From Parahoeflea halophila (GTDB lineage Bacteria > Pseudomonadota > Alphaproteobacteria > Rhizobiales > Rhizobiaceae): DNA of 64,000 bases. Positions 1-64,000 of the stretch are shown here, piece after piece. The notes under the pieces are model-generated. The model made no database searches. It was given only the letters and a program-made list of their open reading frames with translations, and had not been told where the DNA came from. The stretch is taken from positions 186,001 through 250,000 of the forward strand of contig NZ_OCPC01000002.1 of NCBI RefSeq assembly GCF_900220985.1, read 5' to 3'. Numbering within the stretch: the stretch's first letter is position 1; the number at the start of each line of letters is the position of its first letter. A program made the position numbers and the translations under genes.

Positions 1-11
1 AGCCGGAATCG

Positions 12-401
12 TCAAATCCAGCCCAGCGCGTAGAGCAGCGGCCCCGCCGCCAGCAGCACCTCCATCACCACCGAGACCAGATTGAAACCTGTCACACCCC
101 TGTCCGAGAGCATCGAGATGATTCGCCCAAATGCCGTAAAGGCCCACCCGGAGCCCAGCGCCAGATAGATCAGCGGCTGGGCAAACAGCATCGCGCAGAT
201 TCCGATCCCGAGGTAGAACCCGGCCATGGTAGCGCGTGCTTCCGACACCGCCTCGGGATGGTCCGGTGCCGTCTGCAGCCTGAGGATCTTTAGCGAGATC
301 CGCGGCGCGAACAGCAGCATCAGGCCAAACAGGATCGTCACCAGTGCGGCCGACCAGGCCAGCCACTCGCCCTGACTTGTCGGCCAGTAAAACTCAATCA
401 T
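12..401 (-). CDS. DUF4345-like small integral membrane protein
   Basis: The product is about 129 residues with four hydrophobic segments, matching the size and layout of small four-helix DUF4345-type membrane proteins of unknown function. The ATG at 401 is chosen because GGAG sits eight bases upstream; an in-frame start 13 codons earlier has no such site. The protein begins MIEFYWPTSQ and has a conserved-looking motif around GFYLGIGICAMLFAQP in the second helix. It runs in the same direction as the transporter gene upstream, about 150 bases away. No function can be assigned beyond a membrane location. Family assignment is from pattern recognition only. Confidence 0.7.
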   Translation of the reverse strand: MIEFYWPTSQGEWLAWSAALVTILFGLMLLFAPRISLKILRLQTAPDHPEAVSEARATMAGFYLGIGICAMLFAQPLIYLALGSGWAFTAFGRIISMLSDRGVTGFNLVSVVMEVLLAAGPLLYALGWI

Positions 402-557
402 CCCGGTATCTCCATTTCTGATCCGCCTATGGCGCGACACCGTGATTTATCGCCCCGGGGCATCCGCCACATCGCCAAACCGCCACATCGGTCGGGATCC
501 GTAATCCTCCATGCAGGCATAGCATTAAGCGCGCACGCGCCAAAGCCCCGGACGGTG

Positions 558-1442
558 TCAGCTCGAACCGGTCTTCTGTCCGTCCCGGCGCGCGATCAGC
601 CGTTCCCGGTTCATGATGTAGATGCCGCTCAGGCAGATGATCGCCGCCCCCAGCATGGTCCAGCCATCCGGCACGTCGCCAAACACGATGTAGCCGAGCG
701 CCGTCATCCACAACAGCTGGCTGTAGACAAACGGCGCCACCTTCGACGCGCTGGCCAGCCGGCTGGCCTTGACCAGCAGCGCGTGACCGCCCATGCCGAG
801 CACGCCGAGACTTGCCAGCAATGCGAAATCGAACACCGAGCCGGGCATCTGGCCATAGATCAGCGCCGGCGGTGCCATCAGGATGGCGGCAAAGATGCAG
901 GAATAGAACACCAGGCTGGACTGGCTTTCCACCATCGCCAGGTGGCGGGTCAGGATCGAGTAGAGCGAATAGGTGAGCGTCGCCAGGATCGACCACACGA
1001 TCGACAGCGAGAACACATCGGTTCCCGGCCGCACCACGATCAGCACGCCGACGAAACCGACCATGATGGCCGCCCAGCGCCGTGGCCCGGCCCATTCACC
1101 CAACAGCGGCCCGGCCATTGCCGTCACCAGCATCGGCACGCTTAGGAAGATGCTGATGGTCTGCGCCAACTGCAATTCGCGCAGCGCGAGGAAGTTGAAC
1201 AGCGTGGTGGCCGGCAGCAGCAACCCGCGCAGGATCTGCAGCGGCGCGCTGTTCATCCGGTACATGTCGGCCCGCCGCCAGCCCTGGAACGCGACGAAGG
1301 AAATCACCGCATGGCTCAGGAACCGGCACCAGACCACGAAGATTGCCGCATAACCGGCGGTGACCAGGTATTTGGCCCCGGTGTCGAGCACCGCGAAACA
1401 CATGAAAGTACACAGCGCGATGATCATCGCCGCAGGCGGCAT
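558..1442 (-). CDS. EamA/DMT-superfamily permease
   Basis: A 294-residue protein with about ten hydrophobic helices in two similar halves, typical of the drug/metabolite transporter superfamily (EamA fold). The start MPPAAMIIAL at 1442 opens directly into the first helix. An in-frame extension to 1664 would add 74 hydrophilic, arginine-rich residues unlike the family and would overlap the end of the regulator gene upstream. Motifs such as RGLLLPATTLFNFLALR near the middle of the first half are family-like. Substrate is unknown; members move amino acids, metabolites or drugs out of the cell. The XRE regulator immediately upstream on the same strand may control it, which is inference. Confidence 0.85.
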   Translation of the reverse strand: MPPAAMIIALCTFMCFAVLDTGAKYLVTAGYAAIFVVWCRFLSHAVISFVAFQGWRRADMYRMNSAPLQILRGLLLPATTLFNFLALRELQLAQTISIFLSVPMLVTAMAGPLLGEWAGPRRWAAIMVGFVGVLIVVRPGTDVFSLSIVWSILATLTYSLYSILTRHLAMVESQSSLVFYSCIFAAILMAPPALIYGQMPGSVFDFALLASLGVLGMGGHALLVKASRLASASKVAPFVYSQLLWMTALGYIVFGDVPDGWTMLGAAIICLSGIYIMNRERLIARRDGQKTGSS

Positions 1443-1617
1443 GGCCTCACGGTCAACATCGTGCCGCGCCGGGCGGTGATTGGGGATGTGGTCCAAGCTG
1501 AGGCTTTCCAAAGAGTAGGGCGCCGGAACCGGCGCATCCGCGACCCTCAAGACATGCACCGCATCTCCGCTCGTGTCAAAACCTGCCACGCCTGCCGGAA
1601 GATCGGGGTGGGCAGCA

Positions 1618-2469
1618 TCACGACCCGTCCCCGTCGAACATCTCGCGGATCGCCCGCCCCGCATTGCGCGCCTCGACCTCCGATTCGCGCACCAGCGTGT
1701 CGAAATGCTCGGTCAGTGCCGAGACCTGGCGGCTGTCGCGGTAGACCAGGTAGAACTGCCCGACATAGACCGCCGCCAGGAGCCGCCCGAAGATCGACAC
1801 CGGCGCCGAAAACACCTTCTTCGCATCATAGAGATAGAGCCTTAGCGAGGGGTAGAGCCGGGCACAGCGCTCGGCCATGAAGTCGACCTGTTCGGCACGG
1901 GCCGCGCGATCGAGCCCCTGCCAGTAGCCCTCGCCACGGGCCAGCGCGCGGACCTTGTCGATCGGGACGCAGATCTCGTAATCCGAGCCCGGTGCGTGCA
2001 GCCATTCGACCGTTTCGCGCATCGCGCCGCGCGCCTGCTCCGGGGTCTTGTCGAGAAAGGCGGCATATTCCCACTCGAGCACGGCTTCGGTCTTCAGGAT
2101 ATCCGGCAAGGTCGCCGGTACGTGGCGGATCTTGTGCCCCGCCGCCTCTTGGTGCCAGGCAATGATCTGCTCGTCGGCGGGCGTCCGCTGCGCCGTTGCC
2201 ATGCGGAAATTTGCCGAGAGCACTTCCGCCGCCGGCTCCGGCCGGTCCGACAGGCCGAGCAGCCAGTCCGCACTCACCCCGAGCGCCGCGGCACACTCCG
2301 CAGCCAGATGCGCGTTCGGCAGCCGCACCTCATCCGGCGCGAGCAATTGCGCAATCGTCGACCTGTCCACCCCCGCTTTCCGCGCCAGCGCACTGCGGCT
2401 TATGCCGGCAAGCGCCAGCCGTGCGGCCAGCCGGACGCGAAACAGCTCTGCCCGGTCATTCTTGTGCAT
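1618..2469 (-). CDS. XRE-family transcriptional regulator with long C-terminal domain
   Basis: The 283-residue product has an N-terminal Cro/C1 helix-turn-helix (about residues 8-66), seen in ISRSALARKAGVDRSTIAQLL followed by a second helix ending ADWLLGLSDRP. The remaining ~200 residues are a sensory or effector domain of unknown ligand; the HTH plus long C-terminus layout is common among alphaproteobacterial regulators beside transporters. ATG at 2469 fits the HTH start. Two direct repeats of a TATTTTCACA-like word lie just upstream and may be an autoregulatory operator. The EamA transporter lies 175 bases downstream in the same orientation and is the likeliest target. Confidence 0.85.
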   Translation of the reverse strand: MHKNDRAELFRVRLAARLALAGISRSALARKAGVDRSTIAQLLAPDEVRLPNAHLAAECAAALGVSADWLLGLSDRPEPAAEVLSANFRMATAQRTPADEQIIAWHQEAAGHKIRHVPATLPDILKTEAVLEWEYAAFLDKTPEQARGAMRETVEWLHAPGSDYEICVPIDKVRALARGEGYWQGLDRAARAEQVDFMAERCARLYPSLRLYLYDAKKVFSAPVSIFGRLLAAVYVGQFYLVYRDSRQVSALTEHFDTLVRESEVEARNAGRAIREMFDGDGS

Positions 2470-2475
2470 CGCTGA

Positions 2476-2503
2476 ATATTTTCACACTTGGTGATATTTC
2501 ACA
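2476..2503. promoter_or_regulatory. Direct repeat upstream of the XRE regulator
   Basis: Two near-identical words, ATATTTTCACA (2476-2486) and GATATTTCACA (2493-2503), lie 17 bases apart just upstream of the XRE regulator start at 2469. Such spacing, between one and two helical turns, suits a dimeric Cro/C1-type regulator acting on its own gene. The role is inferred from position alone. Confidence 0.35.
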
Positions 2504-2603
2504 ACAAACATGAGTTTCTGCTGCGAAGATACCAAATTTCCGCGCCCCACCGAAACACCTAGAACACCCCTGTCCAAATCAGCACAGGGAGTCGCCGCAG
2601 ACC

Positions 2604-2816
2604 ATGGAATCGAAACTGAGAACCATCGCCAAAGCCATCACCTGGCAGGCACTCGGCCTGGCCGTCACCGGCGCCCTGGCCTGGTTCCACACCGGCAACA
2701 TGGTGACGGCGCTGAGTTTTGCCCTGTCGACGGCGGCAAGCGGCCTGGCGTTCTTTTTCGTGCATGAACGGATCTGGGCAAGAGTGAGATGGGGGGTCGT
2801 TGAACGGCATGCGTGA
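2604..2816 (+). CDS. DUF2061 family membrane protein
   Basis: A 70-residue protein with two hydrophobic helices (about 12-28 and 33-53) followed by a short basic tail. The sequence KAITWQALGLAVTGALAWF and the later FVHERIWARVRWG match the DUF2061 pattern of small proteins, sometimes fused to sulfur-assimilation genes in other bacteria. The ATG at 2604 begins the first amphipathic stretch; no strong ribosome-binding site is seen. It stands alone between the divergent XRE gene and the AT-rich islet. Function is unknown. Confidence 0.8.
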   Translation: MESKLRTIAKAITWQALGLAVTGALAWFHTGNMVTALSFALSTAASGLAFFFVHERIWARVRWGVVERHA

Positions 2817-2954
2817 GCGTGCGGATTCTCATCTCTTGCAGCCGCCGTGTATGTCGCGGTCATTCCGCAGACATCTACCGTCAAAACTGTCTTATACGCC
2901 TGGAATATCAGGAGGTCTTTAGTGGCAAACTCTTGAAGCGCAAACCAACGGGTT

Positions 2955-3770
2955 TCAGGCTAGGTACTTCCGGCCAATGTCCATCAGGTCGTTCCATTGT
3001 CCCGCATTATGGGAAGGAGACTTGATATTGAAGAACCCCAGCAGAATGGTCTGGAGCGCGTCATCGCCATCCATTTTTTGCGCAGACCGCGCCGCCGCCT
3101 TCACATCGGCCCAGCTGCTCTGGTCGAGACCTGTCGTCCACAAGACCTTCAAAGCTTCTGATATATAGGTCTCGATGCCCCCGATCTTGCCTTTTTGGCA
3201 GACTTGCGAGTAGGCACTCCATTCGCCTGAATCGACATGGATACCCGGATTCAGATCGATCACCTTCATCATCAGCTCGTCAAAAATATGCGTGAGGTCA
3301 TAACCCACGGTGATCGAGACGATGGTTTGCGTTGCATCCGTCAATTTCTCTGTCGTGTCCCATACGTGCTCGTAGCCACCGCCGGAAAGCGTATTGGTAT
3401 AGATAGTAATTTCGTCGCCGGGACTCAGGGTCACGCTGAATTTGGTTTCTGATGTTTTGGTCTGAAATTTTTCGACCTTTCCGGAAGCCCGGTAATAGGT
3501 CTTGACCAGTTCTTCAAATTCATAGCCGGCGCTGGACGATGATTTTATTCCGAAAATTGTACCCGAAGCATTCACCGACGAGCTGAACTTGTGGCTTTTT
3601 GTTGCCTCGCGAATATTCTCGATCGATTCAGATGAATTGAATTTTGTTTCATCACTCTCCACAATATCGATCGTCATCGGATTTGACGTCGTGTTCTTTT
3701 GCTGCAGTTTTATCACTTGAGAAACCTGCAGCTTGACGACATCCGGCACCTTCAAGACTAGACTTTTCAC
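2955..3770 (-). CDS. Orphan protein with candidate aerolysin-type beta-pore module
   Basis: A 271-residue protein starting at GTG 3770, where GGGGAGGGTGGC supplies a strong ribosome-binding site; a TTG at 3800 is possible but lacks one. I do not recognise the family with certainty. Residues 26-150 are rich in Ser/Thr/Lys in alternating patterns: a strand beginning KNTTSNP, a stretch SSSVNASGTIFGIKSSSS (63-80) that would suit a membrane-inserting hairpin, then KTSETKFSVTLSPGDEITIY (105-124). That order resembles aerolysin/ETX-MTX2 pore-forming proteins. Residues 155-271 look alpha-helical. There is no signal peptide or lectin domain. Base composition is much more AT-rich than the neighbours, suggesting horizontal transfer. 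The pore-former reading is a hypothesis. Confidence 0.7.
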   Translation of the reverse strand: MKSLVLKVPDVVKLQVSQVIKLQQKNTTSNPMTIDIVESDETKFNSSESIENIREATKSHKFSSSVNASGTIFGIKSSSSAGYEFEELVKTYYRASGKVEKFQTKTSETKFSVTLSPGDEITIYTNTLSGGGYEHVWDTTEKLTDATQTIVSITVGYDLTHIFDELMMKVIDLNPGIHVDSGEWSAYSQVCQKGKIGGIETYISEALKVLWTTGLDQSSWADVKAAARSAQKMDGDDALQTILLGFFNIKSPSHNAGQWNDLMDIGRKYLA

Positions 3771-4277
3771 GCCACCCTCCCCAGAATTATGCAAACGCAA
3801 GTTGCATTTTTATTATCAATTCAATTCACCATGTTTTAATGAAATATAATTCTGTTCTAAAATGAACCATTATTCAATAGTGCGCAGATTTCTGTGTTGC
3901 TTTTATACGTAAACAGCCATTCTACATATCAATTCTCTAGAAAAACATGCTTTGAAAAACTTATATATATCAGACATTTATCCCATTGATCCTGTAAGGA
4001 TACTTATTTTTTACAATCGAATTGAACGTTACCTTGTTTCTTAAATTCAGAGTAGTTACCTCTGGAATGGGCTATTCCGAGTGGTCGCTCTGTAGCGATA
4101 CAGGATTAAATCGGCACGTAAGAGCCATCCTGCCCCGGGAAAAATTGCGTTTCTTTGCCCGAAGTCCCAATGGGTGATAACCGTCGGACTTTACACAGTT
4201 CCACTCAGCATCTCTCCGGTTCGCGGTCCATCAGTAGATCCGAGGAGAATCATCCGAGCTTCACAGCCACCTGCCGC
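3771..4277. other. AT-rich non-coding stretch
   Basis: About 500 bases without a convincing gene on either strand. Bases 3800-4060 are strongly AT-rich, with runs such as TTATATATATCAG near 3960, against a GC-rich background. The promoter of the orphan gene (2955-3770) should lie near its right side, and TATATTTCAT-type words on the minus strand around 3840 are candidates. From about 4120 composition returns to normal as priA is approached. No tRNA, terminal repeat or integrase is seen, so how the islet arrived is not shown. Confidence 0.6.
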
Positions 4278-6482
4278 TTACAAGAAGCTCTGCGGATCAA
4301 TGTCCACCTGTACCTGCACCGAGCCGCGCAGTTTCGGGCCCCGGCTCAGCATCTGGCGGATAAAACCCTGCATGTCACGGCCGCGCTCGCCGTGCACCAG
4401 CAGGCGAAAGCGATGGCGGCCGCGGATCAGGGCCAGCGGCGCTTCCGCCGGGCCGAGCACCATGATGCCGGGCATGACCGGAGCTGCGGCGCGCAGGCCC
4501 CGTGCATGGGTTTCGGCTTCGGGCCTTGTTGCCGCCGAGATGATCACCGAGGCCAGCCGTCCGAAGGGCGGCAGCGCGGCGCGGTTGCGTTCGTCGGTCT
4601 CGCGCTCGTAAAACGCCTGCGGATCGCCCGAAGCCAGCGCCTGCATCACTGGATGCTGCGGCTGGTAGGTCTGGATCAACCCGTGGCTCTTGCGCCCGGT
4701 GCGCCCGGCCCGGCCGGTCACCTGCGAGAGCAGCTGATAGGTCCGTTCGGCGGCCCGCGGATCGCCGTTTGACAGCCCGAGATCGGCATCGACGACACCG
4801 ACCAGCGTCATCAGCGGAAAATTGTGCCCCTTGGCCACCAGCTGCGTGCCGATGACGATATCCGCCTCGCCTTTTGCAATGGCTTCGAGCTCGATCCTGA
4901 GCCGCTTTGTGCCGCCCATCATGTCGGATGACAGCACGATGACCCGCGCATCGGGGAAATGCCGGTCGGCTTCTTCGGCAATCCTTTCGATCCCCGGGCC
5001 GCAGGCCGCCAGGTGATCCAGCGTGCCGCAGGAGGGGCAGGCATTCGGTGTCCGTTCGGTATGGCCGCAATGGTGGCATTGCAGCTGCTCGCGGAACCGG
5101 TGCTCGACCAGCCAGCTGGAGCATTGCGGACATTCGAAGCGATGGCCGCAGACCCGGCAGAGCGTCAGCGGCGCATAGCCCCGCCGGTTCAGGAACAAGA
5201 GCGACTGCTCCTTGCGCGCAAGCGTTTCTTCGATCGCCTTGAGAAGCACCGGCGACAGGAACCCGCCCCGCGCCGGCGCGTGCCGCCTCAGATCCACCAG
5301 CTTCAGGTCCGGCAGTTCGGCCTCGGCATAGCGGCTCTCGAGCAGCAGATGCTGGTAGCGCCCCTGCGCCGCATTGACCCGGGACTCGATCGAAGGCGTC
5401 GCCGAGGCCAGCACCACCGGGATATTCGCCAGTCTTGCACGCACCACCGCCATGTCGCGGGCATTGTAGAACACCCGGTCTTCCTGCTTGTAGGCCGGGT
5501 CGTGCTCCTCGTCGACGATGATCAGGCCGAGATCGGCAAAGGGCAGGAACAGTGCCGAGCGCGCGCCGGCCACCACCTTGACCTGGCCCTCCGCCGTCTG
5601 GCGCCAGACCTTTTCGCGCATGCGCGGCGCCAGCTCCGAGTGCCACTCCGCCGGCCGTGTTCCGAAGCGGGCGTGAAACCGGTCGAGAAACTGGGCCGTC
5701 AGCGAGATTTCCGGCAGCAGGATCAGCACCTGCCGCCCGGCCTGGACGGCCTCCGCAATCGCCTCGAAATAGACCTCGGTCTTGCCCGAACCGGTGACGC
5801 CATCCAGCAGCGTTGCGCTGAACCCGGCTTTCGCCACCGTCTCCCGCAGCGCTTCCGCCGCTTCCCTCTGCCCGGCCTGCAGCGCCGGCGGGCTGAAATC
5901 CGGATCGGGGGCCGCCACCACCGGCGGCGGCGGCAGCTTCACCGGTTCGAACACCCCCTGCTTGGCGAGACCGTCGATCACGCTCGGTGTCACGCCTGCA
6001 GCATGCGCCAGTCCGCTCTTGCTCCAGGCCAGCCCGTTGCCGGCATGTTCGAGCACCCGCTCACGCGCCGCCGTCAGCCGTTCCGGCCGGACGTCGGTCA
6101 GCCGCAGCGCCTCGATCATCGGCTCCGGGTCAAACGCTGCCGGTGCGCGCAAGGCCATCCGCGCCACCAGCCCGGGCGGCGACAGCGTATAGGCCGAGAC
6201 CCAGTCGATGAAACGCCGCATCGGCTCGACGATCGGCGGGCAGTCGAACACCTGGGTGATTTCGCGCAGCTTGTCCGGGTTGATCACATCCGCCTCGCCG
6301 TCCCAGACAATGCCCGAGACCAGTCGCGGCCCCAGCGGCACCTGCACGATCTGCCCCGGCCCGGCATCCACGCCTTCGGGCAGCGCATAGGAATAGGCGC
6401 GCTCCGCCGGCATCGGAATGAGCACGGGAACCACCTTGCGGGGAAACAGCCCGCCTTCAATTTGTCGCGAATCTTTGGCCAT
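4278..6482 (-). CDS. priA: Primosomal protein N' (replication restart helicase PriA)
   Basis: At 734 residues this is the full length of PriA, the 3'-5' DNA helicase that recognises abandoned forks and reloads the replisome. Walker A GVTGSGKTE is at residues 228-236 and the DEEH box at 324-327. A zinc-binding region with paired cysteines (CRVCGHRFECPQC and later CHHCGH, CPSCG) spans roughly 440-490, followed by a helicase C domain with QVTGRAGR. The N-terminal DNA-binding domain begins KVVPVLIPMPAERAYSYALP. ATG at 6482 is well placed. It is divergent from the transaldolase gene, 94 bases away, so the two may share a promoter region. Confidence 0.97.
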   Translation of the reverse strand: MAKDSRQIEGGLFPRKVVPVLIPMPAERAYSYALPEGVDAGPGQIVQVPLGPRLVSGIVWDGEADVINPDKLREITQVFDCPPIVEPMRRFIDWVSAYTLSPPGLVARMALRAPAAFDPEPMIEALRLTDVRPERLTAARERVLEHAGNGLAWSKSGLAHAAGVTPSVIDGLAKQGVFEPVKLPPPPVVAAPDPDFSPPALQAGQREAAEALRETVAKAGFSATLLDGVTGSGKTEVYFEAIAEAVQAGRQVLILLPEISLTAQFLDRFHARFGTRPAEWHSELAPRMREKVWRQTAEGQVKVVAGARSALFLPFADLGLIIVDEEHDPAYKQEDRVFYNARDMAVVRARLANIPVVLASATPSIESRVNAAQGRYQHLLLESRYAEAELPDLKLVDLRRHAPARGGFLSPVLLKAIEETLARKEQSLLFLNRRGYAPLTLCRVCGHRFECPQCSSWLVEHRFREQLQCHHCGHTERTPNACPSCGTLDHLAACGPGIERIAEEADRHFPDARVIVLSSDMMGGTKRLRIELEAIAKGEADIVIGTQLVAKGHNFPLMTLVGVVDADLGLSNGDPRAAERTYQLLSQVTGRAGRTGRKSHGLIQTYQPQHPVMQALASGDPQAFYERETDERNRAALPPFGRLASVIISAATRPEAETHARGLRAAAPVMPGIMVLGPAEAPLALIRGRHRFRLLVHGERGRDMQGFIRQMLSRGPKLRGSVQVQVDIDPQSFL

Positions 6483-6576
6483 GTGGCGTGACCTTGCCCC
6501 CGCTTTGGGCTAAAGGAAACCCGGAATTACAGATTGGCGCCGGAACACTCCGGCTTACGCAGCTTGGGAGTCTGAA

Positions 6577-7230
6577 ATGAAATTCTTTGTCGACACCGCG
6601 GACGTCAACGAGATCCGGGAACTCAACGATCTCGGCCTGATCGATGGCGTCACCACCAACCCGTCGCTGATCATGAAATCCGGCCGTGACATCCGCGAAG
6701 TGACCAAGGAAATCTGCGGTATCGTCGATGGCCCGGTCTCCGCCGAAGTTGCCGCCACCGATTATGACGCGATGATGAAGGAAGCCGCCGTCCTGGCCAA
6801 GATCGCCGACAACATCTGCATCAAGCTGCCGCTGACGCTCGATGGTCTCAAGGCCTGCCGGGCGCTGACCTCCGACGGCCACAAGACCAACGTCACGCTG
6901 TGCTTTTCCGCCAACCAGGCGCTGCTTGCCGCCAAGGCAGGCGCGACCTTCATCTCGCCCTTTATCGGCCGGCTCGACGACATGGGCATCGACGGGATGG
7001 ACCTGATCCGCGAAATCCGCCAGATTTACGACAATTACGGCTTCGAGACGGAGATTCTCGCGGCCTCGATCCGCACCGTCAACCATGTCAAGGAAGCAGC
7101 CCTGATCGGCGCCGATGTCGCAACCATTCCGGCATCCACCATCAAGTCTCTGGTCAAGCACCCGCTGACCGACAAGGGCCTGGATGCCTTCCTCGCCGAC
7201 TGGAAGAAGACCGGCCAGACCATCGCCTGA
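6577..7230 (+). CDS. tal: Small transaldolase (TalC/fructose-6-phosphate aldolase family)
   Basis: The 217-residue product matches the short transaldolase subfamily in length. It opens [20 protein letters not shown] and carries VTTNPSLI at 25-32. The Schiff-base lysine is Lys83 in NICIKLPLT, and the C-terminal [15 protein letters not shown] is typical. It transfers the dihydroxyacetone unit between sugar phosphates in the non-oxidative pentose phosphate pathway, in the cytoplasm. Separating transaldolase from fructose-6-phosphate aldolase activity needs active-site comparison. The gene is a single cistron ending in a strong hairpin terminator. Confidence 0.95.
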
Positions 7231-7255
7231 GGCGAGCAACATCCCGGCAATTGCA

Positions 7256-7284
7256 AACGGCCCGGGCATTCCGGGCCGTTCTTG
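7256..7284 (+). terminator. Hairpin terminator after the transaldolase gene
   Basis: A perfect ten-base-pair stem, AACGGCCCGG (7256-7265) and CCGGGCCGTT (7271-7280), encloses a five-base loop 25 bases after the stop and is followed by TTCTTG-like sequence. The uridine run is short. It separates the transaldolase gene from the convergent acyltransferase. Confidence 0.75.
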
Positions 7285-7360
7285 CGAGAACCGGCACACA
7301 ACCGGGTTCATTGACCGGGTTGCCGAACTTCAATGGAAAAGGTCCTCGTGCGGACGGGCT

Positions 7361-8269
7361 TCAGGCCGCCTGCGTCCATCCTGCGGGCGCAGGCTCGAAG
7401 GCCCGGTCCGGGTCTTTGGCGAGACCGTGCACGGTGTGGTACTCGAGCGCCCGCACCGCTTCCGCCGGATCGCCATCCAGCGCATCGGGCATGATCGGCT
7501 CACCGACTGTAAAGCGGAACGTGTGGTGCTTCTTGTTCAGTAGCTCGTGGAACACGGTCATGTCCCTGAGTTCGGTCGAATGCTTTGACAGCCAGTAAAA
7601 CAGCCCGGAATTGCGTGCCGAGATATTGACCGGAATCACCGGCAACTCGTGCCGTTTGGCCAGCGTCACCGCAGTTGCCTTCCACGGCCGTTCGGTCAGC
7701 TTGCCCTCGTGCCAGAACGCGATCCGGCCGGAGGGGAACAGCACCGTGGCCTTGCCTTCCTGTACCGCGCGGTTGGTCAGCTGCAGCGTCTCCCGGGTCT
7801 TGTCGCGGCTTTTGAATTCATCGCGCCATTCCACCGGAATGATGACTTCGTTGAAGCGCGGATTGACCCGCACCGCATCGCGGTTGGCAAACACCATCAT
7901 GTCGGAGCGGCGGCGGTTGAGGAAATCGAACATCGCCACCCCGTCGGCAATGCCGGTCGGGTGGTTGGCGACGAGCAGGAAGCCGCCTTTTTCCGGGATG
8001 CGCTCTTCCCGCCGGGTCTGGATGTCGAGTTGCAGCAGATCGCTTAGATGCTGCATCGCCTCGTGGCCCGACATCTGCGCCATCGCGTCGGCCATCCGCA
8101 CGGCCGCGCCATATTTCAAGGTTGCGTATAGGAACGGCCGCATCAAAGGCCATGCCGCGTGCTCGACCAGCCGGCCACCGCGCTCGGCAATCAGCCGGTC
8201 GATGATATGCCCGGGTCGGCCGTGCGCCAACACCTGCAGTCGGTCTGAAATCTCAGCCACATATGCCAA
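7361..8269 (-). CDS. Lysophospholipid acyltransferase family protein (PlsC-like)
   Basis: A 302-residue protein carrying acyltransferase block I as NHPTGIADG (about 124-132), block III as FPSGRIA, and a later PVIPVNIS strand. These suit the glycerolipid acyltransferase superfamily, specifically the branch with five residues between His and the acidic residue. It probably acylates a lysolipid at the inner membrane; the acceptor is unknown, and hemolysin-like or ornithine-lipid acyltransferases are alternatives. The start is a TTG at 8269 preceded by GGAAGG; a GTG three codons later is possible. It is divergent from xerC. Confidence 0.85.
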   Translation of the reverse strand: MAYVAEISDRLQVLAHGRPGHIIDRLIAERGGRLVEHAAWPLMRPFLYATLKYGAAVRMADAMAQMSGHEAMQHLSDLLQLDIQTRREERIPEKGGFLLVANHPTGIADGVAMFDFLNRRRSDMMVFANRDAVRVNPRFNEVIIPVEWRDEFKSRDKTRETLQLTNRAVQEGKATVLFPSGRIAFWHEGKLTERPWKATAVTLAKRHELPVIPVNISARNSGLFYWLSKHSTELRDMTVFHELLNKKHHTFRFTVGEPIMPDALDGDPAEAVRALEYHTVHGLAKDPDRAFEPAPAGWTQAA

Positions 8270-8479
8270 TGGATCCGACCTTCCGTGAAACAGCGCTGAA
8301 AAAACCTATGCCAACAGATTGTGATGCCCTTGTGACATCGTTCAACCGCATTCGTTTACTCCCCGCTAAGCCCACTATGCAATAGTATCCCTCAGATTGA
8401 CCGGAAGTGTGGCCGCGCAGTCGCACTGGCACAGCAACCTGCGTATCCGGATTTGTCCCGGCATGAACCAACGGACCCC

Positions 8480-9415
8480 ATGCAGCAGCCCCTTGTCACC
8501 GCAGCCCCCGATGTCATTGCAGAGCGGCAGCGCTGGCTCGACCAGCTGACGGAGGAGCGGCGATTGTCGCCCAAGACCGCCGACGCCTATGAGCGGGATC
8601 TGCGCCAGTTCCTGAGCTTTCTCACCACCCATCTGGGCGGGCCGCCGCGGCTTGCCGATCTCGCAGATCTGCGGCCGCTGGACCTGCGGGCCTTCATGGC
8701 CGAACGACGGCGCGACGGCGCGGGTGCGCGAACCCTCGGACGCGGCCTTGCCGGCATCCGCTCGTTTCTCCGCCATCTCGAGCGCAAGGGCCTGGCCAAT
8801 GCCGCCGGGGCGTCAGCCACAAGAGCGCCGCGCCAGCCCAAGTCATTGCCCAAGCCCCTGAGCGCCCGCGATGCGCGGCGGGTGGTCGACGCCGATCTGC
8901 AGCTGTCCAACGAACCCTGGATCGCCGCCCGCACTGCTGCTGTCCTGACCCTGCTTTACGGCTGCGGCTTGCGCATTTCCGAGGCACTCTCGCTGACCGT
9001 CAACGATCTGCCGCGGGATGGTGAAACCCTGCGCATCACCGGCAAGGGCGGAAAGACAAGGATCGTCCCGCTTTTGCCCGTCGCCAGGCAGGCGATTGCA
9101 GACTACCGCAGGCTTTGCCCCTATTCGCCCGGCCCCGACGCGCCGATGTTCCGCGGCGCCCGCGGCGGACCCTTGCAGCCGGCCATCGTGCAGAAGGAAA
9201 TGCGGCGTCTGCGCTCGGCACTCGATCTCCCCGAAACGGCCACCCCGCATGCGCTGAGACACTCCTTTGCCACCCATCTTCTGGCCGGCGGCGGAGACCT
9301 TCGCACCATTCAGGAACTGCTCGGCCATGCCAGCCTCTCGACCACACAGGTCTATACCGGGGTCGATGCCAGCCGTCTGATCGACATTTACGACCGCGCC
9401 CATCCCCGGGCGTGA
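8480..9415 (+). CDS. xerC: Tyrosine recombinase XerC
   Basis: A 311-residue recombinase that would resolve chromosome dimers at dif together with XerD. The N-terminal SAM-like DNA-binding domain covers about 10-105. The catalytic set is complete: Arg165 in GLRISEAL, Lys189 in GKGGKTR, His257 and Arg260 in HALRHSFATH, His283 in LLGHASLSTT and Tyr292 in VYTGVD. ATG at 8480 is used; an in-frame TTG at 8453 would add nine residues. The closing IDIYDRAHPRA is XerC-like. Proximity to priA and the wider housekeeping context argue for the cellular recombinase rather than a phage integrase. Confidence 0.92.
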   Translation: MQQPLVTAAPDVIAERQRWLDQLTEERRLSPKTADAYERDLRQFLSFLTTHLGGPPRLADLADLRPLDLRAFMAERRRDGAGARTLGRGLAGIRSFLRHLERKGLANAAGASATRAPRQPKSLPKPLSARDARRVVDADLQLSNEPWIAARTAAVLTLLYGCGLRISEALSLTVNDLPRDGETLRITGKGGKTRIVPLLPVARQAIADYRRLCPYSPGPDAPMFRGARGGPLQPAIVQKEMRRLRSALDLPETATPHALRHSFATHLLAGGGDLRTIQELLGHASLSTTQVYTGVDASRLIDIYDRAHPRA

Positions 9416-9514
9416 GCCGGAAACTTTGCGCACGCCTCTTGCATGGCACGGCCGTTCTGTCGGAAACCTTGGCCCGTCCGTTTTGTTCGAAATCCAGCAA
9501 GCCACGATCGAGCC

Positions 9515-10603
9515 ATGTCCGCCCAAGAAATTTTCATGATTGTCCTGCGCTTTGCGGTCATTTCCGTTCTGATCTACTTCGCAATTGCCGTCGGTCTGAT
9601 CCTCTCTCAGAGCCCTTCGGAGACGGTCGCCGGCGAGACCATCGATTTTTCCGGCCAGGCCGTATCCGCAACCGCAAAGCCTGTACCGCTTGAAACCTAC
9701 CAGACCCGCGACGGCTCCTCTCTGGGCTACCGCCATTACCGCAGCGGCAAGGCCGACGCGCCGCTTTTGGTCTTCCTGCACGGCTCCGGCTGGCACGGCG
9801 GCGCCTATGACGGGCTGGCGCGTAACATCGCTGAGGAGGCTGGGGTTGAGGTCGCGCTGCCGGATCTGCGCGGGCATGGCCCGTCTCCGCAAACCCGTGG
9901 TGACATTGCCTATATCGGCCAGTTCGAGGATGACATCGCCGATCTCGTCGACACTTTGCGCAAGCCCGGCCAGCCACTGATACTCGGCGGCCACTCCAGC
10001 GGCGGCGGCCTGGTCATCCGCTATGCCGGTGGCAAGTATGGACAGACCCTTGACGGCGCGGTGCTGCTGGCGCCCTTCTTGAAATACGACGCCCCGACGA
10101 CACGGCCCAATTCCGGGGGCTGGGCGCGGCCATTGACCCGGCGGATCATCGGCCTGTCCATGCTCAATACCGTCGGCATCACCGGCCTGAACGGGCTCAC
10201 CGCGATCCAGTTCAATTTCCCCGGCGAGGTGCTCAACGGCGCTCAGGGCGAAACCGCGACCGCACACTACAGTTACCGCCTCAACACCGCCTACGCGCCG
10301 CGCAGCGACTATCTTTCCGACATCGCTGCCCTGCCGCCCTTTCTGCTGCTTGCCGGTGCAGAAGACGAATCCTTCAACGCTCAGGCCTATGAGCCGACGA
10401 TGCAACAGGTTAACCCGAACGGCACCTATGAACTGCTCGACGGCAAGTCCCATCTCGCCATCATCTCAGACGACCGCACGGCCGGTCTGATCGCTGCCTT
10501 TGTCAAAGCCTTGCCGACAGGGGGTAATGCTAGACGCAGGCGCCTCGAAAGTCGGCCAACCGGCCGCTTAACACGCTGTTTACCACCGATGGAACTTGGC
10601 TGA
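9515..10603 (+). CDS. Membrane-anchored alpha/beta-hydrolase
   Basis: From ATG 9515 the product is 362 residues: one N-terminal transmembrane helix (about 6-28), then an alpha/beta-hydrolase fold. LLVFLHGSGWHGG marks the oxyanion strand and GGHSSGGG the nucleophile elbow (Ser in GHSSG). A late Asp (AGAEDESF) and His (GKSHLAII) complete a plausible catalytic triad. It resembles monoacylglycerol-lipase or lysophospholipase-type hydrolases acting at the membrane; the substrate is unknown. About 25 basic residues after the fold (ending LTRCLPPMELG) are poorly conserved-looking. It is co-directional with the TraB-like gene downstream. Confidence 0.85.
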   Translation: MSAQEIFMIVLRFAVISVLIYFAIAVGLILSQSPSETVAGETIDFSGQAVSATAKPVPLETYQTRDGSSLGYRHYRSGKADAPLLVFLHGSGWHGGAYDGLARNIAEEAGVEVALPDLRGHGPSPQTRGDIAYIGQFEDDIADLVDTLRKPGQPLILGGHSSGGGLVIRYAGGKYGQTLDGAVLLAPFLKYDAPTTRPNSGGWARPLTRRIIGLSMLNTVGITGLNGLTAIQFNFPGEVLNGAQGETATAHYSYRLNTAYAPRSDYLSDIAALPPFLLLAGAEDESFNAQAYEPTMQQVNPNGTYELLDGKSHLAIISDDRTAGLIAAFVKALPTGGNARRRRLESRPTGRLTRCLPPMELG

Positions 10604-10670
10604 CGGTTAACCGGTTTGTCAGCCTTGACGGGCTATGATGACAGGTCAGATCCAGAAGGAACGGCCCGCC

Positions 10671-11759
10671 ATGCATCACCAGCCAGTCTTGTCCCGCGTG
10701 AGGACCTCCTGCGCGCAGTTCCCGAGCCTGGTCTTCGCCGTGGCCTTGTCGCTGCCATTCGTGTTGTTGATCCTGCTGGCTCTGGGACTGGTTTGGGGAA
10801 CAGGCGCCCGCGCCTCCGAAACCGCTGCCTGTGACGGCACCAGCCTGGTCGAACAACTCGAAATCTCGCATCCGCAGAGGCTGGCCCAAGCGCGGGCCGA
10901 AGCAGCCGCAGTGCCCAATGGCAGCGGCCTTCTGTGGAAGGTCGAAAAATCCGGCACCGAACCGTCCTGGCTCTTCGGCACCATGCATGTGACCGACCCC
11001 CGGGTGACCAGGATGCCGGAAGCCGCCCAGGCGGCGTTTGACACGGCGGGAACCGTTGTCATCGAAACCATCGATGTGCTTGACCCGGCCAAGGCCCAGG
11101 CGGCACTGATGACAAAGCCGGAACTGACAATGTTCACCGACGGCACCACGCTCGACACGTTCCTCGACGAAGAGGAAACAGGCATCATCAAGGCCGAGCT
11201 TGACCGTCGCGGCATTCCGCTGGCGCTGGTCTCGCGCATGAAGCCTTGGATGATCGCAGGCCTTGTGACCCTGCCTGCCTGCGAAATGGCCCGCAAGGCC
11301 GAAGGCATAGAATTTCTCGACATCAAGATTGCCAACACCGCGCGCGATCAGGGCAAGCAACTGCTCGGGCTTGAAAGCCTCGGCGAACAGCTGGCCGCAC
11401 TCACCGATCTGCCGATCGAATTCCATGTCCGTGGACTTGTGGAAACCATTCGGCTGGCCGACCTGATGCCTGACATCATGGCCACCATGACCGACCTGTA
11501 TCTGGAAGGCGAGATCGCGCAGATCATGCCGGTTATCCTGGCTGCAGGGCCCGATCAGCTGAAGGATGATGCCAGCGGCTATGCCGCCTTCGAGGAGCGG
11601 ATCGTGACCATGCGCAACCATGTCATGGCCGAACGCGCCGTCCCCATCCTTGAGGCCGGCAATGCCTTCATCGCCGTTGGGGCGCTGCATCTGCCCGGCG
11701 AGGAGGGCCTTGTTACCCTGCTGCAGGATACCGGCTACACGGTGACCGCAGTCCGGTAA
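10671..11759 (+). CDS. TraB/GumN family protein, exported
   Basis: The product is 362 residues from ATG 10671, which has AAGGA ten bases upstream; ATG 10635 would add 12 residues. A basic start and a long hydrophobic segment (about residues 18-40) ending in GARASETAAC suggest a signal sequence or anchor. The TraB/GumN hallmarks are both present: LFGTMHVTDPR, supplying the N-terminal GT-H motif, and the C-terminal VGALHLPGEEGL. Members are thought to be metalloprotease-like, related to TIKI, and some sit in polysaccharide loci; no specific role is established here. A lone cysteine pair (C in AACDG, C in LPACEMA) could form a disulfide. Confidence 0.88.
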   Translation: MHHQPVLSRVRTSCAQFPSLVFAVALSLPFVLLILLALGLVWGTGARASETAACDGTSLVEQLEISHPQRLAQARAEAAAVPNGSGLLWKVEKSGTEPSWLFGTMHVTDPRVTRMPEAAQAAFDTAGTVVIETIDVLDPAKAQAALMTKPELTMFTDGTTLDTFLDEEETGIIKAELDRRGIPLALVSRMKPWMIAGLVTLPACEMARKAEGIEFLDIKIANTARDQGKQLLGLESLGEQLAALTDLPIEFHVRGLVETIRLADLMPDIMATMTDLYLEGEIAQIMPVILAAGPDQLKDDASGYAAFEERIVTMRNHVMAERAVPILEAGNAFIAVGALHLPGEEGLVTLLQDTGYTVTAVR

Positions 11760-11846
11760 CAAAGCGTGACCGGGATCGCGTCATCCTGACGGAACCTATC
11801 TCCTGATCCGGGCGTTTTTGCCCTGTGACACGAAAGGAGATGTCCA

Positions 11847-12176
11847 ATGGTCGATTATACACCGCATAACCGCCCCAGCGAGGAAGGTCGTCGTCCCTAC
11901 GAGCATGTTCGCGACACCACCGTCGTCAAGACGGGCAACACCGGCGTGATGGCAGCCGTCGTCCTGTTTGTCCTGCTCGCTGTCGCAGCTTTTGTCTTTT
12001 GGACCGCCGACGAGACCCGGGTGGTCGAAACCACGGCCCCTGCGGCCCAGGTCAACGAACAGGTCGCACCCGACGCCGATGCGTCTCGCCCGGCCCCGGC
12101 ACCCGATGCTCCGCTGATCGCCCCTGATGCCGCCGCGCCGGCCGAGACCGCTCCGGCGCCCGCCACCGGCGACTAA
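11847..12176 (+). CDS. Small single-pass membrane protein with Ala/Pro-rich tail
   Basis: A 109-residue protein with an excellent ribosome-binding site (AAAGGAGATGTCCA before ATG 11847). A hydrophilic N-terminus of about 33 residues is followed by one transmembrane helix (GVMAAVVLFVLLAVAAFVFW). The outer tail of about 55 residues is low-complexity and rich in Ala, Pro and Asp. The topology suggests a short cytoplasmic head and a periplasmic tail that could reach peptidoglycan, but no domain is recognised. A strong terminator hairpin follows. Confidence 0.85.
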   Translation: MVDYTPHNRPSEEGRRPYEHVRDTTVVKTGNTGVMAAVVLFVLLAVAAFVFWTADETRVVETTAPAAQVNEQVAPDADASRPAPAPDAPLIAPDAAAPAETAPAPATGD

Positions 12177-12241
12177 GCCAGATCCTTTCCGCCACTGTTC
12201 AGACCTCCCTCCCTGACCTCCACCAGTGACGGAAACACTCG

Positions 12242-12269
12242 AACCGCCCGGCCCCACACCGGGCGGTTT
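12242..12269 (+). terminator. Hairpin terminator after the small membrane protein gene
   Basis: A perfect ten-base-pair stem AACCGCCCGG (12242-12251) / CCGGGCGGTT (12259-12268) with a seven-base loop and a short T run. It ends the plus-strand unit and faces the end of the convergent suc operon. Confidence 0.8.
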
Positions 12270-12285
12270 CGCATGTTCGGGAAGT

Positions 12286-12753
12286 TCAGACCCGCGACAG
12301 GGTGCTTTTCACGATCAGTTTGTGAAACGGCGTGATCACTGCGAGATACATCCGGCCAAGCATATTGTGCCGTCGGATCAGCGTCATCATGCGAACCGCT
12401 GTCTGCTGGTTCTCAAGCGCTTCGGTCTGCACCACGATACGGAAATCGAGATGCCGGTCATCGAAGCCGAGCACGGTCTCGCCCGGTTCCGTGCTGAGCA
12501 ACGGAAACATGCCAACCCGCGGCGAGCCTGCTGTTGCCACTTCCGCATCGCCCTGAAGACCGAATGGCCGGACCAACAGGTTTCTCAGCGCCATCAGACC
12601 ATCGACCCATTTCGGCATTCGCTCGAACGCCCGCCGGGCCGCAGCCTCCGCTGTCAATTGAGGCTGAGCCACCCGCGTCTCGAAGCAGTCGGCCCAATCC
12701 GCACCCGGCAAGGCCGGATGCGGCATTTTAGTTGCAATCTCGCGAGCTTTCAT
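12286..12753 (-). CDS. DUF2867-type protein
   Basis: A 155-residue cytoplasmic protein (ATG at 12753, directly after an in-frame TTG). The pattern WADCFETRV near the start, ETVLGFDDRHLDFRIVV in the middle, and a C-terminal helix with MYLAVITPFHKLIVKSTL fits the DUF2867 family of small single-domain proteins related to SRPBCC-like folds. No catalytic residue is evident. It is the last gene of the minus-strand suc-lpdA block, 35 bases after lpdA, so it is probably co-transcribed. Its role there is unknown. Confidence 0.8.
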   Translation of the reverse strand: MKAREIATKMPHPALPGADWADCFETRVAQPQLTAEAAARRAFERMPKWVDGLMALRNLLVRPFGLQGDAEVATAGSPRVGMFPLLSTEPGETVLGFDDRHLDFRIVVQTEALENQQTAVRMMTLIRRHNMLGRMYLAVITPFHKLIVKSTLSRV

Positions 12754-12787
12754 CAAAGGTCACATCCCGCCAGATCGGACATCGCAC

Positions 12788-14206
12788 TTACATATGGATC
12801 GGTTTGAAGAAGGTCGCCAGTGCCGCCTCCTTCACCGCTTCCGACATGGTCGGATGCGCATGGCAGGTGCGGCCCAGATCTTCCGATGATCCGCCAAATT
12901 CCATCAGCACCGCGGCTTCATGGATCATGTCGCCGGCACCGAAGCCGATGATGTGAACGCCCAGCACCCGGTCGGTCTCGGCATCGGCCAGCACCTTGAC
13001 GAAACCGTCAGGCGTCTCCATCGCCCGCGCCCGGCCATTGGCCGAGAACGGAAACTTGCCCGACTTGTACTTGACGCCGTCTGCCTTCAGCTCTTCCTCG
13101 GTCTTGCCAACGGAGGCCACTTCCGGCTGGGTGTAGACCACACCCGGAATGACGCCGTAATTTACGTGACCCGCCTGACCGGCCATGATCTCGGCCAGCG
13201 CAACGCCTTCATCCTCGGCCTTGTGCGCCAGCATCGGCCCGGCGATCACGTCGCCGATGGCATAAACACCCGGCACATTGGTCTGGTAGTGATGGTCGGT
13301 ACGGACCCGGCCGCTCTCGTCAAGCACCACGCCGGCGTCCTCAAGGCCAAGGCCTTCGGTGAACGGCTTGCGGCCGGTGGCGATCAGCACGATATCCGCC
13401 TCGATGGTCTGGGTATCACCGCCCTTGACCGGCTCGAACGAGACCTTGGCCCCGCCATTGCCGTCCTTGCCGGTTTTCTCGACACCGGTCACTTTCGCGC
13501 CGAGCTTGAATTCCATGCCCTGCTTGGAGAGAATCCGCTGGAACTGCTTGGAAACTTCGCCGTCCATGCCACCAAGGATCTTGTCGAGATACTCGACAAC
13601 GGTCACCTTGGCACCGAGCCGGGCCCATACCGAGCCCAATTCCAGCCCGATCACGCCGCCGCCGACCACGACCATGTGCTCGGGCACCTTGTCGAGCGCG
13701 ATGGCACCGGTCGAGGACACGATCACCTTCTCGTCGATATCCACTTTTACGCCGGGAATGCCCGCGACATCAGAGCCGGTGGCAATGACGATGTTTTTGG
13801 CTTCCAGTTCGGTTTCCTTGCCGTCATTGTCGGTCACCGAGATCTTGCCTTCGCCGAGCACCTTGCCGTGGCCGATGAAGCTGTCGATCTTGTTCTTCTT
13901 GAAAAGGAACGCGACGCCGTCGACATTCGACTTCACGGTCGCGTCCTTGTGCGCCATCATCTTTTCGAGGTTGAGTTTCGGCTTGCCGACCTCGACCCCA
14001 AGGCTCTCCATGCCGTGATTGGCGTGCGCGAACACTTCGGACGCGTGCAGCAGCGCCTTCGATGGAATGCAGCCGATATTCAGGCACGTGCCGCCGAAGG
14101 TCGCGCTCTTTTCCACCACGGCCACCTTCATCCCGAGCTGTGCCGCCTTGATGGCGCAAACATAGCCCCCAGGTCCGGAACCGATGATGATGACGTCGTA
14201 GCTCAT
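12788..14206 (-). CDS. lpdA: Dihydrolipoamide dehydrogenase (E3 of the 2-oxoglutarate dehydrogenase complex)
   Basis: The 472-residue flavoprotein re-oxidises dihydrolipoamide and passes electrons to NAD+. FAD binding is shown by [10 protein letters not shown] at the N-terminus, the redox-active disulfide by Cys41 and Cys46 in [13 protein letters not shown], and NAD binding by [16 protein letters not shown]. The dimerisation domain ends with the catalytic His in [23 protein letters not shown] precedes ATG 14206. Position after sucAB makes it the partner E3 of 2-oxoglutarate dehydrogenase, though one E3 may serve several complexes. Confidence 0.97.
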
Positions 14207-14230
14207 GGTTTTATCCTTATGATCCGAAAT

Positions 14231-14746
14231 TTATTCCTGGCAGGCTTTGAGCCGGAAGACATCGTCCGGCACCGCTGTGATGTCCTGCGCCTGCCAGGCC
14301 TGCGAACGCATCACGGCGGCGCCGAAATCCGGCAAGAGCAACTTGTCGCCCGCTGTCCGCATCGCTTCGCGCGCCGGCAGCCAGTCGACCGAGCCGTCGG
14401 TACCGATCGCGTAGATCGGGCCTTCCCAGACCGTGCAGGCGGCAATTTCCGCACCCGTTGCATCGCCTTCGGGGCACTGATGCAGGATAACGCCCCAGGG
14501 CCGGTCCGGCTCTCCCGCCATCATCACCACGCCGTCCATTGTAACACCATTGCCGGCAAAACTCAGGCGGAACCGGTGCTGCATTCCGTCAACATCCTCG
14601 AGCGGACCCGAAAACGCGATCTCGGCGCCGGATGCCGCCTCGTCATAGACCGCGAGCGCCTGCGGGCAGGCGGCACTGGCCGTGTGGCTGCCTGCGGCCA
14701 GCATCATGGCCGCGAGCATCAATGGGGTAAGACGGGCCGAAGCCAT
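14231..14746 (-). CDS. Secreted protein of unknown function between sucB and lpdA
   Basis: A 171-residue product. AAGGAG lies seven bases before ATG 14746, and a GTG one codon upstream is the alternative. The N-terminus is a clear signal peptide (LTPLMLAAMMLAAGSHTASA), giving a mature periplasmic protein starting near ACPQALAVY. Several cysteines (ACPQ, HQCPEG, AACTVW, LKACQE) could pair in the periplasm. The gene starts 12 bases after the sucB stop and is certainly within the operon, yet a periplasmic product has no obvious link to 2-oxoglutarate dehydrogenase. No family was recognised. Confidence 0.85.
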   Translation of the reverse strand: MASARLTPLMLAAMMLAAGSHTASAACPQALAVYDEAASGAEIAFSGPLEDVDGMQHRFRLSFAGNGVTMDGVVMMAGEPDRPWGVILHQCPEGDATGAEIAACTVWEGPIYAIGTDGSVDWLPAREAMRTAGDKLLLPDFGAAVMRSQAWQAQDITAVPDDVFRLKACQE

Positions 14747-14757
14747 CACCTTGCTCC

Positions 14758-15987
14758 TTACAGGTCGAGAACCAGACGTTCCGGATCTTCCAGGCTTTCC
14801 TTGACCCGGACCAGGAAGGTCACGGCTTCCTTGCCATCGACAATCCGGTGGTCATAGGAAAGGGCGAGATACATCATCGGCCGGATCACGACCTGGCCGC
14901 CGATGGCCATCGGCCGTTCCTGGATCTTGTGCATGCCGAGCACGCCCGACTGCGGCGAGTTCAGGATCGGCGACGACATCAGCGAGCCGTAGACGCCACC
15001 GTTCGAAATGGTGAAGGTGCCGCCCTGCATGTCGGCCATCGACAGTTCGCCGTCCCGCGCGGCCCGGCCGAGACGGCCGATTTCCTGCTCGATGCCGGCA
15101 ATGCTCATCTGGTCCGCATCGCGCACCACCGGAACCACGAGGCCCTTGTCGGTGCCCACCGCGACGCCGACATGGCAATAGTTCTTGTAGATGATGTCGG
15201 TGCCGTCCAGTTCGGCATTGACGCCCGGCACTTCCTTCAGAGCATGGCAGACGGCCTTGGTAAAGAAGCCCATGAAACCGAGCTTGACGCCGTGCTTCTT
15301 CTCGAACAGGTCCTTGTATTTCTTGCGCAGATCCATCACCGCCGTCATGTCCACCTCGTTATAGGTGGTCAGCATCGCGGCCGTGTTCTGGGCTTCCTTG
15401 AGGCGGCGGGCGATGGTCTGGCGCAGACGGGTCATCTTCACCCGTTCCTCGCGCGGCGCATCCTCGGCCGACGAGGCCGGACGGGCGGCAGCCGGTGCGG
15501 CTGCAGGCGCCGAGCCCTTGCCGATCGCGTCGAGAACGTCGCCCTTGAGCACCTGGCCGCGCTTGCCCGAGCCGGAGACATCTGCGGCGTCGATCTTGTT
15601 TTCAGCCATGAGCTTCTGTGCCGACGGAGCCGCCGGCATGTCCGAGCCGCTCTTCGCCGGAGCCGCGGGCGCCTCCGCCTTTGCAGCCTGCGCTTCGCTC
15701 CTTGCCTCGGGCTTGCTTTCGGCCTTGGCCGGTGCCGCGGCACCTCCCTCGCCTTCCGTCACCTGCGCCAGCAGCGCATTGACCTCGACCGTCTCGCCGT
15801 CCTTGGCGAGGATTTCGCTCAGGGTGCCCGAAACCGGAGAGGGGACCTCGATCGACACCTTGTCGGTTTCCAGCTCCACCAGCGGTTCATCCACCTTCAC
15901 GGTGTCGCCCACCTGCTTGAGCCAGGTGCCGATGGTGGCTTCGCTGACAGATTCACCAAGGGTCGGGACGCGAACTTCAGTAGCCAT
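14758..15987 (-). CDS. sucB: Dihydrolipoamide succinyltransferase (E2 of 2-oxoglutarate dehydrogenase)
   Basis: The 409-residue core enzyme transfers the succinyl group from lipoate to coenzyme A. One lipoyl domain (1-80) carries the lipoylated lysine, Lys43, in [10 protein letters not shown]. An Ala/Pro/Lys-rich linker (82-125) leads to the peripheral-subunit-binding domain ([21 protein letters not shown]) and then the catalytic domain, whose active site is His380 and Asp384 in SYDHRIVDG. Ending [11 protein letters not shown] is typical. It lies 60 bases downstream of sucA. Confidence 0.97.
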
Positions 15988-16047
15988 GATATTTGTTTCC
16001 GTTCTTTTTCAGTCAGTCAGACGATTGTTCGGCAACGTTGGGCGGCA

Positions 16048-19032
16048 TCAGCCGCCCAGCGCATCCTCGAGGAAGGCTTCAAGCTGTGCAAGGTGGCGCG
16101 ACATCAGGCCGGTCGCCGTCGAGGCCGAGGCCGGACGTCCGGTGTAGCGTACCCGCTGGAACTTGGCGTCGATATGCGCCAGCACCCATTCGAGATAGGG
16201 ATCGATGAACGACCAGGCGCCCATGTTCTTGGGCTCTTCCTGGCACCACACCATTTCGGCATTGCGGAACCTCGACAGCTCGTTGATCAGCGCCTTGGCC
16301 GGGAACGGATAGAGCTGTTCCAGACGCAGCAGGTAGATGTCGTCGATGCCGCGCTTTTCGCGCTCTTCGTAGAGATCGAAATAGACCTTGCCCGAACACA
16401 TCACCACGCGGCGGATCTTGTTATCCTTGACCAGCTTGATCGGCTCGTTCTTGAGCACTTCGGCATCGTCCCACAGCAGGCGGTGGAACGAACTGTCGCC
16501 GGCCATTTCGCTCAGGGTCGACACCGCCCGCTTGTGGCGGAGCAGCGATTTTGGCGTCATCATGATCAGCGGCTTGCGGAAATCCCGCTTCATCTGCCGC
16601 CTGAGGATGTGGAAATAGTTCGACGGCGTGGTGCAGTTGGCAACCTGCATGTTGTCTTCCGCGCACATCTGCAGGAAGCGCTCGAGGCGGGCGGAGGAAT
16701 GCTCCGGTCCCTGCCCTTCATAGCCGTGCGGCAGCAGGCAGACCAGGCCCGACATGCGAAGCCACTTGCGTTCGCCCGAGGAGATGAACTGGTCGAACAG
16801 CACCTGCGCGCCGTTGGCGAAGTCACCGAACTGGGCTTCCCACAGCGTCAGCGCATTCGGCCGGGCCAGCGAGTAGCCATATTCGAACCCGAGCACCGCC
16901 TCTTCCGACAGCATCGAATTGATGACTTCGTAGCGGGCCTGGTTCGGCGTCAGGTTGGCGAGCGGGATGTAGCGTTCCTCGGTTTCCTGGTCGTAGAGCA
17001 CGGAATGCCGCTGGCTGAAGGTGCCGCGCTCGACATCCTGGCCCGAAAGCCGGATCTTGGTGCCTTCCGTGACCAGCGAGCCGAAGGCCAGCGCTTCGGC
17101 GAAGGCCCAGTCGATGCCCTCGCCGGTTTCAACCATCTTGGCGCGGTTGTCCATGAACCGCTGGATGGTGCGGTGCGCCTTGAAGCCTTCAGGCACTTCC
17201 GACAGCTTCTTGCCGATTTCGCGCAGCTGCTTGAGCGGCATGGCGGTCTTGCCCCGGCGCTGCTCATCCTGGTTGTCGGCGGTCCTGAGACCGGTCCACT
17301 GACCATCCAGCCAGTCGGCCTTGTTCGGCTTGTAGCTCTGGCCGATCTCGAATTCGGTTTCCAGATTGGCGCGCCAGTCGGCCTTCATCTTTTCGAATTC
17401 ACCCTCGGTGATCACGCCTTCCTCGATCAGGCGGCGCGAATAGAGCGTCACGACCGTCTCGTGGCTGCGGATCTTCTTGTACATCTTCGGCTGCGTGAAC
17501 GCCGGCTCGTCGCCCTCGTTGTGGCCGAAGCGGCGGTAGCAGAACATGTCGATGACCACCGGCTTGTGAAAGGTCATGCGGAACTCGGTCGCAACCTTCG
17601 CCGCATACACGACAGCTTCCGGGTCATCGCCATTGACGTGGAAGATCGGCGCCTCGATCATCTTGGCCACATCGGAGGGATAGGGCGAGGAGCGCGAGAA
17701 GCCCGGATTGGTGGTGAACCCGATCTGGTTGTTGATGATGAAATGGACGGTACCCGCCACCCGGTGGCCGCGCAGGCCCGACAGGCCGAGGATCTCTGCC
17801 ACCACGCCCTGGCCGGCGAAGGCCGCGTCACCGTGCAGGAGCAGCGGCATCACCTTGACCCGCTCTTTCAGCGGAATGATGTCACCGTCGAATTCGGTGG
17901 CGATCATGTCCTGCTTGGCGCGCGCCTTGCCCATCACCACCGGGTTGACGATTTCCAGGTGAGACGGATTGGCGGTCAGCGACATATGCACCTTGTTGCC
18001 GTCGAACTCGCGGTCCGACGAGGCGCCGAGGTGATACTTCACGTCGCCAGACCCCTCGACCTCGTCCGGCTTGAACGATCCGCCCTTGAACTCGTGGAAG
18101 ACGGCCCGGTGCGGCTTCGCCATCACCTGGGTCAGCACGTTGAGGCGGCCGCGGTGGGCCATGCCGAAGACGATTTCCTTCAGCCCCATATTGCCGCCGC
18201 GCTTGATGATCTGCTCCAGTGCCGGGATCAGCGATTCCCCGCCGTCGAGGCCGAAGCGCTTGGTGCCCTTGTACTTGACATCGATGAACTGCTCGAAGCC
18301 TTCCGCCTCGACCAGCTTCTGCAGGATCGCCTTCTTGCCCAGATCGGTGAACTCGACGCCCTTGTCCGGGCCCTCGATCCGCTCCTGGATCCAGGACTTC
18401 TCTTCCGGGTTGGAGATATGCATGAACTCGACGCCCAGCGTCGAGCAATAGGTCCGCCTGAGGATGTCGAGCATCTGCGGAATCGTCGCGTATTCGAGGC
18501 CGAGAACATGATCGATGAAGATCGGCCGTTCGAAATCGGCTTCGGTGAAGCCATAGGCTTCCGGCGACAGCTCGTTGTAATCATTGTCGGGCTGCTGCGC
18601 GAGATCGAGCGGATCGAGCTTGGCATGCAGGTGGCCCCGCATCCGGTAGGCGCGGATCATCATCAGCGCCTTGACCGAATCGCGCGTCGCCTGGGTGACA
18701 TCGCCCGGTTCCGCAGCCCCGGTGGCTGCCTTGGCCTTGAGCTTGTCGGAAACCTTTTTCTCGACTTCGCCCCAGTTGCCGTCGAGCGCCGAGACCAGTT
18801 CGCCATTGGCCTGGACCGGCCAATGGGACTTCTTCCACGAGGCTCCTGCGGCGGACTTGCGGACCTGCTCCGGATCGTCCTTCAGCTCCGCGAAGAACGA
18901 CTGCCATTCGGCCGGCACGCTGCCAGGATTGTCCTGAAACCGCGCGTACATCTGCTCGATATAGGCAGCATTGCCGCCATACAGAAACGAGGTCTCTGCC
19001 ATGATGTCGTTGGCTTCGTCTTTGCGTGCCAT
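16048..19032 (-). CDS. sucA: 2-oxoglutarate dehydrogenase E1 component
   Basis: A 994-residue thiamine-diphosphate enzyme that decarboxylates 2-oxoglutarate. The N-terminal peripheral segment starts ETSFLYGGNAAYIEQMY and the E1 core follows with RGHLHAKLDPL, GMAHRGRLN and the cofactor-binding LLHGDAAFAGQGVV...NNQIG region. The C-terminus contains WCQEEPKNMGAW and RPASASTATG. ATG 19032 has GGTGAG five bases upstream; a GTG three codons earlier is possible. Full family length, no disruption. Sits between a SnoaL-like gene and sucB. Confidence 0.97.
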   Translation of the reverse strand: MARKDEANDIMAETSFLYGGNAAYIEQMYARFQDNPGSVPAEWQSFFAELKDDPEQVRKSAAGASWKKSHWPVQANGELVSALDGNWGEVEKKVSDKLKAKAATGAAEPGDVTQATRDSVKALMMIRAYRMRGHLHAKLDPLDLAQQPDNDYNELSPEAYGFTEADFERPIFIDHVLGLEYATIPQMLDILRRTYCSTLGVEFMHISNPEEKSWIQERIEGPDKGVEFTDLGKKAILQKLVEAEGFEQFIDVKYKGTKRFGLDGGESLIPALEQIIKRGGNMGLKEIVFGMAHRGRLNVLTQVMAKPHRAVFHEFKGGSFKPDEVEGSGDVKYHLGASSDREFDGNKVHMSLTANPSHLEIVNPVVMGKARAKQDMIATEFDGDIIPLKERVKVMPLLLHGDAAFAGQGVVAEILGLSGLRGHRVAGTVHFIINNQIGFTTNPGFSRSSPYPSDVAKMIEAPIFHVNGDDPEAVVYAAKVATEFRMTFHKPVVIDMFCYRRFGHNEGDEPAFTQPKMYKKIRSHETVVTLYSRRLIEEGVITEGEFEKMKADWRANLETEFEIGQSYKPNKADWLDGQWTGLRTADNQDEQRRGKTAMPLKQLREIGKKLSEVPEGFKAHRTIQRFMDNRAKMVETGEGIDWAFAEALAFGSLVTEGTKIRLSGQDVERGTFSQRHSVLYDQETEERYIPLANLTPNQARYEVINSMLSEEAVLGFEYGYSLARPNALTLWEAQFGDFANGAQVLFDQFISSGERKWLRMSGLVCLLPHGYEGQGPEHSSARLERFLQMCAEDNMQVANCTTPSNYFHILRRQMKRDFRKPLIMMTPKSLLRHKRAVSTLSEMAGDSSFHRLLWDDAEVLKNEPIKLVKDNKIRRVVMCSGKVYFDLYEEREKRGIDDIYLLRLEQLYPFPAKALINELSRFRNAEMVWCQEEPKNMGAWSFIDPYLEWVLAHIDAKFQRVRYTGRPASASTATGLMSRHLAQLEAFLEDALGG

Positions 19033-19099
19033 GGATCTCACCTTTTCCGCGGGCCTGTTTTCCGGGCCCTTTTCCTAGACTCTAAGGCTTGCGCGGCAC

Positions 19100-19513
19100 T
19101 CACGCCGCGGCAAGCTTACCCAACCCGATCCCCAACGCCGCCGTGTCGGTGAAGACCTGGTAGCGGACGATCTTGCCGTCGCGTAACGTAAACAAGTTGA
19201 CCGTTTCGGTGCGCACCGTGCGCGCCGTCTCCTTCACAGTCCATTCGCCCTTGAGCACCGTGATCACGGTGTCGCCTGCGACATGGACCGCAAGCGGTTC
19301 GACCGTGTCGATCACCAGGTGATCGCCCACGGTCGCCACGAATTTTTCGAACCCGTCGAAACCGGCCCAGTCCCCGGCCCAGGGCAGAAGCCCCTCCGGC
19401 GCCGGGTAATGCACCTCGATTTCGTCGGAGACGACGCCGCGCAAGGCCGCCCTGTCGCCCGCCTTCAGCGCGGCGTAGTAGCGGTCCAGCGTTTCGCGCA
19501 CGGCGTCGCTCAT
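19100..19513 (-). CDS. SnoaL-like (NTF2-fold) protein in the suc operon
   Basis: A 137-residue protein starting at ATG 19513. The pattern VRETLDRYYAALKAGDRAALRGVVSDEIEVHYP, with a later FDGFEKFV and a closing LRDGKIVRYQVFTDT, is characteristic of the cone-shaped NTF2/SnoaL fold found in small hydrolases, isomerases and binding proteins. The ligand cannot be told. It lies 28 bases after sucD and about 70 before sucA on the same strand, so it is probably expressed with them. It is not a known component of either enzyme complex. Confidence 0.85.
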   Translation of the reverse strand: MSDAVRETLDRYYAALKAGDRAALRGVVSDEIEVHYPAPEGLLPWAGDWAGFDGFEKFVATVGDHLVIDTVEPLAVHVAGDTVITVLKGEWTVKETARTVRTETVNLFTLRDGKIVRYQVFTDTAALGIGLGKLAAA

Positions 19514-19541
19514 TGGTCCAGCCTTCGTTTTGCCCCGGGGA

Positions 19542-20444
19542 TTATCCCTTGAGGACTTCAACCAGTGTCTTGCCAAGACGTGCAGGCGATGGCGAGACGC
19601 GGATGCCTGCGGCTTCCATCGCCTTGATCTTGTCTTCGGCGCCGCCCTTGCCGCCCGAGATCACCGCGCCGGCATGGCCCATGGTGCGTCCGGGAGGTGC
19701 CGTGCGGCCGGCGATGAAGCCGGCCATCGGCTTCTTGCGGCCCTTCTTGGCCTGCTCGATCAGCCATTCGGCCGCATCTTCCTCGGCCGATCCGCCGATT
19801 TCGCCGATCATGATGATCGATTCGGTTTCCGGATCGTCGAGATAGAGATCGAGAATGTCGATGAACTCGGTGCCCTTGACCGGGTCGCCGCCGATGCCGA
19901 CGGCGCTCGACTGGCCAAGGCCTTCATTGGTGGTCTGGAACACCGCCTCGTAGGTCAGCGTGCCCGAACGCGACAGAATGCCAACCGAGCCCTTCTTGAA
20001 GATGTTGCCCGGCATGATGCCGATCTTGCACTCGTCCGGCGTCATCACGCCGGGGCAGTTGGGGCCGATCAGCCGCGACTTCGACTTGTCGAGCACGGCC
20101 TTGGCGCGGATCATGTCGGACACCGGAATGCCTTCGGTGATGCAGACGATCAGTTCGATCTCGGCTTCGACGGCTTCGATGATGGCAGCTGCGGCACCTG
20201 CCGGCGGCACGTAGATCACCGAGGCATTGGCGCCGGTCTCGGCCTTGCCCTCGGCAACCGAGGCGAAGATCGGCAGCTTCTCGCCGCCGGAACCTTCCCA
20301 GGTCGAACCGCCCTTCTTCGGGTGAATGCCGCCAACCATCTTGGTGCCGTGATAGGCCAGCGCCTGCTCGGTATGGAAGGTGCCGGTCTTGCCGGTGAGA
20401 CCCTGAACCAGGACCTTGGTGTCTTTGTTGATCAGAATGGACAT
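19542..20444 (-). CDS. sucD: Succinate--CoA ligase alpha subunit
   Basis: The 300-residue subunit binds CoA and carries the phosphorylated histidine, about His257 in [10 protein letters not shown]. The start [21 protein letters not shown] is canonical. The CoA/NAD-fold region and the LIGPNCPG motif are intact. AAGG is eight bases before ATG 20444. Unusually, sucD is not next to sucC: about 1.4 kb separate them, holding a toxin-antitoxin pair, a decayed copy of the sucD start and a small secreted protein gene. The enzyme remains full length. Confidence 0.97.
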
Positions 20445-20462
20445 GTCATCAGCCTTGTAAGT

Positions 20463-20882
20463 CTAAGCGAGAAAGTCTTCGAGGAAAGGATTGCAGACAC
20501 GGACACTTCCGTAGGCCTGCCCGTGATTGAGATCTTCGCTGTAGACGATCTCGAGATCGGCGCGCTGCGCCGCAACCAGAATGAGACCGTCCCAGTGAGA
20601 GATCGAATGACGATGTGAGATTTCCATGGCGCGCACGACATCGACCGGCGACACCGCGACCACATTGTCGTTCTGCAGGGTCTGTATCCACTGCATCGCC
20701 GCTTCCGCACCATAGGCGAGCTTGCGCCGGAGCACCTGATAGAGCTCCATCATCACCTGGGTCGAGGTTGTCACCTCCCGGGTCTGCATCAGCCGCCGCG
20801 CCAGATCCCGCTTGGTTGCGTCCGCCGCAGTTGAATGGGCGGCATAGGCCACGATGTTGGTGTCAAAGAAGGCCGCGTTCAT
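20463..20882 (-). CDS. PIN-domain toxin (VapC-like)
   Basis: A 139-residue PIN-domain ribonuclease. The acidic active-site set is visible: Asp7 in FFDTNIVAYA, Glu46 in VMMELYQVL, Asp98 in SHWDGLILVAA and Glu116/Asp117 in YSEDLNHG. Such VapC-type toxins cleave RNA when released from their antitoxin. Its start overlaps the antitoxin end by 20 bases, the usual coupling. It ends 18 bases before sucD, so read-through from the toxin-antitoxin promoter could reach sucD. It probably arrived with the antitoxin as one module. Confidence 0.9.
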   Translation of the reverse strand: MNAAFFDTNIVAYAAHSTAADATKRDLARRLMQTREVTTSTQVMMELYQVLRRKLAYGAEAAMQWIQTLQNDNVVAVSPVDVVRAMEISHRHSISHWDGLILVAAQRADLEIVYSEDLNHGQAYGSVRVCNPFLEDFLA

Positions 20883-21147
20883 GCATCACCTCCCCGTACA
20901 ACTCCTCGCGGTCGACCAGAGGTACCTGATCGTCAATCTCCTTGCCGCGGGCTTCGGCGGAGGCGTCGGCCGCATCGAAGACCCGGCCCCAAGCTTCCGC
21001 ACGGCTTGCCTGGTGCGCTTCACGGTTGACCTCGCGCTGAAGAAAACCGCGCACTAGCTCATTCACGCTCGTCCGCCGCATGGCAGCGAGAACCCTTGCC
21101 TTGTCCAGCAAGTCCTCATCGATGGCGAGTGTGATGTTCTTGGTCAT
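20863..21147 (-). CDS. Ribbon-helix-helix antitoxin of the PIN toxin
   Basis: A 94-residue protein. The N-terminal 45 residues (ITLAIDEDLLDKARVLAAMRR then SVNELVRGFLQREV) form a ribbon-helix-helix DNA-binding fold. The C-terminal half is charged and likely disordered until bound to the toxin. ATG at 21147 follows AGAGCG. Upstream lie a consensus-like promoter and a perfect palindrome overlapping the -10 box, fitting autorepression. Overlap with the toxin gene supports assignment as its antitoxin. Confidence 0.88.
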   Translation of the reverse strand: MTKNITLAIDEDLLDKARVLAAMRRTSVNELVRGFLQREVNREAHQASRAEAWGRVFDAADASAEARGKEIDDQVPLVDREELYGEVMHERGLL

Positions 21148-21160
21148 CGCTCTACACAGG

Positions 21161-21199
21161 TTATGTGTTACACATAATACGTGGGCACCGGGAAGTCAA
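21161..21199 (-). promoter_or_regulatory. Toxin-antitoxin promoter with palindromic operator
   Basis: On the minus strand TTGACT (21199-21194) and TATGTG (21176-21171) form -35 and -10 boxes 17 bases apart. A perfect 17-base palindrome, TTATGTGT-T-ACACATAA (21161-21177), covers the -10 box and ends 14 bases before the antitoxin start. This is the expected layout for autoregulation by a ribbon-helix-helix antitoxin. Confidence 0.7.
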
Positions 21200-21238
21200 A
21201 GCCACAAGGCCGTTTGTCTGCGCTTGTAGGGTGCAGGT

Positions 21239-21295
21239 CTAGCCGGTCCGGTCCTGAAGCTGCACCGAGGTGTCTATGCTGATCAGAATGGACAT
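21239..21295 (-). pseudogene. Decayed duplicate of the sucD start
   Basis: Reading from ATG 21295 on the minus strand gives 18 codons, MSILISIDTSVQLQDRTG, then TAG. The real sucD at 20444 begins [18 protein letters not shown]. 43 of 54 bases and 11 of 18 residues agree, and the first 15 bases are identical. Similarity stops two bases upstream of the ATG and at the TAG. This is a relic of the sucD 5' end, left when the toxin-antitoxin module arrived. A retained short leader peptide is a less likely alternative. Confidence 0.75.
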
Positions 21296-21319
21296 GTTTG
21301 TTCCCATTTTCTTCCAGCC

Positions 21320-21874
21320 CTAATGAGCATCCAGAAGATGGATCATGTTGGTGTGAATGATCGCGGGCAGTGGTATTCCTTCAAACCATTCTCTTTGAAC
21401 AACAACATCGGCGTCGAAACGCTTGCTACCCTGTTCAAAGTGAAAGTTCTTACCGATCATTTTTTCGCTGGAGACTGTGGTGATTAAAGTCCCGGTTGGC
21501 ACAATTTTCTCCACTGCCTCAACGACATTCGAGCAATCCGGAATCTGAAGGTTCCCATCCGCCACGAATTGATCCAATGTTCCATGAGAACATTGAACTG
21601 AAATCATATCAGAGTACTTTCGGTACGAGAGTCTGTACTGTGCACCTTCGGTATCTGTAATAATGGCAGCTCCACCCTTACTTTCGATTTTTGGATTGGC
21701 GACCCAAGTCCAGCCCCTATTGATCACCCATGCCTCCATCTCACTAAGCGAATTCTGCACCAAGCAAAGCTCCGCAATATCTTGAATGGGGCAGGCCTCA
21801 ACCGAACTAGCGTTGCCGACACAGCTGGTGCCGGCGAATGCTATTACAGCCAAGATACGCGGGACAATCGACAC
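21320..21874 (-). CDS. Small secreted protein of unknown function downstream of sucC
   Basis: A 184-residue product starting at GTG 21874; the AAGGG in the last sucC codons, eight bases away, serves as its ribosome-binding site, so translation is probably coupled to sucC. The N-terminus is a signal peptide ([19 protein letters not shown]). The mature part has cysteines in EACPIQD, LCLVQN, VQCSHG and PDCSN that may pair. Base composition is less GC-rich than the flanking sucC. No family was recognised. With the sucD relic just downstream, it may be part of the same accretion. Confidence 0.75.
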
Positions 21875-21878
21875 TGTG

Positions 21879-23072
21879 TCAGCCCTTCACGGCAGCCACG
21901 ATTTTCTGGGCTGCGTCGTCGAGATCGTCGGCGGCGATCACGTCGAGGCCGCTTTCGTTGATGATCTTCTTGCCGAGCGCCACATTGGTGCCCTCGAGAC
22001 GGACTACCAGCGGAACCTTCAGGCCCACTTCCTTGACCGCGGCGACCACGCCCTCGGCGATGACGTCACATTTCATGATGCCGCCGAAGATGTTGACGAG
22101 GATCCCCTTCACGGCCGGGTCGGCGGTGATGATCTTGAACGCTGCCGTGACCTTCTCCTTGGACGCGCCGCCGCCGACATCGAGGAAGTTCGCCGGCTCC
22201 TGTCCGTAGAGCTTGATGATGTCCATGGTTGCCATGGCAAGGCCTGCGCCGTTGACCATGCAGCCGATATTGCCGTCGAGCGCGACATAGGCGAGGTCGT
22301 ATTTCGACGCCTCGATTTCCTTCTCGTCCTCTTCGGTCAGGTCCCGAAGTTCCATGATGTCGTCATGGCGGAACAACGCATTGTTGTCGAACGAGACCTT
22401 GGCGTCGAGCACCCGCAGGCGGCCGTTCTTCATCACGATCAGCGGGTTGATCTCGAGCAGCGCCATGTCCTTTTCGACAAACGCCTTGTAGAGGATCGGA
22501 AACAGCTTCTCGCCATCCGCCGCAGCCTCACCCTCGAGCTTCAGCGCCGCGGTAAGCTTGGCCAGATCGGCGGAAGTGACGCCGGCATCCGGGTCGATCG
22601 CCACGGTGATGATCTTCTCCGGCGTTGCCTCGGCCACGGCCTCGATGTCCATTCCGCCCTCGGTCGAAACCACGAAGGCCACCTGGCCGACGGTGCGATC
22701 GACCAGCAGCGAGAGATAGAGTTCGCGCTCGATGTCGGCGCCGTCCTCGATATAGAGGCGGTTGACCTGCTTGCCCGCCTCGCCGGTCTGCTTGGTCACC
22801 AGCGTGTTGCCGAGCATTTCCTTGGCGTGTGCCTTGGCCTCGTCGATCGAGAACGCCAGCCGCACACCGCCCTTGGCGTCCGGCCCCAGCTCCTTGAACT
22901 TGCCCTTGCCGCGTCCGCCAGCATGGATCTGGCTCTTGACCACGTAAAGCGGGCCGGGCAGCGACTTTGCGGCGGCTTCCGCTTCGTCGGCGGAGAAGAT
23001 GGCGACCCCTTCGGCCACCGGCGCGCCAAAACCCTTCAGAAGGGCTTTGGCCTGGTATTCATGGATGTTCAT
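21879..23072 (-). CDS. sucC: Succinate--CoA ligase [ADP-forming] beta subunit
   Basis: The 397-residue subunit carries the ATP-grasp nucleotide-binding domain and, with SucD, makes succinyl-CoA into succinate plus ATP. It begins [22 protein letters not shown] and contains [22 protein letters not shown] and [11 protein letters not shown], all family hallmarks. CAGGAGTTCCC precedes ATG 23072. Length is normal. It follows mdh by 136 bases, with a hairpin in the gap. Confidence 0.97.
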
Positions 23073-23166
23073 GGGAACTCCTGGATTGAGTGTACGCTCG
23101 AGTGCGTCTTGACGTTTCGTTAAGCCTGATAACGCTCTAACCCGATGTTCTTACGCAAGTCTGAAC

Positions 23167-23190
23167 GGAAAGCCGGTTTCCGGCTTCCCG
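23167..23190 (-). terminator. Hairpin between mdh and sucC
   Basis: On the minus strand a stem GGAAGCCGG / CCGGCTTTCC with a loop of three A residues lies 20 bases after the mdh stop. There is only a weak T run, so it may be a partial terminator or an mRNA-stabilising hairpin that tunes mdh against the suc genes. Confidence 0.5.
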
Positions 23191-23208
23191 TCCGGTCTCG
23201 CGACCCGG

Positions 23209-24291
<1,083 letters not shown>

Positions 24292-24335
24292 TCAATCGGT
24301 TAGCTTTTAAAACTCTTACGTAAAGGTAAAAGTTC

Positions 24336-25505
24336 TCAAGCCGGATCGGCGCCGTTTCCGGTCTCGTTTGCCCGGCTTGCCTCAAGGTATGCCTCGCTCT
24401 GCATCTCGTTGAGCCGCGATGCGGTACGGTCAAACTCGAAACGCTCGGTTCCGGTCGTCCCCTCGGCCAGCTCCTCAGGCGCCGCAACGGCCGAAACAAA
24501 CAGCCGGTTCTTGCGGTCGTAGAGCGTGTCGACCAGGGTAATGAAGCGCTTGGTCGCATTGCGCCCGGCATCCTTCATCAGCGGCACATGATCGACGAAA
24601 ACCGTGTGGTAGCGCTGTGCCACCGCCGCGTAGTCCGCAGCGCCGAGCGGCTTGTCGCACAGGTCGGAGAAACCGAACCGTGCCGCCCCGGCCCCGGCCT
24701 GGGGCACCGCCACCTCGCGGCCCTTCATTTGCACCGTTTCCGGCGCCGTCTGCTTTCCCGCCGTCACCTGCTTCCATGCCCCGTCCATCGCCGCCTCACC
24801 CTCGCCCTCGCTGAGCCGGTGATAGACCGGAAGCTTGGTGGTCATCTCCATCCGGTAATCGGTGCGTGCATCGAGATTGAGAATGTCGACATTGTCCTTG
24901 AGCAGTCCCACGAAGGGCAGAAACAGCTGCCGGTTCAAGCCGTCGCGATAAAGCTGGTCCGGCTCGACATTCGAGGTTGCCACCAGCACGCAGCCGAGCT
25001 TGAACAATTGCTCGAACAGCCGCGACAGCAGCATCGCGTCGGCAATGTCGGTGACCGAGAACTCGTCGAAGCACAGCACCCACGCCTCGTCGAACAGCTG
25101 TGCCGCCACCGGCGGCACCGGATCGGTTTCCTTGGTCTCGCCGTTCTTCAGCTTCTGCCGATGGGCATGGATGCGTGCATGGGCGTCGGCCATGAAATCG
25201 TGAAAATGCGCGCGCCGCTTGCGTTTGGCCGGGACCAGCTCGAAGAACATGTCCATCAGCATGGTCTTGCCGCGGCCCACCGCGCCATGGACATACAGGC
25301 CGCGAGGCACCTTCGCGGTCTTCTTGCGCCCGAACATCCAGCCCAGCGCGCTCGATTTGGTGGCCAGTCTCTGGTTGGACACGGCTTCCAGCAGCACGTC
25401 GAGGCGGGCCGCCAGCTGCACCTGCGCCGGATCAGGCGAGAACTCGCCACTGGCCACACGTGACTCATAGGCACTGGCAACCGTGTCGTGTCTCTTCCAG
25501 CTCAT
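24336..25505 (-). CDS. zapE: Cell division ATPase ZapE (AFG1 family)
   Basis: A 389-residue AFG1-type P-loop ATPase. Walker A GAVGRGKT is at residues 74-81 and Walker B is in WVLCFDEFSVTDIADAMLL; a sensor region LVATSNVEPDQLYRDGLNRQ follows. In Escherichia coli ZapE contacts FtsZ during constriction; the mitochondrial homologue works in respiratory-complex turnover. Position directly upstream of mdh matches other Hyphomicrobiales. ATG 25505 is the natural start. The last 20 residues (EASRANETGNGADPA) are variable. Confidence 0.93.
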   Translation of the reverse strand: MSWKRHDTVASAYESRVASGEFSPDPAQVQLAARLDVLLEAVSNQRLATKSSALGWMFGRKKTAKVPRGLYVHGAVGRGKTMLMDMFFELVPAKRKRRAHFHDFMADAHARIHAHRQKLKNGETKETDPVPPVAAQLFDEAWVLCFDEFSVTDIADAMLLSRLFEQLFKLGCVLVATSNVEPDQLYRDGLNRQLFLPFVGLLKDNVDILNLDARTDYRMEMTTKLPVYHRLSEGEGEAAMDGAWKQVTAGKQTAPETVQMKGREVAVPQAGAGAARFGFSDLCDKPLGAADYAAVAQRYHTVFVDHVPLMKDAGRNATKRFITLVDTLYDRKNRLFVSAVAAPEELAEGTTGTERFEFDRTASRLNEMQSEAYLEASRANETGNGADPA

Positions 25506-25544
25506 CAGGCAGGGCCTACCTATCGTGTAGCGCTGTGCCCTGTC

Positions 25545-26066
25545 TTAGCGGGAAAGAGAGATGGGTTGTCCGGACGTGGTCGAGCCGTCGTAGCGCTCAC
25601 TGGCCGACTGGTAGAGCCGTGCGATCTGGTTGCCGCTGGAATCCGCCAGGATGACCTGCTTGCCCTGAACGTCCCAGGCCGCGATCGCCGCAGCGTTGCC
25701 GACACATCCGCGCGACGCCGCACGGTAGCCGCCGGTCCACTTGGTCAGCGACAGGAAGACGTCACAGCTGGAGCCGCCCGTTCCGGCCGACCAGCGCCCG
25801 ATCAGCGCTTCTCGGGTCAATTCCGGCGCATTTGCTGCTGCAACCTCAGGCGCAGCGGTCTCGGCCGGCGCCGTGGGCGCTGCCGGGAATGCGTCGGGTT
25901 GTGGTGCCACCGGCGGCGCCAGCTGGCCGGATTGAACACCACCAACGGGTGCGGGCATCAACGGAGCCGGCTGCTGCTGGGTGTTCAAACCACCGAAGGA
26001 TGTCCGCTGGCAACCGCCAAGGACCGCGGCGACCGCTGCTGCGACCAGCAAGGTTTGCATCTTCAT
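25545..26066 (-). CDS. AprI/Inh-like metalloprotease-inhibitor-domain lipoprotein
   Basis: A 173-residue protein with a lipoprotein signal peptide, the lipid-modified residue being Cys19 in VLGGCQRTS. A Pro/Ala/Gln-rich linker (28-80) leads to a C-terminal domain (about 83-170) with LIGRWSAGTGGSSCDVFLSL and a second cysteine in ASRGCVG. That paired-cysteine beta-barrel pattern matches the AprI/Inh inhibitor family. In rhizobia such proteins are outer-membrane lipoproteins of unproven target. GGAGC precedes ATG 26066. It is next to zapE, 39 bases upstream. Confidence 0.82.
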   Translation of the reverse strand: MKMQTLLVAAAVAAVLGGCQRTSFGGLNTQQQPAPLMPAPVGGVQSGQLAPPVAPQPDAFPAAPTAPAETAAPEVAAANAPELTREALIGRWSAGTGGSSCDVFLSLTKWTGGYRAASRGCVGNAAAIAAWDVQGKQVILADSSGNQIARLYQSASERYDGSTTSGQPISLSR

Positions 26067-26312
26067 AGATAAGCTCCGGTTACGCGAAACATGTGCTTCG
26101 CTGTTCGTCCACTAATCCGCATAAAATGACCATAGAATGGAAATTGCAAGGCAAACCGGCCTCAGAAGCATATTAGCAAGACGATAATCCAATGATATTG
26201 AGGCCAATACACCACCCATGCCACGATTGTCACCCGTCTATTTGCAGGCAGAGCGCCCGTCGAAGCACTCATCTCATAACCGGCAGCCGCCCGTCGCGGG
26301 TGGCTGAACTGG

Positions 26313-26915
26313 CTATTTGGCAAGCCCGTAATTGGCCTCGTCCCCCCACAACGACTTGATCTCCTGGTCACGGCCGCAGGCCTTGCGGTAGTAATTGTAG
26401 CGCACGGGACTCTTCTTGTAGAAATCCTGATGATAGTCTTCGGCAGGCCAGAATCTGGCCGGCGGCTCGATTTCGGTGACGACAGGCTTGTCCAGTGTCT
26501 TCTCCGCTTCCGCCTTGGCAGCCTCGGCCTGGGCCGCCTGTTCATCATTCAGGGTATAGACCGCCGTCGTGTAGCTGTAGCCGCGATCGCAGAACTGACC
26601 GCCGTCATCGGTCGGATTGACCGTGCGGAAAAACGTCTTCAGCAATTCCGCGTAGCTGACGACTGCCGGATCATAGGTGATCTTGACCGCTTCCCGGTCG
26701 CCATTGGCGACATGGCTCTTGTAGGTCGGGTTGTCGGCCTTGCCACCGATATAGCCCGAGACGGTCGAGGTAACGCCCTTGACGTAATCGAAGTCCGACT
26801 CCACGCACCAGAAGCAACCACCGGCGAAGATCGCGGTGCCGGTCTCTTCGGCGCGTAGGGGCGCTGCCGTGAAAGCGGCGGCAAACAGGGCGGAAGTCAC
26901 GAGCAGTCTGAGCAT
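26313..26915 (-). CDS. msrA: Peptide methionine (S)-S-oxide reductase, exported form
   Basis: A 200-residue MsrA that reduces methionine-S-sulfoxide in damaged proteins. The active-site cysteine is Cys34 in GGCFWCVESDF. An N-terminal signal peptide (MLRLLVTSALFAAAFTAAPLRA) points to the periplasm, unlike the usual cytoplasmic MsrA. Resolving cysteines may be those in FCDRGYSY and KACGRD. AAAGGAGAATTTC precedes ATG 26915, ruling out the in-frame start six codons earlier. No msrB gene is adjacent. Confidence 0.95.
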   Translation of the reverse strand: MLRLLVTSALFAAAFTAAPLRAEETGTAIFAGGCFWCVESDFDYVKGVTSTVSGYIGGKADNPTYKSHVANGDREAVKITYDPAVVSYAELLKTFFRTVNPTDDGGQFCDRGYSYTTAVYTLNDEQAAQAEAAKAEAEKTLDKPVVTEIEPPARFWPAEDYHQDFYKKSPVRYNYYRKACGRDQEIKSLWGDEANYGLAK

Positions 26916-27055
26916 GAAATTCTCCTTTGTCACACCAACCTAGGCCAGCGCGCTGCCAAGACAACTCACTCTGGCGCACAAAGCCGTGAAACCAGGCTTC
27001 GGTCGTTGCAGCCTCCCGGGGGGGATTTAGTCGCGGTCAAGCCGCGGTTCTGATG

Positions 27056-28393
27056 TCAGCCATGTGTGGGCCAGGCCCTGTGTTCGTCATCGATGACGAA
27101 AACATGCCTGTGCCGCGCACCCCGGACCGGATGTTCGCGCAGATGCGGATGATCCCGGGGCAGATCGCTATGCTCATGCTCCACCTCCAGCGCATCATCC
27201 GCCGGCCAGACCAACATTGCCAGCAGCGCGCCAGCCAGCGCCATGATGCCGAGAATGGCCATCGTCAGCGGCAGGCCCAAGGCGCTGCCGGCCCAGCCTG
27301 CGACCGAATAGGTAACGAGCCAGCCCAGATGCGACAGCGTGAACTGCGCCGCAAACAGCGCCGGACGGTCCTCGGCATGCGCCGAGATGCGCAGCAACCG
27401 GCCCGATGGCGTCAGGATCGCCGAATAGAACACCCCGCTCAGCGCCCAGACCAGCAGGAAGCCGCTCCAGGCCGGAAGCCCTTGCTTCACCAAGTAGAAC
27501 GCATGGCCAAGGGTCAGGCCCGTCAGCAACAGGCCGGCGCTGAGCATGACGGTCCGGTCGGCGAGCCGGTCGAGCAGCCGCGGCAGCGCCAGCGCCGCCA
27601 GCATCGAGCCGCCGCCAAAACCCGCCAGCGCCAGCGCCACTTGGCTTTCGCCCGCGCCATAGCCACCCTGCACCAGCACGACCGTGTTAACCAGCACGAA
27701 GGCGCCGGCTGCCGCAGCGGTAAGATTGAGCAGGAACAGACCATGCAGCCGCGGCGTCGCTGCATAAATACGTATGCCGCGTGTCAGCCGATCGACGAAC
27801 GGTCGTGCTGTCGCTTTCTCCCCCGCCACAGGCACCTTGGCCGACAAGACCAGCAGTGCCGAGCCCAGAAAACCCAGCACTGTGCCGCCGAACAGTCCAT
27901 GATAGCTGATGAACACAAGCAGGATCCCTGCCAGCGCCGGGCTCAGCAGGTTTTCCAGATCATAGGCCAGCCGCGACAGCGACAGCGCCCGCGTGTAGTC
28001 GCGCTCCTCGGTGAGGATATCCGGAATGACAGCCTGAAACGCCGGGGTGAAGGTCGCAGACGCCGCCTGCAGCACGAAGATCAAGCCGTAGATCTGCCAC
28101 ACAGAATCAATGAAGGGCAGCGTCAGCGCCACCGCGGCGCGCACGATGTCTGCGCCGATCAGCACCTGCTTGCGTGGCCAGCGCCCGGCCAGCGCATTGG
28201 CCACTGGCGCCAGCGCCACATAGGCAATCATTTTGATGGCGAACACCGTCCCGAGCACCGCCCCGGCCTGGTCCCCGGCAAGGTCATAGGCAAGCAGGCC
28301 CAGCGCCACGGTCAAAAGGCCGGTGCCGATAAGGGCAACCACCTGCGCCGCAAACAGCCGCGCATAGTCAGGATGTCGGAGCACTTCGATCAT
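27056..28393 (-). CDS. MFS transporter with His-rich C-terminal tail
   Basis: A 445-residue major facilitator protein with about 12 helices in residues 10-400. MIEVLRHPDYARLFAAQVVALIGTG and RWPRKQVLIGADIVRAA (loop 2-3) are MFS features. After the last helix a hydrophilic tail of about 45 residues contains nine histidines, in EVEHEHSD, RDHPHLREHP and RHRHVFVIDDEH. Tails like this occur in metal-efflux MFS proteins such as NreB, so Ni/Co or another metal is a reasonable but unproven substrate. ATG 28393 is well placed. The gene stands alone. Confidence 0.88.
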   Translation of the reverse strand: MIEVLRHPDYARLFAAQVVALIGTGLLTVALGLLAYDLAGDQAGAVLGTVFAIKMIAYVALAPVANALAGRWPRKQVLIGADIVRAAVALTLPFIDSVWQIYGLIFVLQAASATFTPAFQAVIPDILTEERDYTRALSLSRLAYDLENLLSPALAGILLVFISYHGLFGGTVLGFLGSALLVLSAKVPVAGEKATARPFVDRLTRGIRIYAATPRLHGLFLLNLTAAAAGAFVLVNTVVLVQGGYGAGESQVALALAGFGGGSMLAALALPRLLDRLADRTVMLSAGLLLTGLTLGHAFYLVKQGLPAWSGFLLVWALSGVFYSAILTPSGRLLRISAHAEDRPALFAAQFTLSHLGWLVTYSVAGWAGSALGLPLTMAILGIMALAGALLAMLVWPADDALEVEHEHSDLPRDHPHLREHPVRGARHRHVFVIDDEHRAWPTHG

Positions 28394-28480
28394 GTCGGCT
28401 ATGCTAGCAAACTGCAGGCCTCAGCCGATAGCGGCATTCGATTCACAGGGCACGACCCTTTCCGCGAGACCCGGACGGTT

Positions 28481-29551
28481 TTAGCCCTTTTTCAGCACCC
28501 CGGTGTCGATCAGCTGCTGAAACATTTCCGCCGCCGCGTCGCTGACCGGATGGTATTCGATGCCGAGTTCCCGTTTTGACTTGGAATTGTCCGCCCGCCA
28601 CGGATAGCCCATATTGTCTGCAATCATCTGACGCGACAATTGCTTGCTGACCATCGGTCCAACCAGCCAGAGCAGCCATTTCGGCAGTTCGCGGGTTGGA
28701 AACGGCCATTTGTCGCCAAAACGCTGCCGTAGCATCCGGCCCAGTTCGAGAAACGACACGGTCTGCGCCGAGGTGATGTGGCGGCCCTCGGCATCGGCCA
28801 GGAACCCGGCCCGCAGATGCGCTTCGGCCACGTCACGCACATCCACCATGCCGATTTCCATCGGCGGCGCGCCGGCCTTCAGGGTGCCGTCACCGAACTG
28901 CTTGAGAATGTTGTGCGATTCAGACGTCGAATTGCCGGAGATGGTCTTTCCGATCACCAGCGACGGATTGATTATCACCAGCCGCCAGCGGCTTTGCGCA
29001 TCGGCAATCGCCCAGGCAGCCTTCTCCGCTTCCACCTTGGAGTAGGAATAGGGCTGGCGCTCGAGCGACGATGTCGTGTTCCAGATCTCTTCGGTCAGCA
29101 CCTTGCCCGGCGCTTCTTGAACGTCCTTGTTGTCGCCGTAGATCGCGGCACAGGAACTGGTCACCACGACACGCGTCACACTCGGCGTCCGGTTGGCGGT
29201 CTCAAGCACGTTGCGGGTGCCTTTGACGGCCGGGTCCACCAGGTCACGCTGCGGATCCTCGAAATCGCTGGTGAACGGCGATGCCGTATGAAAAACCACC
29301 GCGCAGCCTTCCATCGCCGGATCATAGCTTCCCTCGTCAAGCAGGTCAGCCTCGAAAAGCCTGAGCTTTCCGGGCAATTCCGCTGCCATCCTGGTCAGAT
29401 GCTCTGTCTTGTTCTTGTTGGAAGGATCGCGCACCGGGGCATGCACGGTGAGCCCCTCCTCGAGCAGCCTCCGCACCAGCCAGCCGGCCACAAAGCCGGT
29501 GGCGCCGGTTACCATTACGGGTTGGTCGGTCGGATAGACATGTTCGGTCAT
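28481..29551 (-). CDS. NAD(P)-dependent short-chain epimerase/reductase (dihydroflavonol reductase-like)
   Basis: A 356-residue extended short-chain dehydrogenase. The Rossmann motif is VTGATGFVAGWLVRRLLEEG (13-32) and the catalytic Tyr and Lys are in YSYSKVEAEK, with the upstream Ser in VVVTSSCAAIYG. The overall pattern, including VFHTASPF and INPSLVIGK, is closest to dihydroflavonol 4-reductase, cinnamoyl-CoA reductase or methylglyoxal-reductase-type enzymes. In bacteria these reduce diverse aldehydes or ketones; the substrate here is unknown. Confidence 0.85.
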   Translation of the reverse strand: MTEHVYPTDQPVMVTGATGFVAGWLVRRLLEEGLTVHAPVRDPSNKNKTEHLTRMAAELPGKLRLFEADLLDEGSYDPAMEGCAVVFHTASPFTSDFEDPQRDLVDPAVKGTRNVLETANRTPSVTRVVVTSSCAAIYGDNKDVQEAPGKVLTEEIWNTTSSLERQPYSYSKVEAEKAAWAIADAQSRWRLVIINPSLVIGKTISGNSTSESHNILKQFGDGTLKAGAPPMEIGMVDVRDVAEAHLRAGFLADAEGRHITSAQTVSFLELGRMLRQRFGDKWPFPTRELPKWLLWLVGPMVSKQLSRQMIADNMGYPWRADNSKSKRELGIEYHPVSDAAAEMFQQLIDTGVLKKG

Positions 29552-29781
29552 GGCGGGCCTTTCAGAAATTGCGCGCGACTGGACGGGCCTGGCCGGTCGC
29601 CTGCCCGTCTCTCATACATCCCAATGCGCCGCGCGCCCCAATGGTTCCGATGATGCTCCCCGAAGGATCCACCACTGATCCTTCAAGCCGCGCCTGCTGC
29701 CGGACTTGGCAAGTCCTGCACCCCCAGCATCAAGGCCCGCCTGCAAGCCCTGTGCCTCAAGCCGGTCCGTCCCGGTCAATG

Positions 29782-30693
29782 TCACCCGCGATAGGGCCGC
29801 GCCAGTTCCTCGGCCATCAGGTCATACACCAGCCGCACCCGGCGGCTGGTATGCACTTCCCGGTGCGTGACCAGCCAGACCGGAACCACGAGCGCCTCGG
29901 CATCGGGCAGCACCCGCACCACGCCCGGCTCGGCATCGCCGATATCCGCCGCCATGACGCCGATCCCAAGGCCCTGTTTGACGTGGTTCCACTGCACCAG
30001 ATGGCTCTCCGAGACGAGCGGAAAATTCCGTTGCGTGAGCGTCAGCCCGAAACGGGCCATTGCCGTGATGAACTCGCCTGACCGGTTGAAGCCGATGAAA
30101 TGCGCTTTCGACACCGCCTCGGGCGTCTCCGGATTGCTGATACTGTCGAGATAGGCCGGCGACGCATAGATCCGGCCCTCGAGATCGCGGATCCTGCGGC
30201 CCACCAGATTGGGCTGCGTCGGCCGGTAATTGCGGATGGCGATATCCGCCTCGCGCCGCCGGAGATCGCTTTCCGAATTGGTGGCGACAAGCTCCACGTC
30301 GATCCCCGGCGCCTCCTGCCGCAGCCTGGCGAGAATCGCCGGCATGCGGAACGCCGCATCCACCTCGCTGGCGCTGATCGACACCGTCCCCTCGATCGCC
30401 TGGGTCCTGCCCGACGCGGAAAGCGACATCCGCGCCGCCGCCTCGCCCATGGCGCGGACATGGTCCATCAGCTCCAGCCCGCCCGGTGTCAGCGTCAGCC
30501 CTCGGCCGACGCGCTCGAACAGGGCAACTCCCAGTTCCTGCTCAAGTGCGGCCACCTGCCGCCCCAGCGTCGGCTGTGCCATCCCGAGCGCCCGCGCAGC
30601 CGCCGACAACGATCCTTCCTCCGCAGTGACCAGAAACGCCCGCGCCCGGTTCCAGTCAAAGTTCACTGATTTCCAATCCATGCATTGTTGCAT
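29782..30693 (-). CDS. LysR-family transcriptional regulator
   Basis: A 303-residue regulator with an N-terminal winged helix (WNRARAFLVTAEEGSLSAAARALGMAQPTLGRQVAALE) and a periplasmic-binding-protein-like effector domain from about residue 95. ATG 30693 or ATG 30681 (MDWKSVNF) may be the start; neither has a strong ribosome-binding site. It is divergent from the alcohol dehydrogenase gene with 78 bases between, the classic arrangement in which LysR regulators control the opposite gene. The inducer is unknown. Confidence 0.9.
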   Translation of the reverse strand: MQQCMDWKSVNFDWNRARAFLVTAEEGSLSAAARALGMAQPTLGRQVAALEQELGVALFERVGRGLTLTPGGLELMDHVRAMGEAAARMSLSASGRTQAIEGTVSISASEVDAAFRMPAILARLRQEAPGIDVELVATNSESDLRRREADIAIRNYRPTQPNLVGRRIRDLEGRIYASPAYLDSISNPETPEAVSKAHFIGFNRSGEFITAMARFGLTLTQRNFPLVSESHLVQWNHVKQGLGIGVMAADIGDAEPGVVRVLPDAEALVVPVWLVTHREVHTSRRVRLVYDLMAEELARPYRG

Positions 30694-30771
30694 ATCATTT
30701 CGCCAGTTTTGGTCAATTTTATCTGCGTCTGTGCATGGCTATATCCGGATCACCAACCAGAGATCAGACCG

Positions 30772-31752
30772 ATGAAAGCCATTTCCTATTCCCGCTACGG
30801 TTCACCCGGCGTACTCAAGCCCGTCACGCTGCCCAAGCCCGCGCCAAAACCTGATGAAGTGCTGGTCCGGATCCACGCCACCAGCGTCACCTCCGGCGAT
30901 TACCGTGCCCGCAGTCTCGACATGCCGGCGGGCTTCGGCCTGATCGGGCGGCTGGTGTTCGGTCTGTTCCGCCCGCGCCACAAGATCCTCGGCACCGAAT
31001 TCGCCGGTGTTGTCGAGGCGGTGGGCAACAAAGTCACCCGCTTCAGGCCCGGCGACCGGGTGTTCGCCTATCCCGGCGCGACATTCGGCGGCTACGCCGA
31101 ATATGCTGCAATCAGCCAACAGGCCGCCATCGCCCATGTGCCGGACAACCTCCGCTTGGATGTAGCGGTCGCACTCTCCTTCGGCGGCGCGACGGCGCTT
31201 GATTTCCTGCGCACCAAGGGCAGCATCAAACCCGGCGACCGCGTGCTCGTCATCGGCGCGTCGGGAAACGTCGGCAGCGCTGCGGTGCAGCTCGCCAAGA
31301 CGTTCGGTGCGCATGTCACCGGCACCGCTTCCACCGGCAAGCGCAACATGGTCGCAGCACTCGGCGCCGATGCGGTGCTCGATTACACGGCCAGCGACCC
31401 CTCCGGCGCGAAAGACGCCTACGACATCATTCTCGACACCAGTGGCGCAGCAACATACGCAGAGTATGGCGCCGCCCTGAAGCCCGGCGGCCGGCTGTTG
31501 CTCGCCTCTTCCAGCCTGTGGCAGATGCTGGCAGCCCTCACGGCGCGCAAGACCGGCGGGCGCAAGGCCATCCCCGGCTACGCCCCCGAACGCACCGGGG
31601 ATCTACGCTTTCTGGCCGGTCTCGCCAGGCGCGGACAGTTCACCCCCTTCATCGACCGGCGCTTTCCGCTCGACCAGGCTGCCGAGGCCCATGCCTGGCT
31701 TGAAAACCCGGCCAGAAAGGGCAACGTTGTCATCACCCTCGACACCGATTGA
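30772..31752 (+). CDS. Medium-chain alcohol dehydrogenase/quinone oxidoreductase
   Basis: A 326-residue MDR-superfamily enzyme starting MKAISYSRYGSPGVLKPVTL. The substrate domain contains GTEFAGVVEAVGNKVTRFRPGDRVF and the NADPH domain VLVIGASGNVGSAAVQLAKTFGAHVTGTAS. The Cys/His zinc ligands of classical alcohol dehydrogenases are absent, so a zinc-independent quinone or enone reductase is more likely than an alcohol dehydrogenase. The divergent LysR gene probably regulates it. The earlier start at 30685 adds a leader lying in the intergenic region and is rejected. Confidence 0.9.
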   Translation: MKAISYSRYGSPGVLKPVTLPKPAPKPDEVLVRIHATSVTSGDYRARSLDMPAGFGLIGRLVFGLFRPRHKILGTEFAGVVEAVGNKVTRFRPGDRVFAYPGATFGGYAEYAAISQQAAIAHVPDNLRLDVAVALSFGGATALDFLRTKGSIKPGDRVLVIGASGNVGSAAVQLAKTFGAHVTGTASTGKRNMVAALGADAVLDYTASDPSGAKDAYDIILDTSGAATYAEYGAALKPGGRLLLASSSLWQMLAALTARKTGGRKAIPGYAPERTGDLRFLAGLARRGQFTPFIDRRFPLDQAAEAHAWLENPARKGNVVITLDTD

Positions 31753-31880
31753 ACCGGCCACGGTTCTGGTTTCGAGAAGCCATTGAATTTCCCCGCCGGA
31801 CTGCATAGACACGGACAGAACTAAGGGACGCCGAGGCGTCCGGAAATCTGGCATGAAAACCAGGGAAAGACAGATCTCGC

Positions 31881-33026
31881 ATGACGCTCGCCAACGACCT
31901 CAAAGCCTCCACCGTCGCAGCCCAGGCCGGCGGGGTCATCGACACGCCCTCCGGCGGTGTTGTCCCGCCGGTGCAGCCCTCAACCACCTTCGTCCGCGAT
32001 GCGGACTACGCGCTGGTCAATCCCGACAATATCTACTCCCGTGACAATTCCGACATTGTCCGCATTGCCGAGGACGTGCTGGCGCGGCTCGAAAACGCCG
32101 AGGAGGCGCTGCTGTTTCCCTCCGGCATGGCGGCCATCGCAGCGCTGTTCCGCACCCTGCCGAACGGCGCCACCGTGGTGGTTCAGTCCGGCATCTACTG
32201 GGGCACCACCAAGTGGCTGAGGGATTTCTCCGCCCGCCGCGAGATCACCCTGCATGAGGTCGATGCCGCCGACCCGGACGCCCTCGCCGCAGCCTGCAGC
32301 ACCCATACTCCGGGTATCGTGTTCATCGAGACACCCTCCAATCCCTGGCTGAAAACCGTCGACATCGCCCATGCCGCCGAATGCGCCCATGCGGCAGGCG
32401 CCCTGCTGGCAGTCGATTCCACCGCCGCCACCCCGGTGCTGCAGAAGCCGCTGGAGCTTGGCGCCGACATCGTCATGCATTCGGCCACCAAGGGCATCAA
32501 CGGCCATTCCGACGTGCTCGCCGGCCTGCTCGCCACATCCGCCCCCGCGGCCAAAGTCTGGACCGACATCAAGGCCGACCGCCACGACGCCGGTGCCGTC
32601 ATCGGCCCGTTCGAGGCCTGGCTCCTGCTGCGCGGCATGCGCACCCTGCCGCTGCGTGTCGAGCGCATGAGTGCCAACGCGCTGAAGATCGCCAACTGGC
32701 TCAATACGCACCCCGGGGTGACGGACGTTTATTACCCCGGCCTTGAAAGCCATCCCGGCCACGCGATCGCCGCAACGCAGATGAAGGGCGGCTACGGCTG
32801 CCTGTTGTCCTTCCTGGTTCAGGGCGGCGCGCCCGAGGCGCTCGCGGTGGTCGGAAAACTCAAGCTCTTCCACCGCGCCACCTCATTGGGCGGCGTCGAA
32901 AGCCTGGTCGAGCACCGCCACACCATCGAACCCCACACCGGCATCCCCGAAAGCCTGATCCGGGTTTCGGTCGGCATTGAGGATGCGGACGATTTGATCG
33001 CGGATCTGGAACAGGCGCTGGGCTAG
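31881..33026 (+). CDS. metC: Cystathionine beta-lyase (Cys/Met metabolism PLP enzyme)
   Basis: A 381-residue fold-type I PLP enzyme. Landmarks are QPSTTFVRD, FPSGMAAIAALF, FIETPSNPWLKTVD, AVDSTAATPVLQKPLELGADIV and the PLP-lysine motif HSATKGINGHSD. The C-terminal SLGGVESLVEHRH and LIRVSVGIEDADDLIADLEQAL are family-typical. Substrate specificity between beta-lyase and gamma-synthase/lyase cannot be set by eye, but the alphaproteobacterial homologues of this type are called MetC and make homocysteine and pyruvate from cystathionine. No riboswitch was seen in the 128 bases upstream. Confidence 0.88.
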   Translation: MTLANDLKASTVAAQAGGVIDTPSGGVVPPVQPSTTFVRDADYALVNPDNIYSRDNSDIVRIAEDVLARLENAEEALLFPSGMAAIAALFRTLPNGATVVVQSGIYWGTTKWLRDFSARREITLHEVDAADPDALAAACSTHTPGIVFIETPSNPWLKTVDIAHAAECAHAAGALLAVDSTAATPVLQKPLELGADIVMHSATKGINGHSDVLAGLLATSAPAAKVWTDIKADRHDAGAVIGPFEAWLLLRGMRTLPLRVERMSANALKIANWLNTHPGVTDVYYPGLESHPGHAIAATQMKGGYGCLLSFLVQGGAPEALAVVGKLKLFHRATSLGGVESLVEHRHTIEPHTGIPESLIRVSVGIEDADDLIADLEQALG

Positions 33027-33281
33027 GTTCCAAACTCGGCCCCCCACCCCCCCTTGCGAGGGAAATGTCGGCGTAGCCGACAGAGGGGGGTGATGGTAGG
33101 TGTCGATACCGCCCACACGACTACGCCCGGCAACTCCATCCTTCGTCATCCTCGGGCCTGACCCGGGGATCCAGCCCGCAATGGAACGACGCCATTCGGA
33201 CCCGCAGCACCAGCACGGAATGGATCCTCGGCTCGGAGACCGAGGATGACGATGAATTGAGGGCCTGCACCGCTGAAACTG
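33027..33281. repeat. Intergenic palindromic repeats after metC
   Basis: Two different repeat units fill this gap. The first (about 33045-33092) centres on a perfect hairpin TGTCGGC-GTA-GCCGACA (33066-33082) flanked by C-rich and G-rich arms. The second (33143-33252) begins CGTCATCCTCGGG and ends with its inverse CCGAGGATGACG, with GGATCC words inside each arm. The second unit recurs at 38789-38893. Such units are abundant between genes in Hyphomicrobiales and are not coding. Confidence 0.75.
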
Positions 33282-33308
33282 AAAAGGCCACCCGTGAAGG
33301 TGGCCTTT
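33282..33308 (-). terminator. Terminator of the sdh operon
   Basis: On the minus strand a stem AAAGGCCACC / GGTGGCCTTTT with a six-base loop lies 28 bases after the sdhB stop and is followed by TTTTCAG. This is a plausible intrinsic terminator for sdhCDAB. Confidence 0.75.
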
Positions 33309-33335
33309 CGGTATCGAATCTTACGCGGCCTGCCC

Positions 33336-34115
33336 CTACACCCGGCGTTCCACCATCATCTTTTTGATCTCGGCGATCGCCTTGGCAGGGTTGAGGCCCT
33401 TGGGGCAGGTTTGCGCGCAATTCATGATGGTGTGGCAGCGATAGAGCCGGAACGGATCCTCGAGATCATCGAGACGTTCTCCGGTGGATTCATCGCGGCT
33501 GTCGATCAGCCAGCGATAGGCTTGCAGCAGCACCGCGGGACCGAGATAGCGGTCGCCGTTCCACCAGTAGCTCGGACACGAGGTCGAGCAGCAGGCGCAC
33601 AGGATGCACTCGTACAGACCGTCGAGCTTGGCCCGGTCCTCGCGGCTCTGCTTCCATTCCTTCGCCGGCGTCGGTGAGACGGTCTTCAGCCATGGCTCAA
33701 TCGAGCGGTGCTGGGCGTAGAAATTGGTTAGATCCGGCACCAGATCCTTGACCACCGGCAGATGCGGCAGCGGATAGACCTTCACCGCGCCATCGATCTC
33801 GTCGAGACCCTTGGTACAGGCGAGCGTATTGGTGCCGTCGATGTTCATCGCGCAGGAGCCGCAGATGCCCTCGCGGCAGGAGCGGCGCAGGGTCAGGGTC
33901 GCGTCGATCTTGTTCTTGATCCACAGCAACCCGTCGAGCACCATCGGTCCGCAGTCGTCGGTGTCTATATGAAATGTGTCGATGCGCGGGTTTTCCGCAT
34001 CATCCGGCGACCAGCGATAGATCTTGAATTCACGCGTGTTCTTGGCGCCTTCCGGCTTCGGCCAGACCTTGCCCGGCTTCGGCTGTGAATTCTTCGGGAG
34101 TGTGAGTTCAACCAT
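33336..34115 (-). CDS. sdhB: Succinate dehydrogenase iron-sulfur subunit
   Basis: The 259-residue subunit relays electrons from FAD to ubiquinone. The [2Fe-2S] cysteines are in [16 protein letters not shown] and LACTKG; the [4Fe-4S] and [3Fe-4S] sets are in [16 protein letters not shown] and [17 protein letters not shown]. Length and order are normal. It is the last gene of sdhCDAB, 15 bases after sdhA, and a hairpin terminator follows. Confidence 0.97.
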
Positions 34116-34130
34116 GGTCCCTGTTCCCTC

Positions 34131-35972
34131 TTAGTACACGCGGGCCTTGGGCGCGATCTTGGCCAGATCGATGCCCTCGGCGATCAGCTCGGTGTGAACC
34201 GGGCGATAGTCGAGCGTGACCTTGCCCTTGTCATCGACCCAGGACAGCGTGTGCTTGCGCCAGTTCTCGTCGTCGCGGCCACCCATCGGACCATCCTTGT
34301 AGTCCTCGCGGGCATGCGCGCCGCGGCTTTCCTTGCGCGCTTCGGCCGAAACCACCGTTGTGATCGCGTTCGCCATCAGGTTTTCAAGTTCCAGCGTCTC
34401 CACCAGATCCGAATTCCAGATCATCGACCGGTCGGTCACCTTGACGTCGGGAAGCTCGGCCCAGATCGCGCTCATCCGCTTGCAGCCGGACTCGAGCGAT
34501 TCCTGGGTGCGGAACACGGCGGCATCTTCCTGCATCGCGCGCTGCATCTTCTCGCGCAGATCTGCCGTCGGCTGCGAGCCATTGGCATGACGCAGCCTGT
34601 CGAAGCGGGTCATGATCTTTTCGAACGAGGCTTCGTTGACCTGCGGGATCTTCGAGGCCCGGTCGATGACTTCGCCGGCGCGGATGGCTGCGGCGCGGCC
34701 GAACACCACCAGGTCGATCAGCGAGTTGGAGCCAAGCCGGTTGGCGCCGTGCACCGACGCACATCCGGCTTCACCCACCGCCATCAGGCCCGGCGCCACG
34801 CGGTCCGGATCCTCGGATGTCGGGTTCAGCACCTCGCCCCAGTAGTTGGTCGGGATGCCGCCCATATTGTAGTGCACCGTCGGCAGAACCGGAATCGGCT
34901 CGCGGGTCACGTCGACACCGGCGAAGATCTTCGCACTTTCCGAAATGCCGGGAAGCCGCTCATCGAGCACCGCCGGATCAAGGTGATCGAGATGCAGGAA
35001 GATGTGGTCCTTGGCCTTGCCGACGCCACGGCCTTCACGGATTTCCATGGTCATGCAGCGCGAGACAACATCGCGCGAGGCCAGGTCCTTGGCCGACGGC
35101 GCATAGCGTTCCATGAAGCGCTCGCCCTCGGAATTGACCAGATAGCCGCCTTCGCCGCGCGCACCCTCGGTAATCAGGCAGCCTGCGCCATAGATCCCGG
35201 TCGGGTGGAATTGAACGAACTCCATGTCCTGCAGCGGCAGACCCGCACGGGCAACCATGCCGCCGCCGTCACCGGTGCAGGTATGCGCCGACGTGGCCGA
35301 GAAATAGGCCCGGCCATAACCGCCGGTGGCCAGCACGACCATCTTGGCCGAGAAGCGGTGAATGGTGCCGTCATCGAGATTCCAGGCCACCACGCCGGTG
35401 CAGCGGCCGTCTTCTTCCATCAACAGGTCGAGCGCGAAATACTCGATGAAGAATTCGGCGTTGTTTTTCAGCGACTGGCCATAGAGCGTGTGCAGAATGG
35501 CGTGGCCGGTCCTGTCAGCCGCAGCACAGGTGCGCTGCACCGGAGGGCCTTCGCCGTAGTTCTGCATGTGCCCGCCAAACGGTCGCTGATAGATGCGGCC
35601 ATCCTCGGTGCGCGAGAACGGCACGCCGTAATGCTCGAGCTCATAGACCGCCTTCGGCGCTTCCATGGTCAGGTACTGCATGGCGTCGACATCGCCGAGC
35701 CAGTCCGAGCCCTTCACCGTGTCATACATGTGCCACTGCCACGAGTCCGGCGTCATGTTGGTCAGCGAAGCGGCAATGCCGCCCTGGGCAGCAACCGTGT
35801 GCGACCGGGTCGGAAACACCTTGGAGATGCAGGCGGTCCTGAAGCCCTGCTCGGCCATGCCCAGGGTGGCGCGAAGCCCGGCGCCGCCGGCGCCCACAAC
35901 GACCACGTCATAGGCGTGGTCGACAATCGAATAGGCGCGTCCGCCAATGTTGACGCTCGACGTCATTACCAT
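34131..35972 (-). CDS. sdhA: Succinate dehydrogenase flavoprotein subunit
   Basis: The 613-residue catalytic subunit oxidises succinate to fumarate. The FAD-binding motif is [20 protein letters not shown]; covalent FAD attaches to the His in [13 protein letters not shown]. Active-site features follow in the [24 protein letters not shown] region and in [22 protein letters not shown] 35972 is preceded by GGAGG at the end of sdhD; ATG two codons later is an alternative. Full length. Confidence 0.97.
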
Positions 35973-35978
35973 GGTCTG

Positions 35979-36368
35979 TCAGCCTCCGAAGCCGAGTTTG
36001 AGAACCGCGAACAGCGACACCGCGCCCACTGCGATTGCAAAGAATGTGTTGAGGATCAGCAGGCTCACCTTCATGCCCTCGGCATGAATGTAGTCCTCGA
36101 TGATGACCTGCATGCCGAGCTTCATGTGAATGACACCGGAAATCACCACCAGCCCCATCAGCACCGCCACCAGCGGATTGGACAGTGCGCCTGCGACCGT
36201 GGCATAGGGCTCGCCATTATAGGCTACGATGAAAAGCACGAAGAAGATCAGAAGCGGCACATTGGCAACGGCGGTCAGCCGCTGGCGCCAGAAGTGATCG
36301 GTGCCTTCCTTGGCCGAACCAAGGCCGCGGACCCGGGAAAGCGGCGTGCGCATGTTCTTGCTGTCCAT
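35979..36368 (-). CDS. sdhD: Succinate dehydrogenase membrane anchor subunit
   Basis: A 129-residue protein with three hydrophobic helices, beginning [27 protein letters not shown], a signature of alphaproteobacterial SdhD. His residues for haem b and ubiquinone-site contacts are in [26 protein letters not shown] is five bases before ATG 36368. It lies between sdhC and sdhA and shares the operon. Confidence 0.95.
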
Positions 36369-36377
36369 GTCTGCCTC

Positions 36378-36773
36378 CTACAGCCGGGTTGCGTAGCCGG
36401 CGATCCAGATCAGGATCGTCAGCGTGATCGAACCGGCAAGGGTTGCCCAGGCCATCTTGGTCGAGGTCGCCGGATCGAAGCCGCGGCCGGTGTCCCAGAT
36501 GAAATGGCGGATGCCGCCCAGCATGTGATGCATCAGCGCCCAGGTGTAGCCAAACAGCACCAGCCGCCCGAGCAGCGAGCCGAAAATGCCGTTGACCCAG
36601 TCGAACGTCGCCTCGCCGGAAGCCGCCGCCACCAGCCACCACGCCACCAGCAGCGTGCCTGCATAGAGTGCCATACCGGTAAACCGGTGCATGATTGACA
36701 TCACCATGGTGGGTATTTGCTTGTAGATACTCAGGTGCGGCGACAAAGGCCGGTTCTGCGTCACATTGGTCAT
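36378..36773 (-). CDS. sdhC: Succinate dehydrogenase cytochrome b556 subunit
   Basis: A 131-residue three-helix subunit. MTNVTQNRPLSPHLSIYKQ and the following SIMHRFTGMALYAG (with the conserved HRxTG) and ALMHHMLGGIRHFIWD (haem-ligand His) are typical of SdhC. ATG 36773 gives the family length; an upstream in-frame start at 36833 would add 20 residues. First gene of sdhCDAB; its promoter should lie between 36780 and 37035. Confidence 0.95.
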   Translation of the reverse strand: MTNVTQNRPLSPHLSIYKQIPTMVMSIMHRFTGMALYAGTLLVAWWLVAAASGEATFDWVNGIFGSLLGRLVLFGYTWALMHHMLGGIRHFIWDTGRGFDPATSTKMAWATLAGSITLTILIWIAGYATRL

Positions 36774-37035
36774 CGGGACCCTGTCCTTCTTTCCCTCAAG
36801 GAGAGCCGCACGCATCTGTGCGATACCGAGCACGGCGGCTGTGCGGAGGTTTTAGTGCGTTATATGCACCGCGTCAAAGCCCCCATCGCGCTCGACAGCA
36901 CGGCTTTGGTCGAAAGCGAGACGGGATTTTTCCCTCCATAGCGCTTCAAACGATTCAAAATACTTAACAGCGCAAGAAAGCGCGGCATCAGGCCACGCTT
37001 TCAGATTTCGCCGGTTTGATTGCAATGCAAAAAAT

Positions 37036-37500
37036 TCAGCTCGAATGGTCGAAACGCAGTTCCCAGCTGGAAAAATCCGCCTTGGTAGCGAGCTTCTCGT
37101 AGAGCTTGCGCCCTTCTTCCGGCAGCCGCGGCGCATTGAGGATGATTCGCGACCAGCCATGGGCGTCGCTCTCCTCGGCCAGCATGTCGATCATCGCCTG
37201 GGCAATGCCCATCTTGCGGTGCAGATGGCTGACATAGAGATGGTCGACCTGGCCGCACCGCATTCCCGTCACCGGATCCGGCAGATCGTAGAAGATCACG
37301 AACCCGACCAGCTCGCCGTCGAGCCGGGCGCCGAAGATCTGGGCAACGCGGTCCTGCAGCAGCGTTTCGGCGTAATAATCATCCGGCCTGCGCGGCGCAC
37401 CGCGTTTGAGCGACTGCACATAAGCAGCCAGCAGCGGCGAGAATTGATGCGCATCCTTGAGGCGCAACAGCGAGATGTCGATGTTCTTGGGCGTGTCCAT
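37036..37500 (-). CDS. GNAT-family N-acetyltransferase
   Basis: A 154-residue protein with the GNAT fold. The acetyl-CoA-binding motif A is seen as VDHLYVSHLHRKMGIAQAMIDML, with the strand GELVGFVIFYDLP before it and LYEKLATKADFSSWELRF at the end. The acceptor substrate cannot be predicted. It stands alone between sdhC and a divergent small exported protein gene. Confidence 0.88.
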   Translation of the reverse strand: MDTPKNIDISLLRLKDAHQFSPLLAAYVQSLKRGAPRRPDDYYAETLLQDRVAQIFGARLDGELVGFVIFYDLPDPVTGMRCGQVDHLYVSHLHRKMGIAQAMIDMLAEESDAHGWSRIILNAPRLPEEGRKLYEKLATKADFSSWELRFDHSS

Positions 37501-37748
37501 GGGCTGAATGTTTGGGTCAAAGCCGTGCTCCGGTCAAGCCTGACAAAGGTCGCAGCGGGCGGCTCGCTTCGCGACGCCCCCGAGCCGGCTTAACCTTAAC
37601 CGGCGATAGAAGCTGGCGCAGCGTGACACCCTTTTGCCGCTGGTGCACAATATTGGCCAGATTGGCTGCAAGGGTTGTTTTGACCCGCTCACGGACCACC
37701 ACCGGCCTCGATGCTGCATGCACTGAAGCCTGCTGAAAGGAAACCGCC

Positions 37749-38165
37749 ATGACCGTCAAGTTGTTCTCGCGCAAGCCGGGGCTCAATCCAGGCCGCCGGC
37801 CGATCCAGGCGGCCATCATCTTCGCCGCAAGTGTCGGGCTTGCAACGACTGCACTGGCCATCGAGCTCAAGCCCCCGTCGGGCACATCGAAGCTTCTGCG
37901 CGACAAGGACGTCACCGTCATCATCATCGACCGGGATGACGGCAGGTCGAGTTCGCGGATCAGACTGCCCGGGCAGTCGGCATCGTCGCCGCTCAAGCAG
38001 CCGTCAACGAAGATCAGGCGCGATGGCGACCACGTGGAGATCCGCGTCAAGCGTGACAGCTCCGGCGGCGGCACCTTTGTCCGGTCCGGCCCCAAGGTCA
38101 TCATTGTCGACAGCAACACCAGCAGCTGCGGCGACAGCAGCGGTGTCTGCGTCATCCGGCACTGA
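37749..38165 (+). CDS. Small exported protein of unknown function
   Basis: A 138-residue protein. AAAGGAAACCGCC precedes ATG 37749. A basic start and a hydrophobic segment IIFAASVGLATTALA form a signal peptide, cleaved near ALA-IEL. The mature 100 residues are charged, with repeated valine-rich strands (VTVIIIDRDD, VEIRVKRDS, KVIIVDSN) and two C-terminal cysteines (SSCGDSSGVCVIRH) that may bond. No family was recognised; a small periplasmic beta-rich protein is the best description. Confidence 0.8.
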   Translation: MTVKLFSRKPGLNPGRRPIQAAIIFAASVGLATTALAIELKPPSGTSKLLRDKDVTVIIIDRDDGRSSSRIRLPGQSASSPLKQPSTKIRRDGDHVEIRVKRDSSGGGTFVRSGPKVIIVDSNTSSCGDSSGVCVIRH

Positions 38166-38441
38166 TGCAATCTTGAGCATGGCGCAGCGGCGTTCGGGCA
38201 TCCGCCCTGGTGTGGAGACGTCCGCACGGGCAAACGCCGGCAAACAGCCACCCCCCGGCACCATTCCGCCCTCGGCCTGAACGCCATTCATTACCATTGA
38301 CACCGATCTGTGCCGTTCCGGCACATGTTGCAGCTGCTTGCGCCCATCCGGCAATGACAGCGTAACCATCTCCGCCGGATTGACGTGACCTCAGTCCGGG
38401 ATAGGCAGACACTGGTCCTGCACGTCAAAGGAGGTAGTCTC

Positions 38442-38687
38442 ATGCGATCAACAGCCTGGAACACGCCGATCACCATCGATGACCCCGAGACAGGCCTTCA
38501 CCGGACGGTGAGGACCGCCCGGCAAGCGAAGAAGCTGCTGCACCGCAACTGGCCGGGCATCCACGGCAGCCGCTTTCACGACGCGGAGCTCGCCTGCGAG
38601 GAAGTCATCAATGGTGGCGCGGAACCCCGCAAGGCCCGCCACGCCTTTATCGCAGCCGCCATCGAGGCACATCTGCATCTGAGCTGA
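38442..38687 (+). CDS. DUF982 family protein
   Basis: An 81-residue protein with an optimal ribosome-binding site (AAAGGAGGTAGTCTC before ATG 38442). The pattern TPITIDDPETGLHRTVRTARQAKKLLHRNWPGIHG followed by an alanine-rich C-terminal helix fits DUF982, a small family much expanded in rhizobia and of unknown function. A strong terminator follows at 38721. Confidence 0.85.
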   Translation: MRSTAWNTPITIDDPETGLHRTVRTARQAKKLLHRNWPGIHGSRFHDAELACEEVINGGAEPRKARHAFIAAAIEAHLHLS

Positions 38688-38720
38688 CGAGACGAGCACA
38701 CCCTAGCCCCCAAGACGAAC

Positions 38721-38750
38721 GAACCCGCCGGGTGACCGGCGGGTTCTTCT
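38721..38750 (+). terminator. Terminator after the DUF982 gene
   Basis: A perfect eleven-base-pair stem, GAACCCGCCGG (38721-38731) / CCGGCGGGTTC (38736-38746), with a GTGA loop and TTCT after it, 33 bases beyond the stop. Confidence 0.8.
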
Positions 38751-38788
38751 GTGTCTGGTAGGGCAATGAAAAGCGGCGTGCTCTCCTT

Positions 38789-38893
38789 CGTCATCCTCGG
38801 CCCCCGAGCCGAGGATCCATTCCGCGATGCTTCAACGATTTGCGGACAATGAGACGTCACGGAGTGGATCCTCGGGTCAAGCCCGAGGATGAG
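38789..38893. repeat. Inverted palindromic repeat, second copy
   Basis: The element starts CGTCATCCTCGG and ends with the inverse GGATCCTCGG...CCGAGGATGAG. Each arm is itself a hairpin and holds a GGATCC word. It is the same family as 33143-33252. Unit length is about 105-110 bases with a variable centre. It lies between the DUF982 terminator and the end of leuC and may help terminate leuC. Confidence 0.7.
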
Positions 38894-38968
38894 GAAATCC
38901 GGGATGAAGCCAAGGGGACAGACAGGCGGAGCTTACTCCGAGCTTGCAACCGCCTGCCGGTCTGACCT

Positions 38969-40378
38969 CTATTTCCACTCCCGGATATCGACGAAGTGGC
39001 CGGCCACGGCCGCGGCGGCCGCCATCGCCGGCGAAACCAGGTGGGTGCGGCCCTTGAAGCCCTGGCGGCCTTCGAAGTTGCGGTTCGAGGTCGAGGCGCA
39101 GCGCTCGCCCGGCTTCAGCCGGTCGTCGTTCATCGCCAGGCACATCGAGCAGCCCGGCTCGCGCCAGTCGAAGCCCGCATTCTTGAAGATCACGTCGAGG
39201 CCTTCGGCTTCCGCCTGTTCCTTGACCAAGCCCGAACCCGGCACGATCATCGCCGAGACGCTGGACGCAACCTTCTTGCCTTCGACGACTGCGGCGGCGG
39301 CGCGCAGATCCTCGATGCGGCCATTGGTGCACGAGCCGATGAACACACGGTCGATCTTGATATCGGTGATCGGCGTGCCGGGCTTGAGGCCCATATAGTC
39401 GAGCGCCCGCCATTTCGAGCTGCGCTTGGATTCATCTTTGATGTCGTCCGGGTTCGGAACCACTCCGGTGACCGAGATCACATCCTCGGGCGACGAGCCC
39501 CAGGAGACGATCGGCGGCAGCGCGGCGGCGTCGAGGCGGACAACCTTGTCGTAGTGCGCGCCTTCATCCGACGGCAGCGTCTTCCAGTATTCGACAGCCA
39601 TATCCCAGGCCTTGCCCTTGGGCGCGCGCGGCCGGTCCTTGAAATAGGCATAGGTCTTTTCGTCCGGCGCGATCAGGCCGGCGCGGGCGCCGCCCTCGAT
39701 GGTCATGTTGCAGACCGTCATGCGGCCTTCCATCGACAGCGCGCGGATGGCTTCACCGGCAAACTCGATCACGTAGCCGGTTCCGCCGGCGGTGCCGATC
39801 TCACCGATGATGGCGAGGATGATATCCTTGGCGGTCACGCCCTCGGGCAGTTCGCCATTGACCTCGACCAGCATGTTCTTGGCTTTTTTCTGGATCAACG
39901 TCTGGGTTGCCAGAACGTGCTCGACCTCTGAGGTACCGATGCCGTGCGCGAGCGCGCCGAATGCGCCATGGGTCGAGGTGTGGCTGTCGCCGCAGACGAT
40001 CGTGGTGCCCGGCAGGGTGAAGCCCTGCTCCGGACCGACGATATGGACGATGCCCTGGCGCTTGTCGTTCTCATTGAGATACTCAACGCCGAACTCGGCC
40101 GAGTTGTTGGCCAGCGCCTCGACCTGGATGCGGCTTTCCTCGTTCTTGATGCCGAGCGCCCGGTCCGGCGAGGTCGGAACGTTGTGATCGACCACGGCGA
40201 GCGTTTTCTGTGGTGCACGTACCTTGCGGTTCATGCTGCGCAAGCCTTCGAACGCCTGCGGGCTGGTCACTTCATGCACCAGATGCCGGTCGATATAGAG
40301 CAGGCAGGTACCGTCCTCCTGTTCGTCGACCACGTGGTCGTCCCAGATCTTGTCGTAGAGTGTGCGAGGTGCGGTCAT
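38969..40378 (-). CDS. leuC: 3-isopropylmalate dehydratase large subunit
   Basis: A 469-residue aconitase-family enzyme converting 2- to 3-isopropylmalate in leucine synthesis. Start [17 protein letters not shown] is canonical. The [4Fe-4S] cysteines are in GSCTNGR and [24 protein letters not shown] is an active-site landmark. Length is normal. The small subunit gene leuD is not in this window. Confidence 0.97.
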
Positions 40379-40616
40379 GAAAGTGGTCCGTTCGGATAAA
40401 GGAAGAATGCTTGATCGGAATGCCGCCGGAAAGCCGGCAGGAGAGGCGGCGCCTCAGGCGTTGCGCCCGGCAAATGCCCTGGATACGCGCGCGAAAAACC
40501 GTGCCGGCAGGCGCTTGTGATCCTGCAGCACGAAGACTTGAGGCGCGAGACATCCGAATTTCGATCCCATGGCCGCGCTCATACCAGCGTTTGGCGATTT
40601 TGGCAATCTGGGATGG

Positions 40617-41129
40617 TCAGCTCCCACTGTCGGATTCGCACCCCTCTCTGGGTGATTTCAATGACAGCTCGGTTTCCAGGCGGCGCACTGCCGCCAGAAT
40701 CAACGCTCCAAGTCCGGACGCCAACACCGCAATCAGCCAGAGGCCGAGCCCCGCTGCCAGCCCGGCAGCCGCGGCGAGCCACATGCCGGCACCGGTGGTC
40801 AGACCCTTGACCTCCCCGTGGCGCATCAGGATGATGCCGGCGGCGAGAAACGCCACACCGGCGGTGATGGCGTCAACCAGCCGCAACGGATCGAAGCGCA
40901 CGTCGTCGGGTTCAAATGCCGGCATCGAAAGCATTTCGAGCGTGATGATGGTGAACGCCGCCGACGCGAGGCTAATCAACATATGTGTGCGGAAACCGGC
41001 AGGGCGGTCGGCCAGTTCGCGCTCGAAACCGAGGATCCCGCCGAGAGCGACGGCCAGCAGCAACCGCGCAAGGATGACCTGCCAGGGCAGCTGCGTCGAG
41101 TGGAGCATTTCATCAAGCAATGTGTCCAT
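40617..41129 (-). CDS. MgtC/SapB family membrane protein
   Basis: A 170-residue protein with five hydrophobic helices. The family motif LLLAVALGGILGFERELADRPAGFRTHMLISLASA is complete, followed by AGVAFLAAGIILMRHGEVKGLTTGAGMWLAAAAGLAAGLG. Only the membrane domain is present. MgtC proteins help growth in low magnesium and inhibit F-type ATP synthase in pathogens; many environmental homologues are uncharacterised. It is on the same strand as leuC but 238 bases upstream of it. Confidence 0.9.
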   Translation of the reverse strand: MDTLLDEMLHSTQLPWQVILARLLLAVALGGILGFERELADRPAGFRTHMLISLASAAFTIITLEMLSMPAFEPDDVRFDPLRLVDAITAGVAFLAAGIILMRHGEVKGLTTGAGMWLAAAAGLAAGLGLWLIAVLASGLGALILAAVRRLETELSLKSPREGCESDSGS

Positions 41130-41247
41130 ATCCTTAAAATGCCCCAGTTACAGGCAGGTTCCCGTACGACCGCTGCCGGATTGCGGGAGCCGGGACGGCG
41201 GTCCCGGTAGGCCGGGGCGGTTCCACCACCGGCATCAGCAGGACGGC

Positions 41248-41883
41248 TCAGGCGAGAACCTTAAAGACATGGGCCGTTACCAGCACGTCCGGCTCGTCGA
41301 GAGCGAAGGCCCGGAACGGCGGGCTCTGTTCGAGCCGCCGCCAGATCCCGCGCCCGCTCAGATCATCGATTGTGGACGCAAAACCGCCACTGTGGAAAAT
41401 CTTGTCCCGCACTGTGAAGATCGCGGTCCCGCCCGGCCTGGTGATCCGGCACAGTTCGTTCAGGCTGGAGGCAGGCGCATGGCCTTCGGTAAACACGCCG
41501 GTGGAGAAGAAGGCCGCGAAGTGGTTGTCGTCCCAGGGCAGCCCCTCACCCAGCGTCGCCCGCTTCAGCGCACCATAGGCTTCGCGCGAACCGGCAAGCT
41601 TGAGCATCTCGGCTGAGAAATCGAGCCCTTCAATATCGTTGTAGCCCAACGCCTTGAGATAGGGGCCGGACAGGCCGCTGCCGCAGCCTGCGTCGAGCAG
41701 CGGGCCGGCATCCGGCCTGACATGACGCGCAACCCACGCCAGCACCTGGAATGGCAGGCAGTATCCGGCTGCCAGCGTGTCCCGGTCATAGGCCGCAGCC
41801 CAGGCCGCATAGGCCGCGCCCAGCTCCTCCGCATTGCGCGCGGCATAGACCTGTTCAAGTTCCTGGTTGCTGCGTTCAACCAT
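41248..41883 (-). CDS. Class I SAM-dependent methyltransferase
   Basis: A 211-residue methyltransferase. SAM motif I is LLDAGCGSGLSGPYLKALGY, followed by IEGLDFSAEMLKLAGS and the post-II region NELCRITRPGGTAIFTVRD. The substrate is unknown; the WBSCR27-like or UbiE-like small-molecule branch is possible. ATG 41883 is used; the adjacent TTG one codon upstream is equally close to the AAGGGAG site. It lies 62 bases downstream of a membrane-protein gene on the same strand. Confidence 0.85.
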   Translation of the reverse strand: MVERSNQELEQVYAARNAEELGAAYAAWAAAYDRDTLAAGYCLPFQVLAWVARHVRPDAGPLLDAGCGSGLSGPYLKALGYNDIEGLDFSAEMLKLAGSREAYGALKRATLGEGLPWDDNHFAAFFSTGVFTEGHAPASSLNELCRITRPGGTAIFTVRDKIFHSGGFASTIDDLSGRGIWRRLEQSPPFRAFALDEPDVLVTAHVFKVLA

Positions 41884-41945
41884 CAATCCGATTCTCCCTT
41901 GCTGCCACGGATCTTGCGAGTTCGCCGGCCCCGGTCGAGCCCGGA

Positions 41946-42836
41946 TCAGCGGTTGTTCAGGCCGCCCGCCTGAAACAGCGGCTTGTCATCGTTTTCAGCA
42001 ATCTTGTCGACAAAGATCAAGGCCCCGGCACGGCGGAGGCGGCCCGACCCGTCAAAGGCCAGTGCGAACAGCAGCACCGCAAACAGGACGAGATTGGTGA
42101 GCGTGGCCAGTGGCACGACCATGTCCGGCCGCTCGCCATAGGGCGGCAATCCGGCGAACACCTTGCCGTCAACAAGCGAGAGCGGGAACTGCAGCACATC
42201 GCGCACCGTTTCGATGGTGGCGATGGAAACGCCGAAATTCGGGGCCGGCGACAGCAGCAGATCCGAACAGACCCAAAGGCAGCTGGCGACATAGAGGGGC
42301 CCGGCCGGAATGCTGCCGTAAAGCCGGGTCCCGGCGATCGATCCCCCATAGCCCGGCATGTATTCGACCTCGAAGCAGAAAAGCACGCCGAGCACCAGCA
42401 CCGGCAACAGTTCGAGGAGGCTCCAGCGCGGAAAGAACAGCAGGGCGCTGCCGAGATCGAGGCCCCACAGATGTGCAAGCGCGAACAGCGCCGGCAGGTT
42501 GGGCAGCATCAGCGCCAGCGGCATCAGCGCCCAGAACCGCGATCCTACCGCCAGCCCGCGCCGGTAGAAGGCGAGTGTCCCGACGCAGGTGGCCGCAAGC
42601 AGCAGCGCCGGCTGCATCCACATCTCGAGCACCGGCGCCATGGCGCCGCAGAGCCCGCCGCTGACGCAGCCCTGCCCGGCAATCACCGGCACCAGCAGCC
42701 ACAGGGTCTGGCCGAGAAAGACGGTTGCCAGCGCAAACAGCGTGACAGTCGCCACGAGCCAGGTGATGAATGGCCTGGCCGAGAGCTTGGAGAACACACG
42801 AATATCCCTGTGGGTGAATTGCTCCCCCAGATGCAA
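41946..42836 (-). CDS. Multi-pass membrane protein of unknown function
   Basis: A 296-residue protein with about seven hydrophobic helices. I do not recognise the family. Two cysteines lie in one short loop (QGCVSGGLCGAM), and a loop after the fifth helix holds FEVEYMPGYGGSIAG. The C-terminal 30 residues are hydrophilic. The start may be TTG 42836, with AAGG seven bases before, or GTG 42797, with AGGG eight bases before. Downstream lies the methyltransferase, possibly co-transcribed. Confidence 0.75.
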   Translation of the reverse strand: MHLGEQFTHRDIRVFSKLSARPFITWLVATVTLFALATVFLGQTLWLLVPVIAGQGCVSGGLCGAMAPVLEMWMQPALLLAATCVGTLAFYRRGLAVGSRFWALMPLALMLPNLPALFALAHLWGLDLGSALLFFPRWSLLELLPVLVLGVLFCFEVEYMPGYGGSIAGTRLYGSIPAGPLYVASCLWVCSDLLLSPAPNFGVSIATIETVRDVLQFPLSLVDGKVFAGLPPYGERPDMVVPLATLTNLVLFAVLLFALAFDGSGRLRRAGALIFVDKIAENDDKPLFQAGGLNNR

Positions 42837-42969
42837 TTTCGCGCCTTAACAAAACCTTACCCGAATGCCTAAAGTTTTAGGAATCACAAGGGTTTTCAAC
42901 AACTTCCACTCTGCGGCACGAGAATGTCAGGGGTTTTCCGTCCGCAAGTTTCACGAGCCAAAGGCCGGC

Positions 42970-43800
42970 TCAACCATTTGCCGAGCGTTCCGCCTCCGCC
43001 CGCCGGAGCCGCTTTTCCAGCGCCCTGAGCGCCAGCGAGAGCCCGACGGTCAAAAGCAGGTAGACGTAAGCCACGATCGAGTAGGTTTCGAAGAACCGGA
43101 ACGAGCCCGAGGCATAGACCTTGCCCATCTGCGTGAGATCGGCGACGCCGAGCACCGAGACCAGCGAGGAATCCTTGATCATGGCGATGAAATCATTGCC
43201 CAGCGGGGGCAGGATGGTGCGGATCGCCTGTGGCAGTACGATAAAACGGAACCGCTGAAAGGGTGACAGCCCCAGCGCCTTGGCGGCCTCGATCTGCCCT
43301 TCATCCACCGACAGGATGCCGGCCCGGAACACCTCCGAGATGAAGGCAGAATAGCCGATGGTCAGCGCGATAATCGCCCGCCACAACAGCGAGACATCGC
43401 GCACTTTCATCTCGCTGAGCAGCCCCGCCTCGATCAGCGGGCTCGCCAGCGCATTCCAGGCGGCCACGAAGCCCGGCGCCCCGACAAAGGCGATGTAGAA
43501 CAGCAGCACCAGGATCGGGATGCCGCGGATGATCTCGACATAGAACCGCGCCACCTGCCTGAGCACCAGGAAGCGCGACAGCCCCATCACCGCCAGCAGC
43601 AACCCCAGGCCGGTTGCGAAGCTGAACCCGACAAGGGTGACGAAGATGGTGATCCAGACGCCGCGCGAGACGATCGAGAAGATCTGGCTGTAGAGATCGT
43701 TGACCGCGATCTGCACCGCCAGGAACAGGGCAATGGCCCCGGCGGCGAGCAGCCACCAGGGATAATCGGGTTTGTCGGACGGCCTTGGGGCAGAAGTCAC
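42970..43800 (-). CDS. Amino-acid ABC transporter permease
   Basis: A permease of the polar-amino-acid uptake type, 276 residues from GTG 43800 (TTG 43854 would add 18). Five to six helices are present and the EAA loop that contacts the ATPase is EAAKALGLSPFQRFRFIVLPQAI. The family motif PPLGNDFIAMIKDSSLVSVLG follows. It is 82 bases downstream of its binding-protein gene. No ATP-binding subunit gene lies nearby, so it must borrow one or the gene lies elsewhere. Confidence 0.9.
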   Translation of the reverse strand: MTSAPRPSDKPDYPWWLLAAGAIALFLAVQIAVNDLYSQIFSIVSRGVWITIFVTLVGFSFATGLGLLLAVMGLSRFLVLRQVARFYVEIIRGIPILVLLFYIAFVGAPGFVAAWNALASPLIEAGLLSEMKVRDVSLLWRAIIALTIGYSAFISEVFRAGILSVDEGQIEAAKALGLSPFQRFRFIVLPQAIRTILPPLGNDFIAMIKDSSLVSVLGVADLTQMGKVYASGSFRFFETYSIVAYVYLLLTVGLSLALRALEKRLRRAEAERSANG

Positions 43801-43882
43801 GGGCAAAAGCCCACGCCCGGACCGGGCAGGCTGCCAGCCACTGTCGGCTTGCAACCGTCATTCTCAATCGGCACGATCGATC

Positions 43883-44683
43883 CTAGCCGCCAAGCTTGTA
43901 GTCGAGGAACCACTTCTTGTTCAGCGCATCGATGGTGCCGTCTGCCTTCATCGCGGCGATCGCCGCATTGACCGGCGCCACCAGCTCCGAGCCCTTGGGG
44001 AAGATGAAACCGAAATCGTCCGATCCGAGGGGACCGCCCACCAGCTTGAGTCCGCCGTCGGACGCCTCGACATAGCCCTTGCCGGCAACGCCGTCGGTCA
44101 GCACCATGTCGACATCGCCGCTCTTCAGCGCCTGCACGGTGGCGCCGAAGGTTTCCATCAGCTTGATCCGCGGATTGGCTTCGTCGCCGTCCAGCACGTC
44201 GTAGACGGCGACATAGAACGGCGTCGTGCCCGGCTGCGCGCCGACCAGCCCGTCCTCGAACGCGGCGAAGGACTTGGCATCGTCGAACCGGTCCTCGTCG
44301 CCGCGCACCAGCATGAACATTTCCGAGCGCATGTAGGGATCGGAGAAATCGACCTTCTCCTTGCGGTCTTCCTTGATCGAGATCCCGGTCATGCCGATCT
44401 CGTACTGGCCGTCGGAAACCGCCTGGATCATCGCATCCCACGAGGTGTTCTGGTACTCGACGTTGAAATTCAGCCGCTTGGCGATCTCGTTCATCGCGTC
44501 ATATTCCCAGCCGATCTGCTCGCCGGTCTTGGGATCGATGAACTGCAGCGGCGGATAGGCGTTTTCGGTAACGACGACAACCGTTTCGCCACCCAGATCA
44601 GGCAGATCCTGCGCCTGCGTGGCGGCAATGCCGAGGCCGGCAATGGCTGCGACTGCAGCCATGGTGAATTTCGCAAATGACAT
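43883..44683 (-). CDS. Amino-acid ABC transporter substrate-binding protein
   Basis: A 266-residue family 3 periplasmic binding protein. AGGGAGAGTGTC precedes ATG 44683. The signal peptide is [25 protein letters not shown]. The mature protein has [32 protein letters not shown] near its start and [20 protein letters not shown], both hallmarks of polar amino-acid binders. The ligand is not predictable. With the permease it forms a two-gene uptake unit. Confidence 0.92.
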
Positions 44684-45621
44684 GACACTCTCCCTGATGA
44701 GGTCTGGGGATTGGTTTTGGGCGTGCCGCTTGTCGGCTGCGGCACTTGCCGCGCACTTTGCAATGCCGCCGGGCGGGCTGCAAGGGGGGAGATTGGAACA
44801 GGTGGCTGCTCTCGCCGGCGTATTCAGCATATCTCCCTTGCGGCCAGAGTTCACGCACCCCGAAACCCTCCGCGCGCCTCAACGCCGGAGTTTGTAAAAT
44901 GCAGATCCGGAGGGCCGCACGCGGGCTTTGCCTCTGGAGAATGAGTAAACGGTGGCGCGGCACGCGCGCGGCCCGACTGTCGCCGGATGATGTCCGCATC
45001 CGACAGGCGGCGCCTTGCACTCCCGGAAATGTCATTCCCGCCCGGATTGCTCCGGTCACGGCCTGGACGGGCCGTTCGAGTGGGTCTCGGGATACCGGCA
45101 CGGACGCTGAGGGGGAAACCCGTCATGTCCGCCACAGGCCCGGACCGGTTTGATGGCCTCGTCCCCGCCTTGTCAGCTGGCACGACACGCAACCTGGCCC
45201 GGTGGCTGGCTTTGCACGTGTCTTTGTGAGACCCGCCCGCCAGCGGAACCCCGATGGCCTCCGCCTCCTCCCCGTCCTCACCGCACGTTACGGCGAGCCC
45301 CGGGAGGCCTTCCTCCCGCCTGGTCGAAAGCGTTCGCGAACCATCCGGCAGCGGGAGTGCGGGAAGTATGGCATGGGGGAGGAGGGTGTGGATGAAATCG
45401 GGGGGATTGTTTTTGTGATGGAGGGCACGCACCCTCTCCCCCTTGTGGGGGAGAATGCGAAATTCAGCGCCTTGGCATAAACCAAGTGCTAGAAATTCCG
45501 AGACAGGGGCTGCTTCGAGGGCCGCACTGACCCCTCACCTGAAAAATCCATGACTTGGCTGAAACCAAGATCATGATTTTTCTTCCTCTCCCACAAGGGG
45601 AGAGGCAGGGTGCCAGAGCAA
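44684..45621. other. Long non-coding stretch with inverted repeats
   Basis: About 940 bases without a convincing gene. A minus-strand frame (44851-45432) is open for 193 codons but is Pro/Arg-rich, lacks a ribosome-binding site and matches nothing I recognise. The right part, 45424-45612, is a repeat element described separately. The promoter of the ABC binding-protein gene should lie near 44700-44800. Confidence 0.5.
45424..45612. repeat. Intergenic element with inverted ends and internal hairpins
   Basis: The left end CACCCTCTCCCCCTTGTGG and the right end CCACAAGGGGAGAGG...AGGGTG are inverted copies about 190 bases apart. Inside are two hairpins: CTTGG-CATAAA-CCAAG near 45474, and a longer one (45541-45580) pairing AAAAATC...CATGA-CTTGG with CCAAG-A-TCATG-ATTTTT. 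It resembles a small non-autonomous repeat or a bidirectional terminator. No coding capacity. Confidence 0.65.
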
Positions 45622-45879
45622 CTAGTCCGGCTCATCCCGCGTGATGCTCATCAGCACGTCCCAGAGCTCGGCGCCGGTTTCGAACACCAGGGCGTTGGCC
45701 TTGAAGCCGGTTTCCGCCTGCTTGAGGGTGAGCAGCTCGTTGGCGAGGCTGATTTCGGCATCGGTCTCGGTGGCAGTACCGGGCCCGGGAGCGGCGATGT
45801 TGGTGGCTGCGTCCATCAGGCGGCTCTGCTCAGACTGCATGCCCGAGACAGCACTGTTCATCATCGAGGAAATCGTCAT
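45622..45879 (-). CDS. Miniature flagellar rod/hook-like protein
   Basis: An 85-residue protein. The first 30 residues (MMNSAVSGMQSEQSRLMDAATNIA) resemble the N-terminal helix of flagellar axial proteins FlgB/FlgC/FlgG, and the last 40 (LANELLTLKQAETGFKANALVF and WDVLMSI) resemble their C-terminal helix, which has the consensus of an ANxKV region. The middle domains of true rod proteins are missing, leaving a short Pro/Gly/Thr linker. No other flagellar gene is nearby. It could be a relic or a small assembly factor; sequence alone cannot decide. Confidence 0.7.
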   Translation of the reverse strand: MTISSMMNSAVSGMQSEQSRLMDAATNIAAPGPGTATETDAEISLANELLTLKQAETGFKANALVFETGAELWDVLMSITRDEPD

Positions 45880-46239
45880 CGGTCCCGCCCTTCACGCGTG
45901 AGAGGGCACTGTCGCCGATCCGGCTTAGCAGAGGATTAATCCAGTCCTTCGGTTTTGAGCGGTTGGCTGAATCCGCGTTTGTAAGACCTGCAACTGCTCA
46001 CTCCGACCTGGCTGCAGTGGGAAAGCCGTCTCCGGTTTGGCTGGAACCGGGTGACCAAGGCCTGTCGCGTTCGCATGAATTCGCTTGAACGATGACCTGC
46101 ATGCATCATGTCAAAGCGTTGCAGCGAGGTTTGCGCACCCAGTTGGATGCTCGGCGCTGTAGGCTCACGATTTCCCGGGCTGCCCGGCCGGCCTTGGAGG
46201 AACGGCGCCAGCACCTTGCCGGGCGGAAGTCCGGACAAC
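45880..46239. other. Non-coding gap containing a structured repeat
   Basis: This gap lies between the miniature rod-like gene and the rplS terminator. Apart from the repeat at 46058-46165, no gene or known RNA is recognised. Confidence 0.5.
46058..46165 (+). repeat. Structured dispersed repeat, copy 1
   Basis: It opens AGGCCTGTCGCGTTC, then a partial palindrome around GAATTC (46069-46090), CATGCATC, and a later region CAGTTGGATG flanked by CAGCG / CGCTG. The same order of elements, about 100 bases long and in the same orientation, occurs at 63498-63605. No coding frame is conserved between the copies. Confidence 0.65.
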
Positions 46240-46266
46240 AAAAAAGCGCCGGTTGCCCGGCGCTTT
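46240..46266 (-). terminator. Terminator of rplS
   Basis: On the minus strand AAAAGCGCCGGGCAACCGGCGCTTTTTTG forms a nine-base-pair stem with a short loop and a run of six T, 43 bases after the rplS stop. A textbook intrinsic terminator. Confidence 0.9.
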
Positions 46267-46308
46267 TCCGTCTGATCCCGCAGGATCGTCAAATCATGGC
46301 GGAGCGGC

Positions 46309-46848
46309 TTATTCGCTCTTGGCTGCTTCAGCCGATGCTGCTGCTTCCTTTGCGGCTGCGGCTTCCGCGGCTTCTGCTGCTGCCTTTTCGGCGGCGAGAG
46401 CCTGTGCGGCTGCAACCTTCTCGGCCTCGAGGCGTGCCTTCTCGGCGGCCACAGCCTGACGCTCGGCGTCGTTGAGCTTGCGGGCGCGGGTGCCGGTGTT
46501 CTCGACGATACGAGCCGACTTGCCGCGACGGTCGCGCATGTAATAGAGCTTGGCGCGGCGCACCTTGCCGCGGCGGACGACTTCGACGGCTTCCACGATC
46601 GGCGAGTAGATCGGGAACACGCGCTCGACGCCTTCACCGTAGGAGATCTTGCGAACGGTGAAGTTCTCGTTCAGGCCGGCGCCGGAGCGCGCGATGCAAA
46701 CGCCTTCGAAGGCCTGCAGACGGGTCCGCTTGCCTTCCGTCACGCGCACCTGAACCCGCAGCGTGTCGCCGGCGGAAAATTCGGGAAACTTGCGGGAAGC
46801 TTCGATCTTGGCGGCCTGTTCGGCCTCCAGCTGGGCAATAATGTTCAT
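46309..46848 (-). CDS. rplS: 50S ribosomal protein L19 with long Ala/Glu-rich tail
   Basis: L19 stabilises the 30S-50S interface. The usual L19 body covers residues 1-125 ([24 protein letters not shown], then [34 protein letters not shown] and [15 protein letters not shown]). About 50 further residues after [21 protein letters not shown] are almost purely Ala, Glu and Lys and should form a single helix. Extended tails are known in rhizobial L19 but this is long at 179 residues in all. A strong terminator follows. Confidence 0.96.
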
Positions 46849-47167
46849 GGTCCTTGACCTTTCGTTCTTCTCAAACGGCCAGAGCGCCCTCGTTTCATCC
46901 CTTTGACATGTCCCGGTTCCGGGATCATTCTCAGGGCTATGCCGGTGAGGGCAGGAGCGGGTTCACCATTCTTTGTTTGGCAGGCGCCGTTGTTCACACG
47001 ACCGTCGGACTTTGCCGATCGCGGGGCAGATACACCATCGCCGCGGTTTTGTCACGCCTGCGCGGACGATTTTGTTGCCACCTTGCAGCAGGTTTTGCCA
47101 CGGGTCTTGTGGCAAAGGGCGAGCGATGCTCTAAAACCGGTCCCATTGTTTCTCTGCACGGCACCCC
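46849..47167. other. Divergent promoter region of rplS and the TSUP permease gene
   Basis: A 319-base gap between divergent starts with no gene. It contains a perfect eight-base-pair inverted repeat, TTTGCCAC (47094-47101) / GTGGCAAA (47109-47116), 52 bases before the permease start, which may be an operator or an mRNA hairpin. The rplS promoter should lie near 46880-46950. No specific boxes are convincing. Confidence 0.45.
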
Positions 47168-47911
47168 ATGTCCCTTTTCGATATCGTTCTGCTGTTTTCC
47201 GCCGGCTTTCTCTCGAGCGCCGTCAATGCCATCGCCGGTGGCGGCACCTTCCTCACCTTTGGCGCCATGACGCTGACGGGCGTACCGCCGATCATGGCCA
47301 ACGCCACCTCCTCGGTGACCCAGTTCCCCGGCTATGTCACCTCGGCTCTGGCCTACCGCAAGGAGATTCGCGAGGCAGGCCGCGAAGCCTGGGTTCTGGC
47401 GGGGCTGTCGCTGGCAGGCAGTCTCGCGGGAGCGCTGATCCTGGTGTCGATGTCCAATCCCTCGTTCCGCTCGCTGGTGCCCTGGCTGCTGCTTGGCGCC
47501 ACCGTGATCTTTGCTGCCGGGCCCTATCTGCGGCCCAAACACCTGCATGCCGAGCGGCCGATTACGCGATTTGGGATGGTGGGCCAGTTCATCACCTCGA
47601 TTTATGGCGGTTTCTTCGGCGCCGGGATGGGCATCATGATGCTCGCCGTGCTCGGCATTACCAAGGGCGGCGACTACCACAAGCTCAACGCGCTTAAGAA
47701 CTTCATTGCCGTCATCATCGCCTTCATCGCCATCGTGGTGTTTGCCACCGGCGGTGTCGTGGCCTGGCTGCCGGCCCTGATCATGATCCCTGCGGGTGCG
47801 CTCGGCGGCTATGCCGGGGTCTGGCTGGCGCGCCGGGTGCCGCAGGCCGTGATCCGCGCCATCGTGGTCGCCGTCGGCCTGCTGCTGAGCTGGTATTATT
47901 TTGCAAGCTGA
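47168..47911 (+). CDS. TSUP-family permease (TauE/SafE)
   Basis: A 247-residue protein with about eight helices. The repeated family motif is seen as FLSSAVNAIAGGGTFLTFGAMTLTGVPPIMANATSS in the first half and YGGFFGAGMGIMMLAVLGI in the second. TSUP proteins export sulfite, sulfoacetate or related organosulfur anions; the substrate here is unknown. It is the only plus-strand gene between rplS and trmD, so it appears to have been inserted into an otherwise conserved ribosomal cluster. Confidence 0.9.
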   Translation: MSLFDIVLLFSAGFLSSAVNAIAGGGTFLTFGAMTLTGVPPIMANATSSVTQFPGYVTSALAYRKEIREAGREAWVLAGLSLAGSLAGALILVSMSNPSFRSLVPWLLLGATVIFAAGPYLRPKHLHAERPITRFGMVGQFITSIYGGFFGAGMGIMMLAVLGITKGGDYHKLNALKNFIAVIIAFIAIVVFATGGVVAWLPALIMIPAGALGGYAGVWLARRVPQAVIRAIVVAVGLLLSWYYFAS

Positions 47912-47921
47912 CCGGTCAGCG

Positions 47922-48620
47922 TCACCCGTCGCGGTCCTCCGGGCCAAGCAGATCGGGACGCCGCGCGCGCGTTAGTTGAAGCGATTCCGCCGCGCGCCAT
48001 TCGTCGATCGCCCTGTGATTACCCGATGTCAGCACGGCCGGGATCTCGCGGCCTTCAAAAAGCTGCGGCCGTGTGTAATGCGGGTGTTCGAGCATTCCGG
48101 TCTCGAAGCTTTCATGGGTGCCGGACGCGGCATTGCCCATGACACCAGGCAAGACCCGGATCACCGCATCGAGCAGGATCAGCGCCGCCGGTTCGCCGCC
48201 CGACAGCACATAGTCGCCGATCGAAATCTCCTCGAGATTGCGCGCCTCGATCACCCGCTGGTCGACACCTTCAAAGCGGCCGCAGACGATCACCGCGCCG
48301 GGCCCCTCAGCCAGCGCCCGCACGCGGGCCTGGGTCAGCGGACGCCCGCGCGGGCTCATCAAGAGCCGCGGCCGCGTGTCGCCTTCCGGGCTGACGGCAT
48401 CGATGGCGCTGGCCAGCACGTCAGGCCTGAGCACCATTCCGGCGCCGCCACCGGCCGGTGTGTCATCGACCGAGCGGTGCCGGTCGGTGGCGAAATCACG
48501 GATATTGACCGGTTCGATCGCGGCATCGCCGCGTTCCAGCGCCCGGCCCGCCAGCGACTGCCCGAGATGGCCGGGAAACATGTCCGGATAAAGCGTCAGG
48601 ATGGAGGCGCGAAAACTCAC
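47922..48620 (-). CDS. trmD: tRNA (guanine-N1-)-methyltransferase
   Basis: The 232-residue SPOUT-class enzyme methylates G37 of tRNAs to stop frameshifting. Knot-forming regions are visible in [35 protein letters not shown] and [21 protein letters not shown]. The start overlaps the rimM stop by four bases (ATGA), so the two are translationally coupled, as in most bacteria. Confidence 0.96.
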
Positions 48621-49213
48621 CTTCCGTCCTCGCCGCCATCCTCATCGCCGCTATCTCGATCGTCACCGCCTTCGGAGCCCTCGTCATCCTCGCCGCTCTC
48701 GACAAGGCCGGCGGCCAGCGGGTCGACCAGGATCCGCCCGGCCTCGAGATCGACATGCGGCACCGCAGCCAGCGTGAACGGGATCACCACCGGCTTGCTG
48801 CCGTCTTCGCGCAGCTCCAGGAGGTCGCCGCCCCCGAAATCGAGCACGCCCGAGACCTCGCCCCAGAACCGGCCGTCTTCGTCCCAGGCTTCAAGCCCGA
48901 CAAGATCGGCATGGAAATATTCGCCCTCCTCCAGATCCTCGTCATCGAGGCTGGAGCGGTCGATGAACAGCTCGAGCCCCTTGAGCGCCTCGGCCGCATT
49001 GCGGTCGTTGATGCCGCGGAACCGCACCACGACCACGGTCTTGGCGAAGCGGTGATCGAGGATCTCGAAACGGCGGCCATCCTTCGTGTAGAGCGCGCCA
49101 TATTCGGCGATCGCCATCGGGTCCTCGGTAAACGGCTTGACCCGCACCTCGCCGCGGATGCCCTGCGCGGCCCCGACAACGCCAATCAGAATGGGGTGGG
49201 TAAGCTTGGTCAT
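48617..49213 (-). CDS. rimM: Ribosome maturation factor RimM with acidic tail
   Basis: A 198-residue 30S maturation factor that binds S19. The N-terminal RimM domain begins [24 protein letters not shown] and the PRC-barrel includes [36 protein letters not shown]. The last 28 residues are almost all Asp, Glu and Gly ([20 protein letters not shown]), an acidic extension beyond the usual end. GGAG lies six bases before ATG 49213, ruling out the in-frame upstream start at 49285. Confidence 0.95.
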
Positions 49214-49350
49214 GAAAAACTCCGCTGCAGCCGGGTGCGCCTGAAGGCAAAAGGCCTGCTGCAACACATAGGATATTGCCTGCATCCTGTCACTCAGGCC
49301 ATGCCGGTGAGGCTGGAATGCAGGGTGAACGGGCCAGCGTCAACGCGAAA

Positions 49351-49371
49351 CGGGCGGCACGAAGCCGCCCG
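49351..49371 (-). terminator. Hairpin between rpsP and rimM
   Basis: On the minus strand GGGCGGC-TTCG-TGCCGCCCG forms a stable tetraloop hairpin followed by TTTCG, 50 bases after the rpsP stop. It may partly end transcription or protect the rpsP message, letting the ribosomal protein be made in excess of RimM and TrmD. Confidence 0.55.
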
Positions 49372-49420
49372 CATGAGTGCGCACGCTGCGCATCCGTGAA
49401 GATGCGCCTGTGCGGCCAAC

Positions 49421-49819
49421 TTACTCCGCAGCGGCTTCTTCGGCCGGTGCAGCAGCGGCTTCGGCGGCAGCAGCGGCTGCATCCTCTTCCTTCTGCTTCT
49501 TCTCGGCAGCGCGTTCCTGCGCCTTCTTGCCGGGCTTTGCCTTGTTCGGGTTGTTGCGGGCGTCGCGGGTGATCATGCCGGCTTCAGCCATGAAACGGGC
49601 GACACGGTCGGTCGGCAGCGCGCCGTTGTCGAGCCAGTGCTGGATGCGCTCCTGGTTGAGGTTGACGCGGCCCGCGTCGTCCTTGGCCAGCATCGGGTTC
49701 CAGTAGCCCAGACGCTCGATGAAGCGGCCATCGCGCGGGGACCGCACATCGGCTACGACGACGTGGTAGTAAGGACGCTTCTTGGAGCCGCCACGCGACA
49801 GACGAATTTTCAGTGCCAT
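49421..49819 (-). CDS. rpsP: 30S ribosomal protein S16 with Ala/Glu-rich tail
   Basis: The first 80 residues are canonical S16 ([42 protein letters not shown] and [19 protein letters not shown]). At 132 residues it carries about 45 extra, Lys-rich then Ala/Glu-rich ([27 protein letters not shown]). It is in the order ffh, chorismate mutase, rpsP, rimM, trmD. Confidence 0.96.
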
Positions 49820-49894
49820 TTTCTTTTCCTTCGATTTGCAGTTGTGTTGACTGTCTGGTTGGTCATGGTCGGGCGCCGCAGGGCGCCAGATGGG

Positions 49895-50191
49895 TTACTT
49901 CGCCGCCGCCTGCTTGTGATGCTGGATCACTTCGCGGATGACGAATTCGAGAAACTTTTCGGCGAAATCCGGATCGAGATCAGCGGATCTGGCCAGATCC
50001 CGCAGCCGGGCAACCTGCTCGGCCTCGCGCTTCGGGTCCGACGGCGGCAGATCGGCCGAAGCCTTGAGCGCGCCCACTGCCTTGGTCACCCGGAAGCGCT
50101 CGGCCAGAATGTGGATCAGCGCAGCGTCGAAATTGTCGATCGACTTGCGGAATTCCTGCAATTTGGCCAGCGCCTCGGTGTTCGTGCTCAT
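49895..50191 (-). CDS. Chorismate mutase (AroQ type)
   Basis: A 98-residue all-helical protein of the AroQ fold, converting chorismate to prephenate. The pattern LQEFRKSIDNFDAALIHILAERFRVTKAVGALK and the later DPKREAEQVARLRDLA match the family; Arg, Lys and Gln/Glu active-site residues are in place. GAGGGGCGGGGC precedes ATG 50191. It lies 10 bases after ffh, an order conserved in Hyphomicrobiales. Confidence 0.92.
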   Translation of the reverse strand: MSTNTEALAKLQEFRKSIDNFDAALIHILAERFRVTKAVGALKASADLPPSDPKREAEQVARLRDLARSADLDPDFAEKFLEFVIREVIQHHKQAAAK

Positions 50192-50201
50192 GCCCCGCCC
50201 C

Positions 50202-51767
50202 TCACTTCTTCTTCGGCAGGCCGGGAAGGCCGCCACCAAGGCCGGGTAGCTTTGGCCCGCCCAAACCGGGCAATCCACCCGGAAGACCGCCGTGCATGCC
50301 GCCCTTGCCGAGACCGGCGGCCTCGGCCTGCTTCTGCAAGGCTTCGAGCTGCTTCGGATCCATCTTCGACAGATCCGGCATGCCGCCAATTCCACCCATG
50401 CCGCCAGGCAGGCCCATCTTCTGGGCCAGGCCGCCCATGGCCGCGCGCATCATGCCGCCGCCCTTGCCCTTGCCGCCCATGGCCTTCATCATGTCGGCCA
50501 TCTGCCGGTGCATCTTCAACAGCTTGTTGATCTGCGCCGCATCGGTGCCCGAACCGGCGGCAATGCGCTTCTTGCGGGAATGCTTGAGAATGTCGGGATT
50601 GGCGCGCTCGGCCTTGGTCATCGAACCGATGATGGCGAGCTGGCGGGCGAATGTCTTGTCGTCCATGCCGGCCGCCGACATCTGGTCCTTCATCTTGCCC
50701 ATGCCCGGCATCATGCCCATGATGCCGCCCATGCCGCCGAGCTTCTGCATCTGCCCCAGCTGCTCGGCGAGATCATTAAGGTCGAACTTGCCGGTCTTCA
50801 TCCGGGCGGCCATCGCCTGGGCCTTCTCGGCGTCGAAACTCTCCGCCGCCTTTTCGACCAGGCTGACGATGTCGCCCATGCCCAGGATCCGGTCGGCGAC
50901 GCGGCGGGGGTGGAATTCCTCCAGCGCGTCCATCTTCTCGCCGGTACCAATCAGCTTGATCGGCTTGCCGGTGACAGCCCGCATCGACAGCGCCGCACCG
51001 CCACGGCCATCGCCGTCCATTCGGGTCAGCACCAGGCCGGAAATGCCGACGCGCTCATCGAAATTGCGCGCCAGATTGACCGCGTCCTGACCGGTCAGCG
51101 CATCGGCGACGAGCAGGATCTCGTGCGGATTGGCGCGCTTCTTGATCTCGGCCATCTCGGCCATCAGCGGCTCGTCGATATGGGTGCGGCCGGCGGTGTC
51201 GAGGATGACCACATCATGGCCGCCGAGCTTTGCCGCCTGAACCGCGCGCGCGGCGATGTCGGTGGGCGACTGTCCGGCGACGATCGGCAGCGTGGCGACG
51301 CCGGTCTGCTCGCCCAACTGCTTGAGCTGCTCCTGTGCCGCCGGACGGCGGGTGTCGAGCGAGGCCATCATGACCTTCTTGCGGTCACGTTTCTCGAGCC
51401 GGGCGGCAATCTTGGCCGAGGTGGTGGTCTTGCCCGAGCCCTGCAGGCCGACCATCATGATGACGACGGGGGCGGCCGCATTGAGATCGATGGCGACGCC
51501 TTCTTCGCCGAGAAGGGCGACCAGCTCGTCATGAACCAGCTTGACCACCATCTGGCCCGGCTTGATCGACTTGACGATCTCGGCACCGACGGCCTTTTCC
51601 CGCACCCGGTCGGTAAAGCCCCGGACCACTTCCAGCGCCACGTCGGCCTCCAGAAGCGCGCGGCGAACCTCGCGCATGGCTTCTGCGACATCCTTTTCCG
51701 ACAGGGCGCCGCGCCCGGTCAGATTGTTGAGGATGGAGCCAAGCCGGTCCTGGAGATTTTCAAACAT
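50202..51767 (-). CDS. ffh: Signal recognition particle protein Ffh
   Basis: The 521-residue SRP GTPase binds signal peptides and 4.5S RNA. The NG domain shows G1 as MMVGLQGSGKTTTSAKIAARL, DTRRPAAQEQL, DTAGRTHIDEPLM and LTRMDGDGRGGAALS. The M domain (about 330-440) is Met-rich with the RNA-binding SRKKRIAAGSG loop. The C-terminal 60 residues are Gly/Met/Leu-rich repeats (GGLPGLGGPKLPGLGGGLPG). The receptor gene ftsY lies in the same window. Confidence 0.97.
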   Translation of the reverse strand: MFENLQDRLGSILNNLTGRGALSEKDVAEAMREVRRALLEADVALEVVRGFTDRVREKAVGAEIVKSIKPGQMVVKLVHDELVALLGEEGVAIDLNAAAPVVIMMVGLQGSGKTTTSAKIAARLEKRDRKKVMMASLDTRRPAAQEQLKQLGEQTGVATLPIVAGQSPTDIAARAVQAAKLGGHDVVILDTAGRTHIDEPLMAEMAEIKKRANPHEILLVADALTGQDAVNLARNFDERVGISGLVLTRMDGDGRGGAALSMRAVTGKPIKLIGTGEKMDALEEFHPRRVADRILGMGDIVSLVEKAAESFDAEKAQAMAARMKTGKFDLNDLAEQLGQMQKLGGMGGIMGMMPGMGKMKDQMSAAGMDDKTFARQLAIIGSMTKAERANPDILKHSRKKRIAAGSGTDAAQINKLLKMHRQMADMMKAMGGKGKGGGMMRAAMGGLAQKMGLPGGMGGIGGMPDLSKMDPKQLEALQKQAEAAGLGKGGMHGGLPGGLPGLGGPKLPGLGGGLPGLPKKK

Positions 51768-52113
51768 TGCGTCGTCCTGTGGTTGCTGGGGTCTCCAGCC
51801 AATATGGGAAGAGCATCACGCAAAGCCAAACGACACCCGAGGGCGCATCGCGCTGTCGGATGTTGACCTCCGGTGCTCAAATGTTTCGCTTGACACTTCA
51901 GACCGGTCCGGTCTGAAAAAAGGTTTCAAGCGACCACAGGAACCATCCCGGTCGGCGGCTCGGAGTCATGCTCGTCGCAGATTTGCGCGGGATAAACAGG
52001 AAAACTGCGCCGGAGTCAAGGTTAGCGCCCGAGCCTGACGCCTCGGCGGTTAGGATGTGATTGCAACCCTCTACCGATGCGGTAATCTGTCTCATCCAAA
52101 GCGGGAGGAAACC
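51768..52113. other. Gap between ffh and the MAPEG gene
   Basis: No gene is seen in these 346 bases. The ffh promoter should lie near 51780-51860. A striking perfect inverted repeat, listed separately, is at 51897-51917. I looked for the 4.5S RNA gene (ffs) core and did not find it. Confidence 0.5.
51890..51918 (+). promoter_or_regulatory. TTGACA box with overlapping perfect palindrome
   Basis: A consensus -35 TTGACA (51890-51895) is followed by a perfect inverted repeat TTCAGACCG-GTC-CGGTCTGAA (51897-51917) that fills the promoter spacer; the -10 position reads CTGAAA, which is weak. Such a repeat suits a TetR-type operator. The only downstream plus-strand gene is the MAPEG gene, about 200 bases on. 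Confidence 0.4.
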
Positions 52114-52530
52114 ATGGACCAAATCGCTGCCTATTCGATCGGTCTGATCTCATTGCTGATATTCGTTCTTATCGTGTTGCTGCAATCGGCCCTGGTCGGT
52201 GCCGGCAAGGCCAGGGCCAACCTGGTCCCGGGCAGTGATCCGGCAAAGGATTACGCCGACGGGCTATACCGGCTGAACCGGTCTCATCTCAATGGTGTGG
52301 AGATAATGCCAGCAGCGGGCATCGCCCTGTTTGCCAGTATTTTGTCCGGGGTGTCGAGCTGGTGGGTCAATTTGCTGATGGGCTTGTTCCTGCTCGCCCG
52401 CATCGTCTACGTGGTGATCTATGCCCAGAATGTCGGCAAACCGATCCAGGGCGTGCGCACCTTTGTCTATGTCGCCGGATGGGCGATGCTGGTGGTGCTG
52501 TGCATTATGGCGATCTTCAGGCTGATTTGA
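52114..52530 (+). CDS. MAPEG-family membrane protein
   Basis: A 138-residue four-helix protein. GGGAGGAAACC precedes ATG 52114. The segment YADGLYRLNRSHLNGVEIMPAAGIALFASIL, with an R(x)xRxHxN-like motif, and ARIVYVVIYAQNVGKPIQGVRTFVYVAGWA fit MAPEG (membrane-associated eicosanoid/glutathione) proteins. Bacterial members have glutathione transferase activity or unknown roles. Confidence 0.88.
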   Translation: MDQIAAYSIGLISLLIFVLIVLLQSALVGAGKARANLVPGSDPAKDYADGLYRLNRSHLNGVEIMPAAGIALFASILSGVSSWWVNLLMGLFLLARIVYVVIYAQNVGKPIQGVRTFVYVAGWAMLVVLCIMAIFRLI

Positions 52531-52711
52531 GACCTGCCCGTTTCGCTGGTTCTTCATGAAAGTCGGAGTCCCGGCGACCATCACGAGAGGTGTAACCCGG
52601 TCAGGGATCGACGATTTCGATACGAACCGGGAATTTTATCGCTTGCCGACTTGATACTTGACCGGCTGTGCAACAATTATCCGGTTTCAATGCCAAGCCT
52701 GAAAGCACAGA

Positions 52712-53347
52712 ATGTATCCCAGCTACACCAAATCAGAACGCGTTGCCGACGGCAGCATGCATGTCGTCGGTGTTACCGGCGCGGTGCTTGGTGCCATTTT
52801 GTTGCTGGCCTGGGCGGCACCGGTTGCCTCGCCCTGGCAGATAGCCGCCATAACTATTTATGCCATCACCCTGATCGCTACCTTTGCCGCCTCGGCCTTC
52901 TACCACATGACCCCGTGGGAAAGCCTGCGGCCGACCTTGCGGAGGATCGACCATGCGGCGATCTACCTGAAGATTGCCGGCACCTACACGCCGCTGGTGG
53001 TGATGATCGGCTCCGGCCTGGCCTATGTCGTGCTCGGCATCGTCTGGGCGCTGGCGCTGATCGGCATGGTGCTCAAGCTGGTGTTCTGGTCGACGCCCGG
53101 CCGCTTCGGCCCCGCACTATACCTCGCCATGGGTTGGCTGAGCGTGGTGCTGTTCTGGTCATCCTGGCAGCAGCTGCCCTTTGGCTACATCGTCGCCGGT
53201 GGTCTGCTCTACACTGTCGGCGTGGTGTTTTACGCGGCCAAGAAGATGAAGTTCTCCAACGCCATATGGCATGGCTTCGTCATCGCCGCATCGGCCTGCT
53301 TCTTCGCCGCCATTTCCTTGTCGGTGACGCAGGACAGCCTGGTGTAG
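52712..53347 (+). CDS. Hemolysin III family protein (TrhA/YqfA)
   Basis: A 211-residue seven-helix protein of the progestin/adipoQ receptor-hemolysin III superfamily. Conserved metal-type residues are visible in FAASAFYHMTPW, LRRIDHAAIYLKIAGTYTP and the C-terminal FSNAIWHGFVIAAS, giving the Ser-His, Asp and His set. Members affect membrane lipid balance in Escherichia coli; true hemolysis is doubtful. It follows the MAPEG gene in the same direction. Confidence 0.9.
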   Translation: MYPSYTKSERVADGSMHVVGVTGAVLGAILLLAWAAPVASPWQIAAITIYAITLIATFAASAFYHMTPWESLRPTLRRIDHAAIYLKIAGTYTPLVVMIGSGLAYVVLGIVWALALIGMVLKLVFWSTPGRFGPALYLAMGWLSVVLFWSSWQQLPFGYIVAGGLLYTVGVVFYAAKKMKFSNAIWHGFVIAASACFFAAISLSVTQDSLV

Positions 53348-53371
53348 ACAGACGAGCCAAGCGGGCGGGAT

Positions 53372-53701
53372 CTAACTGTGCTCCCGCGCCAGCGTGGTGG
53401 TCACCAGCTTGTTGAGACTCACCCCCGCGCGCTTGGCGGCGGTGACCAGCGCCCTGTGCAGGGCGGGCTCGGCACGCACTACAAATTGCCCCGAATAAGG
53501 CTTGTCAGGCTCCACGCCCCGCTCGGCGCAAAAGGCCAGATAGTCATCCACCGATTCGGCGAACGCTTTCTTCAGCTCTGAAGCTGAATTCCCCTGAAAG
53601 GTGATCACGTCGCGGGTATTGATGACCTCGCCATGAAACAACTCCGCGTCCTCGTCAAACTCGACGAGCGCCTCATAGCCATTGTAGTGCATCATGGTCA
53701 T
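53372..53701 (-). CDS. hicB: HicB-family antitoxin
   Basis: A 109-residue protein. The N-terminal degenerate RNase-H-like domain has YNGYEALVEFDEDAELFHGEVINTRDVITFQG and FAESVDDYLAFCAERG. The C-terminal 40 residues (KPYSGQFVVRAEPALHRALVTAAKRAGVSLNKLVTTTL) form a ribbon-helix-helix DNA-binding domain. The start overlaps the hicA stop in ATGA, so toxin and antitoxin are coupled. Confidence 0.92.
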   Translation of the reverse strand: MTMMHYNGYEALVEFDEDAELFHGEVINTRDVITFQGNSASELKKAFAESVDDYLAFCAERGVEPDKPYSGQFVVRAEPALHRALVTAAKRAGVSLNKLVTTTLAREHS

Positions 53702-53928
53702 GGTCGAATCTCCGCTTCTGTCAGAAAACGCCGTACGGATTTAACCGCACCCTTGTCCGTCTCTTTTTGTGGATGCGGACGGTGAAATACCGCACGCACG
53801 CCGTTCAGCGATACCCGAACCCGCGATCCTTGCCCTTCGCTGACTTCACCACCTGCAGCGATAAACAGTGCCTCAATGTCCCGCCACGGGATACTGGCCC
53901 GAACCGGATCAGCAAAAAACGGCCTCAA
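53698..53928 (-). CDS. hicA: HicA-family toxin, possibly N-terminally shortened
   Basis: A 76-residue mRNA interferase of the HicA/YcfA type. Core motifs IPWRDIEALFIAAGGEVSEGQGSRVRVSLNGVRAVFHRPHP and KGAVKSVRRFL are intact, with the likely catalytic His in FHRPHP. The only start in frame is TTG 53928, two codons after a stop. Homologues as I recall them begin with a short leader of about eight more residues, so the N-terminus may be lost and expression weak. HicB follows directly. Confidence 0.85.
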   Translation of the reverse strand: MRPFFADPVRASIPWRDIEALFIAAGGEVSEGQGSRVRVSLNGVRAVFHRPHPQKETDKGAVKSVRRFLTEAEIRP

Positions 53929-54030
53929 GGATTAGCCGGTGTTTCCTACTTAGGTTCATTTAGTATCACTTTCCAGTATCATCTACAATCATTCTGACAC
54001 CAGACAGCCACAGTCCCTTCAGGCTCTGAA

Positions 54031-55797
54031 CTAAAACGGCCACACCCAGGCAATCATCGGCACGCCGACGACGATGACCAGCACTTCGAGCACCAGGCCC
54101 ATGCGCCAGTAGTCGCCGAAGCGGTAATTGCCCGGGCCCATGATGATGGTGTTGTTCTTGTGCCCGATCGGCGTGAGGAAGGCGCAGGAGGCGGCGACTG
54201 CGACCCCCATCAGGAACGGATCGGGACTTGCGCCGAGCGAATTTGCCACGCTGACCCCGATCGGGGCTGCAATCAGCGCGGTGGCGACATTGTTGAGGAA
54301 ATCCGACAGCGTCATGGTGATGATCATCAGGACCGCGAGAACACCCCAGGCCGGCAGGTTCTCGGTCTGGGTGACGATCAGGTTGGCAATCAGCTGGCTG
54401 CCGCCGGTGTCTTCCAGCGCCGCTGCCACCGGAATGAGACAGGCCAGAAGCACGATCACCTTCCACTCGATCAGGGCGTAAAAATCCCGCCCGTTGATGA
54501 TCCCGAGCAGCAGATAGGCGACCACGCAAAGTCCCAGACCGATTGCCAGCGAGGTGATGCCCAGCACCGAAAGCGCAATGGCCGCGGCGAAGATGGCAAT
54601 GGCCAGGAATGCCTTGGTCCGCTGCAGCACCTCCAGGCGCCGGTTTTCCAGAGGTAGAACGCCGAGCCACTGGCTGGCCGCGGCGATGTTCTTGTCCGGC
54701 CCGATCAGCAGCAGCAGGTCGCCCGCCTTGATCGGCAGATGGCTGACCCGCTCGCGAAACCGCTGGCCTTGCCGTGAAATGCCAAGCAGCGTCACACCGT
54801 GGCGCTGGATCAGCCGCAGCCCGAGCATGGTGCGGCCCACCGCACTGGATTCCTCCGGCACGATGGCCTCGACCAGGCTGAGCGACTTGCCCATCAGCCC
54901 GCCATGCTCCTCGGTGCCGATGGCATCAAGTTCCGCAGCGCCCATGAAGGCCTCGATTTGTTTCGGGTCGCCTTCGAGCACCAGGAAATCGCCTTCGCGG
55001 ATTTCGCGCGCCTGCGAAAACCCCGGCAGCCGCTTGCCGTTGCGGGTCAGCCCGAGGATCGAAACGTCGTTTTCCTCGGCAAGCGGATAGAGCTCACTCA
55101 CCGCATGGCCGGTGGATTTCGAACCTTCCTTGACCCGCGCCTCGGCGACATAGAGCCCGGCATCGCCTTCAAGCGACATCACGTCGGGCCGCGAGGGAAT
55201 CAGCCGCCAGCCAAGGAACGCCACGTAGACTATGCCGACGGCTGCGACCGCCAGGCCGACCGGGGCGAAATCGAACATCGAGAACGGCGCACCGAGCACG
55301 TCCTGCCGGTATTGCGCAATGACGATGTTCGGCGGCGTTCCGATCAGCGTGATCATGCCGCCCAGGATGGTGCCGAATGACAGCGGCATCAGTGTCAGCG
55401 ACACCGCCCGCTTGGCCTTGCGCGCCGCGTCCATGTCCAGCGACATCAGCAGTGCCAGTGCTGCGACATTGTTGATGATTGCCGACAACACCGCGCCTGC
55501 GATGGCCATGATGCCGATATGCGTGGTCAGGGCGCGGTCCGGCCGTGTGACGAAACGGGCGATCAGCTCGACCGCGCCCGAATTCATCAGCCCGCGCGAG
55601 ACAATCAGCACCAGCGCGATGATGACGACGGCGGGATGGCCGAAGCCGTGAAAAGCATCCTCTGGCGCAATCAGCCCGGCAAGCACGGTGACCAGCAAGG
55701 CCACGAAGGCAACCATGTCATAGCGCACCCGGCCCCAGACCAGCATGCCGAAAAGCACGATCAGAATTCCAAACAGCATGATCTGGTCGGTGGTCAT
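54031..55797 (-). CDS. SLC13-type permease with two TrkA-C domains
   Basis: A 588-residue DASS/ArsB-like anion transporter. Membrane helices occupy 1-205 and 400-588. The family motif PLSFGTILGGMITLIGTPPNIVIAQYR is in the first half, and GVLAVLMIITMTLSDFLNNVATALIAAP in the second. Between them are two RCK-C/TrkA-C domains (about 215-290 and 300-385, the second with IMVPEESSAVGRTMLGLRL). Substrate may be sulfate, dicarboxylate or another anion. ATG 55797 begins at the first helix. Confidence 0.9.
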   Translation of the reverse strand: MTTDQIMLFGILIVLFGMLVWGRVRYDMVAFVALLVTVLAGLIAPEDAFHGFGHPAVVIIALVLIVSRGLMNSGAVELIARFVTRPDRALTTHIGIMAIAGAVLSAIINNVAALALLMSLDMDAARKAKRAVSLTLMPLSFGTILGGMITLIGTPPNIVIAQYRQDVLGAPFSMFDFAPVGLAVAAVGIVYVAFLGWRLIPSRPDVMSLEGDAGLYVAEARVKEGSKSTGHAVSELYPLAEENDVSILGLTRNGKRLPGFSQAREIREGDFLVLEGDPKQIEAFMGAAELDAIGTEEHGGLMGKSLSLVEAIVPEESSAVGRTMLGLRLIQRHGVTLLGISRQGQRFRERVSHLPIKAGDLLLLIGPDKNIAAASQWLGVLPLENRRLEVLQRTKAFLAIAIFAAAIALSVLGITSLAIGLGLCVVAYLLLGIINGRDFYALIEWKVIVLLACLIPVAAALEDTGGSQLIANLIVTQTENLPAWGVLAVLMIITMTLSDFLNNVATALIAAPIGVSVANSLGASPDPFLMGVAVAASCAFLTPIGHKNNTIIMGPGNYRFGDYWRMGLVLEVLVIVVGVPMIAWVWPF

Positions 55798-55898
55798 GAA
55801 ACCCGTCCTGTTGCGCGAGCCTGCGACATGCACGGCTGCTCTTTGGGTTGCATGGCCGCAAGTGCCGGTCAACCGGTTTCCACACCCGGAAATGCAGA

Positions 55899-56240
55899 TC
55901 AACCGGCGCCGGCTTGGCTTGCATTCGCCAGCAGCGCCAGGATAACGCCGCTGGCGTGGCGGTGGTTGAAGAGACCGGTCAGCGTTTCTGCCGCCGGATT
56001 GATCTCGAGCACCAGACCACCCGGCTCCAGCACCACGATCGGATCCGGCAGAATCGAGAAGATGATGACCCGCGCAATCGGCGGCGCGATGAACAGCTTG
56101 CCGCGCAGTTGCGCGAACAGCACGGCCAGCACCGTGGCGCTGAAGGCGAAGGGCGTCGGGTCATCGTTGGAGAGCCGGAACTCGAACAGGATGAGAAGCG
56201 CCAGGAAGGCTCCTCCGAGAACAGGGACAGGAAGGCTTTT
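55899..56240 (-). pseudogene. Remnant of a membrane-bound PAS sensor protein
   Basis: An open frame of about 110 codons. Two hydrophobic helices (VLGGAFLALLILFEF and FSATVLAVLFAQLRG) lead into ILPDPIVVLEPGGLVLEINPAAETLTG, the start of a PAS domain as found in 7TM histidine kinases and diguanylate cyclases. The frame then breaks off after about 25 unrelated residues, so neither most of the PAS nor any kinase or GGDEF domain remains. It probably was the middle of a lost sensor gene. Both ends are undefined. Confidence 0.6.
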
Positions 56241-56356
56241 GTGAGGGAGTGGCTGCAGCTGTTGCAACGGGCCAGATAAGCGATTTCGGGCCCCCTGCCT
56301 CGACCCGCTCTGCCGGCGCACTTGATCGCGCCCCCCTCGCTCCCATATTTTACCCC

Positions 56357-57436
56357 ATGAAACGCCGCTCCTTTCTCAAATTTACCGCTTTCGCCGCCCT
56401 TCTGGGGATTGGCGCGTCAGGGACCGCCATGGCTGTTGCCCGCAACTCCAATCGCTATCATTCCGGCCCGGTCAGCGATCATTTCGACGGGACGCGGTTC
56501 TTCAATCCCGATGGCGCCGACCCCAGGGGTTTTTCGGATCTGTTGCGATGGAAGTTTGGCGGCACACCGGCCAAGTGGCCCGCCTCGGTGAAAAGCCCGT
56601 TTGCGCCTGCCCGGCCCGAGCCACGGGTGGAAGGCGACCGTCTGCGCGTCACCATGGTCGGCCACGCCACCATGCTGATCCAGACCGCAGGGCTCAACAT
56701 CCTCACCGACCCGGTCTGGTCCGAACGTGCAAGTCCGGTGGCGTTTGCCGGACCCAAGCGCGTCACCGCGCCCGGCATCGCCTTTGAGGATCTGCCCGAC
56801 ATCGACATTGTGCTGCTGTCGCACAATCACTACGACCATCTCGACCTGGTGACGCTGGCCCGGCTGCGGATGGCGCATGATCCCCTGGTGGTCACCCCTT
56901 TGGGCAATGACACAATCATCAGGGCGCATGTGCCGACCATGCGGGTGATGACCGGAGACTGGGGCGACGCCATCAAGTCCGGACCGGTCACGGTGCATTT
57001 CGAACCCTGCCATCACTGGTCGGCCCGCGGCATCAATGACCGCTCGATGGCACTCTGGGCAGCCTTTGTGCTGGAAACGCCGGGCGGCAAGATCCTGCAT
57101 ATCGGTGACACCGGCTTCGACAAGGGCCGCCCCTACAAGAATGCCCGCGAGCGGCACGGCAAATTCCGCGCCGCGATCCTGCCGGTCGGCGCCTATGAGC
57201 CGCGCTGGTTCATGAAGGATCAGCACCAGAGCCCGGAAGAAGCCATCGACGGGTTCCTGATGTCGGGCGCCGATTACGCGCTGGGCCATCATTGGGGCAC
57301 GTTCCAGCTCACCGACGAAGGCCGTGAGGCGCCCGAAGAACTGCTCTATGAGAAACTTGCCGAGAAGGGCGTCGCCAAGGACCGCTTCCGGCCGCTGCAT
57401 GTCGGCGAAGCCTGGGACTTCCCTGACCTCGCCTGA
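56357..57436 (+). CDS. MBL-fold hydrolase (NAPE-PLD-like), exported
   Basis: A 359-residue metallo-beta-lactamase-fold protein. [26 protein letters not shown] is a Tat-like signal peptide with the twin arginines at residues 3-4. The metal-binding motif is [11 protein letters not shown], with [25 protein letters not shown] and [15 protein letters not shown] supplying further ligands. The pattern is closest to the N-acyl-phosphatidylethanolamine phospholipase D branch. It would act in the periplasm on a lipid-like substrate, which is inference. Confidence 0.88.
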
Positions 57437-57515
57437 ACCGGCGCCCGCACTCCCGAGACTGGTAATCCCGTCGCTTTTCGGCCATATAGGCCGCAAACAG
57501 AAACAGGTGCGCGTG

Positions 57516-58394
57516 ATGGGATCCATGGTTCCTTTTGCCAAGATGAACGGGCTGGGCAACGATATTGTCGTCATCGACATGCGGGGCCGCAGCGATGTGG
57601 TGACGCCCGAGGCCGCGATTGCACTGGCCAGCGGCGAGCGCACCGGCTTCGACCAGATCATGGCGATCCATGACATCGATCTGGACGGCGTCGACTACCG
57701 CATCGACATCCTCAACCGCGACGGCAGCCACGCCCAGGCCTGCGGCAACGGCACCAGATGCGTGGTCCAGGCGCTGGCGTCGGAGACCGGGCGCAAGAGC
57801 TTCACCTTCAGGACGCTGGCCGGCATTGTGACCGCCGAGGAACACGAAGACGGGCTGATCTCGGTCGACATGGGCGTGCCCGAGTTCCGCTGGGACCGGA
57901 TCCCGCTGGCCGAGGAGTTTTTTGACACCACCCGCATCGAGCTGCAGGTCGGCCCGATCGATGCGCCGGTCCTGCATTCGCCTTCGGTGATGGCGATCGG
58001 CAATCCGCACGCCATCTTCTGGGTCAAGGAGGATGTCTGGTCCTATGATCTAGAGCGCTTCGGGCCGCTTCTGGAAAACCATCCGATCTTTCCCGAGCGC
58101 GCCAACATCTCGATTGCCCGGGTCAAGGATGGCCAGACGCTTGATCTTCGCACCTGGGAACGCGGTGTCGGCCTGACCCGGGCCTGCGGCTCGGCCGCCT
58201 GTGCCGCCGCCGTCTGTGCCGCGCGCACCGACCGCACCGGCCGGCGGGTCACCGTCAATGTACCCGGCGGCCCGCTGCACATCGACTGGCGCGCCAACAA
58301 CCACGTGATGATGACCGGCCCCGCCGAATGGGAGTTTTCGGGCACTGTCGATCCGCTGACCGGAGCCTGGCAGGCCGATGAGGTGGATGCGTGA
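57516..58394 (+). CDS. dapF: Diaminopimelate epimerase
   Basis: A 292-residue enzyme interconverting LL- and meso-diaminopimelate for lysine and peptidoglycan. Start [21 protein letters not shown] is canonical. The two catalytic cysteines are in [10 protein letters not shown] and [13 protein letters not shown]. It overlaps the start of mtaB by four bases. Confidence 0.96.
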
Positions 58395-59701
58395 GCGGCG
58401 TTCGCGTTCTCACCCTCGGATGCCGGCTCAACACCTATGAATCGGAGACCATGCGCAAGGCGGCGGAAACCGCAGGCCTCAACAATGCGATCCTGGTCAA
58501 CACCTGTGCCGTGACCGCCGACGCGGTGCGCCAGGCCCGCCAGACCATCCGCCGCGCCCGGCGCGACAACCCGCATGCCCGCATCGTCGTTTCGGGCTGC
58601 GCCGCCCAGACCGAACCGGAAACCTTCGCCCGGATGGACGAGGTCGACGCGGTGATCGGCAACGAGGCCAAGGGCCAGGCCGCGACCTACCGCAAGCTGC
58701 CGGATTTCGGCGTCTCCGAAAGCGAGAAGATCCGCGTCAACGACATCATGTCGGTGCGCGAGACCGCGCCGCAGATGATCGAGGCGGTCGAAGGTCACGC
58801 CCGCGCCTTCGTCCAGGTGCAGAACGGCTGCGATCACCGCTGCACCTTCTGCATCATTCCCTATGGCCGCGGCAATTCCCGCTCGGTGCCGATGGGCGCG
58901 GTGGTCAGCCAGATCGAGAAGCTGGTCGACAATGGCTACCAGGAGGCCGTCATCACCGGTGTCGACGCCACCAGCTATGGCGCCGACCTGCCCGGCAGCC
59001 CAACGCTCGGCACCCTCGCCGCCACCATCCTGAAGCAGGTGCCCGGTCTCAGGCGGCTGCGGCTGTCGTCGATCGATTCGATCGAGGTGGACAATGCCCT
59101 TCTGGACCTGATCGCCAACGAGCCGCGGTTCATGCCGCATCTGCACCTGTCGCTGCAGCACGGCGACGATCTGATCCTCAAGCGGATGAAGCGCCGGCAT
59201 GGGCGCGGCGATGCAATCCGGTTCTGCCGCCAGGTGCGCGACTTGCGGCCCGGTTTTGCCTTCGGCGCCGACCTGATTGCTGGGTTTCCGACCGAAACCG
59301 AGGAGATGTTTGCCCGTTCGCTTGACATCATCGATGAATGCGGGCTGGCATTCCTGCACGTGTTTCCCTATTCGCCGCGCGAGGGCACGCCTGCGGCGCG
59401 CATGCCGCAGCTGGACCGCGGCCAGATCAGGCAACGCGCCGCCCGCTTGAGACAACGTGGCGAACAGGCCTATGATGACCACCTCGAAGCCATGGTTCGC
59501 GCTGGCGGAATCCACTCCGTTCTCGTCGAGTTCAGCGGCATGGCGCGGACGGAAAATTTCACTCCGGTGCTTGCACCTGGTGTACCCCGGGGCCAGATGG
59601 CGCTGGTAAGGCTTGATGGCCGCAATGGAGACCACCTGACCGGAAACATGGTCGCAGACACCATGGACGGCTATCAGACGACAGATCGTGCCCTGGGCTG
59701 A
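58391..59701 (+). CDS. mtaB: tRNA (N6-threonylcarbamoyladenosine(37)-C2)-methylthiotransferase MtaB
   Basis: A 436-residue radical-SAM methylthiotransferase acting on t6A37 of tRNAs. The three N-terminal [4Fe-4S] cysteines are in [18 protein letters not shown] and SGCAAQTEP; the radical-SAM triad is [16 protein letters not shown]-like region is at the C-terminus. The GTG start at 58391 lies within the dapF stop region (GTGA), so the genes are coupled. Confidence 0.95.
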
Positions 59702-59724
59702 CATCGAAAAGGTATCGAACACGC

Positions 59725-61437
59725 ATGGCGTTCAACTTCATCAAAAAGGTTTTTTCTTTCGGGAAAGACAAGGAAGACGCGCCCGCACCGGCCGAGGCGG
59801 AAAAACCGGCCGCGCCGTCCGCCGAGACAGCGGACGGGGCATCCGCCACCGGAGACGCCGCTCCCGGTCAGGCATTCCCGCAAGACTCAGCGATGCAGTT
59901 CACGCCCGAGACCGTACCCGGCGAAACGCCTGCCACGCCGGAGCCCGCCGACGAGGACCACGCCGGCGAACCACCGGTTCCAGGGGAACGCAAGACCGCT
60001 GACGAGGCAAAAGACGAGACAGAAAATCACGTCGTTGACGGGCAGGCCGCCGATGCAGAGGCACAAGAGTGGGTGGCGCCGGAAGATCTTACCACCGACC
60101 CCGCTGCGTCACCGGTTCCCGAGCAGCCGGAGATGCCCGAAACAGCCACGGCGGAAACACCAGCTGCAGCACCCGGGAAAGCCGTTCCGGGTGATGGCGG
60201 CCTGCAGTTCACGCCGGAGACTGCCGCCGGTGAACCGCTCGCCACGCCTGCACCGGTGAACGAAGACCATACCGGCGAACCACCGGTTGCAGCCGCGGAC
60301 AGCAAGTCCGATGACGCGGGCAATACGGGTGCCGCGGATGACGAAGGCATCCCCCCTGAAGAGCTGGTTTCCGATCCGGACATCACGCCGGCCCCGGTTG
60401 ACCCGGCAGCGAGCGAACCGGCTTCCGCGCCCCGCAGACTGGTCATCCGCGACAGCGTGTCCGACGCCGCGCCCGTACAGGCTCCCGCACCGGTTGAGGA
60501 AGGCAAGGGCAACTGGTGGCAGCGCCTGCGCAAGGGCCTGTCGCGCACCTCGGGCCAGCTGACCGGCCAGATCACCGGCATCTTTACCAAGCGCAGGCTC
60601 GACGAGGACACGCTCGAGGAGCTGGAAGATATTCTGCTGCAGGCCGATCTCGGCGTCGAAACCGCGATGCGGATCACCGATGCGCTGTCTTCGAGCCGCT
60701 ACGGCAAGGACATTTCACCGGCGGAAGTGCAAAAGGTGATGGCCGGCGAGATTACACGCGTCCTCGGCCCGGTGGCCAAGCCGCTGGAGCTTGATCTCAG
60801 CCACAAGCCGCATGTCATTCTGGTCGTCGGCGTCAACGGCACCGGCAAGACCACCACCATCGGCAAGCTCGCCGCCAAGCTTTCGGCCGGCGGGCTGAAG
60901 GTGACACTGGCTGCCGGCGACACCTTCCGTGCCGCCGCCATCGAACAGCTCAAGATCTGGGGCGAGCGCACCGGTTCGAAAGTGGTCTCGACAAAGCTCG
61001 GTGCCGACGCGGCGGGTCTGGCCTATGAGGCCTTCGAGACCGCCCGCACCGATGGCGCCGATGTGCTGATCATCGACACCGCCGGACGGCTGCAGAACCG
61101 CACCGAGCTGATGGATGAGCTAGCCAAGGTGGTTCGCGTCATCGGCAAGCTCGATCCTGACGCGCCGCACACGGTGTTGCAGACGCTCGACGCCACCACC
61201 GGCCAGAACGCGCTCAACCAGGTGGAGATTTTCCGCAATGTCGCCGGCGTCAACGGCCTCGTGATGACAAAGCTGGACGGCACCGCTCGCGGTGGTATCC
61301 TTGTTGCCATTGCAGCGAAGCACAAATTGCCTGTCTATTTCGTCGGTGTCGGCGAAGGTGTGGACGACCTTGAACCCTTTGAAGCGGCAGATTTTGCATC
61401 TGCCATTGCCGGGCAGCCGGCCGGAGATCTTACATGA
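59725..61437 (+). CDS. ftsY: Signal recognition particle receptor FtsY with duplicated acidic domain
   Basis: A 570-residue SRP receptor that docks ribosomes at the inner membrane. The NG GTPase begins near residue 262 ([14 protein letters not shown]) and has G1 [11 protein letters not shown] (368-378), DTFRAAA (399-405), [16 protein letters not shown] and [11 protein letters not shown]. The acidic A domain (1-260) is long and holds two copies of a unit (about 46-132 and 149-226), each containing QFTPET, then DEDHxGEPPV-like and PEDL/PEEL segments. It overlaps the next gene by four bases. Confidence 0.96.
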
Positions 61438-62132
61438 ACGACCGCAAGCAACCGCAGTCCGAGGCGACGGATCAGGAATTTCATGTGTTTGAACTCGATC
61501 CGTCCGATCCGAAGCGCAAACACATCAATCCGCTGTTGAAAATCGTGCTCGAACTGGGGCCGCTTCTGGTGTTTTTCTTCGCCAATGCGCGCGGCGAGTG
61601 GCTTGCCGAGCGGGTACCGTTCCTGGCTGATATCGGCGGTCCGATCTTTGTAGGCACGGCCTGTTTCATGATCGCGACCGCGATAGCTCTGTCGGTCTCG
61701 TGGGCCCTGACCCGGACGCTGCCGATCATGCCGTTGCTTTCGGGCGTCATCGTGCTGGTCTTCGGCGCGCTGACACTGTGGCTTCAGGACGAGACCTTCA
61801 TCAAGGTCAAGCCGACCATCATCAACACGATGTTCGGCGGTATCCTTCTCATTGGTCTGCTCTTCAACAAGTCCTTTCTTGGCTATGTCTTTGATTCAGC
61901 CTTCAGGCTCGATGCCGAAGGCTGGCGGATTCTGACCCTGCGCTGGGGCCTGTACTTTCTGTTCATGGCCCTGGTCAACGAGGTCATCTGGCGCAATTTC
62001 TCAACCGACTTCTGGATTGCCTTCAAGGTCTGGGGCAACTTGCCTCTGTCCATCATCTTCACGCTGCTGCAACTGCCGCTGATGAAGCGTCATGCGCTGC
62101 CGGAGGAGAGTGCGGCAGGGGCCAAGGGCTGA
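61434..62132 (+). CDS. Inner membrane septation protein A (YciB/IspZ family)
   Basis: A 232-residue protein with five to six helices. A hydrophilic N-terminus of 35 residues precedes [24 protein letters not shown]. The family core includes [33 protein letters not shown] and [26 protein letters not shown]. YciB-type proteins affect septation and envelope integrity. Start ATG 61434 overlaps the ftsY stop (ATGA). Confidence 0.93.
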
Positions 62133-62226
62133 ATTACCAGCACCGGCGGGCCGCTGGCCTGAATGTGGATCCGGTCCGGCACGGTGCTATAAACGACCCA
62201 GCGAAGCAAATGCAGGACTCCGTCAG

Positions 62227-63498
62227 ATGAACGAACACTTGCCCGGGCGGACAGCTCTGCAAAGCCACGCCACCTATCTGGCGGGTGAGCATGATTTCCA
62301 GGCTGATATCGAAATCATGGCCGGCAGCGAGCTGATCGGCACGGTGCTCGAAACCATCATGCTGGCGACAAACATGCGGTTTGCCGCCGTGGCCCGGGTC
62401 ACCGCTGACCGCTGGGTCGCATGCCGCACCATTGACGAGGTCAATTTCGGTCTTGCCGAGGGTGACGAGATCGAGATCCAGTCTACCTTCTGCCAGTCGG
62501 TCCGCGACAGCGGGGAACAGGTGCTGTTCAACGACGTCGCCACCGACGATGTCTATCAGAACCACCCGATCGCACTGAATTTCGGCATCGTTAGCTATGC
62601 CTCGATCCCGATATACCGCAGCGATGGCAGTTTCTTCGGCACCCTGTGCGCCATCGACACCGAAATCCGCGATGTCAAGCATCCGCGCGTCGTTGCCATG
62701 CTCAGGATGTTTGCCAGCGTCATCAGCCAGACGCTGGAAACCGAGGAACAACTCGCAGCCCAGGAAATGCTGCTCGAGAAAGAGCGCGAACTGGCACAGA
62801 TCCAGGAAGAGTTCGTCGCGGTTCTGGGCCACGACCTGCGCAATCCGGTCGCGGCCTTCGGTGCGGGGCTTCGCCAGCTTGAGAGGAACCCCGAGCCCGG
62901 CAGGATCGCCGCGGTTCTGCCGCTGATGCGATCTTCGACGCGCCGCATGAACGAACTGATTGACAACATCATGATGCACGCCAAGTCCAGGCTCGGCGGC
63001 GGTATTCGCATCGCGGCAACCCAGAACGCACCGCTCGAGCAAGCGATCACCGATGTGGTCGAGGAAATCCGTCTGGCAGCGCCCGGGCACCGGATCGACC
63101 TCGATTTGCGCATTGACCGGCCCGTGCACTGCGATGCCTCACGCATTGCCCAGGCGGTCTCGAACCTGTTGTCCAACGCCATCCATCACGCAGCCCCCGG
63201 ATCGGTGATCGCCGTCGAGGGCGCGGATACCGGCGGTGAAATTGCCATCACGGTCTCCAACCGTGGCGAACCGATCCCCGACGATCTCAAAGGCGACCTG
63301 TTCCGCCCCTACCGGCGCGGCCGGAAAGCCAGCAGCGAAGGGCTGGGGCTGGGACTGTTCATTGCCTCATCCATCGCCGAAGCGCACAACGGCAACATCG
63401 ATGTCGAGTGCCAAGATGGCACCACCGCATTCGTGCTGAGGCTGCCGCGCACGGGTGGCGACCAGCAGCCCGAAGGCGAAGCCGAGCATGGCCAATGA
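62227..63498 (+). CDS. GAF-domain sensor histidine kinase
   Basis: A 423-residue soluble kinase. A GAF domain covers about 30-175, with TFCQSVRDSGEQVLFNDV and SFFGTLCAIDTEIR marking its pocket. The phospho-acceptor His is in AVLGHDLRNPVAAFGAG (about residue 203). The ATP-binding domain has NLLSNAIHHA (N box) and GLGLGLFIAS (G2 box). There is no membrane segment, so the signal is cytoplasmic and unknown. No response regulator gene is adjacent. A structured repeat begins at its stop codon. Confidence 0.92.
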   Translation: MNEHLPGRTALQSHATYLAGEHDFQADIEIMAGSELIGTVLETIMLATNMRFAAVARVTADRWVACRTIDEVNFGLAEGDEIEIQSTFCQSVRDSGEQVLFNDVATDDVYQNHPIALNFGIVSYASIPIYRSDGSFFGTLCAIDTEIRDVKHPRVVAMLRMFASVISQTLETEEQLAAQEMLLEKERELAQIQEEFVAVLGHDLRNPVAAFGAGLRQLERNPEPGRIAAVLPLMRSSTRRMNELIDNIMMHAKSRLGGGIRIAATQNAPLEQAITDVVEEIRLAAPGHRIDLDLRIDRPVHCDASRIAQAVSNLLSNAIHHAAPGSVIAVEGADTGGEIAITVSNRGEPIPDDLKGDLFRPYRRGRKASSEGLGLGLFIASSIAEAHNGNIDVECQDGTTAFVLRLPRTGGDQQPEGEAEHGQ

Positions 63499-63605
63499 GG
63501 CCTGTCGCGTTCATATGAATTCATGTGAACGATAGCGCACATGCATCGCGTCAGGATGTTTCAGCACCGCGCATCCAATTGGACACGCGGTGCTGGAGGT
63601 CTGAC
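63498..63605 (+). repeat. Structured dispersed repeat, copy 2
   Basis: It begins AGGCCTGTCGCGTTC at the kinase stop codon. A near-perfect palindrome GTTCATATGAATTCATGTGAAC (63509-63530) is followed by CATGCATC and a strong hairpin, AGCACCGCG (63563-63571) / CGCGGTGCT (63586-63594), whose loop holds TCCAATTGGA. The layout equals that of the copy at 46058-46165. Confidence 0.7.
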
Positions 63606-63731
63606 CCGGTCATGCCGGGACTGGGGATATGCCGATGAACCGCGCGCGCTTCCGGCGCTGTCCAGGCTGCCCACTGGGTTTCTGCGGGAGCCGCGTCCTA
63701 CCGTTCAAAAACAGCCTGGCAAAGCGTTCGC

Positions 63732-64000
63732 TCACTTCGCAAGTCCTTTCGCGTAGGCCTCCAGCTGGGTCGCGACTGTTCCCCAACCGTCGATAAAGCC
63801 CATGTCTTCATGGGTCTTCCGGGCGTCAGGATTGCGGTGCCGTGCAATCGCCGTGTAACTGGTGCCGCCGCCGGGCGCATCCGCCAGCAACAGGATCGCG
63901 GTCATGAACGGGTCGGGCGCAGGTTTCCAGCCTTCGCTGTAGCTGTCGGTGAAGACCAGTTTTTCTTCCGGGACCACCTCGAGATAGACACCGGGATTTT
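63732..64000 (-). CDS. SRPBCC (AHSA1-like) protein, N-terminus outside the window
   Basis: The C-terminal 88 residues of an START-like/AHSA1 domain. The strand LEVVPEEKLVFTDSYSEGW, then FMTAILLLADAPGGGTSYTAIARHRN and the C-terminal helix GWGTVATQLEAYAKGLAK, are typical of this family (Hsp90 activator-like, many in rhizobia). The open frame continues past 64000, so the true start lies beyond the window. Often linked to an ArsR regulator, not visible here. Confidence 0.88.
   Translation of the reverse strand, partial: NPGVYLEVVPEEKLVFTDSYSEGWKPAPDPFMTAILLLADAPGGGTSYTAIARHRNPDARKTHEDMGFIDGWGTVATQLEAYAKGLAK

Follow-up and report, generated by a model that had tools for sequence, protein, structure and literature searches.

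A toxin-antitoxin module at the sucC-sucD junction of alphaproteobacteria and a sucD-start relic that is probably a scar of its movement

Background

A number of type II toxin-antitoxin modules of Escherichia coli occupied fixed intercistronic positions. Namely, the part of a 2020 review that was used here (PMC7167474) reported mazEF in relA-mazG, the dinB-yafP pair, and ccd in folA-apaH. According to the same part, such modules lay in otherwise undisturbed bicistronic core operons, many strains had an empty site, other inserts were accepted, and the modules decayed, all of which was similar to the locus described below. The present case differed in that two subunits of one TCA-cycle enzyme were split, the address held in several families and in more than one order, and there were gene-start scars and a chimeric antitoxin. 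It was also stated there that the movement of type II modules between hosts and their integration had not been elucidated, and it is this unsettled question (PMC7167474) on which the scars bear. One usual address, empty and filled sites, conflicting trees, the antitoxin chimera and the scars together make the question of movement directly testable.

Judged on titles and abstract openings, none of the openly licensed PMC papers found by searching described a toxin-antitoxin module between sucC and sucD. The locus had known parts in an unusual arrangement, that is, a fixed-address chromosomal toxin-antitoxin module at a new address, kept across a wide taxonomic distance despite horizontal movement. 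It places a toxin-antitoxin module inside a TCA-cycle operon.

Results

The window was the whole analysed stretch of 64,000 nucleotides from Parahoeflea halophila, which was G000 in our genome and locus numbering. The elements of the junction followed each other on the minus strand in the order given here:

21879..23072, minus strand: sucC, the upstream neighbour (open reading frame; by tblastn, copies in relatives were 84-97% identical)
21320..21874, minus strand: orf184 (cargo X), an orphan gene of 184 aa between sucC and the relic (open reading frame; orphan by family and homologue searches)
21225..21295, minus strand: decayed copy of sucD nt 1-71, the relic (56/71 identical; self-comparison E 4e-15)
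21193..21200, minus strand: -35-like word TTTGACTT before the module (by eye; starts 95 nt past the relic ATG)
21161..21177, minus strand: perfect palindrome, putative antitoxin operator (unique in the window at up to 3 mismatches)
20863..21147, minus strand: ribbon-helix-helix (RHH) antitoxin gene, 94 aa (20-bp overlap with the toxin gene; Pfam DUF6364 and RHH_1; kept in 9 junction relatives)
20463..20882, minus strand: PIN toxin gene, 139 aa (PF01850, E 5.8e-11)
20445..20462, minus strand: toxin-sucD spacer of 18 bp with a ribosome-binding-site-like AAGG (similar spacing in the subclade)
19542..20444, minus strand: intact sucD (300-aa open reading frame; nearest relatives 95-98% identical)

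The sequence-only reading of this DNA had described an antitoxin and a PIN gene between the relic and the intact sucD, and both were indeed present as reading frames of 94 and 139 aa. In 9 of the 11 loci of the toxin subclade that included the window, sucD was 16-21 bp away from the toxin end, the stop codon being counted. The third gene of the insert, orf184, had no match in Pfam, NCBIfam or PHROGs, and a search of 247 genomes of the family found a homologue only in its own genome and no donor. It was a separate accretion outside the relic-to-sucD segment. On the other side of sucD, a SnoaL-like gene (PF12680, E 1e-14) was located at 19100-19507, between sucD and sucA, and a match to it also followed sucD in the Hoeflea genomes G012 and G014.

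Four acidic residues of the toxin (D7, E46, D98 and D117), as expected of a PIN toxin, were invariant across 10 toxins. The antitoxin scored 27.7 bits against DUF6364 (cut-off 27.3) and 18.6 bits against RHH_1 (E 0.0018, below the cut-off of 20.5). In nine pairs, dN/dS was 0.06-0.22 for the toxin and 0-0.20 for the antitoxin, and both genes were under purifying selection. With up to 3 mismatches, the palindrome had no second match in the window, where 0.01 was expected, and similar words preceded the antitoxin in the other junction loci, as seen by eye. Upstream of the antitoxin on the minus strand, a consensus promoter scan called nothing, and the -35-like word was no exception.

The module was similar to VapBC because a small antitoxin gene overlapped the downstream PIN gene and the acidic residues were conserved. 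Unlike VapBC, the toxin profile (window 20466-20882) matched a single solved structure, PcrIIC1 (8wmm, E 8e-08), and the antitoxin matched none. We use the label "VapBC-like" as a presumably fitting name that had no family model behind it. PADLOC gave no match that would indicate a role in defence. The genome of the window also had two further PIN genes.

In alphaproteobacteria, the usual address of this RHH-PIN family was the sucC-sucD junction, immediately before sucD. When named genomes were scanned with the toxin, 10 loci were obtained, and in 9 of them the pair was located directly before sucD; sucC was upstream in 8 of these 9, while L043 started at a contig end. The exception was a Trueperaceae locus (L044, 38% identical). 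The closest toxin was that of Hoeflea sp. MAG-81, whose sequence from the antitoxin into sucD was the same as in G012, a genome that belonged, like the window, to Hoeflea. A profile of the 10 toxins produced 57 match rows in 49 of the 397 genomes of the order, and the 16 best of these rows (including the window's own) were all at the junction. The address was known for 30 fetched loci, the remaining 27 rows being without a locus: 19 were before sucD, either directly or at 807 bp in L057, and 11 were elsewhere, with the reservation that flanks were about 1.5 kb long and suc genes farther off would be missed. The surroundings of six non-junction loci differed by eye. Two class samples added no further row at the junction (0/21 and 0/6). 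A phylum sample gave 18 rows, of which the 5 best were at the junction, and one of these was new (G1266, from another family of the class), with further genes between the module and sucD. The event at sucD was not a one-off, since the same family stood before sucD in 28 distinct loci and 25 of the 28 lacked a sucD relic.

Outside the chromosomal loci, eight plasmid records matched the toxin at 27-37% identity, GenBank phages gave no toxin match, and IMG/VR gave six loci at 39-40% identity (one short piece at 81%). In none of the six viral-contig loci was sucD found near the module copy. An RHH-PIN pair closely akin to those of the junction family was located between the tape-measure and tail-assembly genes of one phage-like contig (L149:1763-2420). 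It may be that phages are among the sources of such modules.

For comparison of the junction across relatives, sucD was found in 61 genomes, and 58 junctions remained after G007, G050 and G052, which had fragments only, were dropped. A junction was considered empty if the sucC stop and the sucD ATG were no more than 90 bp apart. By this definition, 37 junctions were empty, 16 had other inserts, 4 had the module (G000, G012, G014 and G043), and one (L143) was unclassified. In G043, the toxin had an in-frame stop, and the contig ended after a further 3.3 kb in which sucC was absent. Within Hoeflea, 14 of 17 junctions were empty, with 3-4 bp from sucC to sucD (G002 was among the empty ones), and 3 of 17 had the RHH-PIN module; this count leaves out G007 because of its fragmentary sucD. 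The same core-gene site was therefore occupied in some relatives and empty in others, as in a fixed-address module. Since the junction was uninterrupted in relatives, the data supported an insertion, which was the outcome that the sequence-only reading had proposed to look for. Its further statement that the module would be hard to lose was an inference only: 14 Hoeflea junctions were without the module, and two relatives had toxins with an in-frame stop. These stops were seen in the junction toxins L064 (G043) and L057 (G192), one in each, and in L057 about 800 bp separated the toxin from sucD.

Two redundant loci were removed before the trees were built, namely L046, whose 1568 bp did not differ from L037, and L035, the same as L006. 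In a tree of 60 toxins, the 28 junction copies formed one side of a branch (90/87). When viral and phylum rows were included, which made 78 rows with 29 junction copies, L149 from the phage-like contig fell among the junction toxins, and the unity of the junction-toxin clade was not rejected in this set (p 0.42). Hoeflea SucD formed one clade (100/98), with L059 placed elsewhere as a long misread row. Immediately after the toxin of L059, sucD was split into two matches that lay in different frames, through either a frameshift or an assembly error.

The toxins did not follow the hosts. A single clade of Hoeflea toxins was rejected (AU p 7e-07), and they were spread over both deep subclades; a single SucD clade for the hosts of the window-toxin subclade was rejected as well (p 1e-05). 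Between G000 and G012, dS was 1.08 for the toxin and 0.38 for sucD. Moreover, G012 and G014 were sisters in the SucD tree (99/91) and had toxins from the two deep subclades, that of G014 being sister to the G1266 toxin (99/82). Over the 143 bp that started at the operator and took in about 34 antitoxin codons, their DNA differed at 5 positions, and over the following 100 bp it differed at 59. One Hoeflea antitoxin was thus a chimera, whose DNA-binding end was kept while the toxin-binding half was exchanged together with the toxin. Thus, toxin and host histories disagreed, as would be expected if the module had moved between lineages.

The flanks of the window's module may have moved with it. 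The mdh and sucA trees paired G000 with G002 (100/100 each). The sucC and sucD trees did not, and the pairing was not rejected there (AU p 0.34 and 0.44). G000 and G002 differed at 215 of 3939 positions in mdh and sucA and at 142 of 1341 from sucC nt 151 to sucD nt 300 (Fisher 7e-10), the bounds of this tract being picked post hoc, after inspection; G000 and G011 showed no such rise (411/3939 and 120/1341, p 0.13). An AU test on the post hoc tract did not reject G000 with G002 either (p 0.17), and an import tract of G000 was accordingly not significant by any of these three tree tests. G002 was also rejected as a clean sister of G000, since identity was patchy over 40 kb, and a search for a donor locus of the window's segment found none. 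Overall, these comparisons suggest, without proving it, that the module arrived together with its flanks.

The relic itself was well defined. Reading from 21295 downward on the minus strand, it shared 43 of its first 54 bases with the start of sucD, its ungapped extension covered the 71 positions listed above, and the 19th codon of its frame was TAG. The sequence-only reading had described the same match ending in TAG, and our recount, shuffles and self-comparison bore it out. The local alignment score was 41, and the maximum across sets of 200-300 shuffles was 17; when 45 junction regions were compared with themselves, this repeat was recovered at the E value listed, with hits in 0 of 225 shuffled regions. 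Nothing further was recognisable beyond sucD nt 71. An extension of the relic past nt 71-75 in G000 and G014 was rejected, with 1403 and 1404 of 2000 shuffles as good as the tails. The fit of the window's relic to the sucD of G015 (score 43) was hardly different from its fit to the sucD of its own genome (41).

Similar relics were found in 3 of the 28 distinct module loci (G000, G014 and L043), always upstream of the antitoxin, in a scan where the sucD start of L059 was misplaced. None of the 16 other inserts held one, the counts of 3/28 and 0/16 being too small to tie relics to modules. The relic of L043 (score 20, shuffles at most 16) ran to about sucD nt 95 and its start was missing. In both G000 and G014, the -35-like word before the module began at sucD coordinate 95, with 12 deleted G014 bases counted. 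Because of this shared coordinate, the two relics may come from one event.

G1266 had no sucD relic and carried a different scar. Here, the start of another insert gene was duplicated over 40 nt (E 1e-05), and 10 nt further on the last 33 nt of the sucC end region were repeated (E 4e-06; 0 of 200 shuffles as good). Its locus (L176:1572-4286) contained, between sucC and sucD, a lipoprotein-like gene, the module, the gene-start relic, the copied sucC tail, and a further two small genes. A fused scar of this kind would result from a donor piece that extended from the donor's sucC end into the junction. The test that picked up this tail found no such donor tail behind the sucD relics of G000, G014 and L043. 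In the self-comparison, the other insert L133 showed only a low-complexity repeat at its sucC end.

Discussion

We consider it reasonably probable that the locus carries a functional type II RHH-PIN module that moves horizontally by sucC-sucD recombination and that the relic is the scar of a one-sided event. The toxicity of the PIN protein, its neutralisation by the antitoxin and the recombination route are inferred. In such a mechanism, the sucC-insert-sucD regions of donor and recipient would recombine without an integrase, and the module would land at the same address again and again. With both ends joined through homology, the module would simply come to lie between sucC and sucD. A non-homologous join at one end would leave part of a gene start behind, and the relic at 21225-21295 would be such a fragment. 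If cells that lost the module were poisoned, this would help to retain it. The relic is probably a scar of a module move between lineages. Homology-facilitated illegitimate recombination, as described in the part of PMC6382021 that was used here, is similar because one homologous anchor and one non-homologous join would leave such fragments. It differs in that the process is deduced here from scars alone, with no donor found.

A bolder form of this proposal, possible although somewhat unlikely in our view, regards the junction as an integrase-free docking station. Recombinants losing the module would be poisoned and those gaining it would stay alive, so its spread would be biased in one direction, much as with a selfish drive that is coupled to an operon of the TCA cycle. 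Toxin-antitoxin modules would then ride ordinary core-gene recombination, and the gene-start relics would be leftovers of incoming alleles that were halted before they replaced the module.

It was unlikely that a small element with its own sucD 5' end inserted precisely and restored the gene, leaving the old native start as the relic, like a target-site copy. The relic and the intact start did form direct repeats flanking the module, and the module began at the same sucD coordinate in G000 and G014. These features, gene-end direct repeats around the insert and an intact gene, are also those of gene-restoring integrative elements. However, the end concerned here was the 5' end and not the 3' end, the repeat was missing in 25 of the 28 loci, and the relic of L043 without a start represented a different copied piece. 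Neither a recombinase nor a flanking gene-end repeat across the members was found: orf184, the antitoxin and the toxin were the only genes between sucC and sucD, and none matched a recombinase; the absence of an integrase had already been noted from the sequence. Moreover, the intact sucD start of G014 was the same as that of the module-free G004 over the first 110 nt, with 9 differences in nt 111-150, while the G014 relic fitted other Hoeflea alleles better (44.5 for G002 and 38.5 for its own sucD). These data speak against the relic as a displaced native start in G014, although ancestral states could mislead such a comparison. Thus, the earlier view of a gene-restoring insertion was upheld for the insertion itself (14 of 17 sites empty) and was not supported as stated for the restoration, since only 3 of 28 loci had the relic, and its claim that the insert supplied a new sucD 5' end was not borne out in G014.

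Quite improbable, in comparison with horizontal movement by recombination, was an old vertical inheritance at the junction with many losses, where the sucD start was locally duplicated and later decayed. All 28 junction toxins were compatible with one clade, and several pairs of near relatives kept the module with synonymous divergence alike in toxin and sucD. Nevertheless, this history was disfavoured for Hoeflea by the toxins from both deep subclades within a single SucD clade, and the split hosts of the window-toxin subclade and the excess of toxin dS between G000 and G012 were also against it.

Finally, we regarded it as very improbable that the relic functions as a leader peptide or as a regulatory element, be it for the module or for sucD, and rejected a conserved leader, because, despite the ATG kept with a frame of 18 codons in G000 and 40 in G014, these frames were unlike each other, the L043 copy had no start, and the relic was missing from 25 of 28 module loci and all 16 module-free inserts, where a translated leader would have spoken against the sequence-only reading.

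Apart from the RHH-PIN module, the junction also accepted unrelated small genes, as seen in the 16 other inserts among the 58 junctions, and it was a place where small genes were repeatedly collected. By eye, cupin-like genes between sucC and sucD were alike in L049, L051, L021 and L122, both with and without the module.
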